Below are positions 1 through 60,720 of a stretch of 60,720 nucleotides of DNA, piece after piece (the stretch's first letter is position 1; every line of letters begins with the position of its first letter). A model generated the notes under the pieces. The model did not search any database. It was not told the origin of the DNA and saw nothing but the letters and a program-made list of their open reading frames with translations. Made by a program: the position numbers and the translations under genes. Origin of the DNA: Marinilabiliales bacterium (GTDB lineage: Bacteria > Bacteroidota > Bacteroidia > Bacteroidales > PUMT01); NCBI GenBank assembly GCA_007695015.1, contig REEN01000056.1:1-60720 (forward strand), in the 5' to 3' direction.

Positions 1-2787
1 CCAAGTGCGCTTGGACGCCTTCAGGGACAGGTCTCGGGTGTCCAGATTATTACTTCCAATGTGCCGGGCGGACAGGCATCGATAAGAATTCGCGGGTTGG
101 GAACAATAACTGATAATGAACCTCTGTATATAATTGACGGAGTTCCTTCAGGACCCGGCAACAACCTCAACCCCAATGACATTGAGTCCATATCTATATT
201 GAAAGACGCTTCATCGACTGCAATTTACGGGACCCGGGGGGCAAACGGGGTGGTGATAATTACCACAAAACGCGGGCGGGAAGGTCAAAGACCCACGGTG
301 AGCTTTTCTGCCCGCACGGGTATTGCCCAGGCAGTTAATCAGTATGATCTGTTAAATACACAGGAATTCGGTGAATTACTTTTCCTGGGTGCAAGAAATA
401 TGGGAAGGAATCCCGGTGTTGACTGGTCCCACCCACAATACGGAAGCGGAAGTGAGCCAAGGATTCCCGACTATATTTTGCCTGCCGGTGCTATGGCTGG
501 AGATCCAGGTGTCGATCCGGCACTTTATAACTACCCTTCTTACCTTATTATGCCTGCCAACAAGGAGGGTACCAAGTGGTTTGATGAGATTTTCCGCAAC
601 GCCATAATGCAGGAATATGACATGGCGGTTAGCGGAGGTGCGGAAAACCTTAATTATGCGTTTTCAGGATCGTACCTTAACGAAGAAGGTATGTTGCATC
701 ATACCGGTTTCGAAAGGTACACATTCCGTGCCAACACAGATGCCGGGATTACCAATTTTATCAGGGCCGGACAGTCGTTACAGGTGTCATACAACAACCA
801 GCAAGGAACCCTGTCAGGTTACGGAGGTGATCACAGTGAAGCATCGGCGGTTTCCTTTGCAACATTTTCCTTGCCCATCATACCGGTGTATGACATAATG
901 GGTAATTTCGCAGGGACCAGGGCGCCGGAAACCGGTGCACAGGGTAATCCCGTTGCCAAGCTATACCGTGAACGGCATAACATCGGAGGCTACTTTCGCA
1001 TGTTGGGTAATTTTTACGGGGAGGTCAGTATTATTGAGGGACTTGATTTCAGGAGTACCCTGGGGTACAATTACGGGCAGTGGAACGGCCGAAATCGCAC
1101 CCTTGTAAACCCGGAACATTCAGAACCCGATATGACGAATGTGCTGAACCGCAGCAACAACTACACCTTTCAGTGGAACTGGTCCAATACACTCAATTAC
1201 AGGACTACCTTCGGAGATGACCACCGGCTGAATATAATCCTGGGGTCTGAAGCAATTGAAAACAGGTTTGAGTGGATGAATGCAAGCAGAACCGATTTCT
1301 TCAGCACCGATCCAAACTATATGCAGCTCTCCTCAGGGGAAGACAATCAGCTTAACTCCGGCTCCATGGCAGAATGGTCTCTTTTTTCGCTGTTCGGCCG
1401 GGTTAACTATGACCTGCTTGGCCGGTACCTGTTCGAAGTAACCGTAAGGCGCGACGGTTCGTCCCGTTTCGGTCCTGAAAACCGGTTTGCAACCTTCCCG
1501 GCGGCATCGTTTGCATGGAATATTTCCGGGGAGGATTTCATGGCCGGCACACGAGACTGGCTGGATATGCTCAAGTTGCGACTTGGATGGGGTTTGGCTG
1601 GTAATGACAGGATCGGTAACTATGCCACTTATTCTACCTTCGCGACCCACCTGTCAAGAGCAGGTTATCCGATCGGAGGAACCGGAACCCCTCTAAGGAT
1701 AGGATTTCAGCCCACGGTCAGAGGTAATCCTGATGTGACCTGGGAAACCACTGAAACTTACAATCTGGGTCTGGATTTTATTGGCCTTGGAAATTCAGTG
1801 AACTTTTCAGTTGATATCTGGGAGAGGAATACCAGTGACATGCTTTACCAGATAGGTGTACCTGCAACCATGGGAGAGGCAACACCCCCGTATATAAATA
1901 TAGGAGAGATGAAGAACGTGGGATTTGATATTGAACTGGGTTATAACAACACTGCTTTTGCAGGCCGGTTCAGATATGGCCTTACCGGCACCATATCACG
2001 TTATGTCAATGAGATAGTAAAGCTTTCAGATGACCTGGAGGAAGAGATTGTTTTCGGTGACCTTCGTCAGATGTACTACACAAGGACAACTGCCGGTCGT
2101 GCATTCCCGGAGTATTACGGGTATATAGTTGATGGTATTTTCCAGACACAGGCGGAAGCTGATGCCCACCCACCGGCATTCGGACCGGAGGGCGATTACA
2201 ACAGGCCGGGACGGTTCAAATATCGTGATATTACCGGAAGTGGTTATATCGATGCTGCTGATCAGACATATATCGGCAGTCCTCATCCTGATTTTACCGG
2301 TGGGTTGAACATAGACCTCGGTTATGGCAATTTTGACCTTAACATGTTCTTTTACGGGAGCTACGGGAACGATATGATAAATTATCACAGGCGCAGCCTG
2401 GATTATGGATCGTTCGACGTCAACAGGAGCAGGGATGCGCTCTATAAATCCTGGGGCAGCCCCTATCTTGACAACAACGCCGATGCCAAACTTGCCATTC
2501 AGGATATGCATACAGGAACACAGCTTCCTTCGACCCATTACATTGAAGACGGATCTTTCCTGAGGCTTCAGAACCTGAGGTTAAGCTACAGTGTGCCCGA
2601 AAGGTTTTCCAGCAGGATGCAGATTCAGCGATTGCGGCTGTTTGCACAGGTAACCAATTTATTTACGATTACAAATTATAGCGGACTGGATCCCGATCTG
2701 GATTTATGGGGCGGACATATGGGTATTGATCAGGGCTCATGGCCTACGCCACGTCGTATTATGTTCGGCGTCAACCTGAATTTATAA
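1..2787 (+). CDS. susC: SusC/RagA-type TonB-dependent outer membrane receptor (5' end outside window)
   Basis: Outer membrane receptor that imports oligosaccharides using TonB energy, paired with the SusD gene just downstream. The reading frame is open from base 1, so the signal peptide, the carboxypeptidase-like N-terminal domain and the first part of the plug lie outside the window. The visible part begins in the plug with LQGQVSGVQI, followed by IRIRGLGT and SILKDASSTAIYGTRGANGV, which are hallmarks of SusC-type plugs. About 750 residues of beta-barrel follow, ending in an aromatic/Asn-rich C-terminal strand (MFGVNLNL) as expected for an outer membrane barrel. A GTG at 61 could be mistaken for a start but sits inside the conserved plug. 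The family is certain; the substrate cannot be read from this sequence. Confidence 0.96.
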   Translation, partial: PSALGRLQGQVSGVQIITSNVPGGQASIRIRGLGTITDNEPLYIIDGVPSGPGNNLNPNDIESISILKDASSTAIYGTRGANGVVIITTKRGREGQRPTVSFSARTGIAQAVNQYDLLNTQEFGELLFLGARNMGRNPGVDWSHPQYGSGSEPRIPDYILPAGAMAGDPGVDPALYNYPSYLIMPANKEGTKWFDEIFRNAIMQEYDMAVSGGAENLNYAFSGSYLNEEGMLHHTGFERYTFRANTDAGITNFIRAGQSLQVSYNNQQGTLSGYGGDHSEASAVSFATFSLPIIPVYDIMGNFAGTRAPETGAQGNPVAKLYRERHNIGGYFRMLGNFYGEVSIIEGLDFRSTLGYNYGQWNGRNRTLVNPEHSEPDMTNVLNRSNNYTFQWNWSNTLNYRTTFGDDHRLNIILGSEAIENRFEWMNASRTDFFSTDPNYMQLSSGEDNQLNSGSMAEWSLFSLFGRVNYDLLGRYLFEVTVRRDGSSRFGPENRFATFPAASFAWNISGEDFMAGTRDWLDMLKLRLGWGLAGNDRIGNYATYSTFATHLSRAGYPIGGTGTPLRIGFQPTVRGNPDVTWETTETYNLGLDFIGLGNSVNFSVDIWERNTSDMLYQIGVPATMGEATPPYINIGEMKNVGFDIELGYNNTAFAGRFRYGLTGTISRYVNEIVKLSDDLEEEIVFGDLRQMYYTRTTAGRAFPEYYGYIVDGIFQTQAEADAHPPAFGPEGDYNRPGRFKYRDITGSGYIDAADQTYIGSPHPDFTGGLNIDLGYGNFDLNMFFYGSYGNDMINYHRRSLDYGSFDVNRSRDALYKSWGSPYLDNNADAKLAIQDMHTGTQLPSTHYIEDGSFLRLQNLRLSYSVPERFSSRMQIQRLRLFAQVTNLFTITNYSGLDPDLDLWGGHMGIDQGSWPTPRRIMFGVNLNL

Positions 2788-2807
2788 TAAATAAAAAATA
2801 CAAGCAG

Positions 2808-4607
2808 ATGAAAAAAATATCAATAATACTGGTCTCTTTAATTTTTTTGGCCATCACAATTTCATGTTCTGAAAGCTTCCTGGAAAAAGAGCCTCCCGGT
2901 ACAACAGCAGAGCCTGTTTTTTACAGTGAAAAAGGAATTGATGCTCTCCTGCTGGGGGTATACGGGATGATCAGCGGCGGTTTTATGGAATGGGCTTTCA
3001 GCTGGGGTGCTTCAGTACAGAACTGGCACTATGGTTCGGTTGCATCTGACGATGCATATAAAGGATCAACAATAACCGATCAGACACCTGTTAATTATAT
3101 AGAACGCTGGGAGGTGATGCCTGATAACGGGTTTATACATGAGAAATGGCGCTGGGTTTTCGGATATGGCATATACCGGGTCAACACCATAATACCGATA
3201 ATCAACGCTACTGAACTTGATCCCGGCACCATGGCCAGACTGATGGGAGAAGCGAGGTTCCTCAGGGCTTTCTACAATTTTGAAGCTTGGCTCGTATTCG
3301 GGAACATCCCCATTATTACCGAAGATACTCCCGATCCGTCGCAGGTTTCAAATATCAATCCGGAAGGAGCCATCTTAGAGCATATTATCGGTGATTTACA
3401 ATATGCCTGGGAGAATCTTCCGGCTACCCAGTCTGACAAAGGAAGGCCAACCAGATATGCCGCCATGGGGCTTGCTGCCAGGGCGTACCTCCAGGTACTT
3501 GACTATGAATCAGCACGGCCGTTGCTGGATGAAATCATAAACAGCGGCAGATACCAGCTTAATGCCAATTTCTATGACAATTTCAGAATTGAACATAATA
3601 ATCATCCGGAATCGGTTTTTGCCATCCAGGCTTCTGTGAACGATGGCGCATGCTGTGGTGCAAACGCCGAAATGGGTATCGGGCTTAACTTCCCTCATGG
3701 AGCTGATATCGGAACCTGCTGTGGTTTTCATCAGCCTTCGCAGAACCTTGTAAATGCCTTCAGGGTGGATGCTGAGGGACTGCCGGTATTTGACCAGGTT
3801 AATGTTCACCTGAAGAATGATATGGGAGTTGCTTCTTCTGTGGAATTTATTCCTTTTGAGGATGAAGTTGATCCCAGGCTTGACTGGACCGTAGGCCGCA
3901 GGGGGATTCCTTTCCTGGACTGGGGTATTATGAGGGGACGTGACTGGATCCGCAGCCATGATAATGGCGGACCCTACATGCCTGCTCTCAAGACCATGTT
4001 TAACCGGAGTGATGATCTGGTTCAGTCAACAGGGTGGATGACAGGGGTCAATGCCCTTAATTACGATTACATCCGGTATGCCCATATTCTGTTGTGGAGG
4101 GCCGAAGTGGCTGCCTATGAAAATGATCTTGAGCTTGCCCGTCAATATGTGAATATGGTAAGGGAACGTGCCGATAACGAGTATGTAATGGGCAGGGTTC
4201 AAATATACGAACTTCCTCCTGCGGCATATCCGTGGGGTCCGGGCAGCAGCCATGATGATTATATGAGCGGAGGTGACGTTGACTGGGATCAGCCGGCAGC
4301 AAATTACAGGATCGGACTATATTCCTCATTTCCCGGCCAGGCAGAAGCAATGCAGGCTGTTCAGTGGGAACAGCGGCTGGAGTTTGCAACTGAAGGTATA
4401 CGCTTTTTTGATCTGAGACGGTGGGACAACCTTCCGGAAGGGCTTAATTCCATGCCGATGGCTGAAACTCTAAATTCTTTTGCGCTGAATGATATCAGAG
4501 ACTTTATGAGTGGGGCCAGCTTCACCGAAAGGGATAAATATCAACCTATCCCTCAGCCTCAGATCAATCTTCAACCCGGTGTACTGGTGCAGAACCCCGG
4601 TTATTAA
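2808..4607 (+). CDS. susD: SusD/RagB-type surface glycan-binding lipoprotein
   Basis: Cell-surface lipoprotein that captures glycan and acts as a lid on the SusC barrel. 599 residues from the ATG at 2808, which lies 20 bases after the SusC stop. This start is chosen over upstream in-frame codons because it opens with a lipoprotein signal, MKKISIILVSLIFLAITISC, with Cys20 as the lipidated residue. SusD features follow: a helical TPR-like region with GEARFLRAFYNFEAWLVFG, PTRYAAMGLAARAYL, and the C-terminal EQRLEFATEGIRFFDLRRW with the closing YQPIPQPQINLQPG. Two Cys-Cys pairs (ACCGA and TCCGF) occur near the middle. It forms an operon with the SusC gene, and a strong terminator follows about 90 bases after the stop. 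Ligand unknown. Confidence 0.96.
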   Translation: MKKISIILVSLIFLAITISCSESFLEKEPPGTTAEPVFYSEKGIDALLLGVYGMISGGFMEWAFSWGASVQNWHYGSVASDDAYKGSTITDQTPVNYIERWEVMPDNGFIHEKWRWVFGYGIYRVNTIIPIINATELDPGTMARLMGEARFLRAFYNFEAWLVFGNIPIITEDTPDPSQVSNINPEGAILEHIIGDLQYAWENLPATQSDKGRPTRYAAMGLAARAYLQVLDYESARPLLDEIINSGRYQLNANFYDNFRIEHNNHPESVFAIQASVNDGACCGANAEMGIGLNFPHGADIGTCCGFHQPSQNLVNAFRVDAEGLPVFDQVNVHLKNDMGVASSVEFIPFEDEVDPRLDWTVGRRGIPFLDWGIMRGRDWIRSHDNGGPYMPALKTMFNRSDDLVQSTGWMTGVNALNYDYIRYAHILLWRAEVAAYENDLELARQYVNMVRERADNEYVMGRVQIYELPPAAYPWGPGSSHDDYMSGGDVDWDQPAANYRIGLYSSFPGQAEAMQAVQWEQRLEFATEGIRFFDLRRWDNLPEGLNSMPMAETLNSFALNDIRDFMSGASFTERDKYQPIPQPQINLQPGVLVQNPGY

Positions 4608-4698
4608 ACATTATAAACCAATTAATACAATTAAACAATGGTAAATAGCTTATTTGATTCTCATGACATATTTGGTTTAGGTTAAGGTTAGCGGGCGG

Positions 4699-4757
4699 AA
4701 AAACACCCTGTCTACCCGAGGTTTGGTAGGTCCTGGGGAGAGACAGGGTGTTTTTTT
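4699..4757 (+). terminator. Rho-independent terminator after susCD
   Basis: The arms AAAAACACCCTGTCT (4699-4713) and AGACAGGGTGTTTTTTT (4741-4757) are complementary over at least 12 bases, separated by a 27-base loop, and the second arm runs into a T tract. It lies 92 bases past the SusD stop and closes the susCD transcript. The A/T-flanked arms could also act in the reverse direction. Confidence 0.88.
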
Positions 4758-4839
4758 CAAGGTGCAGGAATTGTTAGAGTCTCCAATGCTATTAAACTGA
4801 CAACGCATATATTTTTAATATGAACTAAAAAAAGAAATT

Positions 4840-5871
4840 ATGAAAACAAAACTACAATGCATTTTATTATTTCTGATGTTTATGGGTTTATCAACGATAA
4901 GCTCTTTGGCAGATGATGTTGCCATCAGCAGAGTGCAATACAAGCTTGAATCGGTTTCCAGAGATGACGGATTAGTTACGTTTGATGAAAAAACCACTGA
5001 AGGAAACCTTCTTGTAATTCTTTCCGGTCATCGTACAGGTGAAGATGATCCCATAATCATTGCTGGCAGCGGCTGGGAGAGGCATCTGGCCTTTATGCCT
5101 GAAGCAGGCAGAGCAATTGCAATCTGGAGCAAAGTTGCTGCTGGAGATGCCTCCGATATTGCTGAGATTGATTGGCAAAAACCTGAATGGTCTACCAGGG
5201 ATGCGTGGGTAATCCTGCAGGAGTTTACCGGCGGTGAGAACTGGGAGTTTATTGAAGCGGTTAGTGTACACAATACGTCAGAAGCCACTGAAATAGCCAT
5301 TGGTCCTGCAGAAAGTCCCGGATCAGATAATATCCTGGCTATAGCAGCAACTCTTTATCGGGGTGATGTAGAAGAACCTGCATATGTTGCCGGTGACGGT
5401 GATGAATTTTCAAAGGAAATGGAAGGGCTTATCCACTATGAATACGAAGAGCCAAATAATGCAGGACAAGTTGTACATGGTTCAACTGCCTTTATCTTTA
5501 CCCAGGAGGGAGATTTTGAATGGGTGGTTGAATCAACATGGACGCCCCACCGCCTTGTTGTGGGCATGCTGGCTCTATTTTCCTGTGATCCGGTTCCAAC
5601 AAATGTCTCTGAAATCGCTGAAGAATACAAGAAAAGCTTGAGTATATTTCCAAACCCTGTGCAGGATGGCATACTCAACATTAACCTCGAAAGTGCCAAC
5701 AACGGAGAAGCACATATATACGACCTGATGGGGCGGATTGCTTTTACATCAAGACTTACCCGGGGTAACAATTCATTGAACGTTGAAAATTTGCAGAATG
5801 GAATTTATATATTAAAAGTAAGCACAAGCAGTGATATGACAACTACCCACCGGTTCATGATACACAGATAG
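4840..5871 (+). CDS. Secreted protein with T9SS type A sorting domain
   Basis: 343 residues, starting MKTKLQCILLFLMFMGLSTISSLA, a signal peptide for export. The C-terminal 75 residues form a type IX secretion sorting domain: LSIFPNPVQDGILNINLE, then IYDLMGRI, ending NLQNGIYILKVSTSSDMTTTHRFMIHR. Such proteins are moved across the outer membrane and anchored on or released from the surface. Residues of roughly 25-245 look like a beta-sandwich module with repeated W/G patterns (GSGWERHLAF, AIWSKVAAGDA, WVILQEFTG), resembling adhesive or carbohydrate-contact modules; I cannot name the family. Its position between susCD and the regulator suggests a surface accessory of the same glycan locus. Terminators flank it on both sides, so it is probably its own transcription unit. 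Confidence 0.85.
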   Translation: MKTKLQCILLFLMFMGLSTISSLADDVAISRVQYKLESVSRDDGLVTFDEKTTEGNLLVILSGHRTGEDDPIIIAGSGWERHLAFMPEAGRAIAIWSKVAAGDASDIAEIDWQKPEWSTRDAWVILQEFTGGENWEFIEAVSVHNTSEATEIAIGPAESPGSDNILAIAATLYRGDVEEPAYVAGDGDEFSKEMEGLIHYEYEEPNNAGQVVHGSTAFIFTQEGDFEWVVESTWTPHRLVVGMLALFSCDPVPTNVSEIAEEYKKSLSIFPNPVQDGILNINLESANNGEAHIYDLMGRIAFTSRLTRGNNSLNVENLQNGIYILKVSTSSDMTTTHRFMIHR

Positions 5872-5897
5872 CGGAGATAGTAATTGATAGCTTGCAG

Positions 5898-5931
5898 AAA
5901 AGAGGCTGTTTTAATAGAGACAGCCTCTTTT
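5898..5931 (+). terminator. Rho-independent terminator
   Basis: Perfect 12-base inverted repeat AAAAGAGGCTGT (5898-5909) and ACAGCCTCTTTT (5920-5931) with a 10-base loop, 26 bases after the stop of the T9SS protein gene. Second arm ends in T4. Confidence 0.85.
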
Positions 5932-6004
5932 AGATGTGCAGTCATTAAAAGGAAGAGTAATATTTTTTACTGATAATAATTTAGTAACTAATGCCTATAT
6001 TCCC

Positions 6005-6012
6005 TAACTTTG
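6005..6012 (+). promoter_or_regulatory. Bacteroidota -7 promoter box for the hybrid regulator
   Basis: TAACTTTG matches the TAnnTTTG consensus exactly. A TTAG at 5981-5984 sits where the -33 TTG would be expected but is not a clean match. Transcription would begin about 7 bases downstream, which places the TTG codon at 6010 inside the promoter and supports the ATG at 6043 as the start of the next gene. Confidence 0.6.
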
Positions 6013-6042
6013 TATATAAGCTATTCAGCTAAATGGACCGGC

Positions 6043-9000
6043 ATGTTCCTGAAAATAATACTACCAGTTGTTTTTGCTTCAATGCTATTCCAGGCATTTA
6101 GCCAATCACAGCAAGAGAGTCCCCTTTTTGTGAAACAATATACAACAGAGGATGGACTTTCAAATGCATCCATAACTTCCATAATACAGGACGCTAAGGG
6201 TTTTATGTGGATTGGAACGGAAATGGGCCTTAACCGGTTTGACGGAAATGCATTTAAACAATTCCTATTAACCTTTGACCAGCAGGAATATCTTGGCCTG
6301 ACAAATGTCAGCCATTTGTTTATGGACAGGGATGGTTCATTATGGGTAGCCTCTGATGTTCTAACACAATATATTTCTGAAAAAGAGTATTTCTCGCATC
6401 AGATATTCAGCAGAGAGGAGTTTTTCGGACTACCAGGCTACAGGATAAATGCTTTGTGCCAGGACTTGCAGGATCGATTCTGGATCGCTACCCATGAGGG
6501 CATGTCTGTAATTGATAAAAATACCGGGCTGATAGAAGATGTTCTTTCCAGAGATGTTTTAACAATTACCCCGGAAACAATCAATTACCTTATGCAGGAG
6601 GAGTTTCCGGCTGATGTGGTTTCAGCGGCAGCCTCACTTCTGCATAAAAACTATTACTCCGAAGATGCATTCGTCGATGAGTTCAACCAATTACTTCCTG
6701 AGAACCTGCGGGAGATATATATTTCTGAGCTGCTGAAGGCGGTTGACTGGAAGAAGGATGTCAATGCCCCACTTGACAACAGTGTCAGGTATATCAAGAG
6801 AGATGACAGGGGAGGTATGTGGATTGTATATTCTCAGCATGGATTAAGCCATATTGACCCTGCATCACAAGAATACCGGCATTTTACCCATGTTGTTGAT
6901 CCCTCGCTGAATCCCGGCGACCTGATAAACAATATCGTTGTTTCAGATGGTATGGTCTGGATTGCTACAACGCAGGAAGGACTGAAGGTAATGGAAATTG
7001 AAACGGGCGATGTTAGAAACATTGAACTGGATGGTGTTAAATATATTCACCATCTTATGAAGGAGGACAATATCATTTGGGTGTCAACCAGCAACGGACT
7101 TTTTTCATATTGTACAATAAATGAAACAGTTCAGCAAGTGGGTCTTATTCAACCAGGGCAGAGGCAATGGTTAAGGCCAATTGTGAAGTACACTTACAGG
7201 GATGATCATGACAATCTTTGGATAGGGACAGAACATTACGGTTTGCTGCTTGCCCAGGCAAGGAGATCATTTCACAGCTATGATACCCATATTTTTTCAA
7301 GTATCGGTGAAATAACCAGCAATGTGGTAAGAGCGACAAATCACGATAGCCGGGGAAGAACCTGGGTTGGCTATTCTGACGGAAGGGTTGAGCTATTTAA
7401 TAATGACGGCACGATGACAACCTTGAATCGTGTGCCGGGCTTAGGACAAAATATGCAGGACGTCCACGCCATTTTTCGTGATAAAGATGATAATATGTGG
7501 GTGGGATCCTATCAGGGAGGCCTTGAGAAATATGACATTAACGGTAATCCTGTAGTTCATTATAAAACTGATTGTTCGGCAGGTTATGAGATACCCGGTA
7601 ACGATATCAGGGCAATGACTGCAGATGGTGATGGTAATCTGCTGGTAGCTATACAGGGAAAGGGTTTTGCAAAGATCTGCAGGTCAACCGGACAAGTTTC
7701 ATATGTTTCCAGTGTGTACTGCGAGGAAGACAGGCAGCAACCATATATCTGGATATGGGCGCTCTTAACTGACAGCCGTGGTAGGTTATGGCTTGCAGGC
7801 AACTCAGGGCTCACCCTGTACGATATTGAAAGTTCAGCATTTGAGCACTTTCAATTCGATGACAGGCGAAGAAGCGTATTGAGTATTCGCAGCTTAACTG
7901 AGGATCCATCAGGTCTGCTATGGCTTTCTACCGATTTCGGAGTTGTCGTATTTAATCCGGATAACCAAACATATTTGATGATCAACCAGGACCTGGGACT
8001 ATCATCTAATATTACAGCAAGCATAACGAGCGATATAAATGGCAATATATGGGCAGGCACAATTGATGGCCTTAACCTTATTAATAATCAGCATCTTGGA
8101 ATTGATCACACAACCAGTCTGGATACAGTCAATACCGGTATCTTCTCTCAGAATATAAACAGTTTCTATAAATCTGACGGACTGATTTCCAACCATTTTA
8201 TATACAATTCGGTTAACCGGAACGATGCAGGATGGCTTTATTTTGGCACATCCCACGGGGTTGTTTTTTTCCATCCCGATTCAATAATATTAAATTCCTT
8301 TATACCTCCCGTCTACATTACCGGAATATCATTGTTTAACAAAGAGATAGGAATTGGTGATGATTCGGGAATACTGGACCGCAGCATTACCAGTCAGAGA
8401 AAGATAAAACTCAAACATAACCAGAATTCATTATCATTCACTTTTTCAGCATTGAACTTCATTAATGCAGAAAAGAACCAGTACGCCTATATTCTTGAGG
8501 GTTTTGAAAACGGTTGGAATTATACGGGTTCAGGAAATGTTGCGACTTATACCAATCTGCGGCACGGACACTACCGGTTCAGGGTTCGTGCTGCAAACAA
8601 TGATGGTTTATGGGCCGATAATGAGGCTGTACTTGATATTATCATAACACCTCCCTTTTATCTTACTCATTGGGCATTTTTTGGTTACATGCTGTTTGTC
8701 CTGGGAATCCTGTTTCTATTAAGATATATTGTAAAGACAAAGACAACGGCTCGCATGGAGATCAAGAGAATGCAGGAGATAGATAACCTTAAATCCAGGT
8801 TTTTTACCAATATTGCCCATGAGATAAGAACGCCCCTGCTGCTTATCTCCGGCCCTCTTGATAACTTGTTGTCGAAAAGGGAGAATTTTGACTGGAAGAA
8901 AGATTTTTTCCAGGTTCATATCATGCACCGAAACATTCAACGATTGCAACATCTTGTAAACCAGTTCCTGGATTTCAGGCGAATTGATACAGGAGGCTAT

Positions 9001-10455
9001 AGCCTCAAGGTAGTCGGTGGTGATATTATTTCTTTTGTGAAGGAGGTCAGCTTATCGTTCAGTTCATTAGCCAGGCAGAAAGATATCAGCTTCTCTTTTC
9101 AATATGAAGATTGTGACCATTTCGCCTGGTTTGACCCTGAGGTTATTGAGACGGTTGTAACCAACCTGGTGTCCAATGCAATTAAATTCACCCCTGAAAA
9201 TGGTCAGGTTAGGGTAGAGCTCAGAGGATACCATCAATCTGATAAATATCAGAGCAGTTTCTATGCCAAAGACTTCATTACAATCAGTGTAATCGACTCC
9301 GGTCCCGGAATTGCTCCCGAAATGAGGGAGAAGATATTTGAGCGTTACCTCAGGATACGCTCAGACAGTGGTGAGGGCCAAAAAGGCACCGGGATAGGGC
9401 TGTCAATAGTCAAAGAGATGGTCGAGCTTCATAAAGGCAAAATAAAGGTTTCACCAAATGATCCGGAAAACTATGGCAGGGGTAGTACCTTTACCGTTTA
9501 TATACCTCATGGGGAAAGTTATTATTCAGGGGCCATATCACCCGAAAATCTCAATAAACCTCTTATAGTAAAGGAAAATCAGGCAGAAACGGTTGAGGGT
9601 GTATGTCCGGATCTATTGCTTCAGGCAGAGCAACAAGGCCCTGATTACCGGGATCTTCCCACTGTTCTTATAGTGGAGGATGATCCTGATACAAGGCTGT
9701 TTCTTAATAAGGAGCTGTTGCAGCACTACAAGGTGATTGAAGCAGGATCGGCGGAGGAAGGCCTTGAGCTGGCACGCAATTGTATCCCCGATGTGGTTAT
9801 TTCTGACATTATGCTGCCCGGGATATGCGGAGATAAGATGTGTCAGATCCTCAGGTCTGAAATTCAGACTGATCATATTCCTGTTATTCTGCTCACAGCA
9901 AAGGTGTCAGAAGAAGACCGGGTTTCCGGCTTTAAATGCGGCGCCGATGCATATCTGACAAAACCATTCAGGATCGAGGAACTTTTAGTCAGAATAAACA
10001 ACCTGGTGGAAACCAGGGACAGGATCATTAATAAATTCAGTTCAGATTTTGCAAGGAATTCTCTGAGAAAGATCAGGATGTCGTCAGAGGACCGGTTTAT
10101 GCAGAAGGTGCTGGATATTGTTCAGGATAATATATCCAATCCAGATCTTGATGTCGATTTTCTTACCGTTCAGCTGGGAATGAGCAGGGCCCAGTTATAC
10201 CGTAAATTCAATTCCATTATCAAGCAGCCTGTAAAGGAATTTGTGAGAACAGTGAGACTGAAAAAGGCTGAGGAAATGATGATGCAAGATGATACAAATA
10301 TCAGCGGTATTGCATATGCTGTCGGTTTCAGCAGTCCGCCATACTTTACCAGGTGCTTTAAGGCCACCTATGGCGTAACTCCATCAGAATATATGCAGAA
10401 GAAGGATAAATTGCCGCTTGCCGGCCAGGATGAAGATGCTGCCGAAAAGAGATAA
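6043..10455 (+). CDS. Hybrid two-component system regulator (HTCS: propeller sensor, kinase, receiver, AraC)
   Basis: One-protein sensor and transcription factor of the kind that controls polysaccharide utilization loci: the periplasmic part binds an oligosaccharide and the cytoplasmic part activates nearby genes. 1470 residues from the ATG at 6043, chosen because it gives a signal peptide (MFLKIILPVVFASMLFQAFS) and because an upstream TTG falls in the promoter. Domains in order: two beta-propellers of repeats such as GFMWIGTEMGLNRFDG (about 25-770), a Y_Y_Y domain (about 770-865), a membrane helix (about 875-897), a histidine kinase with His926 in NIAHEIRTP, an ATPase domain with NLVSNAIKFTPENG, a receiver with acceptor Asp1255 in VISDIMLPG, and an AraC helix-turn-helix (about 1365-1455). 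All key residues are present. It likely regulates the flanking susCD and GH97 genes. Confidence 0.95.
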   Translation: MFLKIILPVVFASMLFQAFSQSQQESPLFVKQYTTEDGLSNASITSIIQDAKGFMWIGTEMGLNRFDGNAFKQFLLTFDQQEYLGLTNVSHLFMDRDGSLWVASDVLTQYISEKEYFSHQIFSREEFFGLPGYRINALCQDLQDRFWIATHEGMSVIDKNTGLIEDVLSRDVLTITPETINYLMQEEFPADVVSAAASLLHKNYYSEDAFVDEFNQLLPENLREIYISELLKAVDWKKDVNAPLDNSVRYIKRDDRGGMWIVYSQHGLSHIDPASQEYRHFTHVVDPSLNPGDLINNIVVSDGMVWIATTQEGLKVMEIETGDVRNIELDGVKYIHHLMKEDNIIWVSTSNGLFSYCTINETVQQVGLIQPGQRQWLRPIVKYTYRDDHDNLWIGTEHYGLLLAQARRSFHSYDTHIFSSIGEITSNVVRATNHDSRGRTWVGYSDGRVELFNNDGTMTTLNRVPGLGQNMQDVHAIFRDKDDNMWVGSYQGGLEKYDINGNPVVHYKTDCSAGYEIPGNDIRAMTADGDGNLLVAIQGKGFAKICRSTGQVSYVSSVYCEEDRQQPYIWIWALLTDSRGRLWLAGNSGLTLYDIESSAFEHFQFDDRRRSVLSIRSLTEDPSGLLWLSTDFGVVVFNPDNQTYLMINQDLGLSSNITASITSDINGNIWAGTIDGLNLINNQHLGIDHTTSLDTVNTGIFSQNINSFYKSDGLISNHFIYNSVNRNDAGWLYFGTSHGVVFFHPDSIILNSFIPPVYITGISLFNKEIGIGDDSGILDRSITSQRKIKLKHNQNSLSFTFSALNFINAEKNQYAYILEGFENGWNYTGSGNVATYTNLRHGHYRFRVRAANNDGLWADNEAVLDIIITPPFYLTHWAFFGYMLFVLGILFLLRYIVKTKTTARMEIKRMQEIDNLKSRFFTNIAHEIRTPLLLISGPLDNLLSKRENFDWKKDFFQVHIMHRNIQRLQHLVNQFLDFRRIDTGGYSLKVVGGDIISFVKEVSLSFSSLARQKDISFSFQYEDCDHFAWFDPEVIETVVTNLVSNAIKFTPENGQVRVELRGYHQSDKYQSSFYAKDFITISVIDSGPGIAPEMREKIFERYLRIRSDSGEGQKGTGIGLSIVKEMVELHKGKIKVSPNDPENYGRGSTFTVYIPHGESYYSGAISPENLNKPLIVKENQAETVEGVCPDLLLQAEQQGPDYRDLPTVLIVEDDPDTRLFLNKELLQHYKVIEAGSAEEGLELARNCIPDVVISDIMLPGICGDKMCQILRSEIQTDHIPVILLTAKVSEEDRVSGFKCGADAYLTKPFRIEELLVRINNLVETRDRIINKFSSDFARNSLRKIRMSSEDRFMQKVLDIVQDNISNPDLDVDFLTVQLGMSRAQLYRKFNSIIKQPVKEFVRTVRLKKAEEMMMQDDTNISGIAYAVGFSSPPYFTRCFKATYGVTPSEYMQKKDKLPLAGQDEDAAEKR

Positions 10456-10736
10456 TCTGTTGTAAATGTCTCATCCTTTTAACTTACGTCTCTAAATTGG
10501 TTATAGAGAATTTCTGACAACATTTTTGAGATATTCCGCATATTGCAATCTGCCAGAATAGTTTTCCTTTGTTGCTGAAAACTTTACCGGAACCTGTTCC
10601 TGTAATTTCAAGGAAAGACATTTTAGTGACTTAGCTATAATATTCTTGATTCTCGTGGCAAAATATTATTCAAATCTCTCTTTGGTTCTGGCTATACCAG
10701 ATTAGGATATCTATGTTTTTATAAAACTGAGTGTCT
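10456..10736. other. Intergenic region upstream of GH97 gene
   Basis: 281 bases with no open frame of note. TATGTTTT at 10712-10719 is one base off the TAnnTTTG box and is the best promoter candidate for the GH97 gene. A weak TCTCTA/TAGAGA hairpin lies near 10485-10510. As a likely target of the adjacent regulator this region could hold its operator, but I could not identify a repeated motif. Confidence 0.3.
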
Positions 10737-12722
10737 ATGACCATCAGAAATGTTATTATTACCTTTTGCTTTAGCGTAGTGGCTTTATTTGGTTCATGTA
10801 ATGAGCAAAAAGTCCGAAACTGGATAATCACATCGCCCGATGGATCTGTGCTGCTGACTGTTTCAACCTTGGGTGTTGAGAATTACTTTGATATCCCGTC
10901 GCCTCTGTCGTACAGTGTTGAGTTGGTTGCTGAAGGTGAGCATATATTGGCGGTAAGGCCGTCACCACTGGGCATTATCAGAAGTGATGAGGATTTCAGT
11001 AAGGATCTTGAACTGGTCAGTACACACGGGCCGGTTGTTGTTGATAAGGAATATTTCATGATCAGCGGTAAACGATCTCTCAGAAGGGATCATTACAGCG
11101 AATTCTCCCTTACGTTCAGGAATAGCAATAATGCACTGCTCGAGTTGCTTTTCAGGGTTTACAATGAAGGTGTGGCTTTCAGTTACCGTTTCCCTGAAGA
11201 AAGTGACAGCCTGTACACAGTACTCAGAGAACTTACAGGCTTTCATATTCCTGTACCCGGTGAGGCCTGGAAGCAGCCATATGACACCCTTGGAATATGG
11301 TCTCCTGCATACGAGTATGGATATGAGCCGGTTCTGGCTGTTGGAGACTATCCGCCCTTATCAACAGGCTGGGGTTTTCCTGTTCTGTTCCACACGAACG
11401 GTGTATGGATATTTGTAAGTGAAACAGCAGTATATGATGAATACTGCGGCTCACATCTTGCAGCTGATGCGCATGATGGAAAATACAAGCTCCATTTTCC
11501 GCATGAATGGGAGAACTATGGTTTGGGCGATGTACATCCTGTTAGTTCCCTTCCATGGCAAACTCCCTGGAGGTTCATTGTTGTCGGAACGACACCGGCC
11601 CCGATAGTTGAGACAACACTTCCGCATGACCTGGCCAGACCAGTTGCCCTGCAAGATGTATCATGGATAAAACCCGGTATATCATCGTGGAGCTGGTGGA
11701 GTGATCATTCCAGCAGCTATTTCCTGGAGCCCCTTAAACAGTACGTAGATCTGGCATCCGGGATGGACTGGCCCTATTCTCTTGTTGACGCCGGATGGCA
11801 CGTGATGAGCGGCGGTACAGTGGAAGAGCTTATTGAATATGCCGGAATGAAGGAGGTTGGTATTTATCTGTGGTACAATTCAGGTGGTCCGCACACGAAG
11901 GTTATGGACGCCGGGCCACGTGATCTGATGCATGACAGAGAAATAAGGCGCGAAGAGTTTGAACGCATCAGCAAGCTGGGAGTAAAAGGGGTCAAGATCG
12001 ACTTTTTTCAGAGTGAAAAGCAAAATATGATACAACTGTACCTCGACATACTCCGTGATGCTGCAGATTTTGAACTGATGGTTAACTTTCATGGCTGCAC
12101 ATTTCCCAGGGGATGGGAAAGGACATATCCCAACCTGGTGACCATGGAGGGAGTTAGAGGTGCAGAATTATACAGCTATCCGGGTTTTCCTCCAACTGCA
12201 CCCTACCTGAACTCTATTTATCCGTTCACCAGAAATGTGATGGGCAGTATGGACTATACTCCTGTCACCTTCACCGATTTCAGTCCGCAATCCATCAGGC
12301 AGACAACCTGGGCTCACGAGTTGGCACTATCAGTTCTATTCGAGTCTGCCTTACAGCATTTTGCCGATAATATCAAGGGATTCAGAAAACAACCCAGGGA
12401 GGTACTGGAATTTTTGAGTAGTGTTCCGACAGTATGGGACAATACGTGGTTTATAGATGGTTATCCAGGCAGACTGGCAGTTTTGTGCCGCGAAAAGGAT
12501 GATATATTTTACCTGGCCGGCATTAATGGAGAAATGGTGCCAAAGGAGTTTACCTTTACTCTCGGGCACTTACCTGAGGGAAGTTTTAAGATGTCAATTA
12601 TAGCTGATGGCGAGCATATGGAAGATTACAAGTTTAAAGATATGGTAATAGGCAATGAAACCCCTGTGTCTTTGCATTTACTTCCGGCAGGCGGATTTGT
12701 GGCGCAAATAACAAGAATTTAG
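10737..12722 (+). CDS. Glycoside hydrolase family 97, retaining (alpha-galactosidase-like) type
   Basis: Periplasmic or surface exo-alpha-glycosidase. 661 residues from ATG 10737 (a GTG two codons upstream is possible); the start gives a lipoprotein signal ending LFGSC. The N-terminal beta-super-sandwich (about 25-290) and the catalytic barrel with SWSWWSDHSS, GVKIDFF and MVNFHGCTFPRGWERTYPNL are typical of GH97. The family has two mechanisms. Inverting SusB-type enzymes carry a Glu in the segment read here as NFHGCT, where this protein has Gly. Retaining enzymes use an Asp at the position of Asp422 (KIDFF) and a Glu equivalent to Glu471 (TMEGVRG). This protein fits the retaining alpha-galactosidase branch. 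It follows the regulator and is likely part of its regulon. Confidence 0.92.
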   Translation: MTIRNVIITFCFSVVALFGSCNEQKVRNWIITSPDGSVLLTVSTLGVENYFDIPSPLSYSVELVAEGEHILAVRPSPLGIIRSDEDFSKDLELVSTHGPVVVDKEYFMISGKRSLRRDHYSEFSLTFRNSNNALLELLFRVYNEGVAFSYRFPEESDSLYTVLRELTGFHIPVPGEAWKQPYDTLGIWSPAYEYGYEPVLAVGDYPPLSTGWGFPVLFHTNGVWIFVSETAVYDEYCGSHLAADAHDGKYKLHFPHEWENYGLGDVHPVSSLPWQTPWRFIVVGTTPAPIVETTLPHDLARPVALQDVSWIKPGISSWSWWSDHSSSYFLEPLKQYVDLASGMDWPYSLVDAGWHVMSGGTVEELIEYAGMKEVGIYLWYNSGGPHTKVMDAGPRDLMHDREIRREEFERISKLGVKGVKIDFFQSEKQNMIQLYLDILRDAADFELMVNFHGCTFPRGWERTYPNLVTMEGVRGAELYSYPGFPPTAPYLNSIYPFTRNVMGSMDYTPVTFTDFSPQSIRQTTWAHELALSVLFESALQHFADNIKGFRKQPREVLEFLSSVPTVWDNTWFIDGYPGRLAVLCREKDDIFYLAGINGEMVPKEFTFTLGHLPEGSFKMSIIADGEHMEDYKFKDMVIGNETPVSLHLLPAGGFVAQITRI

Positions 12723-12751
12723 TTTTATATGATATCACAGCACAGACCATC

Positions 12752-12886
12752 ATGATCCTTTCCAGGTTGTACAAGTACTACAGGAATAATAAGCAGTTGA
12801 TACTGGTAATAATTGAATACTTTCTTATTGCTCTGCTTATTGGCTTTCTGCTGCTGATTGCCTATATGATACAAAATCCCTCCTGA
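12752..12886 (+). CDS. Possible 44-residue single-pass membrane peptide
   Basis: An ATG-started frame of 44 codons lying in a 305-base gap between the GH97 and SGNH genes. It encodes a basic front (MILSRLYKYYRNNK) followed by a long hydrophobic stretch, roughly residues 16-39, and a short polar end; the design is that of a small inner membrane protein with the N-terminus inside. There is no clear ribosome binding site, which is normal in this group. I do not recognise a family. The clean amphipathic layout argues for a real gene, but chance cannot be excluded at this length. Confidence 0.4.
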   Translation: MILSRLYKYYRNNKQLILVIIEYFLIALLIGFLLLIAYMIQNPS

Positions 12887-12991
12887 TTATCCGATTACCA
12901 ATTGCATGATTAATAACACAGCAGTTTTATAGCTGGCGTAATACACTGCTTCCGGCAGGTTGCCGGTATACCGGTTATGAGGAATTATGAT

Positions 12992-12999
12992 TAGTTTTG
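12992..12999 (+). promoter_or_regulatory. Bacteroidota -7 promoter box for SGNH hydrolase gene
   Basis: TAGTTTTG matches TAnnTTTG exactly, 28 bases before the ATG at 13028. No good -33 TTG at the right spacing. It implies the SGNH gene is transcribed separately from GH97. Confidence 0.55.
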
Positions 13000-13027
13000 T
13001 CAGGCAAGACAAAAAAAATACATTTCG

Positions 13028-14410
13028 ATGACCAGACCACTTCAGGCCTTATCAAAATTCACTCTTCTGTTATTTGCCACCTCTTTTCTGCTTACCTCCG
13101 GAATAATGGCACAAAGGGATCCCTACCAGTGGCCCTTCGCACGTTGTGAGGAGGGTGGCTATGTCACCTCACGCTATACCTTTCCCGATGCCTTTGCGGG
13201 AACCAATGCCGGGCCGGGGGAAAAAGAAAAAAAGTCACTTTCAGCCCCGGGGAGCATTGATCAGGAAGATGGTGAGGCAGGTAAATGGACTGGTACATGG
13301 AGTACCGCACCCCAGCTTGTGGAGCCGCATAATATGCCTCCCGAGCCGGGGCTGGGCAATAATACACTCAGGCAGGTTGTGCGGATTTCGGTTGGAGGGG
13401 ACAGCCTGAGGGTACGCTTCTCGAATGAGTTCAGTACAAGCGGTGTTGAAATGAAAAGTGTGCATGTGGCAGTGTCAAAAGGAGGAGGCATGATTGATCC
13501 TTCAACCGTTACTGAACTGAAGTTCGGAAACCGGTCGCAGGTAACTATGGGGCCGGGTTATTTTGTGGTTTCCGACCCTGCTCCCTTTGCAACTGAGCCG
13601 CTGTCTGAACTGGCAATAACAATCTTCTTCGGCGAGACTTCGCCTGATGTTACCGGGCATCCGGGATCCCGTACCACCTCCTGGATCCTGCCCGGCGACA
13701 GGGCCTCATCCATTGATTTTGAGGGTGCTGTTCCGGCCGAACGCTGGTATGTGATCAGCGGTATTGATGTGAAAGCGCAGGCAACAGCAGGTTCACTGGT
13801 CATTATCGGGAACTCTATTACCGATGGCAGAGGATCGGGGACAAACAGGCAGAACCGGTGGCCCGATATACTGGCGGAGAGACTTATAAAAAATCCGCCT
13901 ACCAGTAATACCGGAGTCCTGAACCAGGGAATAGGCGGTAACTGCGTGCTGCGGGAATGCCTTGGACCACCGGCTATTGAACGGTTTGACAGGGACGTGC
14001 TGGGTCAGCATGGTGTAAGGTGGCTGATAATTCTGCACGGGGTGAATGATATAGGGCAGACCGGTACCAAAGAGGAGGCAGACCAGGTTGCTGAAGAGCT
14101 TATTGCCGCTTATGAGCGGATGATCGCTGATGCGCATGCTGCGGGAATACTGGTTTATGGTGCTACTATCCTGCCGTTTGGCAATTCATTCTATTACACT
14201 GAGCCAGGGGAGGCGGCCAGGCAGAAGGTAAATGAATGGATCAGGAGCGGCGGGTGGTTTGATGCCGTTATCGATTTTGACAGGCTGATGCGTGACCCTG
14301 ATGATCCCCGGCTACTCCTGAAAGAATTTCACACCGGAGATTTTTTGCATCCCAATGAGGCAGGATACAGAATGATGGGAGATGCTGTTGACCTGAAATT
14401 GTTTGAATAA
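13028..14410 (+). CDS. Secreted SGNH/GDSL-family esterase
   Basis: Probable carbohydrate esterase or lipase-type hydrolase exported to the periplasm. 460 residues. A signal peptide ends near residue 29 (SGIMA). A 60-residue segment starting RDPYQWPFARCEEGG precedes the known modules and I do not recognise it. The region about 85-255 (WTGTWSTAPQLVEP, RQVVRISVGGDSLRVRFSN) is the beta-sandwich found ahead of the catalytic domain in one branch of GDSL esterases. SGNH blocks: block I IIGNSITDGRGS with nucleophile Ser263, block II GIGGN, block III HGVNDIG, block V DFLHPNEAGY with Asp438 and His441. The catalytic set is complete. Beside a glycan locus it may remove acyl groups from the polysaccharide; this is inference. 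Confidence 0.9.
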   Translation: MTRPLQALSKFTLLLFATSFLLTSGIMAQRDPYQWPFARCEEGGYVTSRYTFPDAFAGTNAGPGEKEKKSLSAPGSIDQEDGEAGKWTGTWSTAPQLVEPHNMPPEPGLGNNTLRQVVRISVGGDSLRVRFSNEFSTSGVEMKSVHVAVSKGGGMIDPSTVTELKFGNRSQVTMGPGYFVVSDPAPFATEPLSELAITIFFGETSPDVTGHPGSRTTSWILPGDRASSIDFEGAVPAERWYVISGIDVKAQATAGSLVIIGNSITDGRGSGTNRQNRWPDILAERLIKNPPTSNTGVLNQGIGGNCVLRECLGPPAIERFDRDVLGQHGVRWLIILHGVNDIGQTGTKEEADQVAEELIAAYERMIADAHAAGILVYGATILPFGNSFYYTEPGEAARQKVNEWIRSGGWFDAVIDFDRLMRDPDDPRLLLKEFHTGDFLHPNEAGYRMMGDAVDLKLFE

Positions 14411-14487
14411 TATTCTGCTGCTGCTTCGGTTTATCATAAAATTTTGCCAACTTGCCAGTGTGTAAATAATTTTTAACAATTAAAACT

Positions 14488-14494
14488 GGAGGAG
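14488..14494 (+). promoter_or_regulatory. Strong Shine-Dalgarno site
   Basis: GGAGGAG seven bases before the ATG at 14502, the best-spaced classical ribosome binding site in the window. Most genes here have none, so the lipoprotein gene may be translated unusually well. Confidence 0.7.
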
Positions 14495-14501
14495 TTTAGT
14501 T

Positions 14502-14978
14502 ATGCAAAAAATCAATCTGTTATCCTTTTTATTAGTGTCTTTATTATTTGTGTTTAGCTGTAGTTCTGGTTCAGAAGGAAGAAGAGTATCGGAAGATGAA
14601 GCAAGGGCCGAATCTGAAATTGCCGAAGATGCTGCAGAAGAACCGGTTTTTGACAGGGAGTTTTTTGAATCGAGATTGGCGGAGTTAAATATCCCGGTAT
14701 TTGAAACTGCTGAATTTGATCATGCAAGAGAGAGGCTATATGGAGACGGTTACCAGCTGAGGTATACAATACCCGATAACAGTGATGAATCCCTGCAGTT
14801 GGTATACGACTATTATCATGAAATTTTTGATGATGCAGCCGAAAGAGCCGGATATGAACGGATGAATATAGACAGGCTGATTATGCTCAGAGATGGAGAT
14901 GCAATTGTTCTTTCTGTAACAAATTTGAGAAGAGCTACCGATGATGTTCATCTTCTCACTTTTCTTTTCGGCTCATAA
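14502..14978 (+). CDS. Small lipoprotein, function unknown
   Basis: 158 residues. The front MQKINLLSFLLVSLLFVFSC is a lipoprotein signal with Cys20. A Glu/Asp/Ala-rich linker (about 25-50) leads into an alpha/beta-looking domain with the segment FDREFFESRLAELNIPVFE and a hydrophobic C-terminus (VHLLTFLFGS). The acidic linker followed by a compact domain suggests an envelope-anchored binding protein. It is preceded by a strong ribosome binding site and followed after 34 bases by the MscS-type channel gene, so the two may be one transcript. No family recognised. Confidence 0.75.
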   Translation: MQKINLLSFLLVSLLFVFSCSSGSEGRRVSEDEARAESEIAEDAAEEPVFDREFFESRLAELNIPVFETAEFDHARERLYGDGYQLRYTIPDNSDESLQLVYDYYHEIFDDAAERAGYERMNIDRLIMLRDGDAIVLSVTNLRRATDDVHLLTFLFGS

Positions 14979-15012
14979 TGAATTAACCAGGTAGTTTTAC
15001 ACAAGTCCCAAT

Positions 15013-15885
15013 ATGAAGATAAAGAAACCCCGCTTTAAGGAGATCCGTCTAAGGTTCCTGAGCGTTTCTGTTGCAGTGACTCTTCTGTTGTTATTAATTC
15101 TCGGGGCACTCTCATATCTTCATTTGGAGAATATAATTCACCTGTCTGATAATCTGAACAGGGTTATAAACAGCGTCACCCTTGTAATAGGAACCCTCTT
15201 TACAGCAAGCCTGCTTCTGCGGCTTACCATCAAAAGGGTGTACAACCTTTTTGATGAGCCGGAAGAGAGGATCTTCTACTCTAAGATATACAGCTGGTCG
15301 CTATACAGTATAGGTGTTTTCGTTATCCTTTACCACTTTGGAGTTTCCCTTGGTAATATTACCATCTTTATAGGCCTGCTGACCACCGGGCTTGCATTTG
15401 CAGTGAGGGATGTGCTGCTGTCGTTTTTCGGCTGGATAATCCTGCTTCGAAAGCAGCCTTTCCGCATTGGAGACTATATAAAGATTGGCGACGATGAGGG
15501 TAAGGTTCTGCATATCGGCACCTTTTATGTTCTGCTGGACAGGACACATGAGCTTCCCGATGTATATACCAGGGTTCCTAACCGGCTCTTTCTCGAAAAG
15601 AGTATCAGTAAGCTGGGCAAGAATATTCTACAGGAGCAGATACTTTTCCAGCTGTCACAGATGCCAGGCGAAAGTCACGGGATTACCGGCATCCTGAGGG
15701 ATGGGATATCAGCTATTGCGGGCAACAGCGATCATCTGACGGTCTATCCGGACATCAAAAATGAGAAATTGTACCTTGTGGTTAAATACATGGTTAGCCC
15801 TGAAAGGAGACAGGAGGTAAGGTCTGATGTGATCGGGCTGGTTCTGGGAAGTTGCGGCGATATTATCGTTTTGCCAAAAATATGA
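15013..15885 (+). CDS. MscS-family mechanosensitive ion channel
   Basis: Inner membrane channel that opens when membrane tension rises, protecting against osmotic shock. 290 residues. Membrane helices lie at about 17-38, 50-72, 92-112 and 115-145. The last carries the MscS pore pattern (GLLTTGLAFAVRDVLLSFFGW), followed by the beta domain signature PFRIGDYIKIGDDEGKV and the segment VYTRVPNRLFLEKSI, which corresponds to the usual IPN motif. The length matches short MscS proteins, although the C-terminal domain is brief. The third and fourth features fit MscS closely; gating properties cannot be judged. Confidence 0.88.
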   Translation: MKIKKPRFKEIRLRFLSVSVAVTLLLLLILGALSYLHLENIIHLSDNLNRVINSVTLVIGTLFTASLLLRLTIKRVYNLFDEPEERIFYSKIYSWSLYSIGVFVILYHFGVSLGNITIFIGLLTTGLAFAVRDVLLSFFGWIILLRKQPFRIGDYIKIGDDEGKVLHIGTFYVLLDRTHELPDVYTRVPNRLFLEKSISKLGKNILQEQILFQLSQMPGESHGITGILRDGISAIAGNSDHLTVYPDIKNEKLYLVVKYMVSPERRQEVRSDVIGLVLGSCGDIIVLPKI

Positions 15886-15933
15886 ACTCTTATGAATTTA
15901 TATTTCTTATTAACCTGATAACAGAAAAAAGCC

Positions 15934-16767
15934 ATGACAGACAGGAACCTTGTTTACCGCGGAAAATCTAAAGATGTATATGAGATAACTGCAGGGGAGC
16001 ATGCCGGAAAATACCTGCTTCACTATAAGGATGAGGCAACCGGTTATATCGAAGATGGAAAGCCCGTTTTTGATCCGGGCTACGATACCGTTGTCGGCGA
16101 GATACCGGGCAAGGGAGCCATAGCCTGCCGGTTCGCAACCCATTTTTTCCGGCTGCTGCAGGAAAAGGGGATACCTTCTCATTATGTTGATACGATGAGC
16201 GATAATGAAATGGTGGTCGAGCCTGCTGATCCACTCGGACTTCCGGCGAAAGCCCCCGAATTTGAAGGCTCGGCGCCATTGCAGAACCTTGAGTTCACAT
16301 GGAGGAACAATTCAACAGGCAGTTTCTGGAGGAGGTATCCGTTTGTAAGGCCATGCGAGAACATAAACAAGGTGGTGGAAGCATGGACCAAGGGTGATGT
16401 GGATGTTCTCATTTCGCTCGAGGCCCTTGAGGAGACCGGGGCAATGAGCAAAAAGGAGATTGATGAGAGTGTTAAACTTGTGAGGAGAATTGCAGGAATC
16501 GTTTCGGATGAGTTTGGATCAAAGGGCCTTCATGTGATAGATGGTAAGTTTGAACTTGGAAGGCTCAGGCACGGCGATGGCAAAATAGTGATCATTGACG
16601 AGATTTCGCCCGATGTGCTGAGGGTCTGCAACGGGTATTCTCCAGACAGTGAAGGCAACTGCAGGGTTTATAAAGAGTGTACGGTAACGGGCTTTTCCGC
16701 GGGCAAACGCACCATCAAGAACAAAAAACAGGTCAAGGCAGCCGGGTTTGTCGATATATTTTTGTAG
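15934..16767 (+). CDS. purC: SAICAR synthase-family enzyme (PurC), divergent
   Basis: Cytoplasmic enzyme of purine synthesis that joins CAIR and aspartate using ATP. 277 residues, a usual length. Motifs: an N-terminal glycine-rich ATP strand VYRGKSKDVYE, LHYKDEATGY in place of the common KDDATAF, VVEPADPLGLP, and VIDGKFELGR followed by IIDEISPDVLRV, which corresponds to the DEISPDTCR block of many PurC proteins. The match is clear in order but the sequence is divergent, so a paralog acting on a related substrate is possible. It is not next to other purine genes; neighbours are an MscS channel and a DUF389 protein. Confidence 0.78.
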   Translation: MTDRNLVYRGKSKDVYEITAGEHAGKYLLHYKDEATGYIEDGKPVFDPGYDTVVGEIPGKGAIACRFATHFFRLLQEKGIPSHYVDTMSDNEMVVEPADPLGLPAKAPEFEGSAPLQNLEFTWRNNSTGSFWRRYPFVRPCENINKVVEAWTKGDVDVLISLEALEETGAMSKKEIDESVKLVRRIAGIVSDEFGSKGLHVIDGKFELGRLRHGDGKIVIIDEISPDVLRVCNGYSPDSEGNCRVYKECTVTGFSAGKRTIKNKKQVKAAGFVDIFL

Positions 16768-16779
16768 GAAAGGAGGGGA

Positions 16780-16830
16780 ATGAAGATTTTAAAATGGATG
16801 AGACCCAATGAAAACAATGGTGAGGGATGA
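16780..16830 (+). CDS. Possible 16-codon leader peptide coupled to the DUF389 gene
   Basis: A short frame (MKILKWMRPNENNGEG) begins just after a perfect AGGAGGGG (16771-16778). Its TGA at 16828-16830 overlaps the ATG of the DUF389 gene at 16827 in an ATGA arrangement, typical of translational coupling. The spacing from GGAGG to the ATG is only 3 bases, shorter than ideal. It could instead be chance, with the purine tract serving nothing. No known leader sequence is recognised. Confidence 0.3.
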   Translation: MKILKWMRPNENNGEG

Positions 16831-18686
16831 AGTTTAGATTGCTGTATGATTTAGAGCAGCAGGAGTCTGTAAAGAAGACGCTCCTGAAGTCGGCCGAGGA
16901 TCTGATAAGCCATTATGATATTTATGATGCCCCGGTAATAACAGACCTGGATCCGGGTGAACCTTTACTGCTATACCTTTCAGATCATCAGTTGAAAGAA
17001 CTGGTGCCGGGTCTTGCCGGCATGGGTGTCAGGATTGCTGTTATCCCGCACCCCGGTGCCAGACAGTTATGCATCGGTATGGGGGTTGATACGAACCTGT
17101 CGAAGGCTCTTGACCATCTCAGGGATGCTCCCAAACCGGTAAAGACTGATCTGCTTTTCTGCAATGGCATCCCGATATTCAACAACATGGTCGTGGGCCA
17201 GACATTCAGGCTGACCAGCGAGGATGTGGCAAAGAAGGAGGGTTTCTGGAACAGGAGGCTGGGTTTCCTGACCAGGTTTCTTAACATACGACCCTTCCGG
17301 GTGGATGTGGAGCTTCCGAACGACCGCAAAATTAAAACCTCCGTAGCCGGTATAGTCGTGTCTGAACACCGGAAAAGCTCACTGCTCAGCAGGATGGTTC
17401 TGGAAGACTCATCCATAAGTGACGGCCGGATGCACGCCTTCCTTATTAGTCCACGTTCCGTTTCAGAAATGATCCACTCCGCTTTCCGCTCACTGTGGGA
17501 TAAGAACAAGCTGCCCCCCTTTGGCGCTCACATAAAGACATCTCGTATCCGGTTTTCTTTTCCCGATGGAGAAAGAGACTTGCTTATTGATAAGGTAAAG
17601 CACTCTGCAAGTGATATTGAGCTTACAATTGGTGAGAAGCAGGTTGAAATATTTCCGGGGGCCTACCTTGAAGTGCCAGAGGCATCCCGGGAGGGTGCTG
17701 ATATATTCCGGACCAGTGCATTGCCTTCGGGAGAGGCTGCCCAGGCGCTTGCAGAACGTAAACTGTCTTTCATAAGGCATGCTTCATCAGAGGAGTTCAA
17801 GGATCTTTTCCAGGTACTGAGGGATAATGCCCGACTCAAGAACTCCTATCTTGTGCTGATGGTCCTTTCGACACTGATCGCCACCTTCGGACTTTTTGCC
17901 AACTCAACACCTGTGGTGATAGGGGCCATGATACTTGCTCCGCTGATGTCGCCTATCATCTCGCTCAGCATGGGGGCGCTCAGACAGGATAAAAATATAA
18001 TAACCACCAGTGTGAGTACGATACTGGCCGGACTGGGTATTGCTTTTCTGGCAGCCGTTCTGCTTACATTGATTACCCCTATACAATCGGCCGGTTCGGA
18101 GATACTGGCGCGGACAAGGCCTAACCTGCTTGATCTTGGTATTGCTGTGGTGTCGGGAATTGCAGGTGCCTATGCCCATGCCCGTGAGGAGGTTGCTAAG
18201 ACTCTTGCTGGTGTGGCTATCGCTGTGGCCCTGATACCCCCGCTGGCGGTGGCGGCGATCGGTATAGGCTGGTGGGACTTGCCGGTATTTACCGGTGCTG
18301 CTCTTCTGCTTCTAACAAACCTTGCCGGTATAGTGCTTGCGGGATCGATAACCTTCATGCTGCTCGGGTTCAGTCCCCTGCGGCTTGCAACAAAGGGTAT
18401 CTTTATCTCCCTTGCAGTGGTTGCCGCGTTAAGTGTTCCGCTGGCCCTGGGGTTCAACCAGATGGTGAGGGAACACAGGATCATAAAGCAGCTCGAGGGT
18501 ATGCAGACAGAGCTTGCAGTGATAAGGGATGTAAAGGTGCAGAGGCTGGCTCCCCTGAGAATTTCATTAATGCTTGTTTCGGGCAGTGCTGTTACCGAGG
18601 ACTATATTGACAGTATAAAAGAGCTTGTGGAGAAAGAAGTTGGGCATGAGGTGGAGATAGAGGTTGTTACTGCCATATCCAGATAG
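16827..18686 (+). CDS. DUF389 (TIGR00341-type) membrane protein with DAG-kinase-like N-terminal half
   Basis: 619 residues in two parts. Residues about 1-300 look like a soluble domain of the diacylglycerol/lipid-kinase fold, with LLFCNGIPIFNNMVVG, SISDGRMHAFLISPRSV and a beta-rich end; the catalytic GGDGT motif is not visible, so kinase activity is doubtful. Residues about 320-560 are the DUF389 membrane block with at least six helices and the conserved segments NSTPVVIGAMILAPLMSPI, GAYAHAREEVAKTLAGVAIA and ALIPPLAVAAIGIG. A short soluble tail follows. DUF389 proteins are found widely but their transport or signalling role is unknown. Its ATG overlaps a possible leader peptide. Confidence 0.85.
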   Translation: MKFRLLYDLEQQESVKKTLLKSAEDLISHYDIYDAPVITDLDPGEPLLLYLSDHQLKELVPGLAGMGVRIAVIPHPGARQLCIGMGVDTNLSKALDHLRDAPKPVKTDLLFCNGIPIFNNMVVGQTFRLTSEDVAKKEGFWNRRLGFLTRFLNIRPFRVDVELPNDRKIKTSVAGIVVSEHRKSSLLSRMVLEDSSISDGRMHAFLISPRSVSEMIHSAFRSLWDKNKLPPFGAHIKTSRIRFSFPDGERDLLIDKVKHSASDIELTIGEKQVEIFPGAYLEVPEASREGADIFRTSALPSGEAAQALAERKLSFIRHASSEEFKDLFQVLRDNARLKNSYLVLMVLSTLIATFGLFANSTPVVIGAMILAPLMSPIISLSMGALRQDKNIITTSVSTILAGLGIAFLAAVLLTLITPIQSAGSEILARTRPNLLDLGIAVVSGIAGAYAHAREEVAKTLAGVAIAVALIPPLAVAAIGIGWWDLPVFTGAALLLLTNLAGIVLAGSITFMLLGFSPLRLATKGIFISLAVVAALSVPLALGFNQMVREHRIIKQLEGMQTELAVIRDVKVQRLAPLRISLMLVSGSAVTEDYIDSIKELVEKEVGHEVEIEVVTAISR

Positions 18687-18754
18687 GCAGGCGGTTATTA
18701 GGCCCAATGTCTTTGCTAATTTGCTTATTGTCCGGTATTTCTTAAATTACCATA

Positions 18755-20428
18755 ATGAAAGAGAGTGAAAAACGTGCCCTGTTACAGCGTGCCGGAATTG
18801 CAAAGATTGCGCTTGAGCCCTTTGCTGTCGGGGGAGATATGCCGGATGCGATCGAGCATATAGCTGAGGTGCTTTCCGAGACCATTGATGTTGCACGTAC
18901 CGGTATCTGGCAGTTGTCAGATACCAGAACTGAATTGAAATCCCTCACGGTCTACGAACGTGGCAAAGGCAAACATACACGGGGGGAAATATTGAAGACC
19001 GGGGTATTCCCTTCCTATTTCAGGGCCATGATGACCGAAACCCGCATATATGCCGAAGATGCACAAAATGATCTGCGGACCGCTGAACTTGCAGATTCAT
19101 ATCTTAAACCACTGGGTATATCATCTTTACTTGATTCAGGAATAATATCAGAAGGAAGGCTTATTGGGGTTGTGTGCTGTGAACATACCGGTCCGGTAAG
19201 GAATTGGCACCCTGATGAGGAAGCCTTTGTAAGCACTGTTGCATCCATGGTAGCTCAGTTGTTCGTAAACCATGAGCGCAGGCTTGCTGAGAAAACCCTG
19301 GAAGAGAGCGAAAAGAAATACCGTTCACTTACCAATCAGCTTCCGGTGGGTGTCTACCGGACCACGACCGATGGCCAGCTGGTTTTTGCAAACCCGGCCC
19401 TCGTGAGAATGCTCGGTTACGGATCGGTGGAGGAGCTGTTGCAGCTCAACGTCAGCCAGCTGTATGTCAATCCTTCTGAAAGGGAAAAGCAGTTCAAGGC
19501 AAAAGAGTATAACGATAAGGTTGTGCAGAGTGAGTTCCGTCTGTGGAGGAAATCGGGCGAACAGATATGGGTTAAGGATAACAGCAGGCTATTGCTTGAC
19601 AGCAATGGCAAGCCTGAATATTTTGACGGTGTACTTGAAGATATTACCGGTCAGAAAGCTTCGGAGAAAGCTTTGCTCGAAGCTAAAGAAAAGGCGGAGG
19701 AATCGGACCGCCTTAAATCGATGTTTCTTGCAAACATCAGCCACGAGGTAAGGACACCAATGAATGCTATTACCGGTTTTCTGGAGCTGCTGAAAAGCTC
19801 CGGCATGACCATTGATGAGCTGAAAAAGCACGTCAATATAATTGATCAGGGTGCTCAAAGGTTGATGTCAACTATCAATGACATTGTCGAGATATCAAGG
19901 ATAGAATCAGGGCATGTTGAAATTGTCCTTTCTGAAGTTTCCGTTTCGGATATGATGAGTTATCATTACGATTTTTTCAGGCAGGATAGTGTCAGCAAGG
20001 GTATTGAATTCAGGTTGACAGACAAGTCAGTCGATGAGGTATCAACCATAATTACAGACAGGCACAAACTGGACAGCATCCTTACCAATCTCCTTATCAA
20101 TGCGCTTAAATTTACTCCTGAAGGGGGATATGTTGAGTTTGGCAATTACAGGGAAGATGACTTGCTGGTATTATATGTAAGGGATACGGGCATTGGTATA
20201 CCTGTTGATCAGCAAGATATCATTTTCGAACGTTTTGTGCAGGTGAAGATGGATGGCGGGAGGTCTTATGAGGGATCGGGGCTCGGACTTGCCATTTCCC
20301 GTGCATATGCAGGCATGATTGATGGCGAGATAAGGGTTGAATCATCAGAAGGAACGGGAAGCACCTTCTATTTGCGGGTACCTTTGGTTCTTGAAAAGAA
20401 AACAGGTGAATATATTGATACAGCATGA
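18755..20428 (+). CDS. GAF-PAS sensor histidine kinase, orphan
   Basis: Cytoplasmic signalling kinase of 557 residues with no signal peptide or membrane helix. Domains: GAF (about 15-170), PAS with a PAC end (about 185-305, including VGVYRTTTDGQLVFANPALV and YFDGVLEDITGQK), a dimerisation/phosphoacceptor helix with His330 in NISHEVRTPMNAI, and an ATPase domain with LLINALKFTPEGG, RDTGIGIP and YEGSGLGLAISRAY. All boxes needed for activity are present. It carries no receiver domain and no response regulator gene is adjacent, so its partner is elsewhere. The amidase gene follows 28 bases later and may be co-transcribed. Confidence 0.93.
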   Translation: MKESEKRALLQRAGIAKIALEPFAVGGDMPDAIEHIAEVLSETIDVARTGIWQLSDTRTELKSLTVYERGKGKHTRGEILKTGVFPSYFRAMMTETRIYAEDAQNDLRTAELADSYLKPLGISSLLDSGIISEGRLIGVVCCEHTGPVRNWHPDEEAFVSTVASMVAQLFVNHERRLAEKTLEESEKKYRSLTNQLPVGVYRTTTDGQLVFANPALVRMLGYGSVEELLQLNVSQLYVNPSEREKQFKAKEYNDKVVQSEFRLWRKSGEQIWVKDNSRLLLDSNGKPEYFDGVLEDITGQKASEKALLEAKEKAEESDRLKSMFLANISHEVRTPMNAITGFLELLKSSGMTIDELKKHVNIIDQGAQRLMSTINDIVEISRIESGHVEIVLSEVSVSDMMSYHYDFFRQDSVSKGIEFRLTDKSVDEVSTIITDRHKLDSILTNLLINALKFTPEGGYVEFGNYREDDLLVLYVRDTGIGIPVDQQDIIFERFVQVKMDGGRSYEGSGLGLAISRAYAGMIDGEIRVESSEGTGSTFYLRVPLVLEKKTGEYIDTA

Positions 20429-20456
20429 TAATGGCTTTTATTAAAATGATATTCTC

Positions 20457-22058
20457 ATGATTAAGGTTTTTGTTTTTAAACAGGGAATTTTTGCCGTTGG
20501 CTTTGCAATGCTGCTGATCGTATCCTGCCGTGATGGCTCAGTGGATGATACGGTAAACGGATATAACGACTTCCGGTTTCTTGAAGTGAACATTGAACGC
20601 ATTCAACAAGGTTATGACGACGGCGAATTTTTAGTTACCGATGTTGTAAATGCATTTCTGGACAGGATAGAGAAGATTGACAGGAACGGCCCGGCACTGA
20701 ATTCAATAATAACCGTCAATCCTGAAGCCCTTGCTATAGCATATGAACTTGACACCGAGCTGGCCGCGGGCAATAAAAGGGGACCAATGCATGGTATCCC
20801 CGTTGTTTTGAAGGATAATATCGACACAAGTGACAAGATGCCCACTACAGCGGGATCAAGGGCTCTTGAAGGCTCTTTCCCACTTAATGATAGTTTTGTA
20901 GCCAAAAAACTGCGTGAAGCCGGGGCTGTGATAATAGGCAAGGCCAACCTCAGCGAATGGGCAAACTTCAGGGGTGAACTTTCAACCAGCGGATGGAGCG
21001 GGTTCGGGGGGCAGACCAGGAACCCATATGTAACAGACCGTAATCCCTGCGGTTCCAGCTCGGGATCGGCGGTCGCCGTATCAGCCAACCTTGCAGTGGT
21101 TGCCATTGGTACCGAAACCAACGGTTCCATTGTGTGCCCATCACATGCAACCGGGATTGTGGGGATAAAGCCGACAGTGGGACTGGTAAGCAGGTCGGGC
21201 ATAATTCCGATATCATGGTCAATGGACATTGCAGGGCCAATGGCACGCAATGTAAGGGATGCAGCCATAACCCTCGGGGTACTGGCCGGACCTGACCCGG
21301 AGGATCAGTCTACACAGGAACCTGATATACCGTACCATGACGATTATACCCGGTTTCTGAATGAGAATGGTATAGAGGGTAAAAGGATCGGCTTTTTCAG
21401 GGCGCCCCTGGGGAGAAACTTCAAGGTCGATTCACTTATGTATGAGGCGGTGGAGTTTTTTAAGAGCAGAGGAGCAGAGATAATAGAGATAGAATCTATT
21501 ACAGCTCCGAATACGGGTTCGCATGCATACAGGGTCATGCTGTTCGAATACAGGGAGGGGCTGAACAGCTATTTTGAGTCACTCGGACCCGGTGCGCCTG
21601 TCAAAAGCCTTGATGAACTGATAGAGTTCAACAGGAATGATTCCCTGACCTTAAGATACTTTAACCAGAGGTACCTTGAACTGGCAAATGAGACAGGGGG
21701 TACCGGTTCATCCGAATATGCAGACGCGCTGAGGGCAATGCGAAGCGGCAGCCGGGAAGATGGAATAGACCGGGTCATGGACGAGCATGACCTTCATGCC
21801 ATTATTGCTCCGACCGGCAGTCCCGCCTGGAAAACCGATCTGGTGAACGGTGACAGTTTTCAGCTTGGGAGCTCCTCGCCGGCAGCCCAGGCTGGATATC
21901 CCAATATAACACTTCCGATGGGGTCGGTCGACGGGTTGCCTGTAGGTTTATCAATATTCGGCAGGGCATACAGTGAACCGCTGCTGCTGGAAATAGCCTA
22001 TTCATATGAAAGGGGAACCATGCACAGGCTGGTTCCCCGGTTTCTTGAGACTGACTGA
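20457..22058 (+). CDS. Amidase-signature family lipoprotein
   Basis: Hydrolyses amide bonds, probably in the periplasm. 533 residues, starting with a lipoprotein signal that ends LLIVSC near residue 23. The amidase signature catalytic set is complete: Lys119 in VVLKDNIDTSD, cis-Ser200 in CGSSSGSAVAV and nucleophile Ser224 in GTETNGSIVCPS. Other conserved stretches are HGIPVVLKDN, GIVGIKPTVGLVSR and GYPNITLPMG. The export signal separates it from cytoplasmic GatA and fits peptide amidases or other secreted amidases. Substrate unknown. It ends facing the DUF1080 gene, with a hairpin between them. Confidence 0.92.
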   Translation: MIKVFVFKQGIFAVGFAMLLIVSCRDGSVDDTVNGYNDFRFLEVNIERIQQGYDDGEFLVTDVVNAFLDRIEKIDRNGPALNSIITVNPEALAIAYELDTELAAGNKRGPMHGIPVVLKDNIDTSDKMPTTAGSRALEGSFPLNDSFVAKKLREAGAVIIGKANLSEWANFRGELSTSGWSGFGGQTRNPYVTDRNPCGSSSGSAVAVSANLAVVAIGTETNGSIVCPSHATGIVGIKPTVGLVSRSGIIPISWSMDIAGPMARNVRDAAITLGVLAGPDPEDQSTQEPDIPYHDDYTRFLNENGIEGKRIGFFRAPLGRNFKVDSLMYEAVEFFKSRGAEIIEIESITAPNTGSHAYRVMLFEYREGLNSYFESLGPGAPVKSLDELIEFNRNDSLTLRYFNQRYLELANETGGTGSSEYADALRAMRSGSREDGIDRVMDEHDLHAIIAPTGSPAWKTDLVNGDSFQLGSSSPAAQAGYPNITLPMGSVDGLPVGLSIFGRAYSEPLLLEIAYSYERGTMHRLVPRFLETD

Positions 22059-22080
22059 TTATATACTGCAAATCTTCAAT

Positions 22081-22120
22081 GGTAACGGACCGGCATTGTG
22101 TCAATGCCAGGAAGGTTACC
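22081..22120. terminator. Hairpin between convergent genes
   Basis: GGTAAC (22081-22086) pairs with GTTACC (22115-22120), and inside it GGCATTG (22092-22098) pairs with CAATGCC (22102-22108). It lies between the stops of the amidase and DUF1080 genes. No T tract follows, so a terminator role is only likely from position. Confidence 0.35.
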
Positions 22121-22133
22121 CGCAAGCGATCCT

Positions 22134-22946
22134 TCAGGGCATGATTCCGGCCGGAATCCCGCTTAAAGGCTTTATTTCGACGCTCTTTACAAAAAGTTCG
22201 GCGCCCTCTGACTGGATCTGGATCTTGCCTGAGGTCAGGGGCTGTACCTGCCCGTTTTCCCAGGTACCGGTATTATGGTTAACCATTACAGTAACACCGT
22301 TTACAACGTGAACAGCAGTTCTTCCGTAGGTGTAGAGTTCAATAGTGTTCCATTGCCCCAGGGGGTTTTCATTGTCGGGGTTTTTCCTTACATGGCGGCC
22401 GTTTGCATGGGCCCCGAAGGTAAGCCTCTCTGCTCCCGGAGTATAGACAAACTGTCCCAGTTCTTCGTCCCTGACAGCTTCCGTCTCTACAGTAGTATTC
22501 TCCATAAGATAATTGTCACCCAGGCTCTGGTGCATCATCTGGAACTCGATGTTCGGCATCCATGTCCCAAAAGCCACTCCGAATTCACCAAAGCTATGGT
22601 ACAGCAAACCGCTGTTACGGCGGGAGAATACTTCGTCACCCCACCTGAAAACTAATCTCAGGTGATAATTTTCGTAGGATTCTTTGGTGGCAAGAGATCC
22701 GTTGATAACTCCGGAGATCCGGATCACGTTATCGCCGTTGTCTTCCACTACCGAAAAAACCTCCTCAATAGTGGCGGCCTCGGCAAGATGGTCCCAGTCG
22801 GACCCCAGGGATGAGCCAAGATACATATCCCAGTTAGACAGGTCATTGCCGTTGAAAAGTTGCTCCCATTGTTGTTCTCTCTGGCAAGCACTGAATATAA
22901 GGCTTATACCTGCAATAATTGTAAATAGAAAAAGTGTTCTTTTCAT
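22134..22946 (-). CDS. DUF1080 (3-keto-disaccharide hydrolase-type) lipoprotein
   Basis: 270 residues with a lipoprotein signal (MKRTLFLFTIIAGISLIFSAC). The mature part is a concanavalin-like beta-sandwich with the family opening WEQLFNGNDLSNWDMY and the later GQWNTIELYTYGRTAVHVVNGV and SGKIQIQSEGAELFVKSVEIKPL. The family includes hydrolases that cleave 3-keto glycosides in periplasmic sugar oxidation pathways. The gene stands alone between a convergent amidase and a divergent small membrane protein gene. A TIM-barrel isomerase-like protein that could act in the same kind of pathway is encoded at 57594-58457, far away. Confidence 0.88.
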   Translation of the reverse strand: MKRTLFLFTIIAGISLIFSACQREQQWEQLFNGNDLSNWDMYLGSSLGSDWDHLAEAATIEEVFSVVEDNGDNVIRISGVINGSLATKESYENYHLRLVFRWGDEVFSRRNSGLLYHSFGEFGVAFGTWMPNIEFQMMHQSLGDNYLMENTTVETEAVRDEELGQFVYTPGAERLTFGAHANGRHVRKNPDNENPLGQWNTIELYTYGRTAVHVVNGVTVMVNHNTGTWENGQVQPLTSGKIQIQSEGAELFVKSVEIKPLSGIPAGIMP

Positions 22947-23004
22947 ATAATAATAGTTTTAAAAAGTTTTTGATTGCCGAAGATATTGTTTTTTTCTCAA
23001 ATAG

Positions 23005-23012
23005 TATATTTG
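23005..23012 (+). promoter_or_regulatory. Bacteroidota -7 promoter box
   Basis: TATATTTG matches TAnnTTTG exactly, 24 bases before the likely TTG start at 23037. A TTG at 22986-22988 is 16 bases upstream, a little closer than the usual -33 spacing. Confidence 0.55.
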
Positions 23013-23036
23013 CCAGTAAGTTATTAAATCCATATT

Positions 23037-23585
23037 TTGAAAAGCCAAGGAAAAATAGTTGAGTACACCATGGAGCCAGGTCGCGTGCATTTGGTATTTT
23101 TTATTATGGTACTTCCTGTGATAATTGTTTTCTCTGCACCGTATGTTGTTTTTTGGGGTTTTACTGCTTTGTACCAGGGATTAGTGTTCTTCCTTCTCTA
23201 CTTCCTGCCACTGGTTATTGCAGGGATATTTGTCCATGAACTCCTGCACGCGACAGGGTGGAGCTTCTTTACCACAAGAGGAATAAGGTCTGTAAAATTC
23301 GGTTTCAGCTGGAAATTCCTGGCTCCCTACTGCCATTGCAGGGAACCGCTCAGGTCCCCGCACTACGCGATAGGTACCGGATTGCCGCTTATTGTACTTG
23401 GAGTGCTGCCGGGTATCATAGGTATTGTCCTCGGGCAGGGCAGTCTGGTAATTTTCGGAATAGTGTTTACATGGACCGCTGTGGGCGATATCATCACCCT
23501 GTATATGCTGAGGAATATTGGCAGGGATGTCATGGTATATGATCATCCCGATAAAATGGGGTTCTTTATCAGACAGGGATCGTGA
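23037..23585 (+). CDS. DUF3267 membrane protein with HExxH motif
   Basis: 182 residues with four hydrophobic stretches (about 18-40, 46-68, 108-128, 133-158). HELLH at residues 67-71 on the second helix is the zincin-type metal-binding motif of this family, followed by HATGW. Site-2-like membrane metalloprotease activity is inferred, not shown. The TTG at 23037 is taken as start because the family usually has a short polar N-terminus before the first helix; the ATG at 23070 is the alternative and would remove 11 residues. No partner gene is obvious nearby. Confidence 0.78.
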   Translation: MKSQGKIVEYTMEPGRVHLVFFIMVLPVIIVFSAPYVVFWGFTALYQGLVFFLLYFLPLVIAGIFVHELLHATGWSFFTTRGIRSVKFGFSWKFLAPYCHCREPLRSPHYAIGTGLPLIVLGVLPGIIGIVLGQGSLVIFGIVFTWTAVGDIITLYMLRNIGRDVMVYDHPDKMGFFIRQGS

Positions 23586-23703
23586 GAACCGGGACCCCGA
23601 ATGGTAAACAGGTTGTAGATTGCCTGCACGCAGGTGGACGGTCTCTTTGCCGGATTATTGTCGGTATTGATCGCATGACCACTTGCCGGCGGCGGTATAT
23701 TGC

Positions 23704-23722
23704 ATGACCGGTACCCGGTCAT
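23704..23722. terminator. Hairpin at convergent gene ends
   Basis: ATGACCGG (23704-23711) and CCGGTCAT (23715-23722) form a perfect 8-base stem with a 3-base loop that covers the stop codon of the minus-strand coiled-coil gene. No T tract. It may limit read-through between the convergent genes. Confidence 0.35.
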
Positions 23723-24153
23723 TCGACCAGCTCGCGGATATCTCTTATGACTTCATTTGTGGCTGAACGGACTTCCTGTATAACTGCTGAGGTGTTATCG
23801 ATAACATCATTCCATGTATCAAGGGTTGCCTCGTCAATGTACACAAGCTCCTGTTCAATTAGTTTCTTCTGTTCCTCCAGGGCTTCCTTTGCTTCCTCAA
23901 GTTTAGCTTCGGCATCTCCTTCTGCCTCCTTAATGTGGCCTTCAAGGAATTCTATCCTCTCTTCAAGGTCATGGAGGATATCATTCAGGTTTTCAACCGT
24001 ACTCTCTTTGACCTCGTTCAACTGCTCCTGCCTTACCCTGTCGGCAGAGCCGCCACCGCATGATCCAAAGACCATAGCCAGCATTATAAACAGTGCGGCC
24101 AGCCCGACAGGTGTGCCATTCATAATGGTATTACGCTCTTTTATCAACTTCAT
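23719..24153 (-). CDS. Coiled-coil lipoprotein, function unknown
   Basis: 144 residues. A lipoprotein signal ends MVFGSC about 30 residues in, so the true start may be the ATG ten codons downstream (MNGTPVGLAALF). From about residue 40 to the end the protein is almost all charged heptads (VENLNDILHDLEERIEFLEG, EAKLEEAKEALEEQKKLIEQ), a long coiled coil. It is probably anchored in the periplasm as a trimer or dimer, perhaps bridging envelope layers. No enzyme motif. It is followed on the same strand by nothing close; gamma-glutamyltransferase lies upstream with an 87-base gap. Confidence 0.78.
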   Translation of the reverse strand: MKLIKERNTIMNGTPVGLAALFIMLAMVFGSCGGGSADRVRQEQLNEVKESTVENLNDILHDLEERIEFLEGHIKEAEGDAEAKLEEAKEALEEQKKLIEQELVYIDEATLDTWNDVIDNTSAVIQEVRSATNEVIRDIRELVE

Positions 24154-24240
24154 AACTATAAAGGTTTAATAAACTGTATATTAGTTGTAACCGCTAAAAT
24201 AATAAAAATCTGTCACTTAGCAAAATTTAAAGTTTATATA

Positions 24241-25947
24241 TTAATAACCTGCAGCCTGTCCGTCCTTTCTGGATTCTGATGCTCCGTAGTAAACTTCGTT
24301 AACCGGGTCCCACATTATTGCCTGGTATCCGCCAAAAGGGCCTACCGCCCACTGTAACCTGTGCCCCCTTTCAATAAGTCCGCGGATTGTCTCCCAGGGG
24401 AAGCCCGACTCGAGCATAACCACCCCTCCGTCAGTCATCCGCTGTCCGGTTGGCTCTGATGAACCCGAATGCTGTATCCTGGGCGCATCGCCTGCCTCCT
24501 GCAGGTTCATGCCGAAATCGATCATATTCACAACTATCTGTGCGTGTCCCTGTGGCTGCATGGCACCGCCCATTACCCCGAAGCTTATCCAGGGCCGGCC
24601 GTCTTTGGTGATGAATCCGGGAATAATGGTGTGGAAAGGCCTTTTGCCGGGTTCATAGGTATTAAAGTAACCCTCTTTGAGTGTAAATCCCTCACCCCGG
24701 TTCTGTAAAACAAAACCCAGCTGGGGAGGCGTCATTCCGCTTCCCATTCCCCTGTAATTACTTTGAATGAGAGAGACCATATTACCGTGCCTGTCGGCCG
24801 TTGTCAGGTAAATAGTGCTGGGTACCTCCATCATGCCCGGGTCATACCTGCGCGCTGCCCTGTCGGGATTAATAAGGCTGCGCCTTTCATCTGCATATTC
24901 TTTTGATATGAGTCTTTCTACGGGGACGGGACTGAAGTCCGGGTCAGCATAATAGTGGGCCCTGTCTTCAAAAGCCAGTTTTTTGGCTTCCACGAAAGTG
25001 TGGATGTATTCAGGACTGTAAAGGCCCATTGATGCGATGTCGTATCCTTCAAGTATATTGAGTATCTGGAGTACGGCAATTCCCTGTCCGTTCGGAGGCA
25101 GCTGCCAGACATCATATCCCCTGTAGTTTGCTGATACCGGATCGATCCATTCGGAGGTGTGCGAAGCCATGTCTTCGTAGCTCAGGAAGCCTCCGTTCTC
25201 ATGAATATACTTTTCAATTGTACGGGCTATTTCTCCCTTGTAAAAGGCGTCGCGCCCTTCTGTGGCAATGATCTCGTAAGTATTTGCCAGCCAGGGGTTG
25301 CGGAAGATCTCGCCCTTGGCAGGCATTCTGCCTTCAGGCATGTAGGTTTCGCTGAAGTTGGGATAACGGCCCAGTCTCCCGACCGACCGTTCAAGGTAGT
25401 AAGCTATAAGTTCAGTTACGGGGAAGCCATTGCGGCCATATTCTATTGCAGGCTTGAGGATATCTTCCATGCCCAGCATCCCGAACTTGCCGTGCATCTC
25501 GAACCAGCCGTCTACAGTCCCCGGCACACTCACCGAAAGAGCTCCCGATGTGGGTATGTAATCGTATCCGTTCTCAATAAAATATTCTCTTGAGAGGTTT
25601 CGGGGACTGCGGCCGCTGGCATTTAATCCGTGAAGTTTGCCGCTTTCGGCATCCCAGATAATGGCAAAAAGATCGCCTCCAATTCCGCAACCGGTGGGTT
25701 CCATAAGACCCAGCATTGCATTTGCCGCTATGGCTGCATCCACAGCGCTGCCGCCCATTTTCAGGATGTCGAGTGCCGCCTGTGTTGCCAGGGGATGGCT
25801 CGTTGCAGCCATGCCGTTCTGGGCAATGACCTCCGACCTGGTGGCGAAATTATACCCTGTTATGCGATCCTGTGCTCCGGCGGCATGAACCATTACCAAA
25901 AACGAAACTGCGAAAATCATCAGGCTTTTAATTTTGTCTCTTTCCAT
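24241..25947 (-). CDS. ggt: Gamma-glutamyltransferase
   Basis: Periplasmic or secreted enzyme that transfers or hydrolyses the gamma-glutamyl group of glutathione and similar peptides. 568 residues, signal peptide to about residue 25 (VMVHAAGAQ). Family marks: ATSHPLATQAALDILKMGGS, AVDAAIAANAMLGLMEPTGCG, SVPGTVDGWFEMHGKFG and the self-cleavage site PSTIYLTTADRHGN, in which Thr378 aligns with the catalytic Thr391 of the E. coli enzyme; the downstream GSGMTPPQLGFVLQNRG forms the small subunit pocket. Length is normal. The gene lies alone on the minus strand, downstream of a divergent membrane protein gene. Confidence 0.95.
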   Translation of the reverse strand: MERDKIKSLMIFAVSFLVMVHAAGAQDRITGYNFATRSEVIAQNGMAATSHPLATQAALDILKMGGSAVDAAIAANAMLGLMEPTGCGIGGDLFAIIWDAESGKLHGLNASGRSPRNLSREYFIENGYDYIPTSGALSVSVPGTVDGWFEMHGKFGMLGMEDILKPAIEYGRNGFPVTELIAYYLERSVGRLGRYPNFSETYMPEGRMPAKGEIFRNPWLANTYEIIATEGRDAFYKGEIARTIEKYIHENGGFLSYEDMASHTSEWIDPVSANYRGYDVWQLPPNGQGIAVLQILNILEGYDIASMGLYSPEYIHTFVEAKKLAFEDRAHYYADPDFSPVPVERLISKEYADERRSLINPDRAARRYDPGMMEVPSTIYLTTADRHGNMVSLIQSNYRGMGSGMTPPQLGFVLQNRGEGFTLKEGYFNTYEPGKRPFHTIIPGFITKDGRPWISFGVMGGAMQPQGHAQIVVNMIDFGMNLQEAGDAPRIQHSGSSEPTGQRMTDGGVVMLESGFPWETIRGLIERGHRLQWAVGPFGGYQAIMWDPVNEVYYGASESRKDGQAAGY

Positions 25948-26136
25948 TTTTTATGAGGGTTGTGGGGTTAGGATATGATGAACTTAATATATCTGCTAAA
26001 ATAAACATTATTGAAAATCCGGCGAACTCCTGTAACATAATTGTGCCGGTTTTAGCATTGGTCAATGCCTGCCGGCGATCTCTTTCAATCGTTTGAGCCG
26101 GGGGTGTTTTATGCTGGTTACATCCAAAAAAAAAAC

Positions 26137-26144
26137 TATTTTTG
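26137..26144 (+). promoter_or_regulatory. Bacteroidota -7 promoter box
   Basis: TATTTTTG matches TAnnTTTG exactly, 48 bases before the ATG at 26193. No clear -33 TTG. Confidence 0.5.
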
Positions 26145-26192
26145 TGCCTGCATTGCAAAACATAAGAAATTTTCGAATTTACCTAATATACA

Positions 26193-27731
26193 ATGGAATA
26201 CTTTTCAGATCAGATGGCCAATGCCCATATCCTTAACCAGTTTTGGCTGACATTTCTGCTTGTTATCTCAATGGTGCTTGTGTCGCGTACCTTTGTGGCA
26301 GGCACAAGGTATTCTCCCATTCTGATAATCGTTGTTTTCGGACTGATAATGGGGTATGTGCTTGTGAATACCGGGATGGGGACTCCCGGCCTGGGTGAGT
26401 TTCCCATTGTGGACTTCACCAGCAGGGTTACTATCACAGCATTGATTGCATCATTCTTTGTAGGAGGGCAGGAGATAAGAAAACTCATTTCCAACAAAGA
26501 GATAGATAAAACCGATATAGTTGTGCCCTCAGACGAAGAGATGTTCCTTGGAACAAAGTTTACGCAGTTCATGTTTCTTATCCGCTCCTTTTTTGTGCTT
26601 ATAGGCATAGAGTCTATGAAGAGGGTAATAATAGGTTATAACAACAATGAGCCTCTTGATGCATTCTATCCGCTTCTGGGCTACCTTGGACTTGTTGGTT
26701 CGATTATTTTGATAGACTACCGTGCCAAGATCACCAATAAGCCGGTTTATATAAGGAAAGGCATTTTTGAGACTGCAATCATCCTGGGAATTCTTGTATT
26801 TTCATGGCATCTTTCCGGCTGGATACGCCCGGTGATAGCGTTGCCTGAGATATTCTTCGCGATGATACTGTCAGTCTCAATAGGGCTGATGATGCCGGAC
26901 TGGAAGTTCGGGCCTACAATAAGATCTCTGCTTTTTGCAGGAATACCTGTGGTTCTCGCTGCAAATTTCATGGTGGGTGGATCAAGGATAGCCGATGCTT
27001 TTACGCTTAGTGGCATGACATCGGTACTCTCTTTCGGGTTCTTCGGACAGCTGTTGTGGATGTTTGGGGGACTTGCCATTTTGATTTTTCTTGGCAAGGC
27101 CAATCACATGAGAAACCTTGCACCCGGGATGGCAGGCTCACTTTCCCACAGTGGCCTTACCGGAGCCTGTACTGCAGGTGACCTGGGTCCTGATGCACAG
27201 TTCAGGGCGCCCATCATGATCAACATCCCCTTTATAGGACATATCTTTGTGTTTTCTATCCTGGCCGCCAGTGCTACGGCAGGAAAGCTGCTGATACCAT
27301 ACACTCTGCTTGTGGTGGCAGCCGGAATTGGACTTACCGCATGGGCGCTGCGCACGTTGAGTAAGGCAAACAACAAAGAGACTCTGGAGATAAGGGGGCT
27401 GATGATATTCTCACTTGGCTGGCAGCTGGTTGCAGTTTTCGGCGGATTGCTCATACTGAACCTGGGTGGCATGGGCCTTAATGATTCGGTGATGGCAAAT
27501 GCTTCGGCCATATCGCATTTCGGTTTGTTTGCTGCAATCCAGGGAGGGATGTTCGGCGAGCAGGCTTCAGGGCTTATAGCATTTGTCTTTGCAATGCCCT
27601 TCCTGGTGCACCCGCTTGTATTTGGCATTTTCGGAAAAACGGCTGAGAATGACGGCGTAATGCCCACAAAAATTGTCTTCCTCCTGGCAGCGCTGGGAAT
27701 TCTTGGTGTAACCTACGCTTTGATCTTTTAA
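26193..27731 (+). CDS. Polytopic membrane protein, unrecognised (possible symporter)
   Basis: 512 residues with about 12-13 hydrophobic helices and almost no soluble part apart from a charged loop near 95-120 (KLISNKEIDKTDIVVPSDEE). It has small-residue-rich segments typical of transporter cores: GMAGSLSHSGLTGACTAGDL and SHFGLFAAIQGGMFGEQASG, placed in the two halves, suggesting an internal repeat. The general look is like sodium/carboxylate symporters of the GltS type, but I cannot assign it to a family. It has its own promoter-like box and a terminator-like hairpin behind it, so it is probably a single-gene unit. Confidence 0.75.
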   Translation: MEYFSDQMANAHILNQFWLTFLLVISMVLVSRTFVAGTRYSPILIIVVFGLIMGYVLVNTGMGTPGLGEFPIVDFTSRVTITALIASFFVGGQEIRKLISNKEIDKTDIVVPSDEEMFLGTKFTQFMFLIRSFFVLIGIESMKRVIIGYNNNEPLDAFYPLLGYLGLVGSIILIDYRAKITNKPVYIRKGIFETAIILGILVFSWHLSGWIRPVIALPEIFFAMILSVSIGLMMPDWKFGPTIRSLLFAGIPVVLAANFMVGGSRIADAFTLSGMTSVLSFGFFGQLLWMFGGLAILIFLGKANHMRNLAPGMAGSLSHSGLTGACTAGDLGPDAQFRAPIMINIPFIGHIFVFSILAASATAGKLLIPYTLLVVAAGIGLTAWALRTLSKANNKETLEIRGLMIFSLGWQLVAVFGGLLILNLGGMGLNDSVMANASAISHFGLFAAIQGGMFGEQASGLIAFVFAMPFLVHPLVFGIFGKTAENDGVMPTKIVFLLAALGILGVTYALIF

Positions 27732-27766
27732 CCTTCAAATAGAGATATATTTCGAACAATTTTATG

Positions 27767-27774
27767 TAAATTTG
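27767..27774 (+). promoter_or_regulatory. Bacteroidota -7 box (overlaps terminator region)
   Basis: TAAATTTG matches TAnnTTTG exactly, 87 bases before the ATG at 27862. The expected start site would fall inside the hairpin at 27778-27806, so either this is not a promoter or the transcript begins with that hairpin. Confidence 0.35.
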
Positions 27775-27777
27775 AGT

Positions 27778-27816
27778 ACCTGTCCGCTTCTGCATGGTGG
27801 ACAGGTTTTAATTTTG
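27778..27816 (+). terminator. Terminator-like hairpin
   Basis: ACCTGTCC (27778-27785) and GGACAGGT (27799-27806) form a perfect 8-base stem with a 13-base loop, followed by TTTAATTTT. It lies 46 bases after the stop of the membrane protein gene, and fits a rho-independent terminator for it. Confidence 0.6.
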
Positions 27817-27861
27817 AAGACTATTTACTTATCAGGATTCAACCACGTAAAATTTTTTATC

Positions 27862-28272
27862 ATGACAAAGCTGATACTTAACAAACTCGACTACCTGAGA
27901 ATTCAGAAGTGTATTGAAGATGCAAAACAGTTAAAATCGATTACAGCAGTTGAGGCTGAAAGCCTTATGAAAGAGTTGAATTCTGCTGATATTATGGAAC
28001 CTGAGAAGATACCAGCAAACGTGGTTACCATGAACTCAGAAGTCAGGATCAGTTTTCTGAATACAAACAAGCAGATACAGTTTAAAATAGTTTATCCGAG
28101 AGAAGCCAACGTTAAAGAGAACAAGATCTCCATTTTTTCACCAATTGCCACGGCACTCATTGGATACAAGGTAGGGGACGAAGTTGAGTGGATAGTTCCT
28201 GCCGGCCTGACCCGTATCAGAATAGATGAAATTGTTTACCAGCCTGAAGCTTCGGGAGAATACAACCTCTGA
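27862..28272 (+). CDS. GreA/GreB- or Rnk-family C-terminal domain protein
   Basis: 136 residues from ATG 27862. An upstream in-frame TTG would start inside a hairpin and is rejected. The N-terminal 50 residues are helical (LNKLDYLRIQKCIEDAKQLK). The C-terminal 85 residues match the GreA/GreB/Rnk FKBP-like domain: VVTMNSEVRISFLN, FKIVYPREAN, then ISIFSPIATALIGYKVGDEV with the hallmark SPIGxALxGxxxGD pattern and VEWIVPAGLTRIRIDEIVYQ. Rnk-type proteins bind RNA polymerase; Bacteroidota carry similar single-domain forms. Not a full GreA because the long N-terminal coiled coil with the acidic tip is missing. Confidence 0.85.
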   Translation: MTKLILNKLDYLRIQKCIEDAKQLKSITAVEAESLMKELNSADIMEPEKIPANVVTMNSEVRISFLNTNKQIQFKIVYPREANVKENKISIFSPIATALIGYKVGDEVEWIVPAGLTRIRIDEIVYQPEASGEYNL

Positions 28273-28408
28273 TCCCACAGGCCTGGTATGATTCCGTGCT
28301 ATTTGCAGGGTACTGATTACCCGGGTCTGGAGGTTTTTTAAAAAATCCGTTTCTGAACAACTTACAGGGTTGTTTGTTTAAGATATAAATTTTAATCTTG
28401 AACTAAAA

Positions 28409-29110
28409 ATGAAAAATTTTCTTATAGTAGGAGCATCATCCGGAATAGGCAGGGAGCTTGCCACGATACTAAACCGGGAGGGGAACAAGGTCTATGCAAC
28501 TTACCGTAATAATCCGGTTAACCCTGAAGATAACGATGTTGAATATCATTTTTTGGATATTGAAGCAGATGCACCGGATCTTGATTTCCTGCCCGACAGA
28601 CTTGACGGACTCGCTTACTGTCCGGGAACGATCAACCTTAAGCCTTTCGTAAGGGTAAAGCCTGAAGATTTTATCGCTGATTTCAATATCCAGGTATTGG
28701 GTGCTGTAAAGGTAATACAGGCTGCACTTCCAAAGCTTAAGAAAGCTGAAACGGCTTCAGTGGTGATGTTCTCAACTGTTGCGGTTAAGATGGGATTCAA
28801 TTTTCACAGCCTTGTTGCCACATCCAAGGGGGCTGTGGAGGGACTTGCACGGTCGCTTGCAGCAGAATTTGCACCAAAAATAAGGGTGAATTGTATTGCT
28901 CCCTCAATTACCGATACCCCCCTGGCGTCAGCGCTGCTCAATTCCGACGCAAAACGGGAAGCCAATGCTCAGCGCCACCCCATGAAAAGAGTAGGTTCAG
29001 TAAGCGATATCGCACAGATGGCAGCTTTTCTGCTGTCTGACAAATCCGGCTGGATAACCGGCCAGGTTTACGGTGTTGATGGTGGCATTTCCTCACTAAA
29101 AGTTAATTAA
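28409..29110 (+). CDS. Short-chain dehydrogenase/reductase-fold protein lacking the catalytic Tyr
   Basis: 233 residues. Rossmann start FLIVGASSGIGRELA binds NAD(P). DIEAD and LDGLAYCPGTI correspond to the family D and NNAG positions, with CPG instead of NAG. Ser122 (VMFSTVAV) and Lys140 (ATSKGAVEGL) match the catalytic Ser and Lys, but the position four before the Lys, normally Tyr, is Val136. The C-terminus IRVNCIAPSITDTPLA and SGWITGQVYGVDGG is normal. So it keeps cofactor binding but probably lacks ordinary SDR chemistry, or uses another residue. It may be the first gene of a short operon with the next two genes (gaps of 10 and 9 bases). Confidence 0.88.
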   Translation: MKNFLIVGASSGIGRELATILNREGNKVYATYRNNPVNPEDNDVEYHFLDIEADAPDLDFLPDRLDGLAYCPGTINLKPFVRVKPEDFIADFNIQVLGAVKVIQAALPKLKKAETASVVMFSTVAVKMGFNFHSLVATSKGAVEGLARSLAAEFAPKIRVNCIAPSITDTPLASALLNSDAKREANAQRHPMKRVGSVSDIAQMAAFLLSDKSGWITGQVYGVDGGISSLKVN

Positions 29111-29120
29111 GGACCGGAAC

Positions 29121-29759
29121 ATGAATTTAATCGAATCAGCCGGGAACAGGAATTATTTTACCACAATGTTTACCATGTTGTTAACCCTTGCATTGCTGCT
29201 TTTAGCTGCTATACCAACATACGGACAGGAAGAATACAGGGAGTTCTATTCGGAGAGTCTGCGAACGACCAATACAGGCATGTATGTACTTGGAGGCTGG
29301 GCAATTACCAATATTGCTACAGGAGCATACGGGTGGTCCCGTTTCGACGGTGATAAAAAGTATTTTCACCAGATGAACCTTTTCTGGAACACGGTAAACC
29401 TTTCGATTGCCGGTTTTGCTCTTTACAGTAACTCTATTCTTGATATTTCGGCAATGGGAGCGGATGAGATAATGGACAAACACACCGGCACCGAAAGAAT
29501 ACTGCTTATAAATACCGCACTCAATGTGGGTTATATTGGAACAGGGTTTTTAATGAGACACCTGGCCGGCAGATCAGAGAAACAGAGTGATCTTCTCAAA
29601 GGGTACGGTAATTCGGTCATCCTGCAGGGAAGCTTTCTGTTCGTGTTTGACCTTGTACTATACGGGATCCTGAGAAACCAGAGGATTGATTTTATGGAAA
29701 ATATAAATGTTGCGTTATTACCTGATGGTGCTGCTGTAAGGTTTGTTTTGCCATTATAG
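29121..29759 (+). CDS. Membrane protein (DUF6992-like), function unknown
   Basis: 212 residues. A hydrophobic N-terminus with a signal-like segment ending PTYGQEE, then about four further hydrophobic helices: YVLGGWAITNIATGAYGW, NLFWNTVNLSIAGFALYSNS, ILLINTALNVGYIGTGFLM and SVILQGSFLFVFDLVLYG. Such small proteins of the DUF6992 kind are common in Bacteroidota and have no assigned role. It sits 10 bases after the SDR gene and 9 before the SRPBCC gene, so the three are probably transcribed together. Confidence 0.75.
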   Translation: MNLIESAGNRNYFTTMFTMLLTLALLLLAAIPTYGQEEYREFYSESLRTTNTGMYVLGGWAITNIATGAYGWSRFDGDKKYFHQMNLFWNTVNLSIAGFALYSNSILDISAMGADEIMDKHTGTERILLINTALNVGYIGTGFLMRHLAGRSEKQSDLLKGYGNSVILQGSFLFVFDLVLYGILRNQRIDFMENINVALLPDGAAVRFVLPL

Positions 29760-29768
29760 ATTAAGAAA

Positions 29769-30251
29769 ATGGCTTTTTACCAGTTAAATAAGAAACAGTT
29801 CATTCCCTCGACCATTGATGTTGTATGGGAATTTATCTCCAATCCCGGAAACCTGAAGGTTATCACCCCAAAAAAGATGGGATTTGAGATCACCTCCGGA
29901 AATCTTACTGAAAAGATGTACCCGGGAATGATAATCACATATAACGTTAAGCCCTTGTGGGGGATAAAGATGAAATGGGTAACCGAAATTACCCATGTCG
30001 AAGAAAAACGATATTTTGTAGACGAGCAGAGATCCGGACCCTATTCAATGTGGCACCATCAGCATATAATCGAGCCGGTTGAAGGCGGCGTGATGATGAC
30101 TGACATTGTCTCCTACAAGCCCCCGCTGGGATTTTTGGGAGCCATTGCCAACGGACTGATTATCCGCAGGCAGCTAAATGGTATTTTTGATTATCGTCAA
30201 AAAGCACTGGAAAAGATGTTCGGAAAAGGCGATGCAGATCATCCGGAATAG
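29769..30251 (+). CDS. SRPBCC/START-like ligand-binding protein
   Basis: 160 residues, cytoplasmic. The helix-grip fold is indicated by the opening FYQLNKKQFIPSTIDVVWEF, the segment NPGNLKVITPKKMGFE, a beta-rich middle (IKMKWVTEITHVEEKRYFVD) and the closing helix LIIRRQLNGIFDYRQKALEK. This subgroup of SRPBCC proteins is often linked with SDR-type proteins and cell-division-inhibitor-like proteins in genome annotations. It probably carries a hydrophobic ligand; which one is unknown. Third gene of the run that begins with the SDR. Confidence 0.82.
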   Translation: MAFYQLNKKQFIPSTIDVVWEFISNPGNLKVITPKKMGFEITSGNLTEKMYPGMIITYNVKPLWGIKMKWVTEITHVEEKRYFVDEQRSGPYSMWHHQHIIEPVEGGVMMTDIVSYKPPLGFLGAIANGLIIRRQLNGIFDYRQKALEKMFGKGDADHPE

Positions 30252-30353
30252 AAGATCTCCCTTCCCGGGGACGCCTGTTCTCAGCTTAAACTTCAGCCAG
30301 GGCACCCCTTTTAAAATCGATATTTTGTACATTTACTCAAAATATTTCGACTA

Positions 30354-31142
30354 ATGATTGTTTTGTACCAGGTTGACGCTTTCGCGGAAAAGTTATTTAC
30401 AGGCAATCCTGCAGCCGTGTGTCCGCTGGAGAAATGGCTCCCGGATGAGTTGCTTCAGAACATAGCAATGGAGAACAACCTTTCTGAAACGGCCTTTTAT
30501 GTGAGGTCGGGGGACCGCCACCATATACGATGGTTTACCCCTTCGGTTGAGGTTGAACTGTGCGGCCATGCTACCCTGGCTACCGCATGGGTGCTTTTTA
30601 ACCTCGAGGGTCACAAGGAAGAGGAGATTACGTTTTTTTCCGCGTTAAGCGGAATACTTAAAGTAAAAAGAGAGGGAGACCGCCTGGCTATGGATTTTCC
30701 TGTCGACACGGTTCAGGAGGTGCCTGGGGGTGAAGATGTTGCCGGCTGTTTCAGTCCGCGTCCTTCAGGTGTTTACAGGGGACGGTCTGATTACCTGCTT
30801 CTGTTTGATAACGAGGATGATATTGCTGCATTGTCCCCTTCCATGGCTGAGTTGTTGATGATTGATGCAAGGGGCATAATTGTAACAGCAAGGGGCAGGG
30901 AGGTCGATTTTGTTTCCCGGTTTTTTGCTCCGCGGGTGGGTGTTGACGAGGATCCTGTCACGGGCTCTGCGCATACTACCCTGGCGCCTTTCTGGGCAGG
31001 CCGGCTGGGTAAAACCGAAATGACCGCCAGGCAGCTTTCGAAGAGGGGAGGGGAGCTGGTTTGCCGCTATCTCGGCGACCGGGTTGAAATTAACGGAACC
31101 GCCAGGCTTTATATGACAGGAGAGCTGCGCGGACTTGAATGA
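30354..31142 (+). CDS. PhzF-family isomerase/epimerase-like protein
   Basis: 262 residues, cytoplasmic. Two similar halves with the diaminopimelate-epimerase-like fold: VDAFAEKLFTGNPAAVCPL, AMENNLSETAFYV with the conserved Glu of the PhzF active site, IRWFTPSVEVELCGHATLAT, and in the second half VDEDPVTGSAHTTLAPFWAGRLG. PhzF in phenazine producers isomerises a dihydro-hydroxyanthranilate, but most family members, including stand-alone copies such as this, have unknown substrates. No phenazine genes are nearby. Confidence 0.92.
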   Translation: MIVLYQVDAFAEKLFTGNPAAVCPLEKWLPDELLQNIAMENNLSETAFYVRSGDRHHIRWFTPSVEVELCGHATLATAWVLFNLEGHKEEEITFFSALSGILKVKREGDRLAMDFPVDTVQEVPGGEDVAGCFSPRPSGVYRGRSDYLLLFDNEDDIAALSPSMAELLMIDARGIIVTARGREVDFVSRFFAPRVGVDEDPVTGSAHTTLAPFWAGRLGKTEMTARQLSKRGGELVCRYLGDRVEINGTARLYMTGELRGLE

Positions 31143-31183
31143 AAGGAATACAGGTTTGAATTTATTTATAAATACATCTGATT

Positions 31184-31966
31184 ATGAGCAATGTATCCGG
31201 AAAGCCCAAGATGTGGTACGAACAGATGTTCGAGGATTATGGTGAAGAATACGACAAGGAAAGCTTCACCAAGGGTACTGTTGGTGAATGTGATTTCATT
31301 GAGAAAGAGATCAATCATAACAGGAATGTACGGATACTCGACATCGGGTGCGGGACGGGACGGCATGCGCTGGAGCTTGCCCGCCGGGGATATGATGTAA
31401 CGGGAATTGATCTGTCAGAAAGACAGATAAGTATAGCCAGAGAAAAAGCCGGGAAAGAGAACCTTGATGTGAGATTTATCAGGGCCGATGCAAGGGAGCT
31501 TGACTTTAAAGATGAGTTTGAGCTGGTGATAATGATGTGCGAGGGAGGGTTCCCGCTGATGGAGACTGACGAGATGAATTTCGCTATCCTGCAGAATGCT
31601 GCAGATGCCCTGAAAGAAGGAGGCAAATTCATCTTTACAACTCTTAACGGACTTTTCCCTCTTTTCCATTCGGTAAAGGACTTTGTTAATGCCAGTAATG
31701 ATAAGGGAAATGCCCTGGCTGAATCCTGCAGCTTTGACCTGATGACTTTCAGGGACTATAATATCACCTCCATTATAGATGATAGCGGGCGGAAGATAGA
31801 GTATGAATGCAACGAGAGGTACTACACGCCGCCGGAGATCACCTGGCTGCTCAAGTCACTCGGGTTTAAGACCGTTAATATTTTCGGTGCCAGGCTCGGT
31901 GCTTTCAGCAGGGATGACAAATTAACGACTGAAGATTTTGAGATGCTGGTTATTGCGGGACTTTAA
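31184..31966 (+). CDS. Class I SAM-dependent methyltransferase
   Basis: 260 residues, cytoplasmic. SAM-binding motif I is ILDIGCGTGRHALELARRGY, with the acidic end of strand 2 in VTGIDLSERQI and motif II in FIRADARELDF. ELVIMMCEGGFPLMETDE follows and places the substrate-side loop. The C-terminal third (YTPPEITWLLKSLGFKTVNI) resembles small-molecule methyltransferases. Substrate cannot be inferred. The exported flavodoxin gene follows 23 bases later and may share its transcript. Confidence 0.9.
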   Translation: MSNVSGKPKMWYEQMFEDYGEEYDKESFTKGTVGECDFIEKEINHNRNVRILDIGCGTGRHALELARRGYDVTGIDLSERQISIAREKAGKENLDVRFIRADARELDFKDEFELVIMMCEGGFPLMETDEMNFAILQNAADALKEGGKFIFTTLNGLFPLFHSVKDFVNASNDKGNALAESCSFDLMTFRDYNITSIIDDSGRKIEYECNERYYTPPEITWLLKSLGFKTVNIFGARLGAFSRDDKLTTEDFEMLVIAGL

Positions 31967-31989
31967 ATTTAACCTAAAACCTGATAAAA

Positions 31990-32583
31990 ATGAAGAAACG
32001 TGATTTTCTGAAGGCCGGATTGCTTGGAATTGGTGCGCTGATGTTGCCAAAAAAGGCCCGGGCTCTTGAGTTTTACCCTATGCCGTCTGATAAGAAATGG
32101 GCCGTATTGTTCGGCACCTGGTGCGGCACTGCGCGTGATGCCGGTGTATGGATATCCGAGGGAATGGATGGCATAGCCCAGGTATACGATGTGCGCGAGA
32201 ACCCCGACCTGTCGGGTTATGACCATATTGTTATCGGAAGCGCAATCAGGAGTAATGAGGTCTATCCAATGCTCAAAGAGTACCTTGAGAAGAACAGGAG
32301 CGTGATCGAAGGGAAGGTACGGGGACTCTTTGCCGTGTGCGGCAATATGATGCAGCCGGTAGAGAAGGAGCAGTATGATGCCTTTATCGGCTACCAGCTA
32401 TCACCCATGACCGGAGCTTATAATGTTCCTTCACAAGTGTTCCTGGGCAGGATAACCTGGGGACTTATGGAGCCGGAGGTCCGCGAGAGAATGCAACAGA
32501 TCTCCGGTATGATCGAGTATGACAACCTTAAAAGGCCCGAATGCATGGCCTTCGGCAGGGAGGTGCTTGAAGCTGCCGTTTAG
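31990..32583 (+). CDS. Exported flavodoxin-like protein with Tat-like signal
   Basis: 197 residues. The opening MKKRDFLKAGLLGIGALMLP resembles a Tat signal (KR-x-F-L-K core with hydrophobic stretch), with cleavage near KARA. The mature part has a flavodoxin fold: strand 1 and phosphate loop WAVLFGTWCGTARDAGVWI, then YDHIVIGSAIRSNEVYPMLKEYL and VRGLFAVCGNM, similar to HemG-type menaquinone-dependent protoporphyrinogen oxidases. Tat export would fit a protein that binds FMN before crossing the membrane. The phosphate loop is GTWCGTA, off the usual TGTGNT. Partner unknown. Confidence 0.82.
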   Translation: MKKRDFLKAGLLGIGALMLPKKARALEFYPMPSDKKWAVLFGTWCGTARDAGVWISEGMDGIAQVYDVRENPDLSGYDHIVIGSAIRSNEVYPMLKEYLEKNRSVIEGKVRGLFAVCGNMMQPVEKEQYDAFIGYQLSPMTGAYNVPSQVFLGRITWGLMEPEVRERMQQISGMIEYDNLKRPECMAFGREVLEAAV

Positions 32584-32702
32584 GTTTTGCACAGAGAGGC
32601 TCCGGGACAGGCCCGGGGTAATTCCAGGGACGACTGAAGCTGCCGGTTAATTTTTTGCAGGGAGGTTGCGGAGGATGCCGGGGATGATTCTGGATGGACC
32701 TG
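32569..32702 (+). repeat. Imperfect tandem duplication, about 67-base unit
   Basis: The last codons of the flavodoxin gene plus the next 50 bases are followed by a diverged second copy: both begin GAAGCTGCCG, then T-rich GTTTAGGTTTTGCA-like and AGGGAGG/GGCTCCGG-like stretches and end near GGACGAC or GGATGGAC. Starts are at 32569 and 32636. The second copy contains no coding frame and probably arose by duplication of the gene's 3' end. Confidence 0.45.
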
Positions 32703-32737
32703 AAACTTCAGGCCAGGTGTTACACACTGGGGGACTA

Positions 32738-33445
32738 TCAGCCTGACCGGAATGCCTCCAGGTATTTTTCGATGTAACTTTGTTTTTGTTTTGACCTGTA
32801 CTGCATAATAAAGCGCGGGTGCTCAAGCGGAATGAGCTTACCGAAGTACCTTTGTTCCCGGTTTATTCTTTCCAGCGTTTTGTAATTCTTGCCACTGCCA
32901 AGGCAGTAAGCCACCTCCGTGTCTATACCCTTGGCGATATGTGCCCCGATCGACCTGAGCATAAAGGGATATACAGCAGCAGCCAGTTCTTTGCTGTCGT
33001 AGTAGTTGAAGTTTACCTCTTTGCCTTTATCATTTGTTTTTACGAAACCGAGCGGGCAGGGGGAGTTTATGTAGAAATCTGAATAGAATCTTTCCGGTCC
33101 TCCATAGGCATCTATAACCTCGTAAATAAAAACCGAGGAGGGTTCATGCGTGTTCAGGCCCGCTATGGCCAGTTTGCATTTCTCGGCCAGCCGTTTTGTG
33201 TCGGTAAAGGGGATTCCAGTAACGCCGGCTCCGTGACGGCCGGGGTTTATGCCCAGTATCAGCCTGCGCTGGCGGTTATCATTGTAAAATTTCCGGTAAA
33301 AGAGCGATGAGATTCTCAGGGCTTCGGGATTCTCAGAAAAAGGATTCATTACCCTTATCCCTGCCGGCAGATCCAGTTTGACATCAAGGTTCCTGTTAAA
33401 TTCGATCACCCTTTCGGCGAAAGTCTCCATAGGTATTATTATCAA
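32738..33445 (-). CDS. SMUG2-type uracil-DNA glycosylase-family protein
   Basis: Probably removes damaged or deaminated bases from DNA. 235 residues; ATG 33445 or the in-frame ATG five codons later. The UDG-superfamily motif 1 is LILGINPGRHGAGVTGIPFT and motif 2 is IPLEHPRFIMQYRSK, the two active-site loops. Other conserved parts are FYINSPCPLGFV and VAYCLGSGKNYKTLERIN. The layout matches SMUG2-like proteins found in Bacteroidota. The gene is divergent from the next, with only a short gap, so the two promoters overlap. Confidence 0.85.
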   Translation of the reverse strand: MIIIPMETFAERVIEFNRNLDVKLDLPAGIRVMNPFSENPEALRISSLFYRKFYNDNRQRRLILGINPGRHGAGVTGIPFTDTKRLAEKCKLAIAGLNTHEPSSVFIYEVIDAYGGPERFYSDFYINSPCPLGFVKTNDKGKEVNFNYYDSKELAAAVYPFMLRSIGAHIAKGIDTEVAYCLGSGKNYKTLERINREQRYFGKLIPLEHPRFIMQYRSKQKQSYIEKYLEAFRSG

Positions 33446-33501
33446 TTATCCCACAATATTAAATCTTTTTGTAAATTGTGCTAATGATAAACCAGATCAA
33501 T

Positions 33502-35019
33502 ATGCAAAAAGTAATTCTCCCCGCAATCTTTATTTTCCTGTTTGCAGCCTTTCAACCCGGACCGGCTATTGCCCAGGGCGATACATGGGAACCTTTGCGG
33601 TGGCTGCGTACAAGTGCCACACCGGCTTCACCTCAGGGGGAAGCAATGGTATCCAGGGTTGAAGATATAATGGAGGTTTTCAAGAGGGCACAGCCGCTAA
33701 ATCCGCCGCGGGGACTTGTAATTAGTCCGCGAGCCGAATTTGTTGCAAGTCCGTCCCTTTCCGGTAAAAGGCAGTGGCCGCAGTCTGTTCGCCTCAACCT
33801 GATGATGAAGTTTCCCTATTCCACATCAGATGTAACTGCCGGTGTGAGGGTATGGATCAATGAGACGGGGAATCTTCTGGGAGATCCGGTGATGGCCGAT
33901 GGGTCGGGTGAAATATACCTGCTGCCGCCGTTAATGGAAAGCATCGGGGGGCAGACCCTGTTCAACCGGTGCGCCCATCCTCCTGGTTTTGAGGAGCGCT
34001 ATCCGGCACCCGGTTTTTTTCCGCTTTGGGATAATAATGTAGAGCCATTTCTGCGCTCGGTGGTACGTCCTACATTCGGATTGCATGAGGCGAGTGCTAT
34101 TACAGTACTTACCAGGAGCGGCGAGGAATTCTGGAAACCCGTGAGCCAGGAGAGATGGATCAGGGCAATGCTAGCCAGGGCACAGGCGGAGATTGACCTG
34201 TTCCGCCAGGGGTATGCTGCAGCGATGGAGCAGGAGGTACCGCAGCAGCAGATAGACCAGATGCGGCAGTATATTAAGCGTATGCGTGACATGTTTGAAG
34301 AGCAGGCCGTTGTTGAAAGGCATGAAAAGTTGATGGAACAGGCAAAACAGAGTTATGATATGATGAAGGCCTTTAACCCGGAGGAGGCAGAGAAAATGTA
34401 TGCCAATGCAGTTGAGGGGGCGGAGGACCGGCTCAGGCAGGAGCTTGAGGCTGCTGCAGGGCAACGTGTTGAACTTGATGAGTGGGAAAGGAAGCTTACG
34501 GAAGCGCTGATGACCCAGGGGGAAATACTTGGAAGGGTTGATGCTGCCATTGGGAGTGGGGACTGGGACGGGATCGAGGAACTCGGCAGAGAGCTTGATG
34601 TAAATCACCTGGTCTATATTGCCGATGCGGGAAGGGCGGCAGAGGGACTGAAGGCTGAGCTGAACGGACTTACCCCGGCCCAGCGCAGGGCCCAGGCTTA
34701 CGGTTTTATAGTTCCGCCATGGCCGTCAATGGGCACCTACAGGCATATTATGGCTATGGATTTTGAGGCTGAAAGGTATAGCGGACTGGTCAGTCCTGAT
34801 TCTGAGGGTGCCAGGGCGCTGGTCTGTATTGACGAGGATTTTTTCGCTGCTGCAGGTGATGAATCTACCATACGCGTTATGTCAGTCGAATGGTGGGAAC
34901 TTATTGATGCACGCTACCGGTCAGAGGGAGGTATGTTCTATAATGAAAGGCGGGTTACAATGCTAAATGATCTCTGGAGGGGTGTGGACTGGAACGATTT
35001 GAGGAGAATGACGGAATAG
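33502..35019 (+). CDS. Exported protein with helical region, unrecognised
   Basis: 505 residues from ATG 33502, which gives the signal peptide MQKVILPAIFIFLFAAFQ ending GPAIAQ; ATG 33484 is possible. Residues about 30-200 are mixed beta/loop with many Pro and Trp (DTWEPLRWLRTSATPASPQG). Residues about 215-375 are highly helical and charged (AEIDLFRQGYAAAMEQEVPQ, EEAEKMYANAVEGAEDRLRQ). A final domain (about 375-505) begins LTPAQRRAQAYGFIVPPWPS. I recognise no family. It is followed after 4 bases by the glycerophosphodiesterase gene, so both are likely in one transcript. Confidence 0.75.
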   Translation: MQKVILPAIFIFLFAAFQPGPAIAQGDTWEPLRWLRTSATPASPQGEAMVSRVEDIMEVFKRAQPLNPPRGLVISPRAEFVASPSLSGKRQWPQSVRLNLMMKFPYSTSDVTAGVRVWINETGNLLGDPVMADGSGEIYLLPPLMESIGGQTLFNRCAHPPGFEERYPAPGFFPLWDNNVEPFLRSVVRPTFGLHEASAITVLTRSGEEFWKPVSQERWIRAMLARAQAEIDLFRQGYAAAMEQEVPQQQIDQMRQYIKRMRDMFEEQAVVERHEKLMEQAKQSYDMMKAFNPEEAEKMYANAVEGAEDRLRQELEAAAGQRVELDEWERKLTEALMTQGEILGRVDAAIGSGDWDGIEELGRELDVNHLVYIADAGRAAEGLKAELNGLTPAQRRAQAYGFIVPPWPSMGTYRHIMAMDFEAERYSGLVSPDSEGARALVCIDEDFFAAAGDESTIRVMSVEWWELIDARYRSEGGMFYNERRVTMLNDLWRGVDWNDLRRMTE

Positions 35020-35023
35020 AATC

Positions 35024-35773
35024 ATGGGGCCATTAAGAAGCAGGTTCATTGCCCACCGGGGAGAATCTAACGATGCCCCTGAGAACACCCTGGCAGCTGT
35101 AAACCTTGCCTGGGAGAGGGGAGTGACTGCCGTTGAAGTGGATGTGCATTCTACCGCTGATGGTGAGATTTGTGTTTTTCACGACAAAAAGACAACCAGG
35201 ACAACTGGAGAGAACCTGGTTATAGGTGAAACCAGCCTGTCACGGTTACAGGAACTGGATGCTGGGGCCTGGAAAGGTGGTGCCTGGAGAGGAGAAAAAA
35301 TACCGGCCCTGTCACAGGTGTTATCTACAGTGCCTGAAAATGGAAAACTAATCATTGAGATAAAAAGTAACGCAATCTTGCCGGGAAAACTTCAGAGAGA
35401 GATAGCCGGCAGCGGATTGCGGAATGATCAGGTTGAGATAATCGCCTTCGATATCAAAACCCTGTACTCTTTCCGTGAAACGATGCCTGATCACCGGATG
35501 CTATGGTTGCTGGATCCTCTCTGGTTCTGGCTGTATCTTGCAGGGCCATCATTTCTTGCAAAAAAGATCATTAGACCAGGGTTATGCGGGATAAATATCG
35601 GATACAGCCCACTCCTGACCAGAAGGTTGGTTGCGGGGCTTAAATCTGCCGGCCTGCCTGTATATGTGTGGACAGTGAACAACTATAAAACAGCTGCAAA
35701 GTTGCTTGATTACGGTGTAGATATGATTGCCTCTGATAAGGCAGGCCTGATGATAAGAAAAATTTTAAAATAG
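35024..35773 (+). CDS. Glycerophosphodiester phosphodiesterase
   Basis: 249 residues, cytoplasmic or attached. Releases alcohols from glycerophosphodiesters, giving glycerol 3-phosphate. TIM barrel motifs: FIAHRGESNDAPENTLAAVN with the catalytic His-Arg, then AVEVDVHSTADGEICVFHDK holding the metal-binding Glu/Asp and the second His, and IIEIKSNAI. The closing VYVWTVNNYKTAAKLLDYGVD and MIASDKAG are typical. No signal peptide is seen. It lies 4 bases after the unrecognised exported protein gene and 19 before the alpha/beta hydrolase gene, in a region rich in lipid genes. Confidence 0.93.
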   Translation: MGPLRSRFIAHRGESNDAPENTLAAVNLAWERGVTAVEVDVHSTADGEICVFHDKKTTRTTGENLVIGETSLSRLQELDAGAWKGGAWRGEKIPALSQVLSTVPENGKLIIEIKSNAILPGKLQREIAGSGLRNDQVEIIAFDIKTLYSFRETMPDHRMLWLLDPLWFWLYLAGPSFLAKKIIRPGLCGINIGYSPLLTRRLVAGLKSAGLPVYVWTVNNYKTAAKLLDYGVDMIASDKAGLMIRKILK

Positions 35774-35792
35774 TATAATACCGGAATATAAT

Positions 35793-36704
35793 ATGGGAAA
35801 AGTAATCCTGGGTATCCACGGCCTCGGGAACAAGCCTGAACAGAACAAACTTGATGAATGGTGGAGGCTCTCAATGGAGGAAGGGCTGAAAAGAGAAGGT
35901 TTCAATACCCCGTTACCACGTTTTGAGATCGTTTACTGGGCTGATATAATGCATAAGAAACCTCTCAAAAATTTTTATGATCCTGATGCTCCGTTATATG
36001 TAGATGAGGCTTATACCAGGGCACCTGAAAGTTTTATAAATGGTGATTATGCGTTAAGGAAAAAATTGCTCAGAATCGCAGGTAAATACCTCAACAGAAT
36101 ATTCCTTAATGAAGATCTGACACTCAGGTATTCCTTCATACCGAATTATATTGTAAGAAGGTATTTCAGAGATCTTGAAATCTATTACCGGGAGGAGTGC
36201 GAAACTGAAGATGCCGGGATCTGCATGATAAAGGAACTTATCAAACTGAGGCTTGTGACAGTACTTGATAAATACAGAAATGATGAAATAATGCTCATAG
36301 CTCACTCAATGGGTTCTATAGTTGCTTTTGACGTGCTGAGCTTTGTGTTACCTGAAACCAAAATTGATACATTTATTACAATAGGCTCCCCGCTGGGCCT
36401 GCCGCTTGTAATAAGCAAAATTGCCTCACAGTACAAGCCAAATCCGAGGGGAAGGAAAAATATGGTCACCCCTCCCGGTATTTACGGTAACTGGTACAAT
36501 TTTTCAGATGTTCTCGACAGGGTCACTTTCAATTATAAGCTTGCCCGAAGGTTTAAGCTGAATGATAATGCAGTCAAGCCAAAAGATTATGGCGTGGTTA
36601 ACGATTACCACAACCAGGATGGGGTACACAACCCCCACAAGTCTTACGGCTATCTTCGCGCAAGGGAGTTTTCAAGGGTGCTTGAAGAATTCATTTTACA
36701 CTGA
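35793..36704 (+). CDS. Alpha/beta-hydrolase (lipase-like)
   Basis: 303 residues. The opening VILGIHGLGNKPEQNKLDEW places an oxyanion-type HG motif after the first strand; IMLIAHSMGSIVAFDVLSF is the nucleophile elbow with Ser in HSMGS, and ITIGSPLGLPLV follows, as in lipases and palmitoyl esterases. The Asp/His pair is probably in NWYNFSDVLDRVT and the HNPHKSYG region. No signal peptide. The location after a glycerophosphodiesterase gene suggests a lipid or ester substrate; this is inference. Confidence 0.85.
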   Translation: MGKVILGIHGLGNKPEQNKLDEWWRLSMEEGLKREGFNTPLPRFEIVYWADIMHKKPLKNFYDPDAPLYVDEAYTRAPESFINGDYALRKKLLRIAGKYLNRIFLNEDLTLRYSFIPNYIVRRYFRDLEIYYREECETEDAGICMIKELIKLRLVTVLDKYRNDEIMLIAHSMGSIVAFDVLSFVLPETKIDTFITIGSPLGLPLVISKIASQYKPNPRGRKNMVTPPGIYGNWYNFSDVLDRVTFNYKLARRFKLNDNAVKPKDYGVVNDYHNQDGVHNPHKSYGYLRAREFSRVLEEFILH

Positions 36705-36832
36705 AAAGGTGTCTGGATTGCAATTTTTTATGTCCGGTTTGAGGGCTGCCCGATGATATTTTTCAACCCTGACAATTATTTATTCCATAAAGGTGATGTA
36801 TTTTAGCAGCCGGATTTAAAAAATTGTAATTA

Positions 36833-37375
36833 ATGGACAGACTGATTCCCGTAAAGACTGCTGATGATATTTTACCTGAGTACCTGGATACGCCGGTGCA
36901 GACCCTTTTTGAGTATCATAATTTCAGGAAGCCTTTCGGCAGCTATACCGATTCAAAAATGCTGATCGGTATGTGCATGGATAAAAGAATCCACCTGAAC
37001 CTTCCCGACAGGTTCGCATTTACCATTCGTACGGGCGGAGCCAACCTGAGATACAGTGCATTCAACGTATCATACGCGATTGCCGTGGGAGGTGTCAGGT
37101 GCATAGTGCTGATAGGCCATAATGACTGCGGAATGGTCAACCTCTATTCTAAAAAGGATCAGATAGTCGGGGGACTGGTCGAGGGTGCAGGAATGGATCC
37201 TGAGCAGTCTGAAGACCATTTCAGGAATTATGCCCCGATGTTTGAGATAGACAGCGAAACTGAGTTCCTGCTGAGCGAAGCTGCAAGGCTTCGTAAGAAA
37301 TATCCGAAAATCCTTGTGGCCCCGCTTTTCTATATTATTGAGGACAACCAGCTTTATTTCCTGGATGAGGGCTGA
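36833..37375 (+). CDS. Beta-class carbonic anhydrase-like protein
   Basis: 180 residues. Interconverts carbon dioxide and bicarbonate if active. The zinc and catalytic set of the beta class is complete: Cys48, Asp50 and Arg52 in GMCMDKRI, and His96 and Cys99 in GHNDCGM. The surrounding FTIRTGGANLRYSAFNVSYA and VGGVRCIVLIGHNDCG are also characteristic. The N-terminal part (residues 1-42) is short and the middle loop differs from well-studied enzymes, so activity should be regarded as likely, not certain. Neighbours do not show its purpose. Confidence 0.85.
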   Translation: MDRLIPVKTADDILPEYLDTPVQTLFEYHNFRKPFGSYTDSKMLIGMCMDKRIHLNLPDRFAFTIRTGGANLRYSAFNVSYAIAVGGVRCIVLIGHNDCGMVNLYSKKDQIVGGLVEGAGMDPEQSEDHFRNYAPMFEIDSETEFLLSEAARLRKKYPKILVAPLFYIIEDNQLYFLDEG

Positions 37376-37383
37376 GATTACCG

Positions 37384-37415
37384 TTTTGAATCAACATCTA
37401 AATGTTTTAAGTTTG
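37384..37415 (+). promoter_or_regulatory. Two-part Bacteroidota promoter
   Basis: TTTTG (37384-37388), then 19 bases, then TAAGTTTG (37408-37415), an exact -33/-7 pair. It would start transcription near 37422 ahead of the CDP-alcohol transferase gene and supports one operon running from there to the kinase gene at 40303. Best promoter in the window. Confidence 0.7.
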
Positions 37416-37468
37416 AACTGTATACCGCTATTCATATGCGGAGTATGGATACATGTTGCCTGAGACCA

Positions 37469-38071
37469 ATGAGAAGACAAGAAATATTAACTGTTCCCAA
37501 TTGTCTTGGATTTTACCGGATCTTTGCGTTCCCTTTTATTTTGTGGTTTGTTCTTTCCGGCAAAGAAACCCTCTTTGCGGTATTCCTGACCATAAACCTT
37601 CTGACTGATGTGGCTGACGGTTATATCGCCAGGAGGTACGATATGGTGACAGAGTTCGGGGCACGCCTGGATTCGATTGCTGATAATCTTACATACCTGC
37701 TGGCCTTTACCGGGATATACATGTTCAGGCTGGATGATTTCATGCCGCATATTGTCAGCTTCCTGGTGTTCGCAGGTTTGCTCCTTTCGAGTATCCTTCT
37801 TTCACTTGCTAAATTCAGGAGGTTTCCCAGTTTACATCTCTATTCATTCAAGATAGGAGGGTACATACAGGGTGCCTTTTTCATTATACTTTTCACGGTG
37901 GGTTTTATAACCCCTTTTTACTATCTTATGATAACATGGAGCATTCTTGCAGCAATGGAACATATAACCATTCAGCTGATCATACCTGAAATGAGGTCAG
38001 ATGCAAAAGGTCTCTACTGGGTATTGAGGGAAAAAGAAGGTGCCCGGTCCGAAGAGGATACTACTGCATAA
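37469..38071 (+). CDS. CDP-alcohol phosphatidyltransferase-family protein
   Basis: Membrane enzyme that swaps CMP of a CDP-lipid for an alcohol head group. 200 residues from ATG 37469, which gives the normal PNCLGFYRI start; an upstream ATG at 37436 would add 11 residues. The family signature D-G-x2-A-R-x8-G-x3-D-x3-D is complete: DGYIARRYDMVTEFGARLDS continuing IAD. About five membrane helices follow. Head group is unknown; candidates include glycerophosphate or inositol, and nothing here decides. Opens a tight run with TauE, CdsA-type and kinase genes (gaps of 12, -4 and 13 bases). Confidence 0.93.
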   Translation: MRRQEILTVPNCLGFYRIFAFPFILWFVLSGKETLFAVFLTINLLTDVADGYIARRYDMVTEFGARLDSIADNLTYLLAFTGIYMFRLDDFMPHIVSFLVFAGLLLSSILLSLAKFRRFPSLHLYSFKIGGYIQGAFFIILFTVGFITPFYYLMITWSILAAMEHITIQLIIPEMRSDAKGLYWVLREKEGARSEEDTTA

Positions 38072-38083
38072 CCCTGTTGGAAT

Positions 38084-38881
38084 ATGGTTTTTTATTCACC
38101 GTTCGAATATTACTATCTGTGGCTGCCTCTCATAGGGTTTATTGTGGGCATGCTTGCATCTATGATCGGCGGTGGAGGAGGGTTCTTCTTCCCTCCTTTA
38201 CTGATCGTGCTTTTCAATGTGCCTGCGCATATAGCGGTTGCAACCTCACTGGCTGCAACCCTGCCCATATGCCTTATCGGTGCAGCAGGTCATTACCGGT
38301 TGGGTAATATTGATGTGCGTACGGGACTGGTTTTCGGAATTGCAGGTATAATAGGGGCTTTGGCAGGGGCATCTGTTGCGGGATGGCTTTCGCCTGAACA
38401 GCTTGGAAAAGCCTTCGGAATATACGCCCTGATATTGGGCGTTGTAATTTTGTTTACAGGTGGCAGGAGAGATGAAAATAAGGGAAGCATCATTGGAGGT
38501 CTTTATTCCAGGTTGTTTGGGTTTATACCCAAAGGCTCCTTTTATGGTTTTGCCGGTGGGGTAATAACAGGAACTTTCGGTACAAGTGGAACAGCCCCGG
38601 TCCTTGCCGGTCTGTTTGCGATCAAACTTCCTGTAAAGCTTATTGCGGGTACCTCGCTCATGGTTATATTAATGAATACAGTATCGGGATTTGCAGGCCA
38701 TCTTGTGCTGGGTATGATAGATCTCACCATGGTCTGGTTATTAACGGCAGGAACAATTCTGGGTGCCCTGGCCGGACCGCTTATCACTGCGCGGTTTAAC
38801 CCGGGCAGGCATGAAAAAACTGTCAGGTGGGTGTTTGCCATTTTCCTCCTGCTGTTTGGGATTATAATGGTAGTGACATGA
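38084..38881 (+). CDS. TauE/SafE-family membrane exporter
   Basis: 265 residues with eight hydrophobic helices. The family repeat is visible: GMLASMIGGGGGFFFPPLLI early and FAGGVITGTFGTSGTAPVLA after the midpoint, both glycine-rich loops of the TauE/SafE fold. Members move sulfite, sulfonates and other organic anions. Its ATG starts 12 bases after the transferase stop and its TGA overlaps the ATG of the CdsA-type gene, so it is coupled to lipid head-group genes. Substrate is open; a small acid used or released by the lipid pathway is an inference. Confidence 0.92.
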   Translation: MVFYSPFEYYYLWLPLIGFIVGMLASMIGGGGGFFFPPLLIVLFNVPAHIAVATSLAATLPICLIGAAGHYRLGNIDVRTGLVFGIAGIIGALAGASVAGWLSPEQLGKAFGIYALILGVVILFTGGRRDENKGSIIGGLYSRLFGFIPKGSFYGFAGGVITGTFGTSGTAPVLAGLFAIKLPVKLIAGTSLMVILMNTVSGFAGHLVLGMIDLTMVWLLTAGTILGALAGPLITARFNPGRHEKTVRWVFAIFLLLFGIIMVVT

Positions 38882-39615
38882 TGATAATCAGGATCTATAT
38901 AATAATTCTAATCTATTTTATCCTGGGCGGACTGGGTTTTTACTTCATTAACCGACGCAGGGACAAAGAAGAGGCCAGGTATAACCGGGTTAAATACATC
39001 ACTTATTTTTTTATCATTAATACCATATTCTTTTCAATAGTGGTCAGACCGGTGCTGTTCAATTACCTCGGTATCGTGATACTTGCGGCCGGATTTGGGG
39101 AGCTTACCCGGCTGTTTATCAGGTCAGGGTTCAGGAACAGAGGATTCTTTACCGTGTTTCTGGTTATATACCTGATCTTCTGTACGGGTTTCTACAGGTT
39201 TTCACTGATGGAGCAGGGACTTGTACTTTTCACCTTCCTGGTAATTTCTATATTTGATGCCTTCAGCCAGATAAGCGGTCAGCTTTTTGGCCGCACAAAG
39301 ATAATGCCTTCGGTAAGTCCCAGAAAAACAGTGGAGGGTCTTGCCGGGGGGGCGGTAATTGCCGTAGCAAGCTCACTCCTTTTAAGTCCGCTCCTGAACC
39401 AGGGATTATCAGGTCCGGGTCCGGTTCTTCTGTCGGCCGGAATTGTATTTTTTGCTTTCCTGGGTGATTTAACAGTATCTTTGTTTAAAAGGCGGTACAA
39501 AGTTAAGGATTTCAGTAACCTGCTGCCCGGCCACGGCGGGTTTCTTGACCGGTTCGACAGCTTTATTGCAGGAGGTGCCTTTGTGGCGGCAACAGTTTTG
39601 GTAATGGGGTATTGA
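38878..39615 (+). CDS. cdsA: CdsA-type phosphatidate cytidylyltransferase
   Basis: 245 residues from ATG 38878, which overlaps the previous stop as ATGA and therefore is preferred over an in-frame upstream start. Makes CDP-diacylglycerol or a related CDP-lipid from CTP and a lipid phosphate. The C-terminal signature is complete: SLFKRRYKVKDFSNLLPGHG followed by GFLDRFDS, with the metal-binding Asp residues. About seven hydrophobic helices. It is shorter than usual CdsA proteins (about 270-285) and the first half is divergent, so it may be a dedicated paralog with another lipid substrate. Confidence 0.88.
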   Translation: MMIIRIYIIILIYFILGGLGFYFINRRRDKEEARYNRVKYITYFFIINTIFFSIVVRPVLFNYLGIVILAAGFGELTRLFIRSGFRNRGFFTVFLVIYLIFCTGFYRFSLMEQGLVLFTFLVISIFDAFSQISGQLFGRTKIMPSVSPRKTVEGLAGGAVIAVASSLLLSPLLNQGLSGPGPVLLSAGIVFFAFLGDLTVSLFKRRYKVKDFSNLLPGHGGFLDRFDSFIAGGAFVAATVLVMGY

Positions 39616-39628
39616 AAAACCACACGAA

Positions 39629-40303
39629 ATGGTAAATCAGCTTGTTCTGGCGATATTGTTTCTTGCAGCCTTCATTCTTTTGCTGGTATTCAATGAGTTG
39701 GTTTACAGGAGACTGGGACTTAAAGGTGAAATTACCCGGAAATTTGCCCATTTTACCGCAACCCTGTCCACTATAACATTCCCTTATTTGTTTGAGGATC
39801 ATTGGTATGTACTGGGACTTGCAATCTTTTTTTTCATATTGCTGTATGCCAGCCGTAATTCCAGCATTCTGAAGTCAATTCATGATATAAAGAGGATATC
39901 TGCCGGCAGCTACCTTCTGCCGGTGTCCATTTACCTTACATTTCTGGTATCATGCCTGATGGGGGACCGTTTCCTGTTCATCCTGCCGATGCTTGTTCTC
40001 GCTGTTTGCGACCCTGCTGCTGGTATTATGGGTATAAACCTTGAGCATTACAACCGGAAGATACACCTGTTCGGCCGTGAGTTGCAGAAAACCTGGCTCG
40101 GATCCCTTACTTTCCTGGTATCCTGCTTTATAATCAGCATTATGGCTTTATATTTCAGGTATATGGAGTTTGACCTGAAGATCTTCTGGCTGGCTCTTGC
40201 AATAGCATTTACCGGCACCCTGGCGGAGCTTCTGAGCTGGAAAGGTACCGACAACCTGTTCATACCCATGGCCGTATTGCTTGTACTTGCCCTGGCTCTT
40301 TGA
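39629..40303 (+). CDS. Dolichol/phytol/diacylglycerol-kinase-family membrane protein
   Basis: 224 residues with seven hydrophobic helices. Matches the SEC59/phytol-kinase type: RKFAHFTATLSTITFPYLF, VCDPAAGIMG and KTWLGSLTFLVSC, then AELLSWKGTDNLFIPM. These enzymes phosphorylate a lipid alcohol using CTP or ATP. It ends the tight run that begins at 37469. Kinase, cytidylyltransferase and alcohol transferase are consecutive steps in CDP-lipid chemistry, so the three are probably one pathway. Confidence 0.85.
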   Translation: MVNQLVLAILFLAAFILLLVFNELVYRRLGLKGEITRKFAHFTATLSTITFPYLFEDHWYVLGLAIFFFILLYASRNSSILKSIHDIKRISAGSYLLPVSIYLTFLVSCLMGDRFLFILPMLVLAVCDPAAGIMGINLEHYNRKIHLFGRELQKTWLGSLTFLVSCFIISIMALYFRYMEFDLKIFWLALAIAFTGTLAELLSWKGTDNLFIPMAVLLVLALAL

Positions 40304-40424
40304 ATGGTTCTACCGTACCGTTCAGTTCAGGGGCGGACTGGAAGCTGATTATTAAAGTTGAACAATTACATGCCGTTCCGTGTTTAGTTAAAAGAAAATA
40401 AGTTCAATCAAAAAATACAATATC

Positions 40425-40856
40425 ATGAGCAAACATTATGCAAAGGCAACCTGGAAAAACAAACTTGTTGAAGGTAACGGTGTATTTGAGTTGAAAAGCG
40501 GTTACCGCGGCAATTACAGTTTCAAATCAAGGTTCGAGGATGACAAATCGATATCCAGTCCGGAAGAGCTGATAGGAGCCGCCCATGCAAGCTGCTTCTC
40601 GATGGCCCTGGCCCATGCCCTGGACCAGTCCGGTTTCACTCCCGTGGAGATAAACACTGATGCGGAGGTAACCCTGTCAAAGTCGGGTGACGGCTTTGCG
40701 GTAACCGGGATACTGCTGAAGACAAAAGGCCGCGTCAAGGGTATCGACAATGACAGGTTTCTCGAAATTGCCAGTGATGCCAAGGACAACTGCCCGGTAT
40801 CAAAGGCCCTTGAGGCTGTGAGCATCAGTCTTGAGGCAGAATTGATCCAGGCATGA
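40425..40856 (+). CDS. osmC: OsmC-family peroxiredoxin
   Basis: 143 residues, cytoplasmic. Reduces organic hydroperoxides with two cysteines: one in GAAHASCFSMALAHAL and the other in KDNCPVSKAL, both conserved. Other marks are FELKSGYRGNYSF and EEVTL-like VTLSKSGDGF. Length matches the OsmC branch of the OsmC/Ohr family. It stands alone ahead of a convergent operon. Confidence 0.95.
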   Translation: MSKHYAKATWKNKLVEGNGVFELKSGYRGNYSFKSRFEDDKSISSPEELIGAAHASCFSMALAHALDQSGFTPVEINTDAEVTLSKSGDGFAVTGILLKTKGRVKGIDNDRFLEIASDAKDNCPVSKALEAVSISLEAELIQA

Positions 40857-40932
40857 AGATATAGCAGCTCTCGTTATCATCCCGGAAACCGGAGATTATG
40901 CTTAGGGTAACCCAGTGAAAATTACCAGTTTT

Positions 40933-40948
40933 ACAGGAATATTCCTGT
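40933..40948. other. 16-base perfect palindrome at convergent gene ends
   Basis: ACAGGAATATTCCTGT is identical on both strands. It touches the last base of the triple-PII gene's stop and sits between it and OsmC. It could be a short hairpin or a protein site; no T tract follows. Confidence 0.4.
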
Positions 40949-42153
40949 TATAGATCATGTACATAAGCTGCCGGTGAATCCAGTACCTGTATGCGGTCGG
41001 TATTGTCTTCCTTGATGGTGCTGACCTCCAGCAGCGCATCGACAACATCGTTGGTCAATCCGGCCGGCACGCTGATGGCGCTTCGTATCATGGTGGAGGA
41101 GACCTCAGCATCTGTAACTTCAGGCGTTATACGCGATGTGGTGGCGCCTGTGGCACCCACCTCGAGACATGCCTCCCTCAGCTTTTCAATGCGGTCTTCG
41201 TCTGATATGATCGATATCTCGCAATTATCCTGGGGCAGAAGTGTACTGCCCTGAGCCTGTCCGGCACCCTCGGCATCCAGTCTTTTGCGCCAGCTCGTGC
41301 CGGCTTTGAGCGAGTCTATGGCTGCAATTATCTGCTCCATGCTTGCAGCATACCTCTGTTTGCCTGTTTTGAGCCGTGTATCCAGCAGACCCATACTGAC
41401 CGGGGTCTGGTAAATGTATCCCCGTCCCGGCCTGTCAAGCCTCGCCTGTTCGATCAGCAGCTTTATGATACTGTCGGAATCCTGTTCGGGCATTACCAGG
41501 TGGACAATCTCCTTCTCGGGCGATATGGTTATCCGTATAAGTCCAAGTTGATCCCTTATATCATTTCCGGTGGCGAAGGTAACAAGAGGTACGCATATTC
41601 CCAGGTCAAGAGCTATCCTGGCCAGGTTTTCGCCGCTACCGGGCACCGACAGAACACAGATCACATAGGACAGCTTTTTGACGATGTTCTGCGCGGAGTG
41701 GTCGTTTGCACCGTTATCAAGTGCGGCAGGGTTTATGTCGAAGGGCTCCTTGCTGAACTCCATGAGGTCCTGCGAGAAGACAGTCCCCCTTCCGGGGATG
41801 TGAAGGTCGGTTATCCGGACTATCTTTTCGACAACCTGCCGCGAAGTTTCCCTTGGCACTGTAAACCGGAAAATGTCGACCGGGGAGTTCTGGAGGCTGA
41901 CAACGTTACCCGGGAGTCCGAATGGCTGCGGTTTGAGGAATTCCCTGACCGTCCTGCCGGGCTCTATATATGCTATCACTCCCAGCTCTCTAAGGAAGCT
42001 TGATATTTTGTCCTTGAGGAGGTGGTTAATGATACATGTTATCCTGCTTACCCTGTGAGGTGTGTAGATGCCTTTAGCCATTTGTGTCCTCCATACCTCC
42101 CTGGAGGGGGATGACACTTTTGCTTTCTTTTCTTTTGTTTCCTGCATCATCAT
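40948..42153 (-). CDS. Protein of three tandem PII-like units
   Basis: 401 residues, cytoplasmic. Unit 1 (about 35-145) has RITCIINHLLKDKISSFLRE and ends PGRGTVFSQ; unit 2 (about 165-255) has LSYVICVLSVPGSGENLARI and ends RPGRGYIYQ; unit 3 (about 305-395) has CEISIISDEDRIEKLREACL and a shortened end. The PII pattern is a beta-alpha-beta start, a long T-loop and a glycine-rich GxG closing loop; here it repeats three times, with two closing loops kept. PII proteins sense ATP, ADP, AMP or 2-oxoglutarate, and usually trimerise; three in one chain would be a built-in trimer. The gene follows the DUF1538 gene by 40 bases and surely shares its mRNA. Function is inferred: a regulator of that membrane protein. 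Confidence 0.82.
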   Translation of the reverse strand: MMMQETKEKKAKVSSPSREVWRTQMAKGIYTPHRVSRITCIINHLLKDKISSFLRELGVIAYIEPGRTVREFLKPQPFGLPGNVVSLQNSPVDIFRFTVPRETSRQVVEKIVRITDLHIPGRGTVFSQDLMEFSKEPFDINPAALDNGANDHSAQNIVKKLSYVICVLSVPGSGENLARIALDLGICVPLVTFATGNDIRDQLGLIRITISPEKEIVHLVMPEQDSDSIIKLLIEQARLDRPGRGYIYQTPVSMGLLDTRLKTGKQRYAASMEQIIAAIDSLKAGTSWRKRLDAEGAGQAQGSTLLPQDNCEISIISDEDRIEKLREACLEVGATGATTSRITPEVTDAEVSSTMIRSAISVPAGLTNDVVDALLEVSTIKEDNTDRIQVLDSPAAYVHDL

Positions 42154-42193
42154 ATATTTTTTTCTGTCTGTTATTTACGTGATAATATGCCTG

Positions 42194-44293
42194 CTATACC
42201 TTTTCAGCGATCAGGTTTTCGCTTATGTCCACTTCGTCGTCGTCATCATCTTCATCGTGCTGGTCGAGGGACTTTTGCTGTTTGGTCTTCATTATCAGTC
42301 CGTATGTGAGCACTGTTATGATGGGAAACACCGAGGCCATGGCCAGGATGCCAAATCCGTCGACCACGTTCAGTTCGGCTCCCACGCTGAGACCCATTGC
42401 AAGTACCAGGGGTACGGTAACGGGTCCGGTTGTTACGCCACCACTGTCCCATGCTATTGCCGTGAAATCCTCTTCGCTCAGATAGGTGAGGGGCAGGAGC
42501 AACAGGTAGGGCGGCACCAGGAGGTACAGCAGCGGGATGTCGAACAATATCCGTGCAAGTCCCAGTAAAATACCTGTCCCCACCCCGATCGACACCACTC
42601 TCACTATTTTGGACTGCTTGATGGTGCCGACCGTAAGGTTTTCGACGGTCATGCCCAGCGCGTTGAGGGCCGGCTCGGCCAAGGTTGCCCCGAAACCAAG
42701 TCCGAATGCAAACAGCAATACAAGTATGATCCCGAAGACAGTAAGCCGGCTGTCGAACAGGGGGGTACGGGTTATAATGTGTTCATAGGTGCCTGATGAC
42801 AGATCGAACCGGTTTTCGTGGAACTCTACCGGGGTGATCTGCCCGTTGTCGAGCATATCGAAAAAAGACCTTTTGGTGCCGTCGGTAGTAATGACCGAAT
42901 AGACTATACCTGGGTCGAAATCGTCGATCATGACCCGGTCTACAAACTTCTCCTCGGTTGCAAAGGCCCTCGGGAGCTGTCCCCCGACTTCGCCGCCCAG
43001 CGTTCCCAGTCCCAGTCGTATTCCCGATGTGAGCAGGGTCATTCCGATAAGCGTGAAAACAAGTCCGAGTGCCACCTCATCCTTGTACCTGATCCTTTCG
43101 CGGAGCAAAACGAGCACCAGGATAAGCATTATTGAAAGCGGTATAACAGCACGTGCCCCGCCCATCGTCTCCTCCTTAAGCACAGGTCCGAGAGATTCCT
43201 GGGAGCCGCGCTGACCCGACAGGTCGGCACCGGCAATAAAGGTGCGTTCAAACTCCGAGGCACGGTCAATGATCCAGTCCGCCAAAGAGACTTCCCCGAT
43301 AAGGGAAAAACGGAAATCGGGATCTTCTGTAAAAGCTGTCATTGCGTCAAGGTACTCCTTTTCTGAAGGGTAAAATGCCCGGCGACCCGTTTCGGTACCG
43401 TGTGTAAATGCATGCGAGGACAGCTCGGCTTCCGAATCAAAAAGGTAGAGCGCCTGCTCCCTCTGGGCGGGCGAGAAAAACCTCTCTTCGGAGGTTATCT
43501 CCGGGGCTTTGAAGCTCAGTACGCTGCCAAGAGTGAGGACCGCAAGTATCGGGAAGAGTGAGGCCAGCAGGATGATGCCGAACTCGCCGCTGGACCCTTT
43601 ACCTTTTGATGAGGCCCGGGAGACACCTATTCCCAGTGCAAGAACAAGCGGTACGGTAACCGCGCCTGTTGTGACTGCTCCTGAGTCCCATGCAAGACCG
43701 ATGATGGACCTGATGTTGTCGTTGAATGAGACAATTATAGAAAAGGTGAGTACCAATGGCATTATTATATATATAAATGGCTTGATCGAAAGGTTGTAGT
43801 AAAACCTGAACATACCCAGGCAAACGGCAATTCCCACACCTGCTCCAATTGACAGTACGAGCTGCTCTGTGTTGCGCTCAAGGAGCATGTACAGCAGCGG
43901 CGATTCCCATGCCCGCACTCCTGCACCTGCGGTTCGCAGTGCGCTGATAGCAGGTTCGGCCAGGGTGGAGCCGAAACCGAGCAGCAGTCCGAACAGGGCT
44001 ATGACATAGATAGTTGTTTTGGTAGGGAGTTTTACCCCCACACGCTCTCCAAGGGGCATCAGCCCCAGCACGAGACCCTCGAGGAAAAACGCCAGGCCGA
44101 ATACCACCATCGCTATACCGCCGGCAATGCCCAGGGCATTGGCTATCGGCACACCCAGTATAAGTGTCTGAAAAACGACGAGGTAAAAAATGATGAAAGC
44201 GACAGCTTTTACCTGCTCGACTATTCTTGTACGCGCATAACCGTATAGCAGTATGACCGCGTCAAGGAGGGGGATCTTTTTTCGTTCAATCAT
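42194..44293 (-). CDS. Duplicated DUF1538 membrane protein with acidic tail
   Basis: 699 residues. Two copies of the DUF1538 membrane domain, each with paired helices: copy 1 GFGSTLAEPAISAL and AWDSGAVTTGAVTVPLVLAL, copy 2 GFGATLAEPALNAL and AWDSGGVTTGPVTVPLVLAM. A soluble insert of about 130 residues sits between (roughly 270-390 and 440-520). The C-terminus ends in a tail of repeated Asp (HDEDDDDDEVDISEN). The protein probably is a transporter or channel; the family has no confirmed substrate. It is first in an operon with the triple-PII gene. The duplicated design resembles transporters with inverted or tandem repeats. Confidence 0.9.
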   Translation of the reverse strand: MIERKKIPLLDAVILLYGYARTRIVEQVKAVAFIIFYLVVFQTLILGVPIANALGIAGGIAMVVFGLAFFLEGLVLGLMPLGERVGVKLPTKTTIYVIALFGLLLGFGSTLAEPAISALRTAGAGVRAWESPLLYMLLERNTEQLVLSIGAGVGIAVCLGMFRFYYNLSIKPFIYIIMPLVLTFSIIVSFNDNIRSIIGLAWDSGAVTTGAVTVPLVLALGIGVSRASSKGKGSSGEFGIILLASLFPILAVLTLGSVLSFKAPEITSEERFFSPAQREQALYLFDSEAELSSHAFTHGTETGRRAFYPSEKEYLDAMTAFTEDPDFRFSLIGEVSLADWIIDRASEFERTFIAGADLSGQRGSQESLGPVLKEETMGGARAVIPLSIMLILVLVLLRERIRYKDEVALGLVFTLIGMTLLTSGIRLGLGTLGGEVGGQLPRAFATEEKFVDRVMIDDFDPGIVYSVITTDGTKRSFFDMLDNGQITPVEFHENRFDLSSGTYEHIITRTPLFDSRLTVFGIILVLLFAFGLGFGATLAEPALNALGMTVENLTVGTIKQSKIVRVVSIGVGTGILLGLARILFDIPLLYLLVPPYLLLLPLTYLSEEDFTAIAWDSGGVTTGPVTVPLVLAMGLSVGAELNVVDGFGILAMASVFPIITVLTYGLIMKTKQQKSLDQHDEDDDDDEVDISENLIAEKV

Positions 44294-44649
44294 AACCCGA
44301 TTTTTATGAGATATTTGCGGAAATAAATATAGTAAATATTGAAATGTAAAGCCTGTTTTACTGGCAATACGGCAGTTAACTTATTCACAATTTATCAATA
44401 GCTTAGCGTTTGGCTGCATGTTAACTTACTGATGATGTGATTTATGCGTAGCACAATTAAGACAGGCAAACAGCATCGGGCGGTAACCACTACCGGCTCA
44501 TTGAGGAGAAAATTTACCAACTCATGGAGTAAAAATATCATCATTACCTTCCTGGTTAGGTAAGATTGCATGAAAAAATGTATTTTAGCGCAATTCCGGG
44601 TAGCCGGAATTATTTGAAGTTACAGCGGAACAATACAATTAATTTCTCT
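44294..44649. other. Divergent intergenic region
   Basis: About 356 bases between the DUF1538 operon and the symporter gene. TATATTTA (minus strand, 44324-44331) and TAAGATTG (plus strand, 44561-44568) are one base off the -7 box in each direction. A 39-codon basic frame at 44444-44563 exists but has no support. No repeat seen. Confidence 0.3.
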
Positions 44650-45969
44650 ATGTGGAAAAAATGGAACAACCTCCCATTGTGGGGTAAGATCGTTGCAGGC
44701 ATGGGGGCCGGACTTGTCTGGGGTATGATGGCTGTTATTTTTGACTGGTCGCAGTTCAATGAGCACTGGATAAAGCCGTTTGGTACGATATTCCTCAACA
44801 TGCTCAGGCTGATTGCGGTTCCGCTCATTTTCGTATCTCTGGTAAAAGGGATGGCAAGCCTGACCGATATAGGCAAGCTTTCGCGAATCGGGCTGAAGAC
44901 TCTTGGCTTCTTTATGGCGTCAACGGTGGTGGCAATTACAGTGGGACTTCTGATAGTAAACGTAATGAAACCCGGACATGCCTTTCCCGATTCCCGGCGG
45001 GCCGAGATGCAGGAGCAGTATGCTGCATCGGTCGGTGCGACCGAGGCGGTTGCCGAACAGGTAAGGACAGGGGGACCCCTGGACTTCCTGGTCGAGATAG
45101 TGCCCGAAAATATTGTGAATGCAGCAAGCGATAACCGGAACATTCTGCAGATCATATTCTTTGCAATACTGTTCGGGCTGGCCGTGGCCCTGATCCCCCA
45201 TGAGAAGGTAAAGGCGGTTAAGGATGTTTTCGACGGACTGAATGATATTGTACTTAAGATAGTTGACCTGGTGATGAAAATTGCCCCCCTGGGGGTTTTT
45301 GCCCTTCTGGGCACCCTTGTAGTCGAGTTCACCGGCGATGACATAGCCGAGTCACTCGATCTGTTCGCCTCGCTGGGTCTCTATATAGTGGCTACCGTAA
45401 CCGGGTACCTTGTTATAATATTCATTGTTTATCCTCTGGTCATAAGGCTTACAACCCCTGTGCGCTACAAGGATTTCTACAAGGCCATCAGTCCCGCCCA
45501 GATGATCGCCTTTTCAACCAGCTCGAGTGCAGCTTCGCTGCCAATATCCATGGAGGTTGTAGAACGGGACCTTGGTGTTTCAAAGACAATATCGAGTTTT
45601 GTATTGCCTATAGGGACAACCATAAACATGGACGGAACCAGCCTTTACCAGGCTGTGGGTGCGGTATTTATTGCCCAGGCATTCGGCTTTGACCTTACCA
45701 TGGCACAACAGCTTACCATAGTTCTTACTGCAACCCTGGCTTCGATAGGCACCCCGGGTGTACCGGGAGGCGGGGTGGTGATGCTGGTCATTATTCTTAC
45801 TTCGGTCGGGCTTCCTGCCGAGGGTCTTGCAATGGTGCTCGCCCTTGACAGGCCTCTTGACATGCTGCGCACGGTGGTAAATGTGACGGGCAACTGTGCC
45901 GCATCAACTATAATTGCCAAAAGCGAGAATGAACTGAGCTACCCGCCGGTGAGGGAGTCTGATGCCTGA
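44650..45969 (+). CDS. Dicarboxylate/amino acid:cation symporter (DAACS)
   Basis: 439 residues from ATG 44650, chosen because MWKKWNNLPLWGKIVAGMGA is the normal start; upstream in-frame codons overlap a promoter-like box. Imports glutamate, aspartate or C4 acids with protons or sodium. Signature loops: SSSAASLPISMEVVERDLGV, TTINMDGTSLYQAVGAVFIA and GTPGVPGGGVVML, followed by the NVTGNCAASTIIA helix with the cation-binding Asn. About eight helices and two hairpins. Near the triple-PII/DUF1538 operon but divergently transcribed. Confidence 0.95.
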   Translation: MWKKWNNLPLWGKIVAGMGAGLVWGMMAVIFDWSQFNEHWIKPFGTIFLNMLRLIAVPLIFVSLVKGMASLTDIGKLSRIGLKTLGFFMASTVVAITVGLLIVNVMKPGHAFPDSRRAEMQEQYAASVGATEAVAEQVRTGGPLDFLVEIVPENIVNAASDNRNILQIIFFAILFGLAVALIPHEKVKAVKDVFDGLNDIVLKIVDLVMKIAPLGVFALLGTLVVEFTGDDIAESLDLFASLGLYIVATVTGYLVIIFIVYPLVIRLTTPVRYKDFYKAISPAQMIAFSTSSSAASLPISMEVVERDLGVSKTISSFVLPIGTTINMDGTSLYQAVGAVFIAQAFGFDLTMAQQLTIVLTATLASIGTPGVPGGGVVMLVIILTSVGLPAEGLAMVLALDRPLDMLRTVVNVTGNCAASTIIAKSENELSYPPVRESDA

Positions 45970-46138
45970 TCGTTGCGGTGCATTTTATACCGGATTTTAC
46001 GCGCATTATGGTTCGTTCACCAATCCAGGAACGGACGAGACGATTGATTTAAAGTTTCACATACCGCTCATTATCTCGTGTAAAATCGTTATTTTTATGC
46101 ACCTTATAGGCTGAAGCGTATTGTAATGCAAGTCGGAT

Positions 46139-47611
46139 ATGAGTTACCTCTCTTCATTATCGGATTCATGGAGCACGTTCTTTTTCGTTCTGAACGTGAT
46201 CTACCTTACTACAGCCATTCTTGTGGCCATTTCGGTAATACTGGATAACCGAAATCCTACCAAGACAATTTCATGGGTGGTGGTTCTCTTTGTCTTGCCG
46301 GTACTCGGACTAATCTTCTATTTTATGGTGGGCAAGAACTACCGGAAAGAGAAGATTTTTTCAAGGAAGGGATTGAAGGATTTCGAGAGGATACGTAACC
46401 TGAGCGACAATCAGATCATCGAGCTGCAGGAACAGGATTATATCGAAAATGAAAAGGTGCGGGAAAAGCTGCCGATCATCAACCTTCTGCTTCGTAACAG
46501 CAAGGCTCTGCTTACCACCCGAAACCGTGTGGAGATTTTGAACAACGGCGATCAGACTTTCGCCTCGATCATATCTGAGCTTAAGAAGGCAAAGGACCAT
46601 ATCCACCTGGAATATTACATAATTGACGATGACGGAATAGGTAATGAGATAAGGGAGCTGCTGATTGCCAAGTCGGTCGAAGGTGTAAAAGTACGTATCA
46701 TATATGATGATGTGGGGTGCTGGAAACTGGGGAAGAAATTCCTTGGGAGCCTGAAAAATGCCGGAGTTGAACTTTACCCCTTTATGCCCGTGCGTTTTCC
46801 GTTCCTTGCAAACCGGATCAACTACCGCAACCACAGGAAGATCATAGTTATTGACGGGAATATTGGGTTTGTAGGGGGGATAAATATAGCAGACAGGTAC
46901 ATAGTGGGCAGTGAAGATATCCCATTCTGGAGGGATACCCACATGAAGATAGAGGGAGAGGCTGTGAACTCCCTGCAGGTGGTATTCCTGATCGACTGGT
47001 ATTTTGTTTCGGGAAAAATAGTGAGCAACCGTTCCTATTTCCCCAAATCCCGGATCAGAAACAGGCAGCTTGTGCAGATAACAGCGAGCGGACCGGACTC
47101 GGACTGGGCAAGCATAATGCAGGCGTACTTCAGCGCCATAAGCACTGCCAGGCATTATATCTATATAACCGTACCCTATTTCATTCCCAATGAGAGCATA
47201 CTGACAGCACTCAAGACTGCTGCACTCAGTGGTATTGATGTCAGGATAATTATTCCGGGCAGATCAGATTCCGTTCTGGCCTATAACGGTACGATGTCAT
47301 ACGTGGAGGAGCTGCTGGAGGCGGGGATCAGGGTTTTTGCCTACCAGAAAGGATTTGTGCACAGCAAGCTGATAATGGTTGACGATGTGTTTGCATCGGT
47401 AGGAACTGCAAATATGGATATCAGGAGTTTTGACGATAATTTTGAAATAAACGCACTGGTATATGATGAGGGACTCTGCAATGAGCTGAAGGAGTCTTTT
47501 CTGAGTGATATCGGTAACTGCACTGAGATTGAGCTGGGAATTCATGCCAGACGGGGGTTCCGGAAGAGGTTCGTCGAGTCTTTTGCCCGGATCTTCAGTC
47601 CCCTGCTTTGA
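46139..47611 (+). CDS. cls: Cardiolipin synthase (phospholipase D family)
   Basis: 490 residues. Joins two phosphatidylglycerols to form cardiolipin. Two N-terminal membrane helices (about 15-37 and 45-65, the second containing FVLPVLGLIFYFMVGKNYR), then two PLD domains with HKD motifs NHRKIIVIDG (first) and VHSKLIMVDD (second), each followed by the usual Gly-Gly or Gly-Thr-Asn residues (GFVGGINIAD, VGTANMDIRSF). Length and layout are those of bacterial Cls. The gene has no close partner. Confidence 0.95.
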   Translation: MSYLSSLSDSWSTFFFVLNVIYLTTAILVAISVILDNRNPTKTISWVVVLFVLPVLGLIFYFMVGKNYRKEKIFSRKGLKDFERIRNLSDNQIIELQEQDYIENEKVREKLPIINLLLRNSKALLTTRNRVEILNNGDQTFASIISELKKAKDHIHLEYYIIDDDGIGNEIRELLIAKSVEGVKVRIIYDDVGCWKLGKKFLGSLKNAGVELYPFMPVRFPFLANRINYRNHRKIIVIDGNIGFVGGINIADRYIVGSEDIPFWRDTHMKIEGEAVNSLQVVFLIDWYFVSGKIVSNRSYFPKSRIRNRQLVQITASGPDSDWASIMQAYFSAISTARHYIYITVPYFIPNESILTALKTAALSGIDVRIIIPGRSDSVLAYNGTMSYVEELLEAGIRVFAYQKGFVHSKLIMVDDVFASVGTANMDIRSFDDNFEINALVYDEGLCNELKESFLSDIGNCTEIELGIHARRGFRKRFVESFARIFSPLL

Positions 47612-47726
47612 TAAAGGTTATTTGTCATCCGCTGATAATCAGTGCCTGGCAATACAACATTATCCAGGTTTGTTATTTTTACTAAATTTAAACCAAATAA
47701 GCATGCTTTCTTTTTATCTATCCGTT

Positions 47727-47734
47727 TATCTTTG
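47727..47734 (+). promoter_or_regulatory. Bacteroidota -7 promoter box
   Basis: TATCTTTG matches TAnnTTTG exactly, 20 bases before the ATG at 47755. No clear -33 element. Confidence 0.55.
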
Positions 47735-47754
47735 ACATTTAAAATCTAAATAAG

Positions 47755-48858
47755 ATGAAACAGTTTGTACGAAGATCCATTATTATTCAGGCAGTTTTGC
47801 TTTCCGGTCTTTTCATGCAGAATGCATATTCACAGCTTGACCAGATGGGAAGACTCCTCACAGGAGGTGTAAGTGATGCCGAAAAGCTTGCAGAGGCTTA
47901 CCTGTCACCCTTTACAAATGCGTTCGGGGCAACGCTTAACGCTGGCTGGTACAACACTGCCAGGCCTCACAGGTTTCCGGGCTTTGACCTTACCCTGTCA
48001 GTTAATGTTGCATTAATACCCGATCAGGCCAAGTCCTTCGCTCCGGGTGAGCTCGGACTTAGTCACAATACCTATGTTACCGGTTCTCAGGTTACGCCTA
48101 CAATTGCTGGTGAAAAAGGTATGCAGCCATCTGCCCTGAGATTTACTGAAACAGTTTCAGGCGACGAGGTTACCCTGGCCGAGATCAACCTGCCTCAGGG
48201 TACCGGCCTGGGTTTTGTTCCGGCTCCGACACTTCAGCTCGGTATCGGCCTGCCATTTGGTACTGACATAATTGGAAGGTATATACCTGAAGTGGGACTT
48301 GGTGATATTGGCAGCCTGGGGCTTTGGGGTATCGGAGTGAAGCACAGCCTTAAACAGTGGATACCGGTTGTGCAGCGTTTACCGGTTGTCAATCTTTCGG
48401 TTATGGCGGGCTATACAAAATTCTACACAGGAGCTCCCCTCGATTTCAGTCCCGCCGATATCGGGGCGATTGACAATACTTCCATGGCTGTGGATTTCTC
48501 CGGTCAGAATCTTGATTTCGGGGTGGGAAGCTTCACTGCAAATGTCATTGCCTCGGCCGATATTCCTTTTATAACAGGGTATCTCGGACTCGGCATAAAT
48601 TCCACCAACACCACCCTTAAGATGACCGGCTGGTACCCGGTGCCTGCGGTTAACCCTGATAACATGCAGGTTGAGGTGACAGATGCCTCGGCACTGAAGG
48701 ATCCTGTTGACTTTAAGCTGAAGGGCGATACTGGTGGAATACAGCCACGGCTTACCGCAGGCTTCAAAGTCAAGCTGGCGGTAGTCCATATCCATTTTGA
48801 CTACACGTATGCCAATTACTCGGTGGTTACCGGGGGCATCGGTATAAGCGTAAGGTAA
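47755..48858 (+). CDS. Exported DUF6588-like protein, likely outer membrane
   Basis: 367 residues. Signal peptide to about residue 26 (FMQNAYSQ). The rest alternates in a barrel-like way with many Gly and aromatic residues (GATLNAGWYNTARPHRFPGF, VHIHFDYTYANYSVVTGGIG) and ends ISVR. It resembles DUF6588 proteins of Bacteroidota, whose role is unknown. No catalytic motif. The RelA/SpoT homolog follows 160 bases later, with a hairpin between. Confidence 0.75.
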   Translation: MKQFVRRSIIIQAVLLSGLFMQNAYSQLDQMGRLLTGGVSDAEKLAEAYLSPFTNAFGATLNAGWYNTARPHRFPGFDLTLSVNVALIPDQAKSFAPGELGLSHNTYVTGSQVTPTIAGEKGMQPSALRFTETVSGDEVTLAEINLPQGTGLGFVPAPTLQLGIGLPFGTDIIGRYIPEVGLGDIGSLGLWGIGVKHSLKQWIPVVQRLPVVNLSVMAGYTKFYTGAPLDFSPADIGAIDNTSMAVDFSGQNLDFGVGSFTANVIASADIPFITGYLGLGINSTNTTLKMTGWYPVPAVNPDNMQVEVTDASALKDPVDFKLKGDTGGIQPRLTAGFKVKLAVVHIHFDYTYANYSVVTGGIGISVR

Positions 48859-48919
48859 TTATCATGCACGGCTTGTAATATTCCGGTGAACGGGCCGGAA
48901 CACGATCCTGACTGCAGTA

Positions 48920-48939
48920 CTCCGGCCGGATTGCCGGAG
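48920..48939 (+). other. GC-rich hairpin
   Basis: CTCCGGC (48920-48926) and GCCGGAG (48933-48939) form a 7-base stem with a 6-base loop in the 160-base gap before the RelA/SpoT gene. No T tract follows. May be a terminator remnant or mRNA structure. Confidence 0.35.
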
Positions 48940-49018
48940 ACTCTGCCGGCAGGAGTTCAGCATAACTGGCCAGTGCCGCCAGGACTTTAACAAAGGATGG
49001 TCGCAGGTTTATTCAGAT

Positions 49019-51244
49019 ATGATAGATAAGATAGACAAAGATGTCCTTCCTGAAGAGGTGAAGACCGGTATACTCAACAGGTACAGGGGACTGCTGAGAG
49101 CTTGCAGGAAATGTGTGACCCGGGCAGATACTGTAAAGATCAGGAAGGCTTTCAATTCCGCACTTGTTGCACATCTTCAGAAAAAGCGGGACTCGGGCGA
49201 TCCGTATATTTACCATCCAATTGCAGTAGCCCGTATCGCCGTTGAGGAGATAGGGCTTGGATCTACTTCGGTCATATCTGCACTTCTGCATGAAACGGTA
49301 AGAGAAGGAGTTAACAGTCTCCAGGATATTGAAAAGGACTTTGGCAAACCCGTGAGGAACATTGTTGAGGGCCTTACCAAATTGTCGGAAATATCAGGGA
49401 TGAAAACCTCCCTGCAGGCTGAAAATTTCAGGAAGCTGCTGCTTACGATGTCGACCGATGTGAGGGTTATCCTGCTTAAACTGGCTGACAGGCTCGAGAA
49501 TATGCGGAACCTGGAGTACTCATCAGCCGAAAGGCAACTTAAAACGGCGTCGGAAACATTCTATCTCTATGCTCCGCTTGCACACCGCCTGGGCCTATAC
49601 AATATCAAGTCGGAGATGGAGGACCTGTCGATGAAATACACCAATCCTGATATATACCTTGATATAGACAGGAAGCTGAGGAATACAACAACCGCAAGGA
49701 ACAGGTTTATAAGAGAGTTTACAGAACCTATAAAGCAGGAACTTGCAAGTCAGGGGTTCAGTTTCGAGATAAAGGGGCGGACCAAGTCTGTCTATTCCAT
49801 CTGGAACAAGATGAAGAGGCAGCAGGCTGAGTTCAGCGAGGTGTACGATATTTTTGCCATCAGGATCATTATTGATACAGAACTGAAAAAAGAGAAGGCT
49901 GATTGCTGGAGGGTATATTCTGTGGTGACGGATTTTTATCAGCCCAATACAAACAGGATGAGGGACTGGATCTCAGTGCCCAAGTCAAATGGCTATGAAT
50001 CGCTGCATACCACAGTTGTCGGTCCCGGAGGAAAATTCGTAGAGGTACAGATACGTACACGCCGGATGGATGAGATCGCGGAGAAAGGTCTTGCCGCACA
50101 CTGGAAATACAAGGGAGAGGGGATTGACAGGGGCCTGGGAGAATGGCTCACACACATAAGGGAGGTTTTGGAAAATCCGGAGCCGAGTGCACTCGAATTT
50201 GTCGATAACTTCAAGCTTAACCTTTACAGTGAAGAGGTATTCGTATTTACCCCCAATGGCGACCTGAAGCGTTTTCCTGCCGGGGCCACCGTGCTTGATT
50301 TTGCATTTGAGATTCACAGCGATGTGGGCAGTACCTGTGTAGGAGCAAAGGTGAACGGGAAAAATGTACCCATAAAACAGGTGCTGCAGAACGGCGACCA
50401 GATCTCGATTCTCACATCCAAAAACCAGAGGCCAAAGATAGACTGGCTGAACTGGGTGGTGACGGCAAAGGCGCGGACAAAGATCAAGAATAGCATAAAG
50501 GAGGAGAGGCAGGTGGAATCTGACGCCGGCAAGGAGTTGCTGAGCCGCCGGCTGAAGAACTGGAAGATCGGGTTTCCTGACAGGATAAAAACCAGGGTGC
50601 TGAAGCATTACAAGGTGAAGACATCATTTGACTTCTTTTACCTGATTGGTTCCGGGCGCATTGATCCTGCTGATGTCAAGGAGTTGATCATCAGGCTTGA
50701 ACAAAAGGAGAGGGAGCAGGCGGCAGGACACCCGGATGAGTCCGCCGAACAGGAGTTGCCTGCAGACGGTGTCCAGGTTGAGAGGCAGGCCGATATACTA
50801 ATTATAGATGAAAGCCTCAACAACGTAGACTATAAACTTGCCCGTTGCTGCAACCCTGTATTTGGCGATCAGGTTTTCGGGTTTGTAAGCGTTAGCGACG
50901 GGATCAAGATACACCGGATAAGCTGTCCCAATGCCCCCTCAATGCTGAGCCGGTACGATTACAGGGTGGTAAAGGCACGGTGGACAAGCTCACCCGACAC
51001 CTCCAGTTTCCAGGTGATGATAAGGCTTAGCGGAATAGACGAGGTTGGCATAGTGAACAGGATTTCTGATGTTGTGTCAAAGGACCTTAAAATGACTCTG
51101 CGTTCAATAAGCATTGACTCTAACGATGGTATGTTTGACGGCGTGATAAGGGTTATAGTGAAAAATAAATACCAGCTCGACCTGCTGTTGCACAAGCTTT
51201 CCGGGATTAAAGCCGTGAACAGGGCCTCAAGGCTGGACAGATAG
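49019..51244 (+). CDS. RelA/SpoT homolog, probably synthetase-only
   Basis: 741 residues. Makes (p)ppGpp in the stringent response. N-terminal hydrolase-type fold: His66 (IYHPIAVA) and KLADRLENM are kept, but the metal and catalytic motif HDxxED reads HETVRE (91-96), so Asp is Glu and the Glu-Asp pair is Arg-Glu; hydrolysis is doubtful. Synthetase residues are intact: RTKSVYSIWNKM, YDIFAIRIIID, NRMRDWISVPKSNGYESLHT and EVQIRTRRMDEIAEKGLAAH. TGS (about 395-460), zinc-finger-like CCNPVFGDQV with IHRISCPNA (about 600-650) and a C-terminal ACT domain (about 665-740) follow. A separate hydrolase would be needed elsewhere in the genome. Confidence 0.93.
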   Translation: MIDKIDKDVLPEEVKTGILNRYRGLLRACRKCVTRADTVKIRKAFNSALVAHLQKKRDSGDPYIYHPIAVARIAVEEIGLGSTSVISALLHETVREGVNSLQDIEKDFGKPVRNIVEGLTKLSEISGMKTSLQAENFRKLLLTMSTDVRVILLKLADRLENMRNLEYSSAERQLKTASETFYLYAPLAHRLGLYNIKSEMEDLSMKYTNPDIYLDIDRKLRNTTTARNRFIREFTEPIKQELASQGFSFEIKGRTKSVYSIWNKMKRQQAEFSEVYDIFAIRIIIDTELKKEKADCWRVYSVVTDFYQPNTNRMRDWISVPKSNGYESLHTTVVGPGGKFVEVQIRTRRMDEIAEKGLAAHWKYKGEGIDRGLGEWLTHIREVLENPEPSALEFVDNFKLNLYSEEVFVFTPNGDLKRFPAGATVLDFAFEIHSDVGSTCVGAKVNGKNVPIKQVLQNGDQISILTSKNQRPKIDWLNWVVTAKARTKIKNSIKEERQVESDAGKELLSRRLKNWKIGFPDRIKTRVLKHYKVKTSFDFFYLIGSGRIDPADVKELIIRLEQKEREQAAGHPDESAEQELPADGVQVERQADILIIDESLNNVDYKLARCCNPVFGDQVFGFVSVSDGIKIHRISCPNAPSMLSRYDYRVVKARWTSSPDTSSFQVMIRLSGIDEVGIVNRISDVVSKDLKMTLRSISIDSNDGMFDGVIRVIVKNKYQLDLLLHKLSGIKAVNRASRLDR

Positions 51245-51328
51245 ACCGGAGAAAGGTGTTTTAATAATATTTGTTTTGCAGTTACGTTATCTTTACAGTA
51301 ATTTTATGGCAGGTAATATAAAGTCATT

Positions 51329-52018
51329 ATGAGAACTTCACGCTTCATTAATCTGGTAATTGCTCTCTGGCTGATCTCTGTGGCGGCCGTTTCCCAGGGT
51401 TTGTTCAGCACCGGGAATGCCAGGGGTGCAGGACTTATTTCGGGCAACCTGCCTGAAAACAGCCGTTTCGGAATGGAAATGGGTACATCATTCACCTCAT
51501 TTTCAGGTGGTGGGGGGATGACCGGCAGTTACATAGCCCCGCTGTTCGAGTATGACCTGAATCCCTCTTTTACAATTATAACAGGCGGTACTATTGCCTT
51601 TAACCGTTACAGCGACATGCAGCAGCCACTTGTTATGAACAACAATATGCCGCATGTTCAGCAGCAGGGGCCTGCTGACTATTCACTGTTCATGTCGGGA
51701 AGGTACATGGTTAACGAAAACCTGGCTGTTACAGGTACTGTTTTCAGGGAAGAGGGCCAGCTTCCGCTCCTGATGATGATGAATCCGGCACTGGGAGGCT
51801 ACGGCAGCCAGGGGATGATGATGAACCCGGCGTTGGGAGAATACAGAAGCCATGGGATGGTTATGGGCCTGGAATACAAAATTACCGAGAACCTGCGGTT
51901 TGGTGCAGAGGTCGGAATGAACAGGACGAACAACCCTTACCATCTGTGGGCGCCATACTCAGATCCTTTCGGTAACAGGAGACATAACCGTACCAGAAAT
52001 ATGTTCTCACCCTTCTGA
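51329..52018 (+). CDS. Exported Met/Asn-rich protein with internal duplication
   Basis: 229 residues. Signal peptide (MRTSRFINLVIALWLISVAAVSQG). The middle is barrel-like, with FEYDLNPSFTIITGGTIAF and DYSLFMSGRYMVNENLAVTG, consistent with an outer membrane or surface protein. A 14-residue unit MMMNPALGGYGSQG is directly repeated as MMMNPALGEYRSHG. The end is basic (NRRHNRTRNMFSPF). I recognise no family. TATCTTTA at 51288-51295, one base off the -7 box, may be its promoter. Confidence 0.7.
   Translation: MRTSRFINLVIALWLISVAAVSQGLFSTGNARGAGLISGNLPENSRFGMEMGTSFTSFSGGGGMTGSYIAPLFEYDLNPSFTIITGGTIAFNRYSDMQQPLVMNNNMPHVQQQGPADYSLFMSGRYMVNENLAVTGTVFREEGQLPLLMMMNPALGGYGSQGMMMNPALGEYRSHGMVMGLEYKITENLRFGAEVGMNRTNNPYHLWAPYSDPFGNRRHNRTRNMFSPF
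51773..51856 (+). repeat. Two tandem 42-base coding repeats
   Basis: Units at 51773-51814 and 51815-51856 encode MMMNPALGGYGSQG and MMMNPALGEYRSHG. The DNA is similar but not identical, so the duplication is not recent. Further Met residues follow. Confidence 0.8.
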
Positions 52019-52035
52019 ACCCGCCATAACACCTT

Positions 52036-52947
52036 ATGTATGATATAATAGGTGATGTTCACGGAAATGCGGAAGCTCTTAAGAAGCTTCTGAATAAACT
52101 GGGGTATTCCAAAAAATCCGGTTATTACTGTCACCCACATCGCAAAGCGGTTTTTACAGGCGATTTTGTCAACCGGGGCGGTAAAGTACGCCAGACCTTG
52201 AAGATAGTCAAGAGGATGACCGAGAACAGGGCAGCCTTTGCAGTGATGGGGAACCACGAGTACAACCTTATCTGCTATCATACCAAATCGACCGGCAGGG
52301 GATACCTCCGCAGGCACAATTCGGCGTCGCGGACTCTTTTTTCTCCTACCCACAAGGCTTTTTCCAATTACCGGCAGGAGTGGGAGGAATACCTTGACTG
52401 GATGAAGCAGTTACCGCTGTTCCTTGAGTTCGAACATTTCAGGGTGGTCCATGCCTGCTGGGACAAGCGTGTTATAAAGTTTGTAAGGAGAAACCTTCCG
52501 GGGAACCGGATGACCGAATCTTTCCTGCACAATTCTGCCCGGGAAGGCACCATAGAGCAAAATGTGGCAGAGGTCCTGTTGTCGGGTGTGGAGATACCTG
52601 CAGGAAGTCTGACAACCGTGATAAACCAGACGGGAAAACCGGCAGAAAGCTTACGGATAAAATGGTGGATGGAGCCCAAAAAATACAGGCTGGCAGAGGT
52701 CGCCCTGGGTGATTACCAGATCCGGCCTAACCGGTTTATAAACGGGCGAGAAGAAAAAGCATTTATACCCTACCATGAGAACAGGAGGCCGCTTTTTATA
52801 GGGCATTACTGCCTCCGCGAGGAACCGGGAATCCAATCGCCCAATATCTGCTGCGTAGATTACTGCTGTTACAGGAAGGGCAGGCTTGCAGCATACCGGT
52901 TTGACGGCGAACTCAGTCTAAAAACCGAAAAGCTTGTTGCAGTATGA
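52036..52947 (+). CDS. Metallophosphoesterase (PrpE/ApaH-like)
   Basis: 303 residues, cytoplasmic. Calcineurin-type phosphatase motifs in order: DIIGDVHGNAEAL, VFTGDFVNRGGKV, FAVMGNHEYNLI, and later VVHACWD; together these hold the two-metal site. In GDFVNRG the usual Asp of the GDxVDRG motif is Asn, though the metal-binding Asp is kept. Targets could be protein phosphates or dinucleotides; not decidable. It overlaps no neighbour and follows the previous gene by 17 bases, so may be co-transcribed. Confidence 0.9.
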   Translation: MYDIIGDVHGNAEALKKLLNKLGYSKKSGYYCHPHRKAVFTGDFVNRGGKVRQTLKIVKRMTENRAAFAVMGNHEYNLICYHTKSTGRGYLRRHNSASRTLFSPTHKAFSNYRQEWEEYLDWMKQLPLFLEFEHFRVVHACWDKRVIKFVRRNLPGNRMTESFLHNSAREGTIEQNVAEVLLSGVEIPAGSLTTVINQTGKPAESLRIKWWMEPKKYRLAEVALGDYQIRPNRFINGREEKAFIPYHENRRPLFIGHYCLREEPGIQSPNICCVDYCCYRKGRLAAYRFDGELSLKTEKLVAV

Positions 52948-53039
52948 TCTTTATTGTGGAGGGGCACAGCGGCAGTTTTTCGGTAAATGCTATGGCCAAA
53001 GGCTTTAACAGACCGCATGTTTAAACCAGGCTTATGACA

Positions 53040-53564
53040 TCAGCGGCAATGTTCCCTGAGCAGTTCTTCTGCCGGATAGTACCCCAGCTCCATGGCCGTG
53101 CCCAGATCATTGCAGGCGCCGACCATATATCTGACCTGGAGATGTGCTATACCTCTGCCGTACCATGCAATGGCATTTTCAGGCTCCAGCTCGGTCACCC
53201 GGCCATAATCGTCTATCGCCCCGTAGTAGTCTCCTGTATTATATCTTGAAGCGGCCCTGTTGAGGTAGGCCGGCGCGTACTTTTCGTTGACCTCAATTGA
53301 CCTGGTGAAGTCCTGGATAGCCCCCGGATCATCACCCGTCATGGCCCTTGATATACCCCTGTTGTTAAATGCGATACCCAGTCGTGGATTTGTCTCCAGG
53401 GCCATTGTGAATGCCTCTATTGCACCCTGGTAGTCTCCGAATTCGTGCCTGATGTTGCCAACTTCAAGAAATATCCTGTCGGTCTGCCCTGATAAATTCA
53501 GGGGAAGGGTGAGGAAAATTAACAGCACAACCTTGTTTATGATACTGACAGGATGCATTGTCAT
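53040..53564 (-). CDS. Exported tetratricopeptide-repeat protein
   Basis: 174 residues from ATG 53564 (a TTG one codon upstream and an ATG two codons downstream are alternatives). Signal peptide to about residue 27 (PLNLSGQ). Three to four TPR units follow, such as GDYQGAIEAFTMALETNPRL and YAPAYLNRAASRYNTGDYYG, which build a helical protein-binding scaffold. The last unit is shortened. Likely a periplasmic adaptor; its partner is unknown. Gene is divergent from the M14 peptidase gene. Confidence 0.88.
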   Translation of the reverse strand: MTMHPVSIINKVVLLIFLTLPLNLSGQTDRIFLEVGNIRHEFGDYQGAIEAFTMALETNPRLGIAFNNRGISRAMTGDDPGAIQDFTRSIEVNEKYAPAYLNRAASRYNTGDYYGAIDDYGRVTELEPENAIAWYGRGIAHLQVRYMVGACNDLGTAMELGYYPAEELLREHCR

Positions 53565-53756
53565 CAAGTTTGATTTGGCGGACTGGCCGGATTAAGGCCC
53601 GGATGTAAAAATAATTCTTTTTTGTGAAAGGTTTGCTATATTTAGCACCTGACTCTTCCGGTGGTCATTGTCAGATTATGCCGGTTCCCGGTGCCCCGGA
53701 TGGTGTATTGCGTGAGGAGATCACCGGATATCACTAAATTATTTAAATAAAAACTT

Positions 53757-56387
53757 ATGGACCAATTGATTCGTTTAACTGCAAGGGTGCTTATTGCGGC
53801 ACTGGTTTTTACATCCGGACTATCTGCGTCGACAGCCCATGAAAGTCAGCAGGTACCCGACCCTGAATCACATTTCGGCTTTAAACCCGGAGCCGACAGG
53901 ATGCTGTTTACCTATGAGGAGATGATCGATTACATGAAAAAGCTTGAGGCAGCATCGCCAAAGGTAAAGATGGAACAGATAGGGTATACGGAGCTTGGAA
54001 GGCCTATGTACCTTTTGTTTGTATCCTCGGTCGAAAATATAGCTAATATTGACAGGCTTCAAGAGGTGAACCGCCGGCTTGCACTTGAGCCTGACCTGGC
54101 TGATGCAGAGCGTAACAGACTCGTGGATGAGGGCAGGGTTTTCTTTTTTATGACGCTGTCGATGCATTCGACCGAGGTCGGGCCTTCACAGGCAGCACCA
54201 CTGATCATCTACGAGATGATCACCTCTGAGGAGCCCGGGATGCAGTTTATACTCGATAATACGGTTTACATGATCACCCCGTCGCATAATCCTGACGGGA
54301 TGAACATGATAGTTGAGAATTATAAGAAGTACAAGGGCACAAGATACGAGGGAAGCTCAATGCCCGGGGTCTATCACAAGTATGTGGGCCACAATATCAA
54401 CAGGGACTTCATTACCCTGGCCATGAGTGAGAATGAGGCCGTTGCCAGGGCCTACAGCACCGAATGGTTTCCGCAGGTGAGTGTTGAGAGGCACCAGATG
54501 GGGTCGCGAGGCCCAAGGTATTATGTGTCGCCGCCCCATGACCCGATAGCAGAAAATATCCTGCCAGGAATATGGAACTGGAAGCGCATCTTCGGTTCGA
54601 GGGCGCTCACCGAGATGACCGAAGCGGGACTGCAGGGGGTATCTGTACAATACATCTTCGATATGTACTGGCCCGGCAATACCTCAACCAGCCTCTGGAA
54701 AGGTGTAATAGCAATGCTCTCTGAGGCAGCCAGTGTTGATATCGCCTCGCCTATATATATTGAGCCGAACGAGCTTACGGTTACAGGCAAGGGCCTTGCC
54801 GAATATGAAATCAGCATAAACATGCCCGACCCCTGGCCCGGCGGGTGGTGGCACCTGAGCGACATTGTTGAGTATGAGAGGGTCAATACCCTTTCGTACA
54901 TGCGCACGGCGGCAATTCACCGGGAGGAGATACTGAGACACCGTAATGACATAACCAGGAGAGAAGTTGAGAGGGGCAGGAACGAGGCACCATACTATTA
55001 CATAATGCCTATTGACCAGCATGACAGGAGTGAGCTGGCCGACCTGGTCAACCTTCTTGATAAGCATGGAATCACTACTTATCGCCTTACGGCCGACCAG
55101 GTGATTGAAAACAGGCTGCACAAAGCCGGGGATATTGTTGTACCTCTTGCCCAGCCCTACCGCGCCTTCATTAAAGAGGTGATGGAGGCACAGCAATTTC
55201 CGGTTCGCCATTACACGAGGGGAGGCGACATGATAAGGCCCTATGACATTACAAGCTGGTCGCTCCCGTTGCACAAGGGTGTTGAGGCCGTTGAGATAAA
55301 CACAAGGTATGAAATTCCTGTTTCGACTCTCGAAAAGGTGGATATCCCGTTTGGCTTTGCTGCTGAAAGACCTGCCAGTTATGCAGGGGTGCTGTTCACG
55401 GCAACCAACAACGAAAGCTTCAGGGCAGCATTTACCGCTGCCGATATGGGGCTGAAGGTAGAGAGGCTTACAGAAAGCTATAAGGCTGGTGAAAAGGAGT
55501 TTCCGGAGGGCAGTTTCTTTATGGCATCGCAGAGGGATCTTGATATGGTTCTTGAAGGGCTGATGGTACAACCTGTATACCTGACCGGCGCATTTGAAGG
55601 CAGCACAGAAGCCCTGAGAATACCGCAGATCGCCCTTGTAGAAACCTGGTTTCACGATATGGATGCCGGATGGACACGGTACCTGTTTGACACATATAAT
55701 ATTCCATACCGTGTACTTAGGCCGGCCGACCTGCAAGAGGCTAACCTGCAACGCGACTTTGATATTGTGATCCTGCCCGACCAGTCACAGGCAGCCCTGA
55801 TGGCTGGCAGGGGAGGCAGGCCCGGAAACTACACCATTACAAGGTACCCGCCCGAATATGCCAAAGGAATGGAGCAGAAAGGCCTGAATAATCTTCTTTC
55901 GTTTGTCGATAACGGAGGGAAGGTGGTTTCGTGGGGAAGATCCACCTCAATATTCATGGGCAACCTCAGCATTGAGGAGGAGAACGGCGAAAAACAGGAG
56001 TTCAGCCTGCCGGTTTCTGACATCGGGAGCAGGCTGTCAGGTCAGGGACTTGATGTTACCGGCTCATTCCTTCGGGTCAGGCTCAGGCCGAATCATCCTC
56101 TCACGCTGGGTATGCCTGAATATACCGGGGTTTTTCACCGCGGAAATCCCGTTTTTGCAACAAGCTTCCCCTATTTCGACATGGACAGGAGGGTTATTGC
56201 ATCTTTTCCGAAGGAAGATATACTGCTGAGCGGATTTATAAGGAATGAAGACCTTCTTTCAGAACAGGTTGCAATGGTCTGGGTCAAAAAGGGAGAGGGA
56301 CAGATAGTGCTTTTCTCTTTCTGCCCCCAGTTCAGGGGATCAACGCCCTCATCCTACAAGCTGCTGTTCAATTCGCTTCTTCTGTAA
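53757..56387 (+). CDS. Exported M14-family zinc carboxypeptidase-like protein
   Basis: 876 residues. Signal peptide to about residue 26 (SGLSASTA). The M14 domain spans about 45-360: HSTEVG gives the His and Glu zinc ligands, SHNPDGMNMIVE and HNINRDF are the substrate-binding Asn-Arg type motifs, and VSVERHQMGSRGPRYY contains the likely third His. The second half (about 420-870) has sandwich and Rossmann-like parts seen in large Bacteroidota M14 proteins, with FDIVILPDQSQAALM and GLNNLLSFVDNGGKVVSWG. Probably digests peptides in the periplasm. A -7-like TATATTTA lies at 53637-53644. Confidence 0.93.
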   Translation: MDQLIRLTARVLIAALVFTSGLSASTAHESQQVPDPESHFGFKPGADRMLFTYEEMIDYMKKLEAASPKVKMEQIGYTELGRPMYLLFVSSVENIANIDRLQEVNRRLALEPDLADAERNRLVDEGRVFFFMTLSMHSTEVGPSQAAPLIIYEMITSEEPGMQFILDNTVYMITPSHNPDGMNMIVENYKKYKGTRYEGSSMPGVYHKYVGHNINRDFITLAMSENEAVARAYSTEWFPQVSVERHQMGSRGPRYYVSPPHDPIAENILPGIWNWKRIFGSRALTEMTEAGLQGVSVQYIFDMYWPGNTSTSLWKGVIAMLSEAASVDIASPIYIEPNELTVTGKGLAEYEISINMPDPWPGGWWHLSDIVEYERVNTLSYMRTAAIHREEILRHRNDITRREVERGRNEAPYYYIMPIDQHDRSELADLVNLLDKHGITTYRLTADQVIENRLHKAGDIVVPLAQPYRAFIKEVMEAQQFPVRHYTRGGDMIRPYDITSWSLPLHKGVEAVEINTRYEIPVSTLEKVDIPFGFAAERPASYAGVLFTATNNESFRAAFTAADMGLKVERLTESYKAGEKEFPEGSFFMASQRDLDMVLEGLMVQPVYLTGAFEGSTEALRIPQIALVETWFHDMDAGWTRYLFDTYNIPYRVLRPADLQEANLQRDFDIVILPDQSQAALMAGRGGRPGNYTITRYPPEYAKGMEQKGLNNLLSFVDNGGKVVSWGRSTSIFMGNLSIEEENGEKQEFSLPVSDIGSRLSGQGLDVTGSFLRVRLRPNHPLTLGMPEYTGVFHRGNPVFATSFPYFDMDRRVIASFPKEDILLSGFIRNEDLLSEQVAMVWVKKGEGQIVLFSFCPQFRGSTPSSYKLLFNSLLL

Positions 56388-56397
56388 CTCCGGGCTT

Positions 56398-56430
56398 CAG
56401 GGAAGGCCTGCCGGCTTTCCCTGGCTTTTA
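56398..56430 (+). terminator. Possible terminator after M14 gene
   Basis: CAGGGAA (56398-56404) and TTCCCTG (56417-56423) form a stem with a 12-base loop, followed by GCTTTTA. Starts 11 bases past the M14 stop. Confidence 0.5.
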
Positions 56431-56513
56431 CCGGCGGGTTGTTAGCTGATATCCCCAAATTTTGTTAATATTGAACCTGTCTGTTCACCCTGAAAAACAA
56501 AACTGCCATTAAC

Positions 56514-57545
56514 ATGACCTTTTCCCGTTTCAGATTGATAAACCGGCTGACCGGTATTTTTGCTGCCATATCAATTGTCTTTCTTGTTTTTGCATGCGGA
56601 GGGCGGAGCAGTTCCGAAAGGGCTGCCGCCGATCAGTATCAGACATGGGCTGAGAAGCTCGGATTCCCTGCCGGCGAAAGAGTGCTGATTTTTCATGCCG
56701 ATGATATGGGTATGTGTGACGAAGCCAATGAAGCAACTTTTTACCTGATGGAAAACGGGTATATACAGAGTGCTGCCGCTATGGCGCCATGCCCGGCCTA
56801 CGAAGATGCCATCAGCTGGGCCATTGAGAATCCGCAATACGATGTGGGTATTCACCTTACCCTGACAAGCGAGTGGCAAACCCACCGCTGGGGCCCGGTG
56901 GCTGATCCTTATGAGGTTCCCGGACTGGTAGATCCCGACGGGTACATGTGGCGGAGCGTTCAGGAGGTGGCGATGAATGCCACACCCGAAGAGGTTGAAA
57001 AGGAGCTCAGGGCCCAGATTGAATACACCCTGTCGCTGGGATACCGCCCCGACCATATGGATACCCATATGGGAACTGTCTTTGCCACAAACGAGTTTAC
57101 TGAGATATACCTCAGGCTTGCCGAAGAATACAACATCCCTGCCATGGTGATAGATTTTTCCGACCCTGAGGTGGTTGAACGGTACCGGCAGGCAGGCTAT
57201 CCCGTAACCGAAAGGCTGCTTGATATGCTGGACAGCTATTCGCTTCCGAAACTTGACTATTTCTCTTCCGTACCGGAGGCTGACACCTATGAGGAGGTTC
57301 GCGAACGGTTTTTTGAGCAGATACGTTCGCTTCAGCCGGGGCTTACAGAGATAATTTTTCATCCGCAGTTTGAAAGCGGGTTCGGAAAAACAATAACCGG
57401 TTCATGGCAACAGCGCGCATGGGAGGTGGATCTTTTTGCCGACCCCGTGGTACAGCAGTTCTTCAAAGACGAAGGGCTGATTTTCACCAACTGGAAAGAG
57501 GTGATGGAGAGGTTTGATGAATTATTGCCTGGTCTGGGGAACTAA
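56514..57545 (+). CDS. ChbG/YdjC-family deacetylase-like lipoprotein
   Basis: 343 residues. A lipoprotein signal ends FLVFAC. The mature protein fits the ChbG/HpnK carbohydrate deacetylase fold: LIFHADDMGMCDEANEATF with the metal-binding Asp pair, VGIHLTLTSEW and PDHMDTHMGTVFATNE with the metal His residues. Removes acetyl groups from chitooligosaccharides or related sugars in studied members; here it is probably periplasmic, so a different glycan may be used. A -7-like TAATATTG (56466-56473) lies upstream. The sugar isomerase-like gene follows. Confidence 0.88.
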   Translation: MTFSRFRLINRLTGIFAAISIVFLVFACGGRSSSERAAADQYQTWAEKLGFPAGERVLIFHADDMGMCDEANEATFYLMENGYIQSAAAMAPCPAYEDAISWAIENPQYDVGIHLTLTSEWQTHRWGPVADPYEVPGLVDPDGYMWRSVQEVAMNATPEEVEKELRAQIEYTLSLGYRPDHMDTHMGTVFATNEFTEIYLRLAEEYNIPAMVIDFSDPEVVERYRQAGYPVTERLLDMLDSYSLPKLDYFSSVPEADTYEEVRERFFEQIRSLQPGLTEIIFHPQFESGFGKTITGSWQQRAWEVDLFADPVVQQFFKDEGLIFTNWKEVMERFDELLPGLGN

Positions 57546-57550
57546 GTTTG
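57543..57550 (+). promoter_or_regulatory. Bacteroidota -7 promoter box
   Basis: TAAGTTTG matches TAnnTTTG exactly and overlaps the stop codon of the deacetylase gene, 43 bases before the ATG at 57594. A TTG at 57524-57526 is 16 bases upstream. Confidence 0.5.
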
Positions 57551-57593
57551 TATGTTTTGGTAATCCATTATTAAATAATCAAATTCCACAATC

Positions 57594-58457
57594 ATGAAGC
57601 AACTGAAAATTTTCCTTACCGTTTTTATTGCATTTTTTGTGCTTATTCCTGTTAATGCGCAGCAGAGATACGACCATTCGGCAGCTGAAGAGCTTGGCTG
57701 GAGACTTGCTGCCCAGGCTTATACTTTCAGGCTTTTCACCTTTGAAGAGACCCTGGATAAACTTAATGAGCTTGGACTGAAGTATGTGGAAATGTATCCG
57801 GGTCAGACCATTGGAGCAGGAATTGAAGGTACGACACACTATTCCATGGATACGCAGACACGGCAAAAATTAAAGGACCTGCTTGACTCCAAAGGCATCA
57901 GGCTTGTAAATTACGGGGTTGCCGGAGCCAATACCGCCGAGGAGTGGAACCAGTTATTTGAATTTGCATATGATATGGGGATAGAATCAATAATGATAAA
58001 TCCCCGTGCAAAGCATTTTGATCTTATAGAGGAATTGTGCGAAAAATACGGAATTAATGTTGGCATACATAATCATCCCAAGCCTCGCTCTGATTTCTGG
58101 AATCCAGATTATGCAATGGCTCAGCTGGCCGGACGAAGCCGGAAAATGGGTATCTGTGCAGATATCGGACATTGGGGGCGTTCAGGGGTAGATCCGCTTG
58201 AGGCAATTAAAAATACGGAAGGCAGGATTATTTCCCTTCATTTCAAGGACCTGAACCATTACGGAGAGGGTTCTCATGATGTACCATGGGGTGCCGGTGT
58301 ATGCAATATAGCTGGCATTATGCATGAGCTGAAGAGACAGGGGTTTGAAGGAGTTTTTTCAATAGAGTATGAGCATAACTGGGAAGATTCTGTCCCCGAA
58401 ATAGCAGAAAGCATTGCTTATTTTAACAGGGTTGCATTCTGGCTGACGTCAGAATAG
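57594..58457 (+). CDS. Exported sugar phosphate isomerase/epimerase-type TIM barrel
   Basis: 287 residues. Signal peptide ending PVNAQ at about residue 22. The mature part is a xylose-isomerase-like TIM barrel: AAQAYTFRLFTFEETLDKLN, KYVEMYPGQ, VGIHNHPKP, GICADIGHWGRSGVDPLEAI, LHFKDLNHYG and the final EGVFSIEYEHNWEDS, with the usual metal-binding Glu, Asp and His positions. An export signal is unusual for the cytoplasmic isomerases, but similar exported ones occur in Bacteroidota with DUF1080 proteins in oxidised sugar pathways. It follows the ChbG-like gene by 48 bases. Confidence 0.9.
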   Translation: MKQLKIFLTVFIAFFVLIPVNAQQRYDHSAAEELGWRLAAQAYTFRLFTFEETLDKLNELGLKYVEMYPGQTIGAGIEGTTHYSMDTQTRQKLKDLLDSKGIRLVNYGVAGANTAEEWNQLFEFAYDMGIESIMINPRAKHFDLIEELCEKYGINVGIHNHPKPRSDFWNPDYAMAQLAGRSRKMGICADIGHWGRSGVDPLEAIKNTEGRIISLHFKDLNHYGEGSHDVPWGAGVCNIAGIMHELKRQGFEGVFSIEYEHNWEDSVPEIAESIAYFNRVAFWLTSE

Positions 58458-58504
58458 AAAATATTCAGGTTTTTATGCGCCTCTAACAGCTATATCATTA
58501 TGGC

Positions 58505-59845
58505 ATGGCCACAGGAAAAAAAATATCCATACTTCATCTTGCATCAACAGTTGCTGTTATTGCCATAATACTTATCGGACTTGCGCTGGCAGGATTGTCT
58601 TGCTATCGTCAGGGACTTTTCGGACTCTTGTGTGCTTCTGCACTTTTTGTAATGAGCCACGACAAGCTGCGGGACTTTTCATTTACCGCCTGGGTGCTGG
58701 TTTGTGTAGGTTTTGCCCTTGCCTGGCCCCAATCCCTTCATGAGTGGGGTGGTTTTGAACTTCCCCTGCTGATAGTGCCACTGACGCAACTGATAATGTT
58801 CGGTATGGGCACCACCCTCAGCCTGAAGGATTTTTCGGGTATCCTCGTGGCTCCGTGGCCTGTTATGCTGGGCGTAGTACTGCAATTCGGGGTCATGCCG
58901 GTCATAGGTTTTGCAGTGGCACTGTCACTGGGCTTTGAGGGTGAGCTGGCAGCCGGTATTGTGCTCATAGGCTCGGTTTCGGGAGGGGTTGCATCAAACC
59001 TGATGGCATTCATTGCAGGGGCCAACGTTGCGTTATCGGTCACAATGACAGTTGTTTCAACTTTTGTAGCACCGCTGATGACACCATTGCTCATGGGTCT
59101 TTTTGCCGGACGGTTTATACCAATCGACACACTGGCAATGATGATAGGGGTGATCAATATAATTGTGATACCGGTTGTTGCCGGATTACTTGCCCATGCG
59201 GTACTCTACAGCAGAAGGCCGTGGGCTGTGTCTGCCGGTTATCTTTTACTTGTGGCGCTTGTTTCTGCCCTTGTTGCAGCCTCCTCTTTAGCAGCAGATC
59301 CAGAAGTTTTCGGAATTTTTGCCCCGTTGCGGAACGGACTTGTACTGGGCGGGTCGCTTTTATCGGTTGTGGCTTTGTCAAAGATCATTGTCAGCGTATG
59401 GCTCGGGAGGCCGAATACCTGGATAGACAAAGCGTTGCCTGTGGTATCAATGGCGGGGATATGTGCAATACTTGCCATTATCATCGCACAGACCCACGAC
59501 GTGCTTTTGGAAGCGGGACTTCTGCTGGTTCTTGCCGCTGTTGTGCACAATCTTTCCGGATACGGACTGGGTTACTGGGGAGCAAGGGGCTTCGGTTCAT
59601 TGCTTGGCAGGTTGGGTTACAAAATGGGCTTTAGGGATACGGACACTCCGCTTATCGATGAGGCCGCTTGTCGTACAGTTGCCTTCGAGGTAGGCATGCA
59701 GAACGGGGGTATGGCAACGGGGCTGGCAATGGATGTGCTCAAGAGCCATGTGGCTGCACTGCCGCCGAACCTGTTCGGTACATGGATGAACATTTCGGGA
59801 TCGGTACTGGCAAACTGGTGGAAACGCCAACCGAAGGTACGGTAG
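58505..59845 (+). CDS. BASS-family (bile acid:sodium symporter-like) transporter
   Basis: 446 residues with about ten hydrophobic helices and no signal peptide. The characteristic BASS features are GSVSGGVASNLMAFIAGANV in the first half and TVAFEVGMQNGGMATGLAMD in the second, matching the two sodium-binding crossing motifs. Likely imports an organic acid with sodium; bacterial members carry pantoate, pyruvate or other acids rather than bile salts. It is longer than average owing to an N-terminal extension of about 60 residues. It follows the sugar isomerase-like gene by 47 bases. Confidence 0.92.
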   Translation: MATGKKISILHLASTVAVIAIILIGLALAGLSCYRQGLFGLLCASALFVMSHDKLRDFSFTAWVLVCVGFALAWPQSLHEWGGFELPLLIVPLTQLIMFGMGTTLSLKDFSGILVAPWPVMLGVVLQFGVMPVIGFAVALSLGFEGELAAGIVLIGSVSGGVASNLMAFIAGANVALSVTMTVVSTFVAPLMTPLLMGLFAGRFIPIDTLAMMIGVINIIVIPVVAGLLAHAVLYSRRPWAVSAGYLLLVALVSALVAASSLAADPEVFGIFAPLRNGLVLGGSLLSVVALSKIIVSVWLGRPNTWIDKALPVVSMAGICAILAIIIAQTHDVLLEAGLLLVLAAVVHNLSGYGLGYWGARGFGSLLGRLGYKMGFRDTDTPLIDEAACRTVAFEVGMQNGGMATGLAMDVLKSHVAALPPNLFGTWMNISGSVLANWWKRQPKVR

Positions 59846-60007
59846 GGTGAAACACAGGCCTGCTGACAGAGAGCCCGGTAGAGCAATAAACCGGCAGATG
59901 CCGGAGATCTCAATTACCTGAACCTTCTGTAAAGGATATTTTTTTTGTATTTTGCTACGAAAAAACCACTGCCCCTGAATAAGCGGCCTCATAAACCAAC
60001 CACTGTT

Positions 60008-60673
60008 ATGGATGAAGTTTTCAACCGTATTGCAATCTGCATCGAAGCAGGTAAGATCAACAAAACATCTCCCTACCCGCCCGACATGAAGGGAGAGGAT
60101 GGTGCTCATGAGCTCACGGCAAATGCTCTTGAGCAGGGTGCTTCTGCAGGGGATATTCTTACAAATGCGTTGATACCCGGAATGGGGAAGGTGGGCATTA
60201 AATTCCGTGAAAACAAAATATTCGTGCCCCAGGTGCTGATGTCGGCCAAAGCGATGAACGCGGCAATGGAGCATCTCAGGCCATGGTTTGCAAGCGGGCA
60301 GACAAAGCGTAAGGGCACATTCGTGATCGGCACCGTTGCGGGCGATCTTCATGATATCGGGAAAAACCTGGTTGCCATGATGGTCGAAGGTAACGGCTTT
60401 GAGGTAATCGACCTGGGCGTTGATGTCGGCGCTGACAGGTTCCTGGAAGAGCTCGGGAAAAACCCCGGTGCAGTGATCGGGCTGTCGGCCCTGCTCACCA
60501 CCACCATGGTGAACATGGAGAATATCACGCAGGCGATCAAAGAGAAGAGTCCCCAAACCCTCGTATGCGTGGGCGGGGCTCCCGTGAACCAGGATTTCTG
60601 CGAGAGGATAAACGCCGACCTTTACAGTTCCGATCCCCAGGGCCTTGTTGAATACCTGAACAGTAACCTGTAG
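60008..60673 (+). CDS. Corrinoid (B12)-binding methyltransferase subunit
   Basis: 221 residues from ATG 60008. An upstream TTG at 59945 adds 21 residues without family resemblance. Carries methyl groups on a cobalt cofactor between a substrate-specific methyltransferase and an acceptor such as tetrahydrofolate. An N-terminal four-helix cap (about 1-90, LIPGMGKVGIKFRENKIFVP) precedes the B12 domain with the cobalt ligand His115 in GDLHDIGKN, LLTTTMVNME and VCVGGAPVN. The partner methyltransferase would be expected outside the window. Such systems use methylamines, methoxyl groups or betaines. Confidence 0.93.
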   Translation: MDEVFNRIAICIEAGKINKTSPYPPDMKGEDGAHELTANALEQGASAGDILTNALIPGMGKVGIKFRENKIFVPQVLMSAKAMNAAMEHLRPWFASGQTKRKGTFVIGTVAGDLHDIGKNLVAMMVEGNGFEVIDLGVDVGADRFLEELGKNPGAVIGLSALLTTTMVNMENITQAIKEKSPQTLVCVGGAPVNQDFCERINADLYSSDPQGLVEYLNSNL

Positions 60674-60720
60674 GCAGGGCAGCCTGCAGGCGGGACTGGC
60701 GGGAGTGAATACTGCAGGCA

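Follow-up and report, generated by a model that had tools for sequence, protein, structure and literature searches.

Organization of the locus

The window, the whole stretch of DNA analysed here, comprises 60,720 nt of contig REEN01000056.1 from a Marinilabiliales bacterium (assembly GCA_007695015.1). ORF calls placed two genes on its minus strand, at 40948-42153 (401 aa) and 42194-44293 (699 aa), with the spacing of 40 bases given in the preliminary description of this DNA. The features discussed below are:

42194..44293, minus strand: DUF1538 membrane protein of UmpAB type (699 aa), in its long form, with the domain doubled; each of its two homologous halves has ~7 TM helices
43196..43516, minus strand: insert A, residues 260-366, between the halves; helical, predicted extracytoplasmic (alignment, model helices, K+R/D+E bias)
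42743..42961, minus strand: insert B, residues 445-517, between TM2' and TM3' of half 2; beta-rich, predicted extracytoplasmic (alignment, model strands, K+R/D+E bias)
42154..42193, minus strand: intergenic gap of 40 bases (ORF coordinates)
40948..42153, minus strand: triple PII-like chain, putative cytosolic regulator, 401 aa (AlphaFold model, profile search of PDB sequences)
41755..42060, minus strand: PII-like unit 1, residues 32-133 (model, hhalign; PDB-sequence profile match to PII 6yc6, 1e-6)
41386..41682, minus strand: PII-like unit 2, residues 158-256, the most conserved unit, with PGxG loop (model, hhalign, Pfam)
41506..41571, minus strand: T-loop-like stretch of unit 2, residues 195-216; strongly conserved, though the model of the isolated chain gives parts of it low confidence
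41281..41385, minus strand: conserved segment after unit 2, residues 257-291, AASxEQIIxxID...WR (conservation and motif counts)
40963..41232, minus strand: PII-like unit 3, residues 308-397, lacking the glycine loop (model, hhalign; PDB-sequence match to PII 5ovo, 0.0036)

Across 74 homologous loci the transporter-chain gap ranged from -146 to +49 bp, with a short overlap in most; because ORF starts were taken as the first ATG/GTG/TTG, the long overlaps are possibly overstated. These data support an operon-like, conserved pairing of the two genes. As a Na+ or c-di-AMP riboswitch upstream could indicate the signal, Rfam was searched at gathering thresholds, yielding no regulatory RNA in the window and a single tRNA across 25 related loci. 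A phage origin was rejected: one close-relative scan found no relative in viral contigs, and neither protein matched PHROGs.

A duplicated DUF1538 membrane protein

The 699-residue protein is, as first described, a duplicated DUF1538 protein. PF07556 matched it in two stretches (E 2.6e-106; 354 bits versus a curated cut-off of 22.6), and its two halves share 38% identity across 168 columns (E 2e-19). It scored below the NCBIfam equivalog cut-offs for UmpA (NF041627; E 1.7e-60, 204.4 versus 490 bits) and UmpB (NF041628; E 1.3e-44, 152.5 versus 500 bits), which are set for separate full-length subunits. The view that such proteins lack a confirmed substrate has been overtaken: the DUF1538 pair UmpAB of Halomonas zhaodongensis is a two-component Na+(Li+,K+)/H+ antiporter, whose activity was seen in Escherichia coli with umpAB co-expressed alone (PMC5484666); catalysis thus does not require the sensor. 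Extending this antiport to the window protein means crossing a deep branch. In a tree built by a quick method from hand-picked rows (61 fusions and 10 others, omitting L125, L138 and L188-L193), a very long branch parts the long clade from the short forms. Given this branch and the scores below the UmpA/UmpB cut-offs, the substrate may differ.

The AlphaFold model of the membrane protein (pLDDT 89.4, pTM 0.87) has helix breaks that contain E113 and E540, with D203 and D616 just ahead of breaks of this kind; all four residues are invariant in 61/61 aligned fusions. The alignment also retains the glycine/threonine motifs of both halves, together with the four buried acidic motif residues. Inserts A and B are missing from the short forms aligned. 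For the K+R/D+E bias that helps to place them, loop borders were drawn manually; one loop departs from the rule (L5'-6', predicted inside, yet acidic).

Foldseek returned no known transporter fold for this model at E ≤ 0.001 and VIA-align nothing at Z ≥ 5. NCX_Mj recurred at Z 3.0 to 3.8, too weak for use, and was set aside as a fold relative. A profile search of PDB sequences for a solved DUF1538 structure gave only two chance-level matches (0.21 and 0.54). A weak structural match does not imply a new fold; still, with a confident model and no clear PDB counterpart, a solved DUF1538 structure may reveal a new transporter arrangement.

A chain of three PII-like units

The predicted structure of the 401-residue chain (AlphaFold; pLDDT 80.9, pTM 0.81) contains three units of beta-alpha-beta-beta-alpha-beta topology, spanning residues 32-133, 158-256 and 308-397. 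Compared by hhalign with single-unit PII-like proteins of sister operons, the three units gave probabilities of 98.2, 98.9 and 95.5, against 0.8, 0.1 and 0.1 for column-reversed controls. Against 11 canonical PIIs the values were 93.5, 59.9 (C-terminal half only) and 91.2 (reversed: 10.1, 0.1 and 0.1). The single-unit profile matched the window chain twice (0.01 in unit 1, 2e-7 in unit 2) and three separate times in the homologue L132 (3e-15, 3e-16 and 5e-9), which was reached via DUF1538 and not via the chain. Pfam P-II covered only residues 214-253 of the window chain, below threshold (22.6 versus 25 bits, E 1.3e-4), and at E ≤ 0.01 matched 24/68 family members. The NCBIfam model PG0541, 'transporter-associated', weakly matched the unit 3 region (E 0.015, below cut-off).

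A profile search of PDB sequences with the chain produced 36 matches at E ≤ 1, 35 named PII, GlnB or GlnK and one 'Signaling protein'; they cover all three units and establish sequence homology to PII. PDB entry 9p1x contains two PII chains and might, at a guess, be a nitrogenase-NifI complex. Among the VIA-align matches listed, PII or PII-like proteins occupy ranks 9 to 50 (Z 6.3 to 5.9), with AcrB and aldoxime dehydratase above them; the SbtB structures 6mmq, 5o3r and 7obj are among the chain's fold matches. The best Foldseek rows were not PII, and all seven at E ≤ 0.001 were non-PII. Together these data support the assignment of the chain, as three PII-like units, to the PII/PII-like superfamily.

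Conservation points to unit 2 and the segment after it

Chain conservation was scored over 68 chains, drawn from 74 by removing six near-copies or cut chains. With slightly loosened patterns, a PGxG-type loop was found in unit 1 of 58/68 chains and unit 2 of 65/68; unit 3, already noted as lacking its glycine-rich loop, has it in 0/68. The nucleotide and uridylylation motifs of canonical PIIs are nearly missing: the B-loop motif GDGK occurs in one of the 68 chains and the T-loop motif YRGxEY in none, versus 11/11 canonical PIIs for each, which places the chains outside GlnB/GlnK as defined by these motifs and makes 2-oxoglutarate sensing doubtful. The earlier idea of transport gated by nucleotide or 2-oxoglutarate status thus survives as a likely sensor-regulated transporter, with 2-oxoglutarate or canonical ATP gating weakened. 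None of the cysteines or histidines is shared by all 68 chains.

Most positions conserved in at least 90% of chains (33/39) lie in unit 2 and the segment following it, the latter (residues 257-291) contributing 12 of its 35 positions. An AASxEQII-type motif is present in 68/68 triple chains and 0/20 single units. As one of the two peptide patterns used to collect the 77 loci was AAS[MI]EQII, this conservation is partly built in among distant loci; L132 and two genomes of the order (G620 and G760), all reached through DUF1538, retain the segment. Parts of unit 2 and of the segment are of low confidence in the model of the isolated chain, as expected if this most conserved region is a partner-binding surface.

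The two genes stay together across phyla

A DUF1538 ORF lies directly upstream of the chain in 74 of the 77 loci, and the other three begin at a contig edge. One DUF1538 profile used in this survey was built from loci of this analysis, not taken from Pfam; the 74 ORFs include four contig-edge fragments (L061, L066, L074 and L103) and one that is divided between two frames (L046); at L047 it is the chain that is split. In the reverse survey, PII units adjoin DUF1538 in 26/26 same-phylum genomes over the cut-off (samples of 13 from the phylum and 14 from the order, the window's genome being in both; three sub-cut-off matches, G487, G413 and G033, are left out of this count). The units are triple in 11 genomes, double in 11 and single in 4, sister operons holding one or two separate PII genes. 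The long transporter accompanies the triple chain in 11/11 cases and the short transporter one or two units in 15/15. On plasmids of Clostridia and Alphaproteobacteria the pairing was found at 5/5 annotated loci (from nine records, with H9 unannotated and H4, H5 and H7 not included). The pairing spans many bacterial phyla. No third gene is common to the operon: ten flanking proteins were scanned, and neighbours differ by locus. At 22/77 loci the names are ones that we take to be soda-lake datasets or a named alkaliphile. A PII fold in the units and conserved pairing of the genes, the points on which the preliminary description staked its proposal, are thus both found.

A proposed PII-type sensor for a probable cation/proton antiporter

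We propose, with a probability of about two in three, that the chain is a cytosolic three-unit PII-type sensor that docks on and regulates a fused UmpAB-type cation/proton antiporter. The three covalently joined units would probably form a pseudo-trimer. Docking on the antiporter's cytosolic face may involve the T-loop of unit 2 together with the conserved helical segment that follows, while the ligand, in the likeliest case a second messenger or adenine nucleotide, would sit in the clefts that adjoin the PGxG loops in the first two units. Ligand binding could alter docking and hence the rate of transport (presumably Na+ or K+ against H+), as for GlnK on AmtB, control probably running from chain to transporter.

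Alternatively, a PII-type regulator could serve a deep subfamily that moves another ion or small solute, given the long/short branch, the scores below the equivalog cut-offs, the two extra inserts predicted outside the membrane and the want of a close solved relative by PDB sequence profile, Foldseek or VIA-align. We consider this rather unlikely, as the four buried acidic residues and the glycine/threonine motifs persist in both halves and the frequent soda-lake provenance, presumed from names, fits cation/proton exchange. It is improbable that the PII units act only as a scaffold, with the chain a structural subunit or assembly partner that senses no ligand: although the canonical ligand motifs are nearly absent, the unit 3 loop is lost and some of the best-conserved positions fall in a non-PII segment, units 1 and 2 retain their PGxG loops, sister operons encode one or two separate PII genes like free regulators, and Halomonas UmpAB is active when co-expressed alone (PMC5484666).

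Loss of the ATP/2-oxoglutarate motifs would also suit sensing of a non-nucleotide such as a metal ion, Na+/K+ or bicarbonate, as in CutA-type or PII-NG-type relatives, metal sensing having been suggested for the PII-NG/CzcABC pairing (PMC7726332); the lack of an invariant cysteine or histidine speaks against this, and we give it little credence. Least probable is that the chain acts on another cellular target and the transporter is merely its operon-mate. Co-transcription alone does not prove contact, and the chain apart, no confident canonical PII turned up in the window's genome, where the one match to PF00543 lies close to an RND-like reading frame, but the pairing is kept across many phyla while the remaining neighbours change, and the number of units follows the form of the transporter.

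Carbon, nitrogen and energy status are classically sensed by PII proteins, which are known to control transporters of ammonium and bicarbonate. If PII-type proteins almost always accompany antiporters of a Na+(K+)/H+ family, the homeostasis of cations and pH would be tied, in many phyla, to the metabolic state of the cell. With three unequal units in one natural chain, each could also be mutated separately to learn what it does, an option that a homotrimer does not offer. More speculatively, and on balance doubtfully, an asymmetric covalent PII pseudo-trimer, with a working T-loop only in unit 2 and a new docking helix after it, might gate an antiporter made of two inverted DUF1538 halves whose fold the PDB does not yet contain. 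Along the series from a single free PII protein to two and then three fused units, the antiporters would change from short forms to long ones with an extracytoplasmic cap, and the whole would be a general PII-controlled route for cation/pH homeostasis.

Comparison with known systems

In the open literature searched, no paper joined DUF1538 to PII, and RefSeq plasmid records name the transporter and PII parts separately. Within that literature the combination is undescribed; its parts are each named, and DUF1538 has a tested member.

Docking of GlnK on AmtB by its T-loop offers a functional analogy: there too a PII-fold cytosolic protein is encoded next to its presumed membrane partner and has a conserved T-loop-like stretch. 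The partner here is DUF1538, however, not an Amt ammonium channel, and the chain has three unequal units instead of forming a homotrimer and lacks GDGK and YRGxEY. SbtB, likewise a PII-like protein with non-canonical motifs next to a transporter, is a single unit, and the bicarbonate transporter SbtA is of another family. The window protein resembles UmpAB in its DUF1538 family, its two homologous ~seven-TM halves and the A/E/P and D...VTTG motif residues in both; it differs in being a single polypeptide that carries two additional inserts, belongs to a deeply separated clade and scores below the NCBIfam equivalog cut-offs. The available text of the Halomonas paper contains neither 'PII' nor 'P-II' and names no such partner (PMC5484666). 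PII-NG proteins, which pair with CzcABC proton/cation antiporters (PMC7726332), and PG0541 are also PII-like proteins encoded next to proton-driven cation transporters, but as single units with an RND partner.

A conserved pair of DUF1538 and PII-like genes

The preliminary description reported a double DUF1538 protein and a triple PII-like chain encoded 40 bases apart, and this observation was confirmed by Pfam (PF07556), structure prediction and hhalign.

42194-44293, minus strand: double DUF1538 protein, 699 aa (PF07556, E 2.6e-106)
40948-42153, minus strand: triple PII-like chain, 401 aa (three units in the AlphaFold model)

The nearest flanking genes on both sides lie on the plus strand. 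The 699-aa protein matched the NCBIfam models UmpA (1.7e-60) and UmpB (1.3e-44), both below the curated equivalog cut-offs, and the chain gave a weak match to Pfam P-II in its middle (E 1.3e-4, below cut-off).

The pairing of the two genes proved to be conserved. The chain is present in 8 of 198 genomes of the window's order, and in all seven others a DUF1538 fusion adjoins it (one fusion being in two frames). One scan of genome contigs yielded 77 chain loci, 74 of which have a DUF1538 ORF directly upstream on the same strand (gap −146 to +49 bp); the other three start at most 95 bp from a contig edge. By record titles these loci span at least a dozen phyla, including Bacteroidota, Spirochaetota, Kiritimatiellota, Lentisphaerota, Verrucomicrobiota, Riflebacteria, Cloacimonadota, Bacillota and Thermodesulfobacteriota, and 22 of the 77 bear names that we take to be soda-lake datasets or a named alkaliphile. 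At L012/L046 the UmpAB frame is broken in two (494 + 207 aa, one genome), as is the PII chain at L047 (81 + 290 aa, another genome); these splits are either decay or assembly error.

DUF1538 exceeded the cut-off in 13 of 395 genomes of the phylum sample and 14 of 393 of the order sample; since the window's genome is common to both, these represent 26 distinct genomes. PII units directly adjoin DUF1538 in all 26: 11 combine the triple chain with the long fusion, 11 have two PII units (fused or separate) with short UmpA/UmpB, and four a single 115-aa PII with short UmpA/UmpB. No mixed combination of unit number and transporter length was seen among them. Nine plasmid records matched. In the five annotated records that were read, a RefSeq 'P-II family nitrogen regulator' comes right after DUF1538; by reading, the three from Clostridia have two units and the two from Alphaproteobacteria have one.

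In a tree of 71 transporter rows, one branch (support 100, with very long branch lengths on either side) parts 57 long from 14 short forms. In this sample the long transporter with triple PII thus forms a single old lineage, although most of the long forms were collected via the chain and intermediates could have escaped.

Three PII-like units and their motifs

AlphaFold, with an alignment of 68 triple chains as input, modelled the chain (pLDDT 80.9, pTM 0.81) as three PII-type beta-alpha-beta-beta-alpha-beta units. The profile of this alignment matched 36 PDB sequences at E ≤ 1, of which 35 are PII, GlnB or GlnK by name and one (23eo) is titled only 'Signaling protein'. Each third of the chain found a PII match: 6yc6 for unit 1 (1e-6), MJ0059 for unit 2 (0.0016) and 5ovo for unit 3 (0.0036). 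Another match, 9p1x, holds two different PII chains in 6 and 12 copies. Hhalign probabilities for units 1, 2 and 3 were 98.2, 98.9 and 95.5 against single-unit PII-like proteins, and 93.5, 59.9 (C-terminal half only) and 91.2 against 11 canonical PIIs, for which column-reversed control units reached at most 10.1; between units they were 97.8 (1-2), 84.6 (1-3) and 92.8 (2-3). Structure searches support the PII fold less cleanly than the sequence profiles. In Foldseek, the seven rows at E ≤ 0.001 were all other ferredoxin-like or unrelated proteins (rmsd 12.8-20.9), PIIs appearing from rank 9 on with probability 1.00; VIA-align placed AcrB (Z 7.9) and aldoxime dehydratase (6.8) on top, followed by 42 PII or PII-like rows (Z 6.3-5.9).

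The PGxG loop occurs in unit 1 of 58 and unit 2 of 65 of the 68 chains and in unit 3 of none, bearing out the earlier remark that the third unit lacks its glycine loop. GDGK is found in one chain and YRGxEY in none, versus 11 of 11 canonical PIIs for both. Their near absence makes canonical ATP/2-oxoglutarate and uridylylation chemistry unlikely, and weakens the case for 2-oxoglutarate or canonical ATP within the nucleotide or 2-oxoglutarate gating proposed previously. It is a guess that the chain binds a different ligand, which might be an adenine nucleotide.

Of the 39 positions conserved at ≥90%, unit 2 holds 21 and the 35 residues that follow it hold 12; units 1 and 3 have three each. Parts of the T-loop-like stretch of unit 2 (residues 205-207 below 50) and of the following segment (blocks 261-290 at 60-66) have low confidence when the chain is modelled by itself; strong conservation together with such weak order in the isolated chain suggests a partner-binding surface. 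The conservation of the segment is partly built in, as the pattern used to collect the 77 loci contained part of it; loci reached via DUF1538 retain it as well.

In the window's genome (98.5% complete), a PF00543 search found no canonical GlnB/GlnK. Its sole match at E ≤ 0.001, which was not the chain, is a short PII-like gene (L133, G000:C45:19186-19470), perhaps PG0541-like, adjoining a frame that by eye resembles an RND pump. In another genome of the phylum, a PII match (G227:C1:2376728-2377048) lies within a 765-residue open frame, possibly PII fused to another protein.

A possible ion site in the transporter

The transporter model (pLDDT 89.4, pTM 0.87) has two halves of about seven helices each, 38% identical (E 2e-19). 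K+R counts in hand-set loops, as family means, add up to 16.5 on the predicted inner side, where one loop is acidic, against 2.4 for the short loops on the outer side. The probable topology therefore has cytosolic termini, inverted halves and, in the long form, both inserts (residues 260-366 and 445-517) on the outside. Four acidic residues, E113, D203, E540 and D616, do not vary among the 61 aligned fusions or among 64 when three clostridial ones are added. In the model, helix breaks contain E113 and E540, and D203 and D616 immediately precede breaks of this type, an arrangement that would be expected of an ion site. No clear match to the transporter was found in the PDB by sequence or by fold.

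Proposed functional assignment

The membrane protein had been described as lacking a confirmed substrate; its family in fact includes a tested antiporter. UmpAB of Halomonas zhaodongensis is reported, on co-expression of its two genes, to have conferred salt and alkali tolerance on E. coli KNabc and to have given Na+(Li+,K+)/H+ antiport as a heterodimer; the terms PII and P-II are absent from the text of that paper (PMC5484666). Because co-expression of these two genes gave antiport, we read the chain as a putative regulator of the antiporter rather than a catalytic part. In cable bacteria, UmpAB-bearing genomes were linked to marine habitat (PMC10030654).

Read by eye, a gene at 44566-45969 (plus strand), divergent from the antiporter operon and sharing an upstream region with it, encodes a dicarboxylate/amino-acid:cation symporter-like product, and the product of 36833-37375 (plus strand) resembles a beta-carbonic anhydrase.

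The earlier interpretation is thus partly supported. As an uncharacterised system the pair does not stand on the transporter side, whose family is characterised, but the literature searched does not appear to describe the PII coupling of DUF1538, the series of one, two and three units or the triple chain. Among the openly available papers searched, we found none joining DUF1538 and PII; a description in subscription journals or preprints is possible. We read the module as a putative PII-regulated transporter, a variant within a known kind of system.
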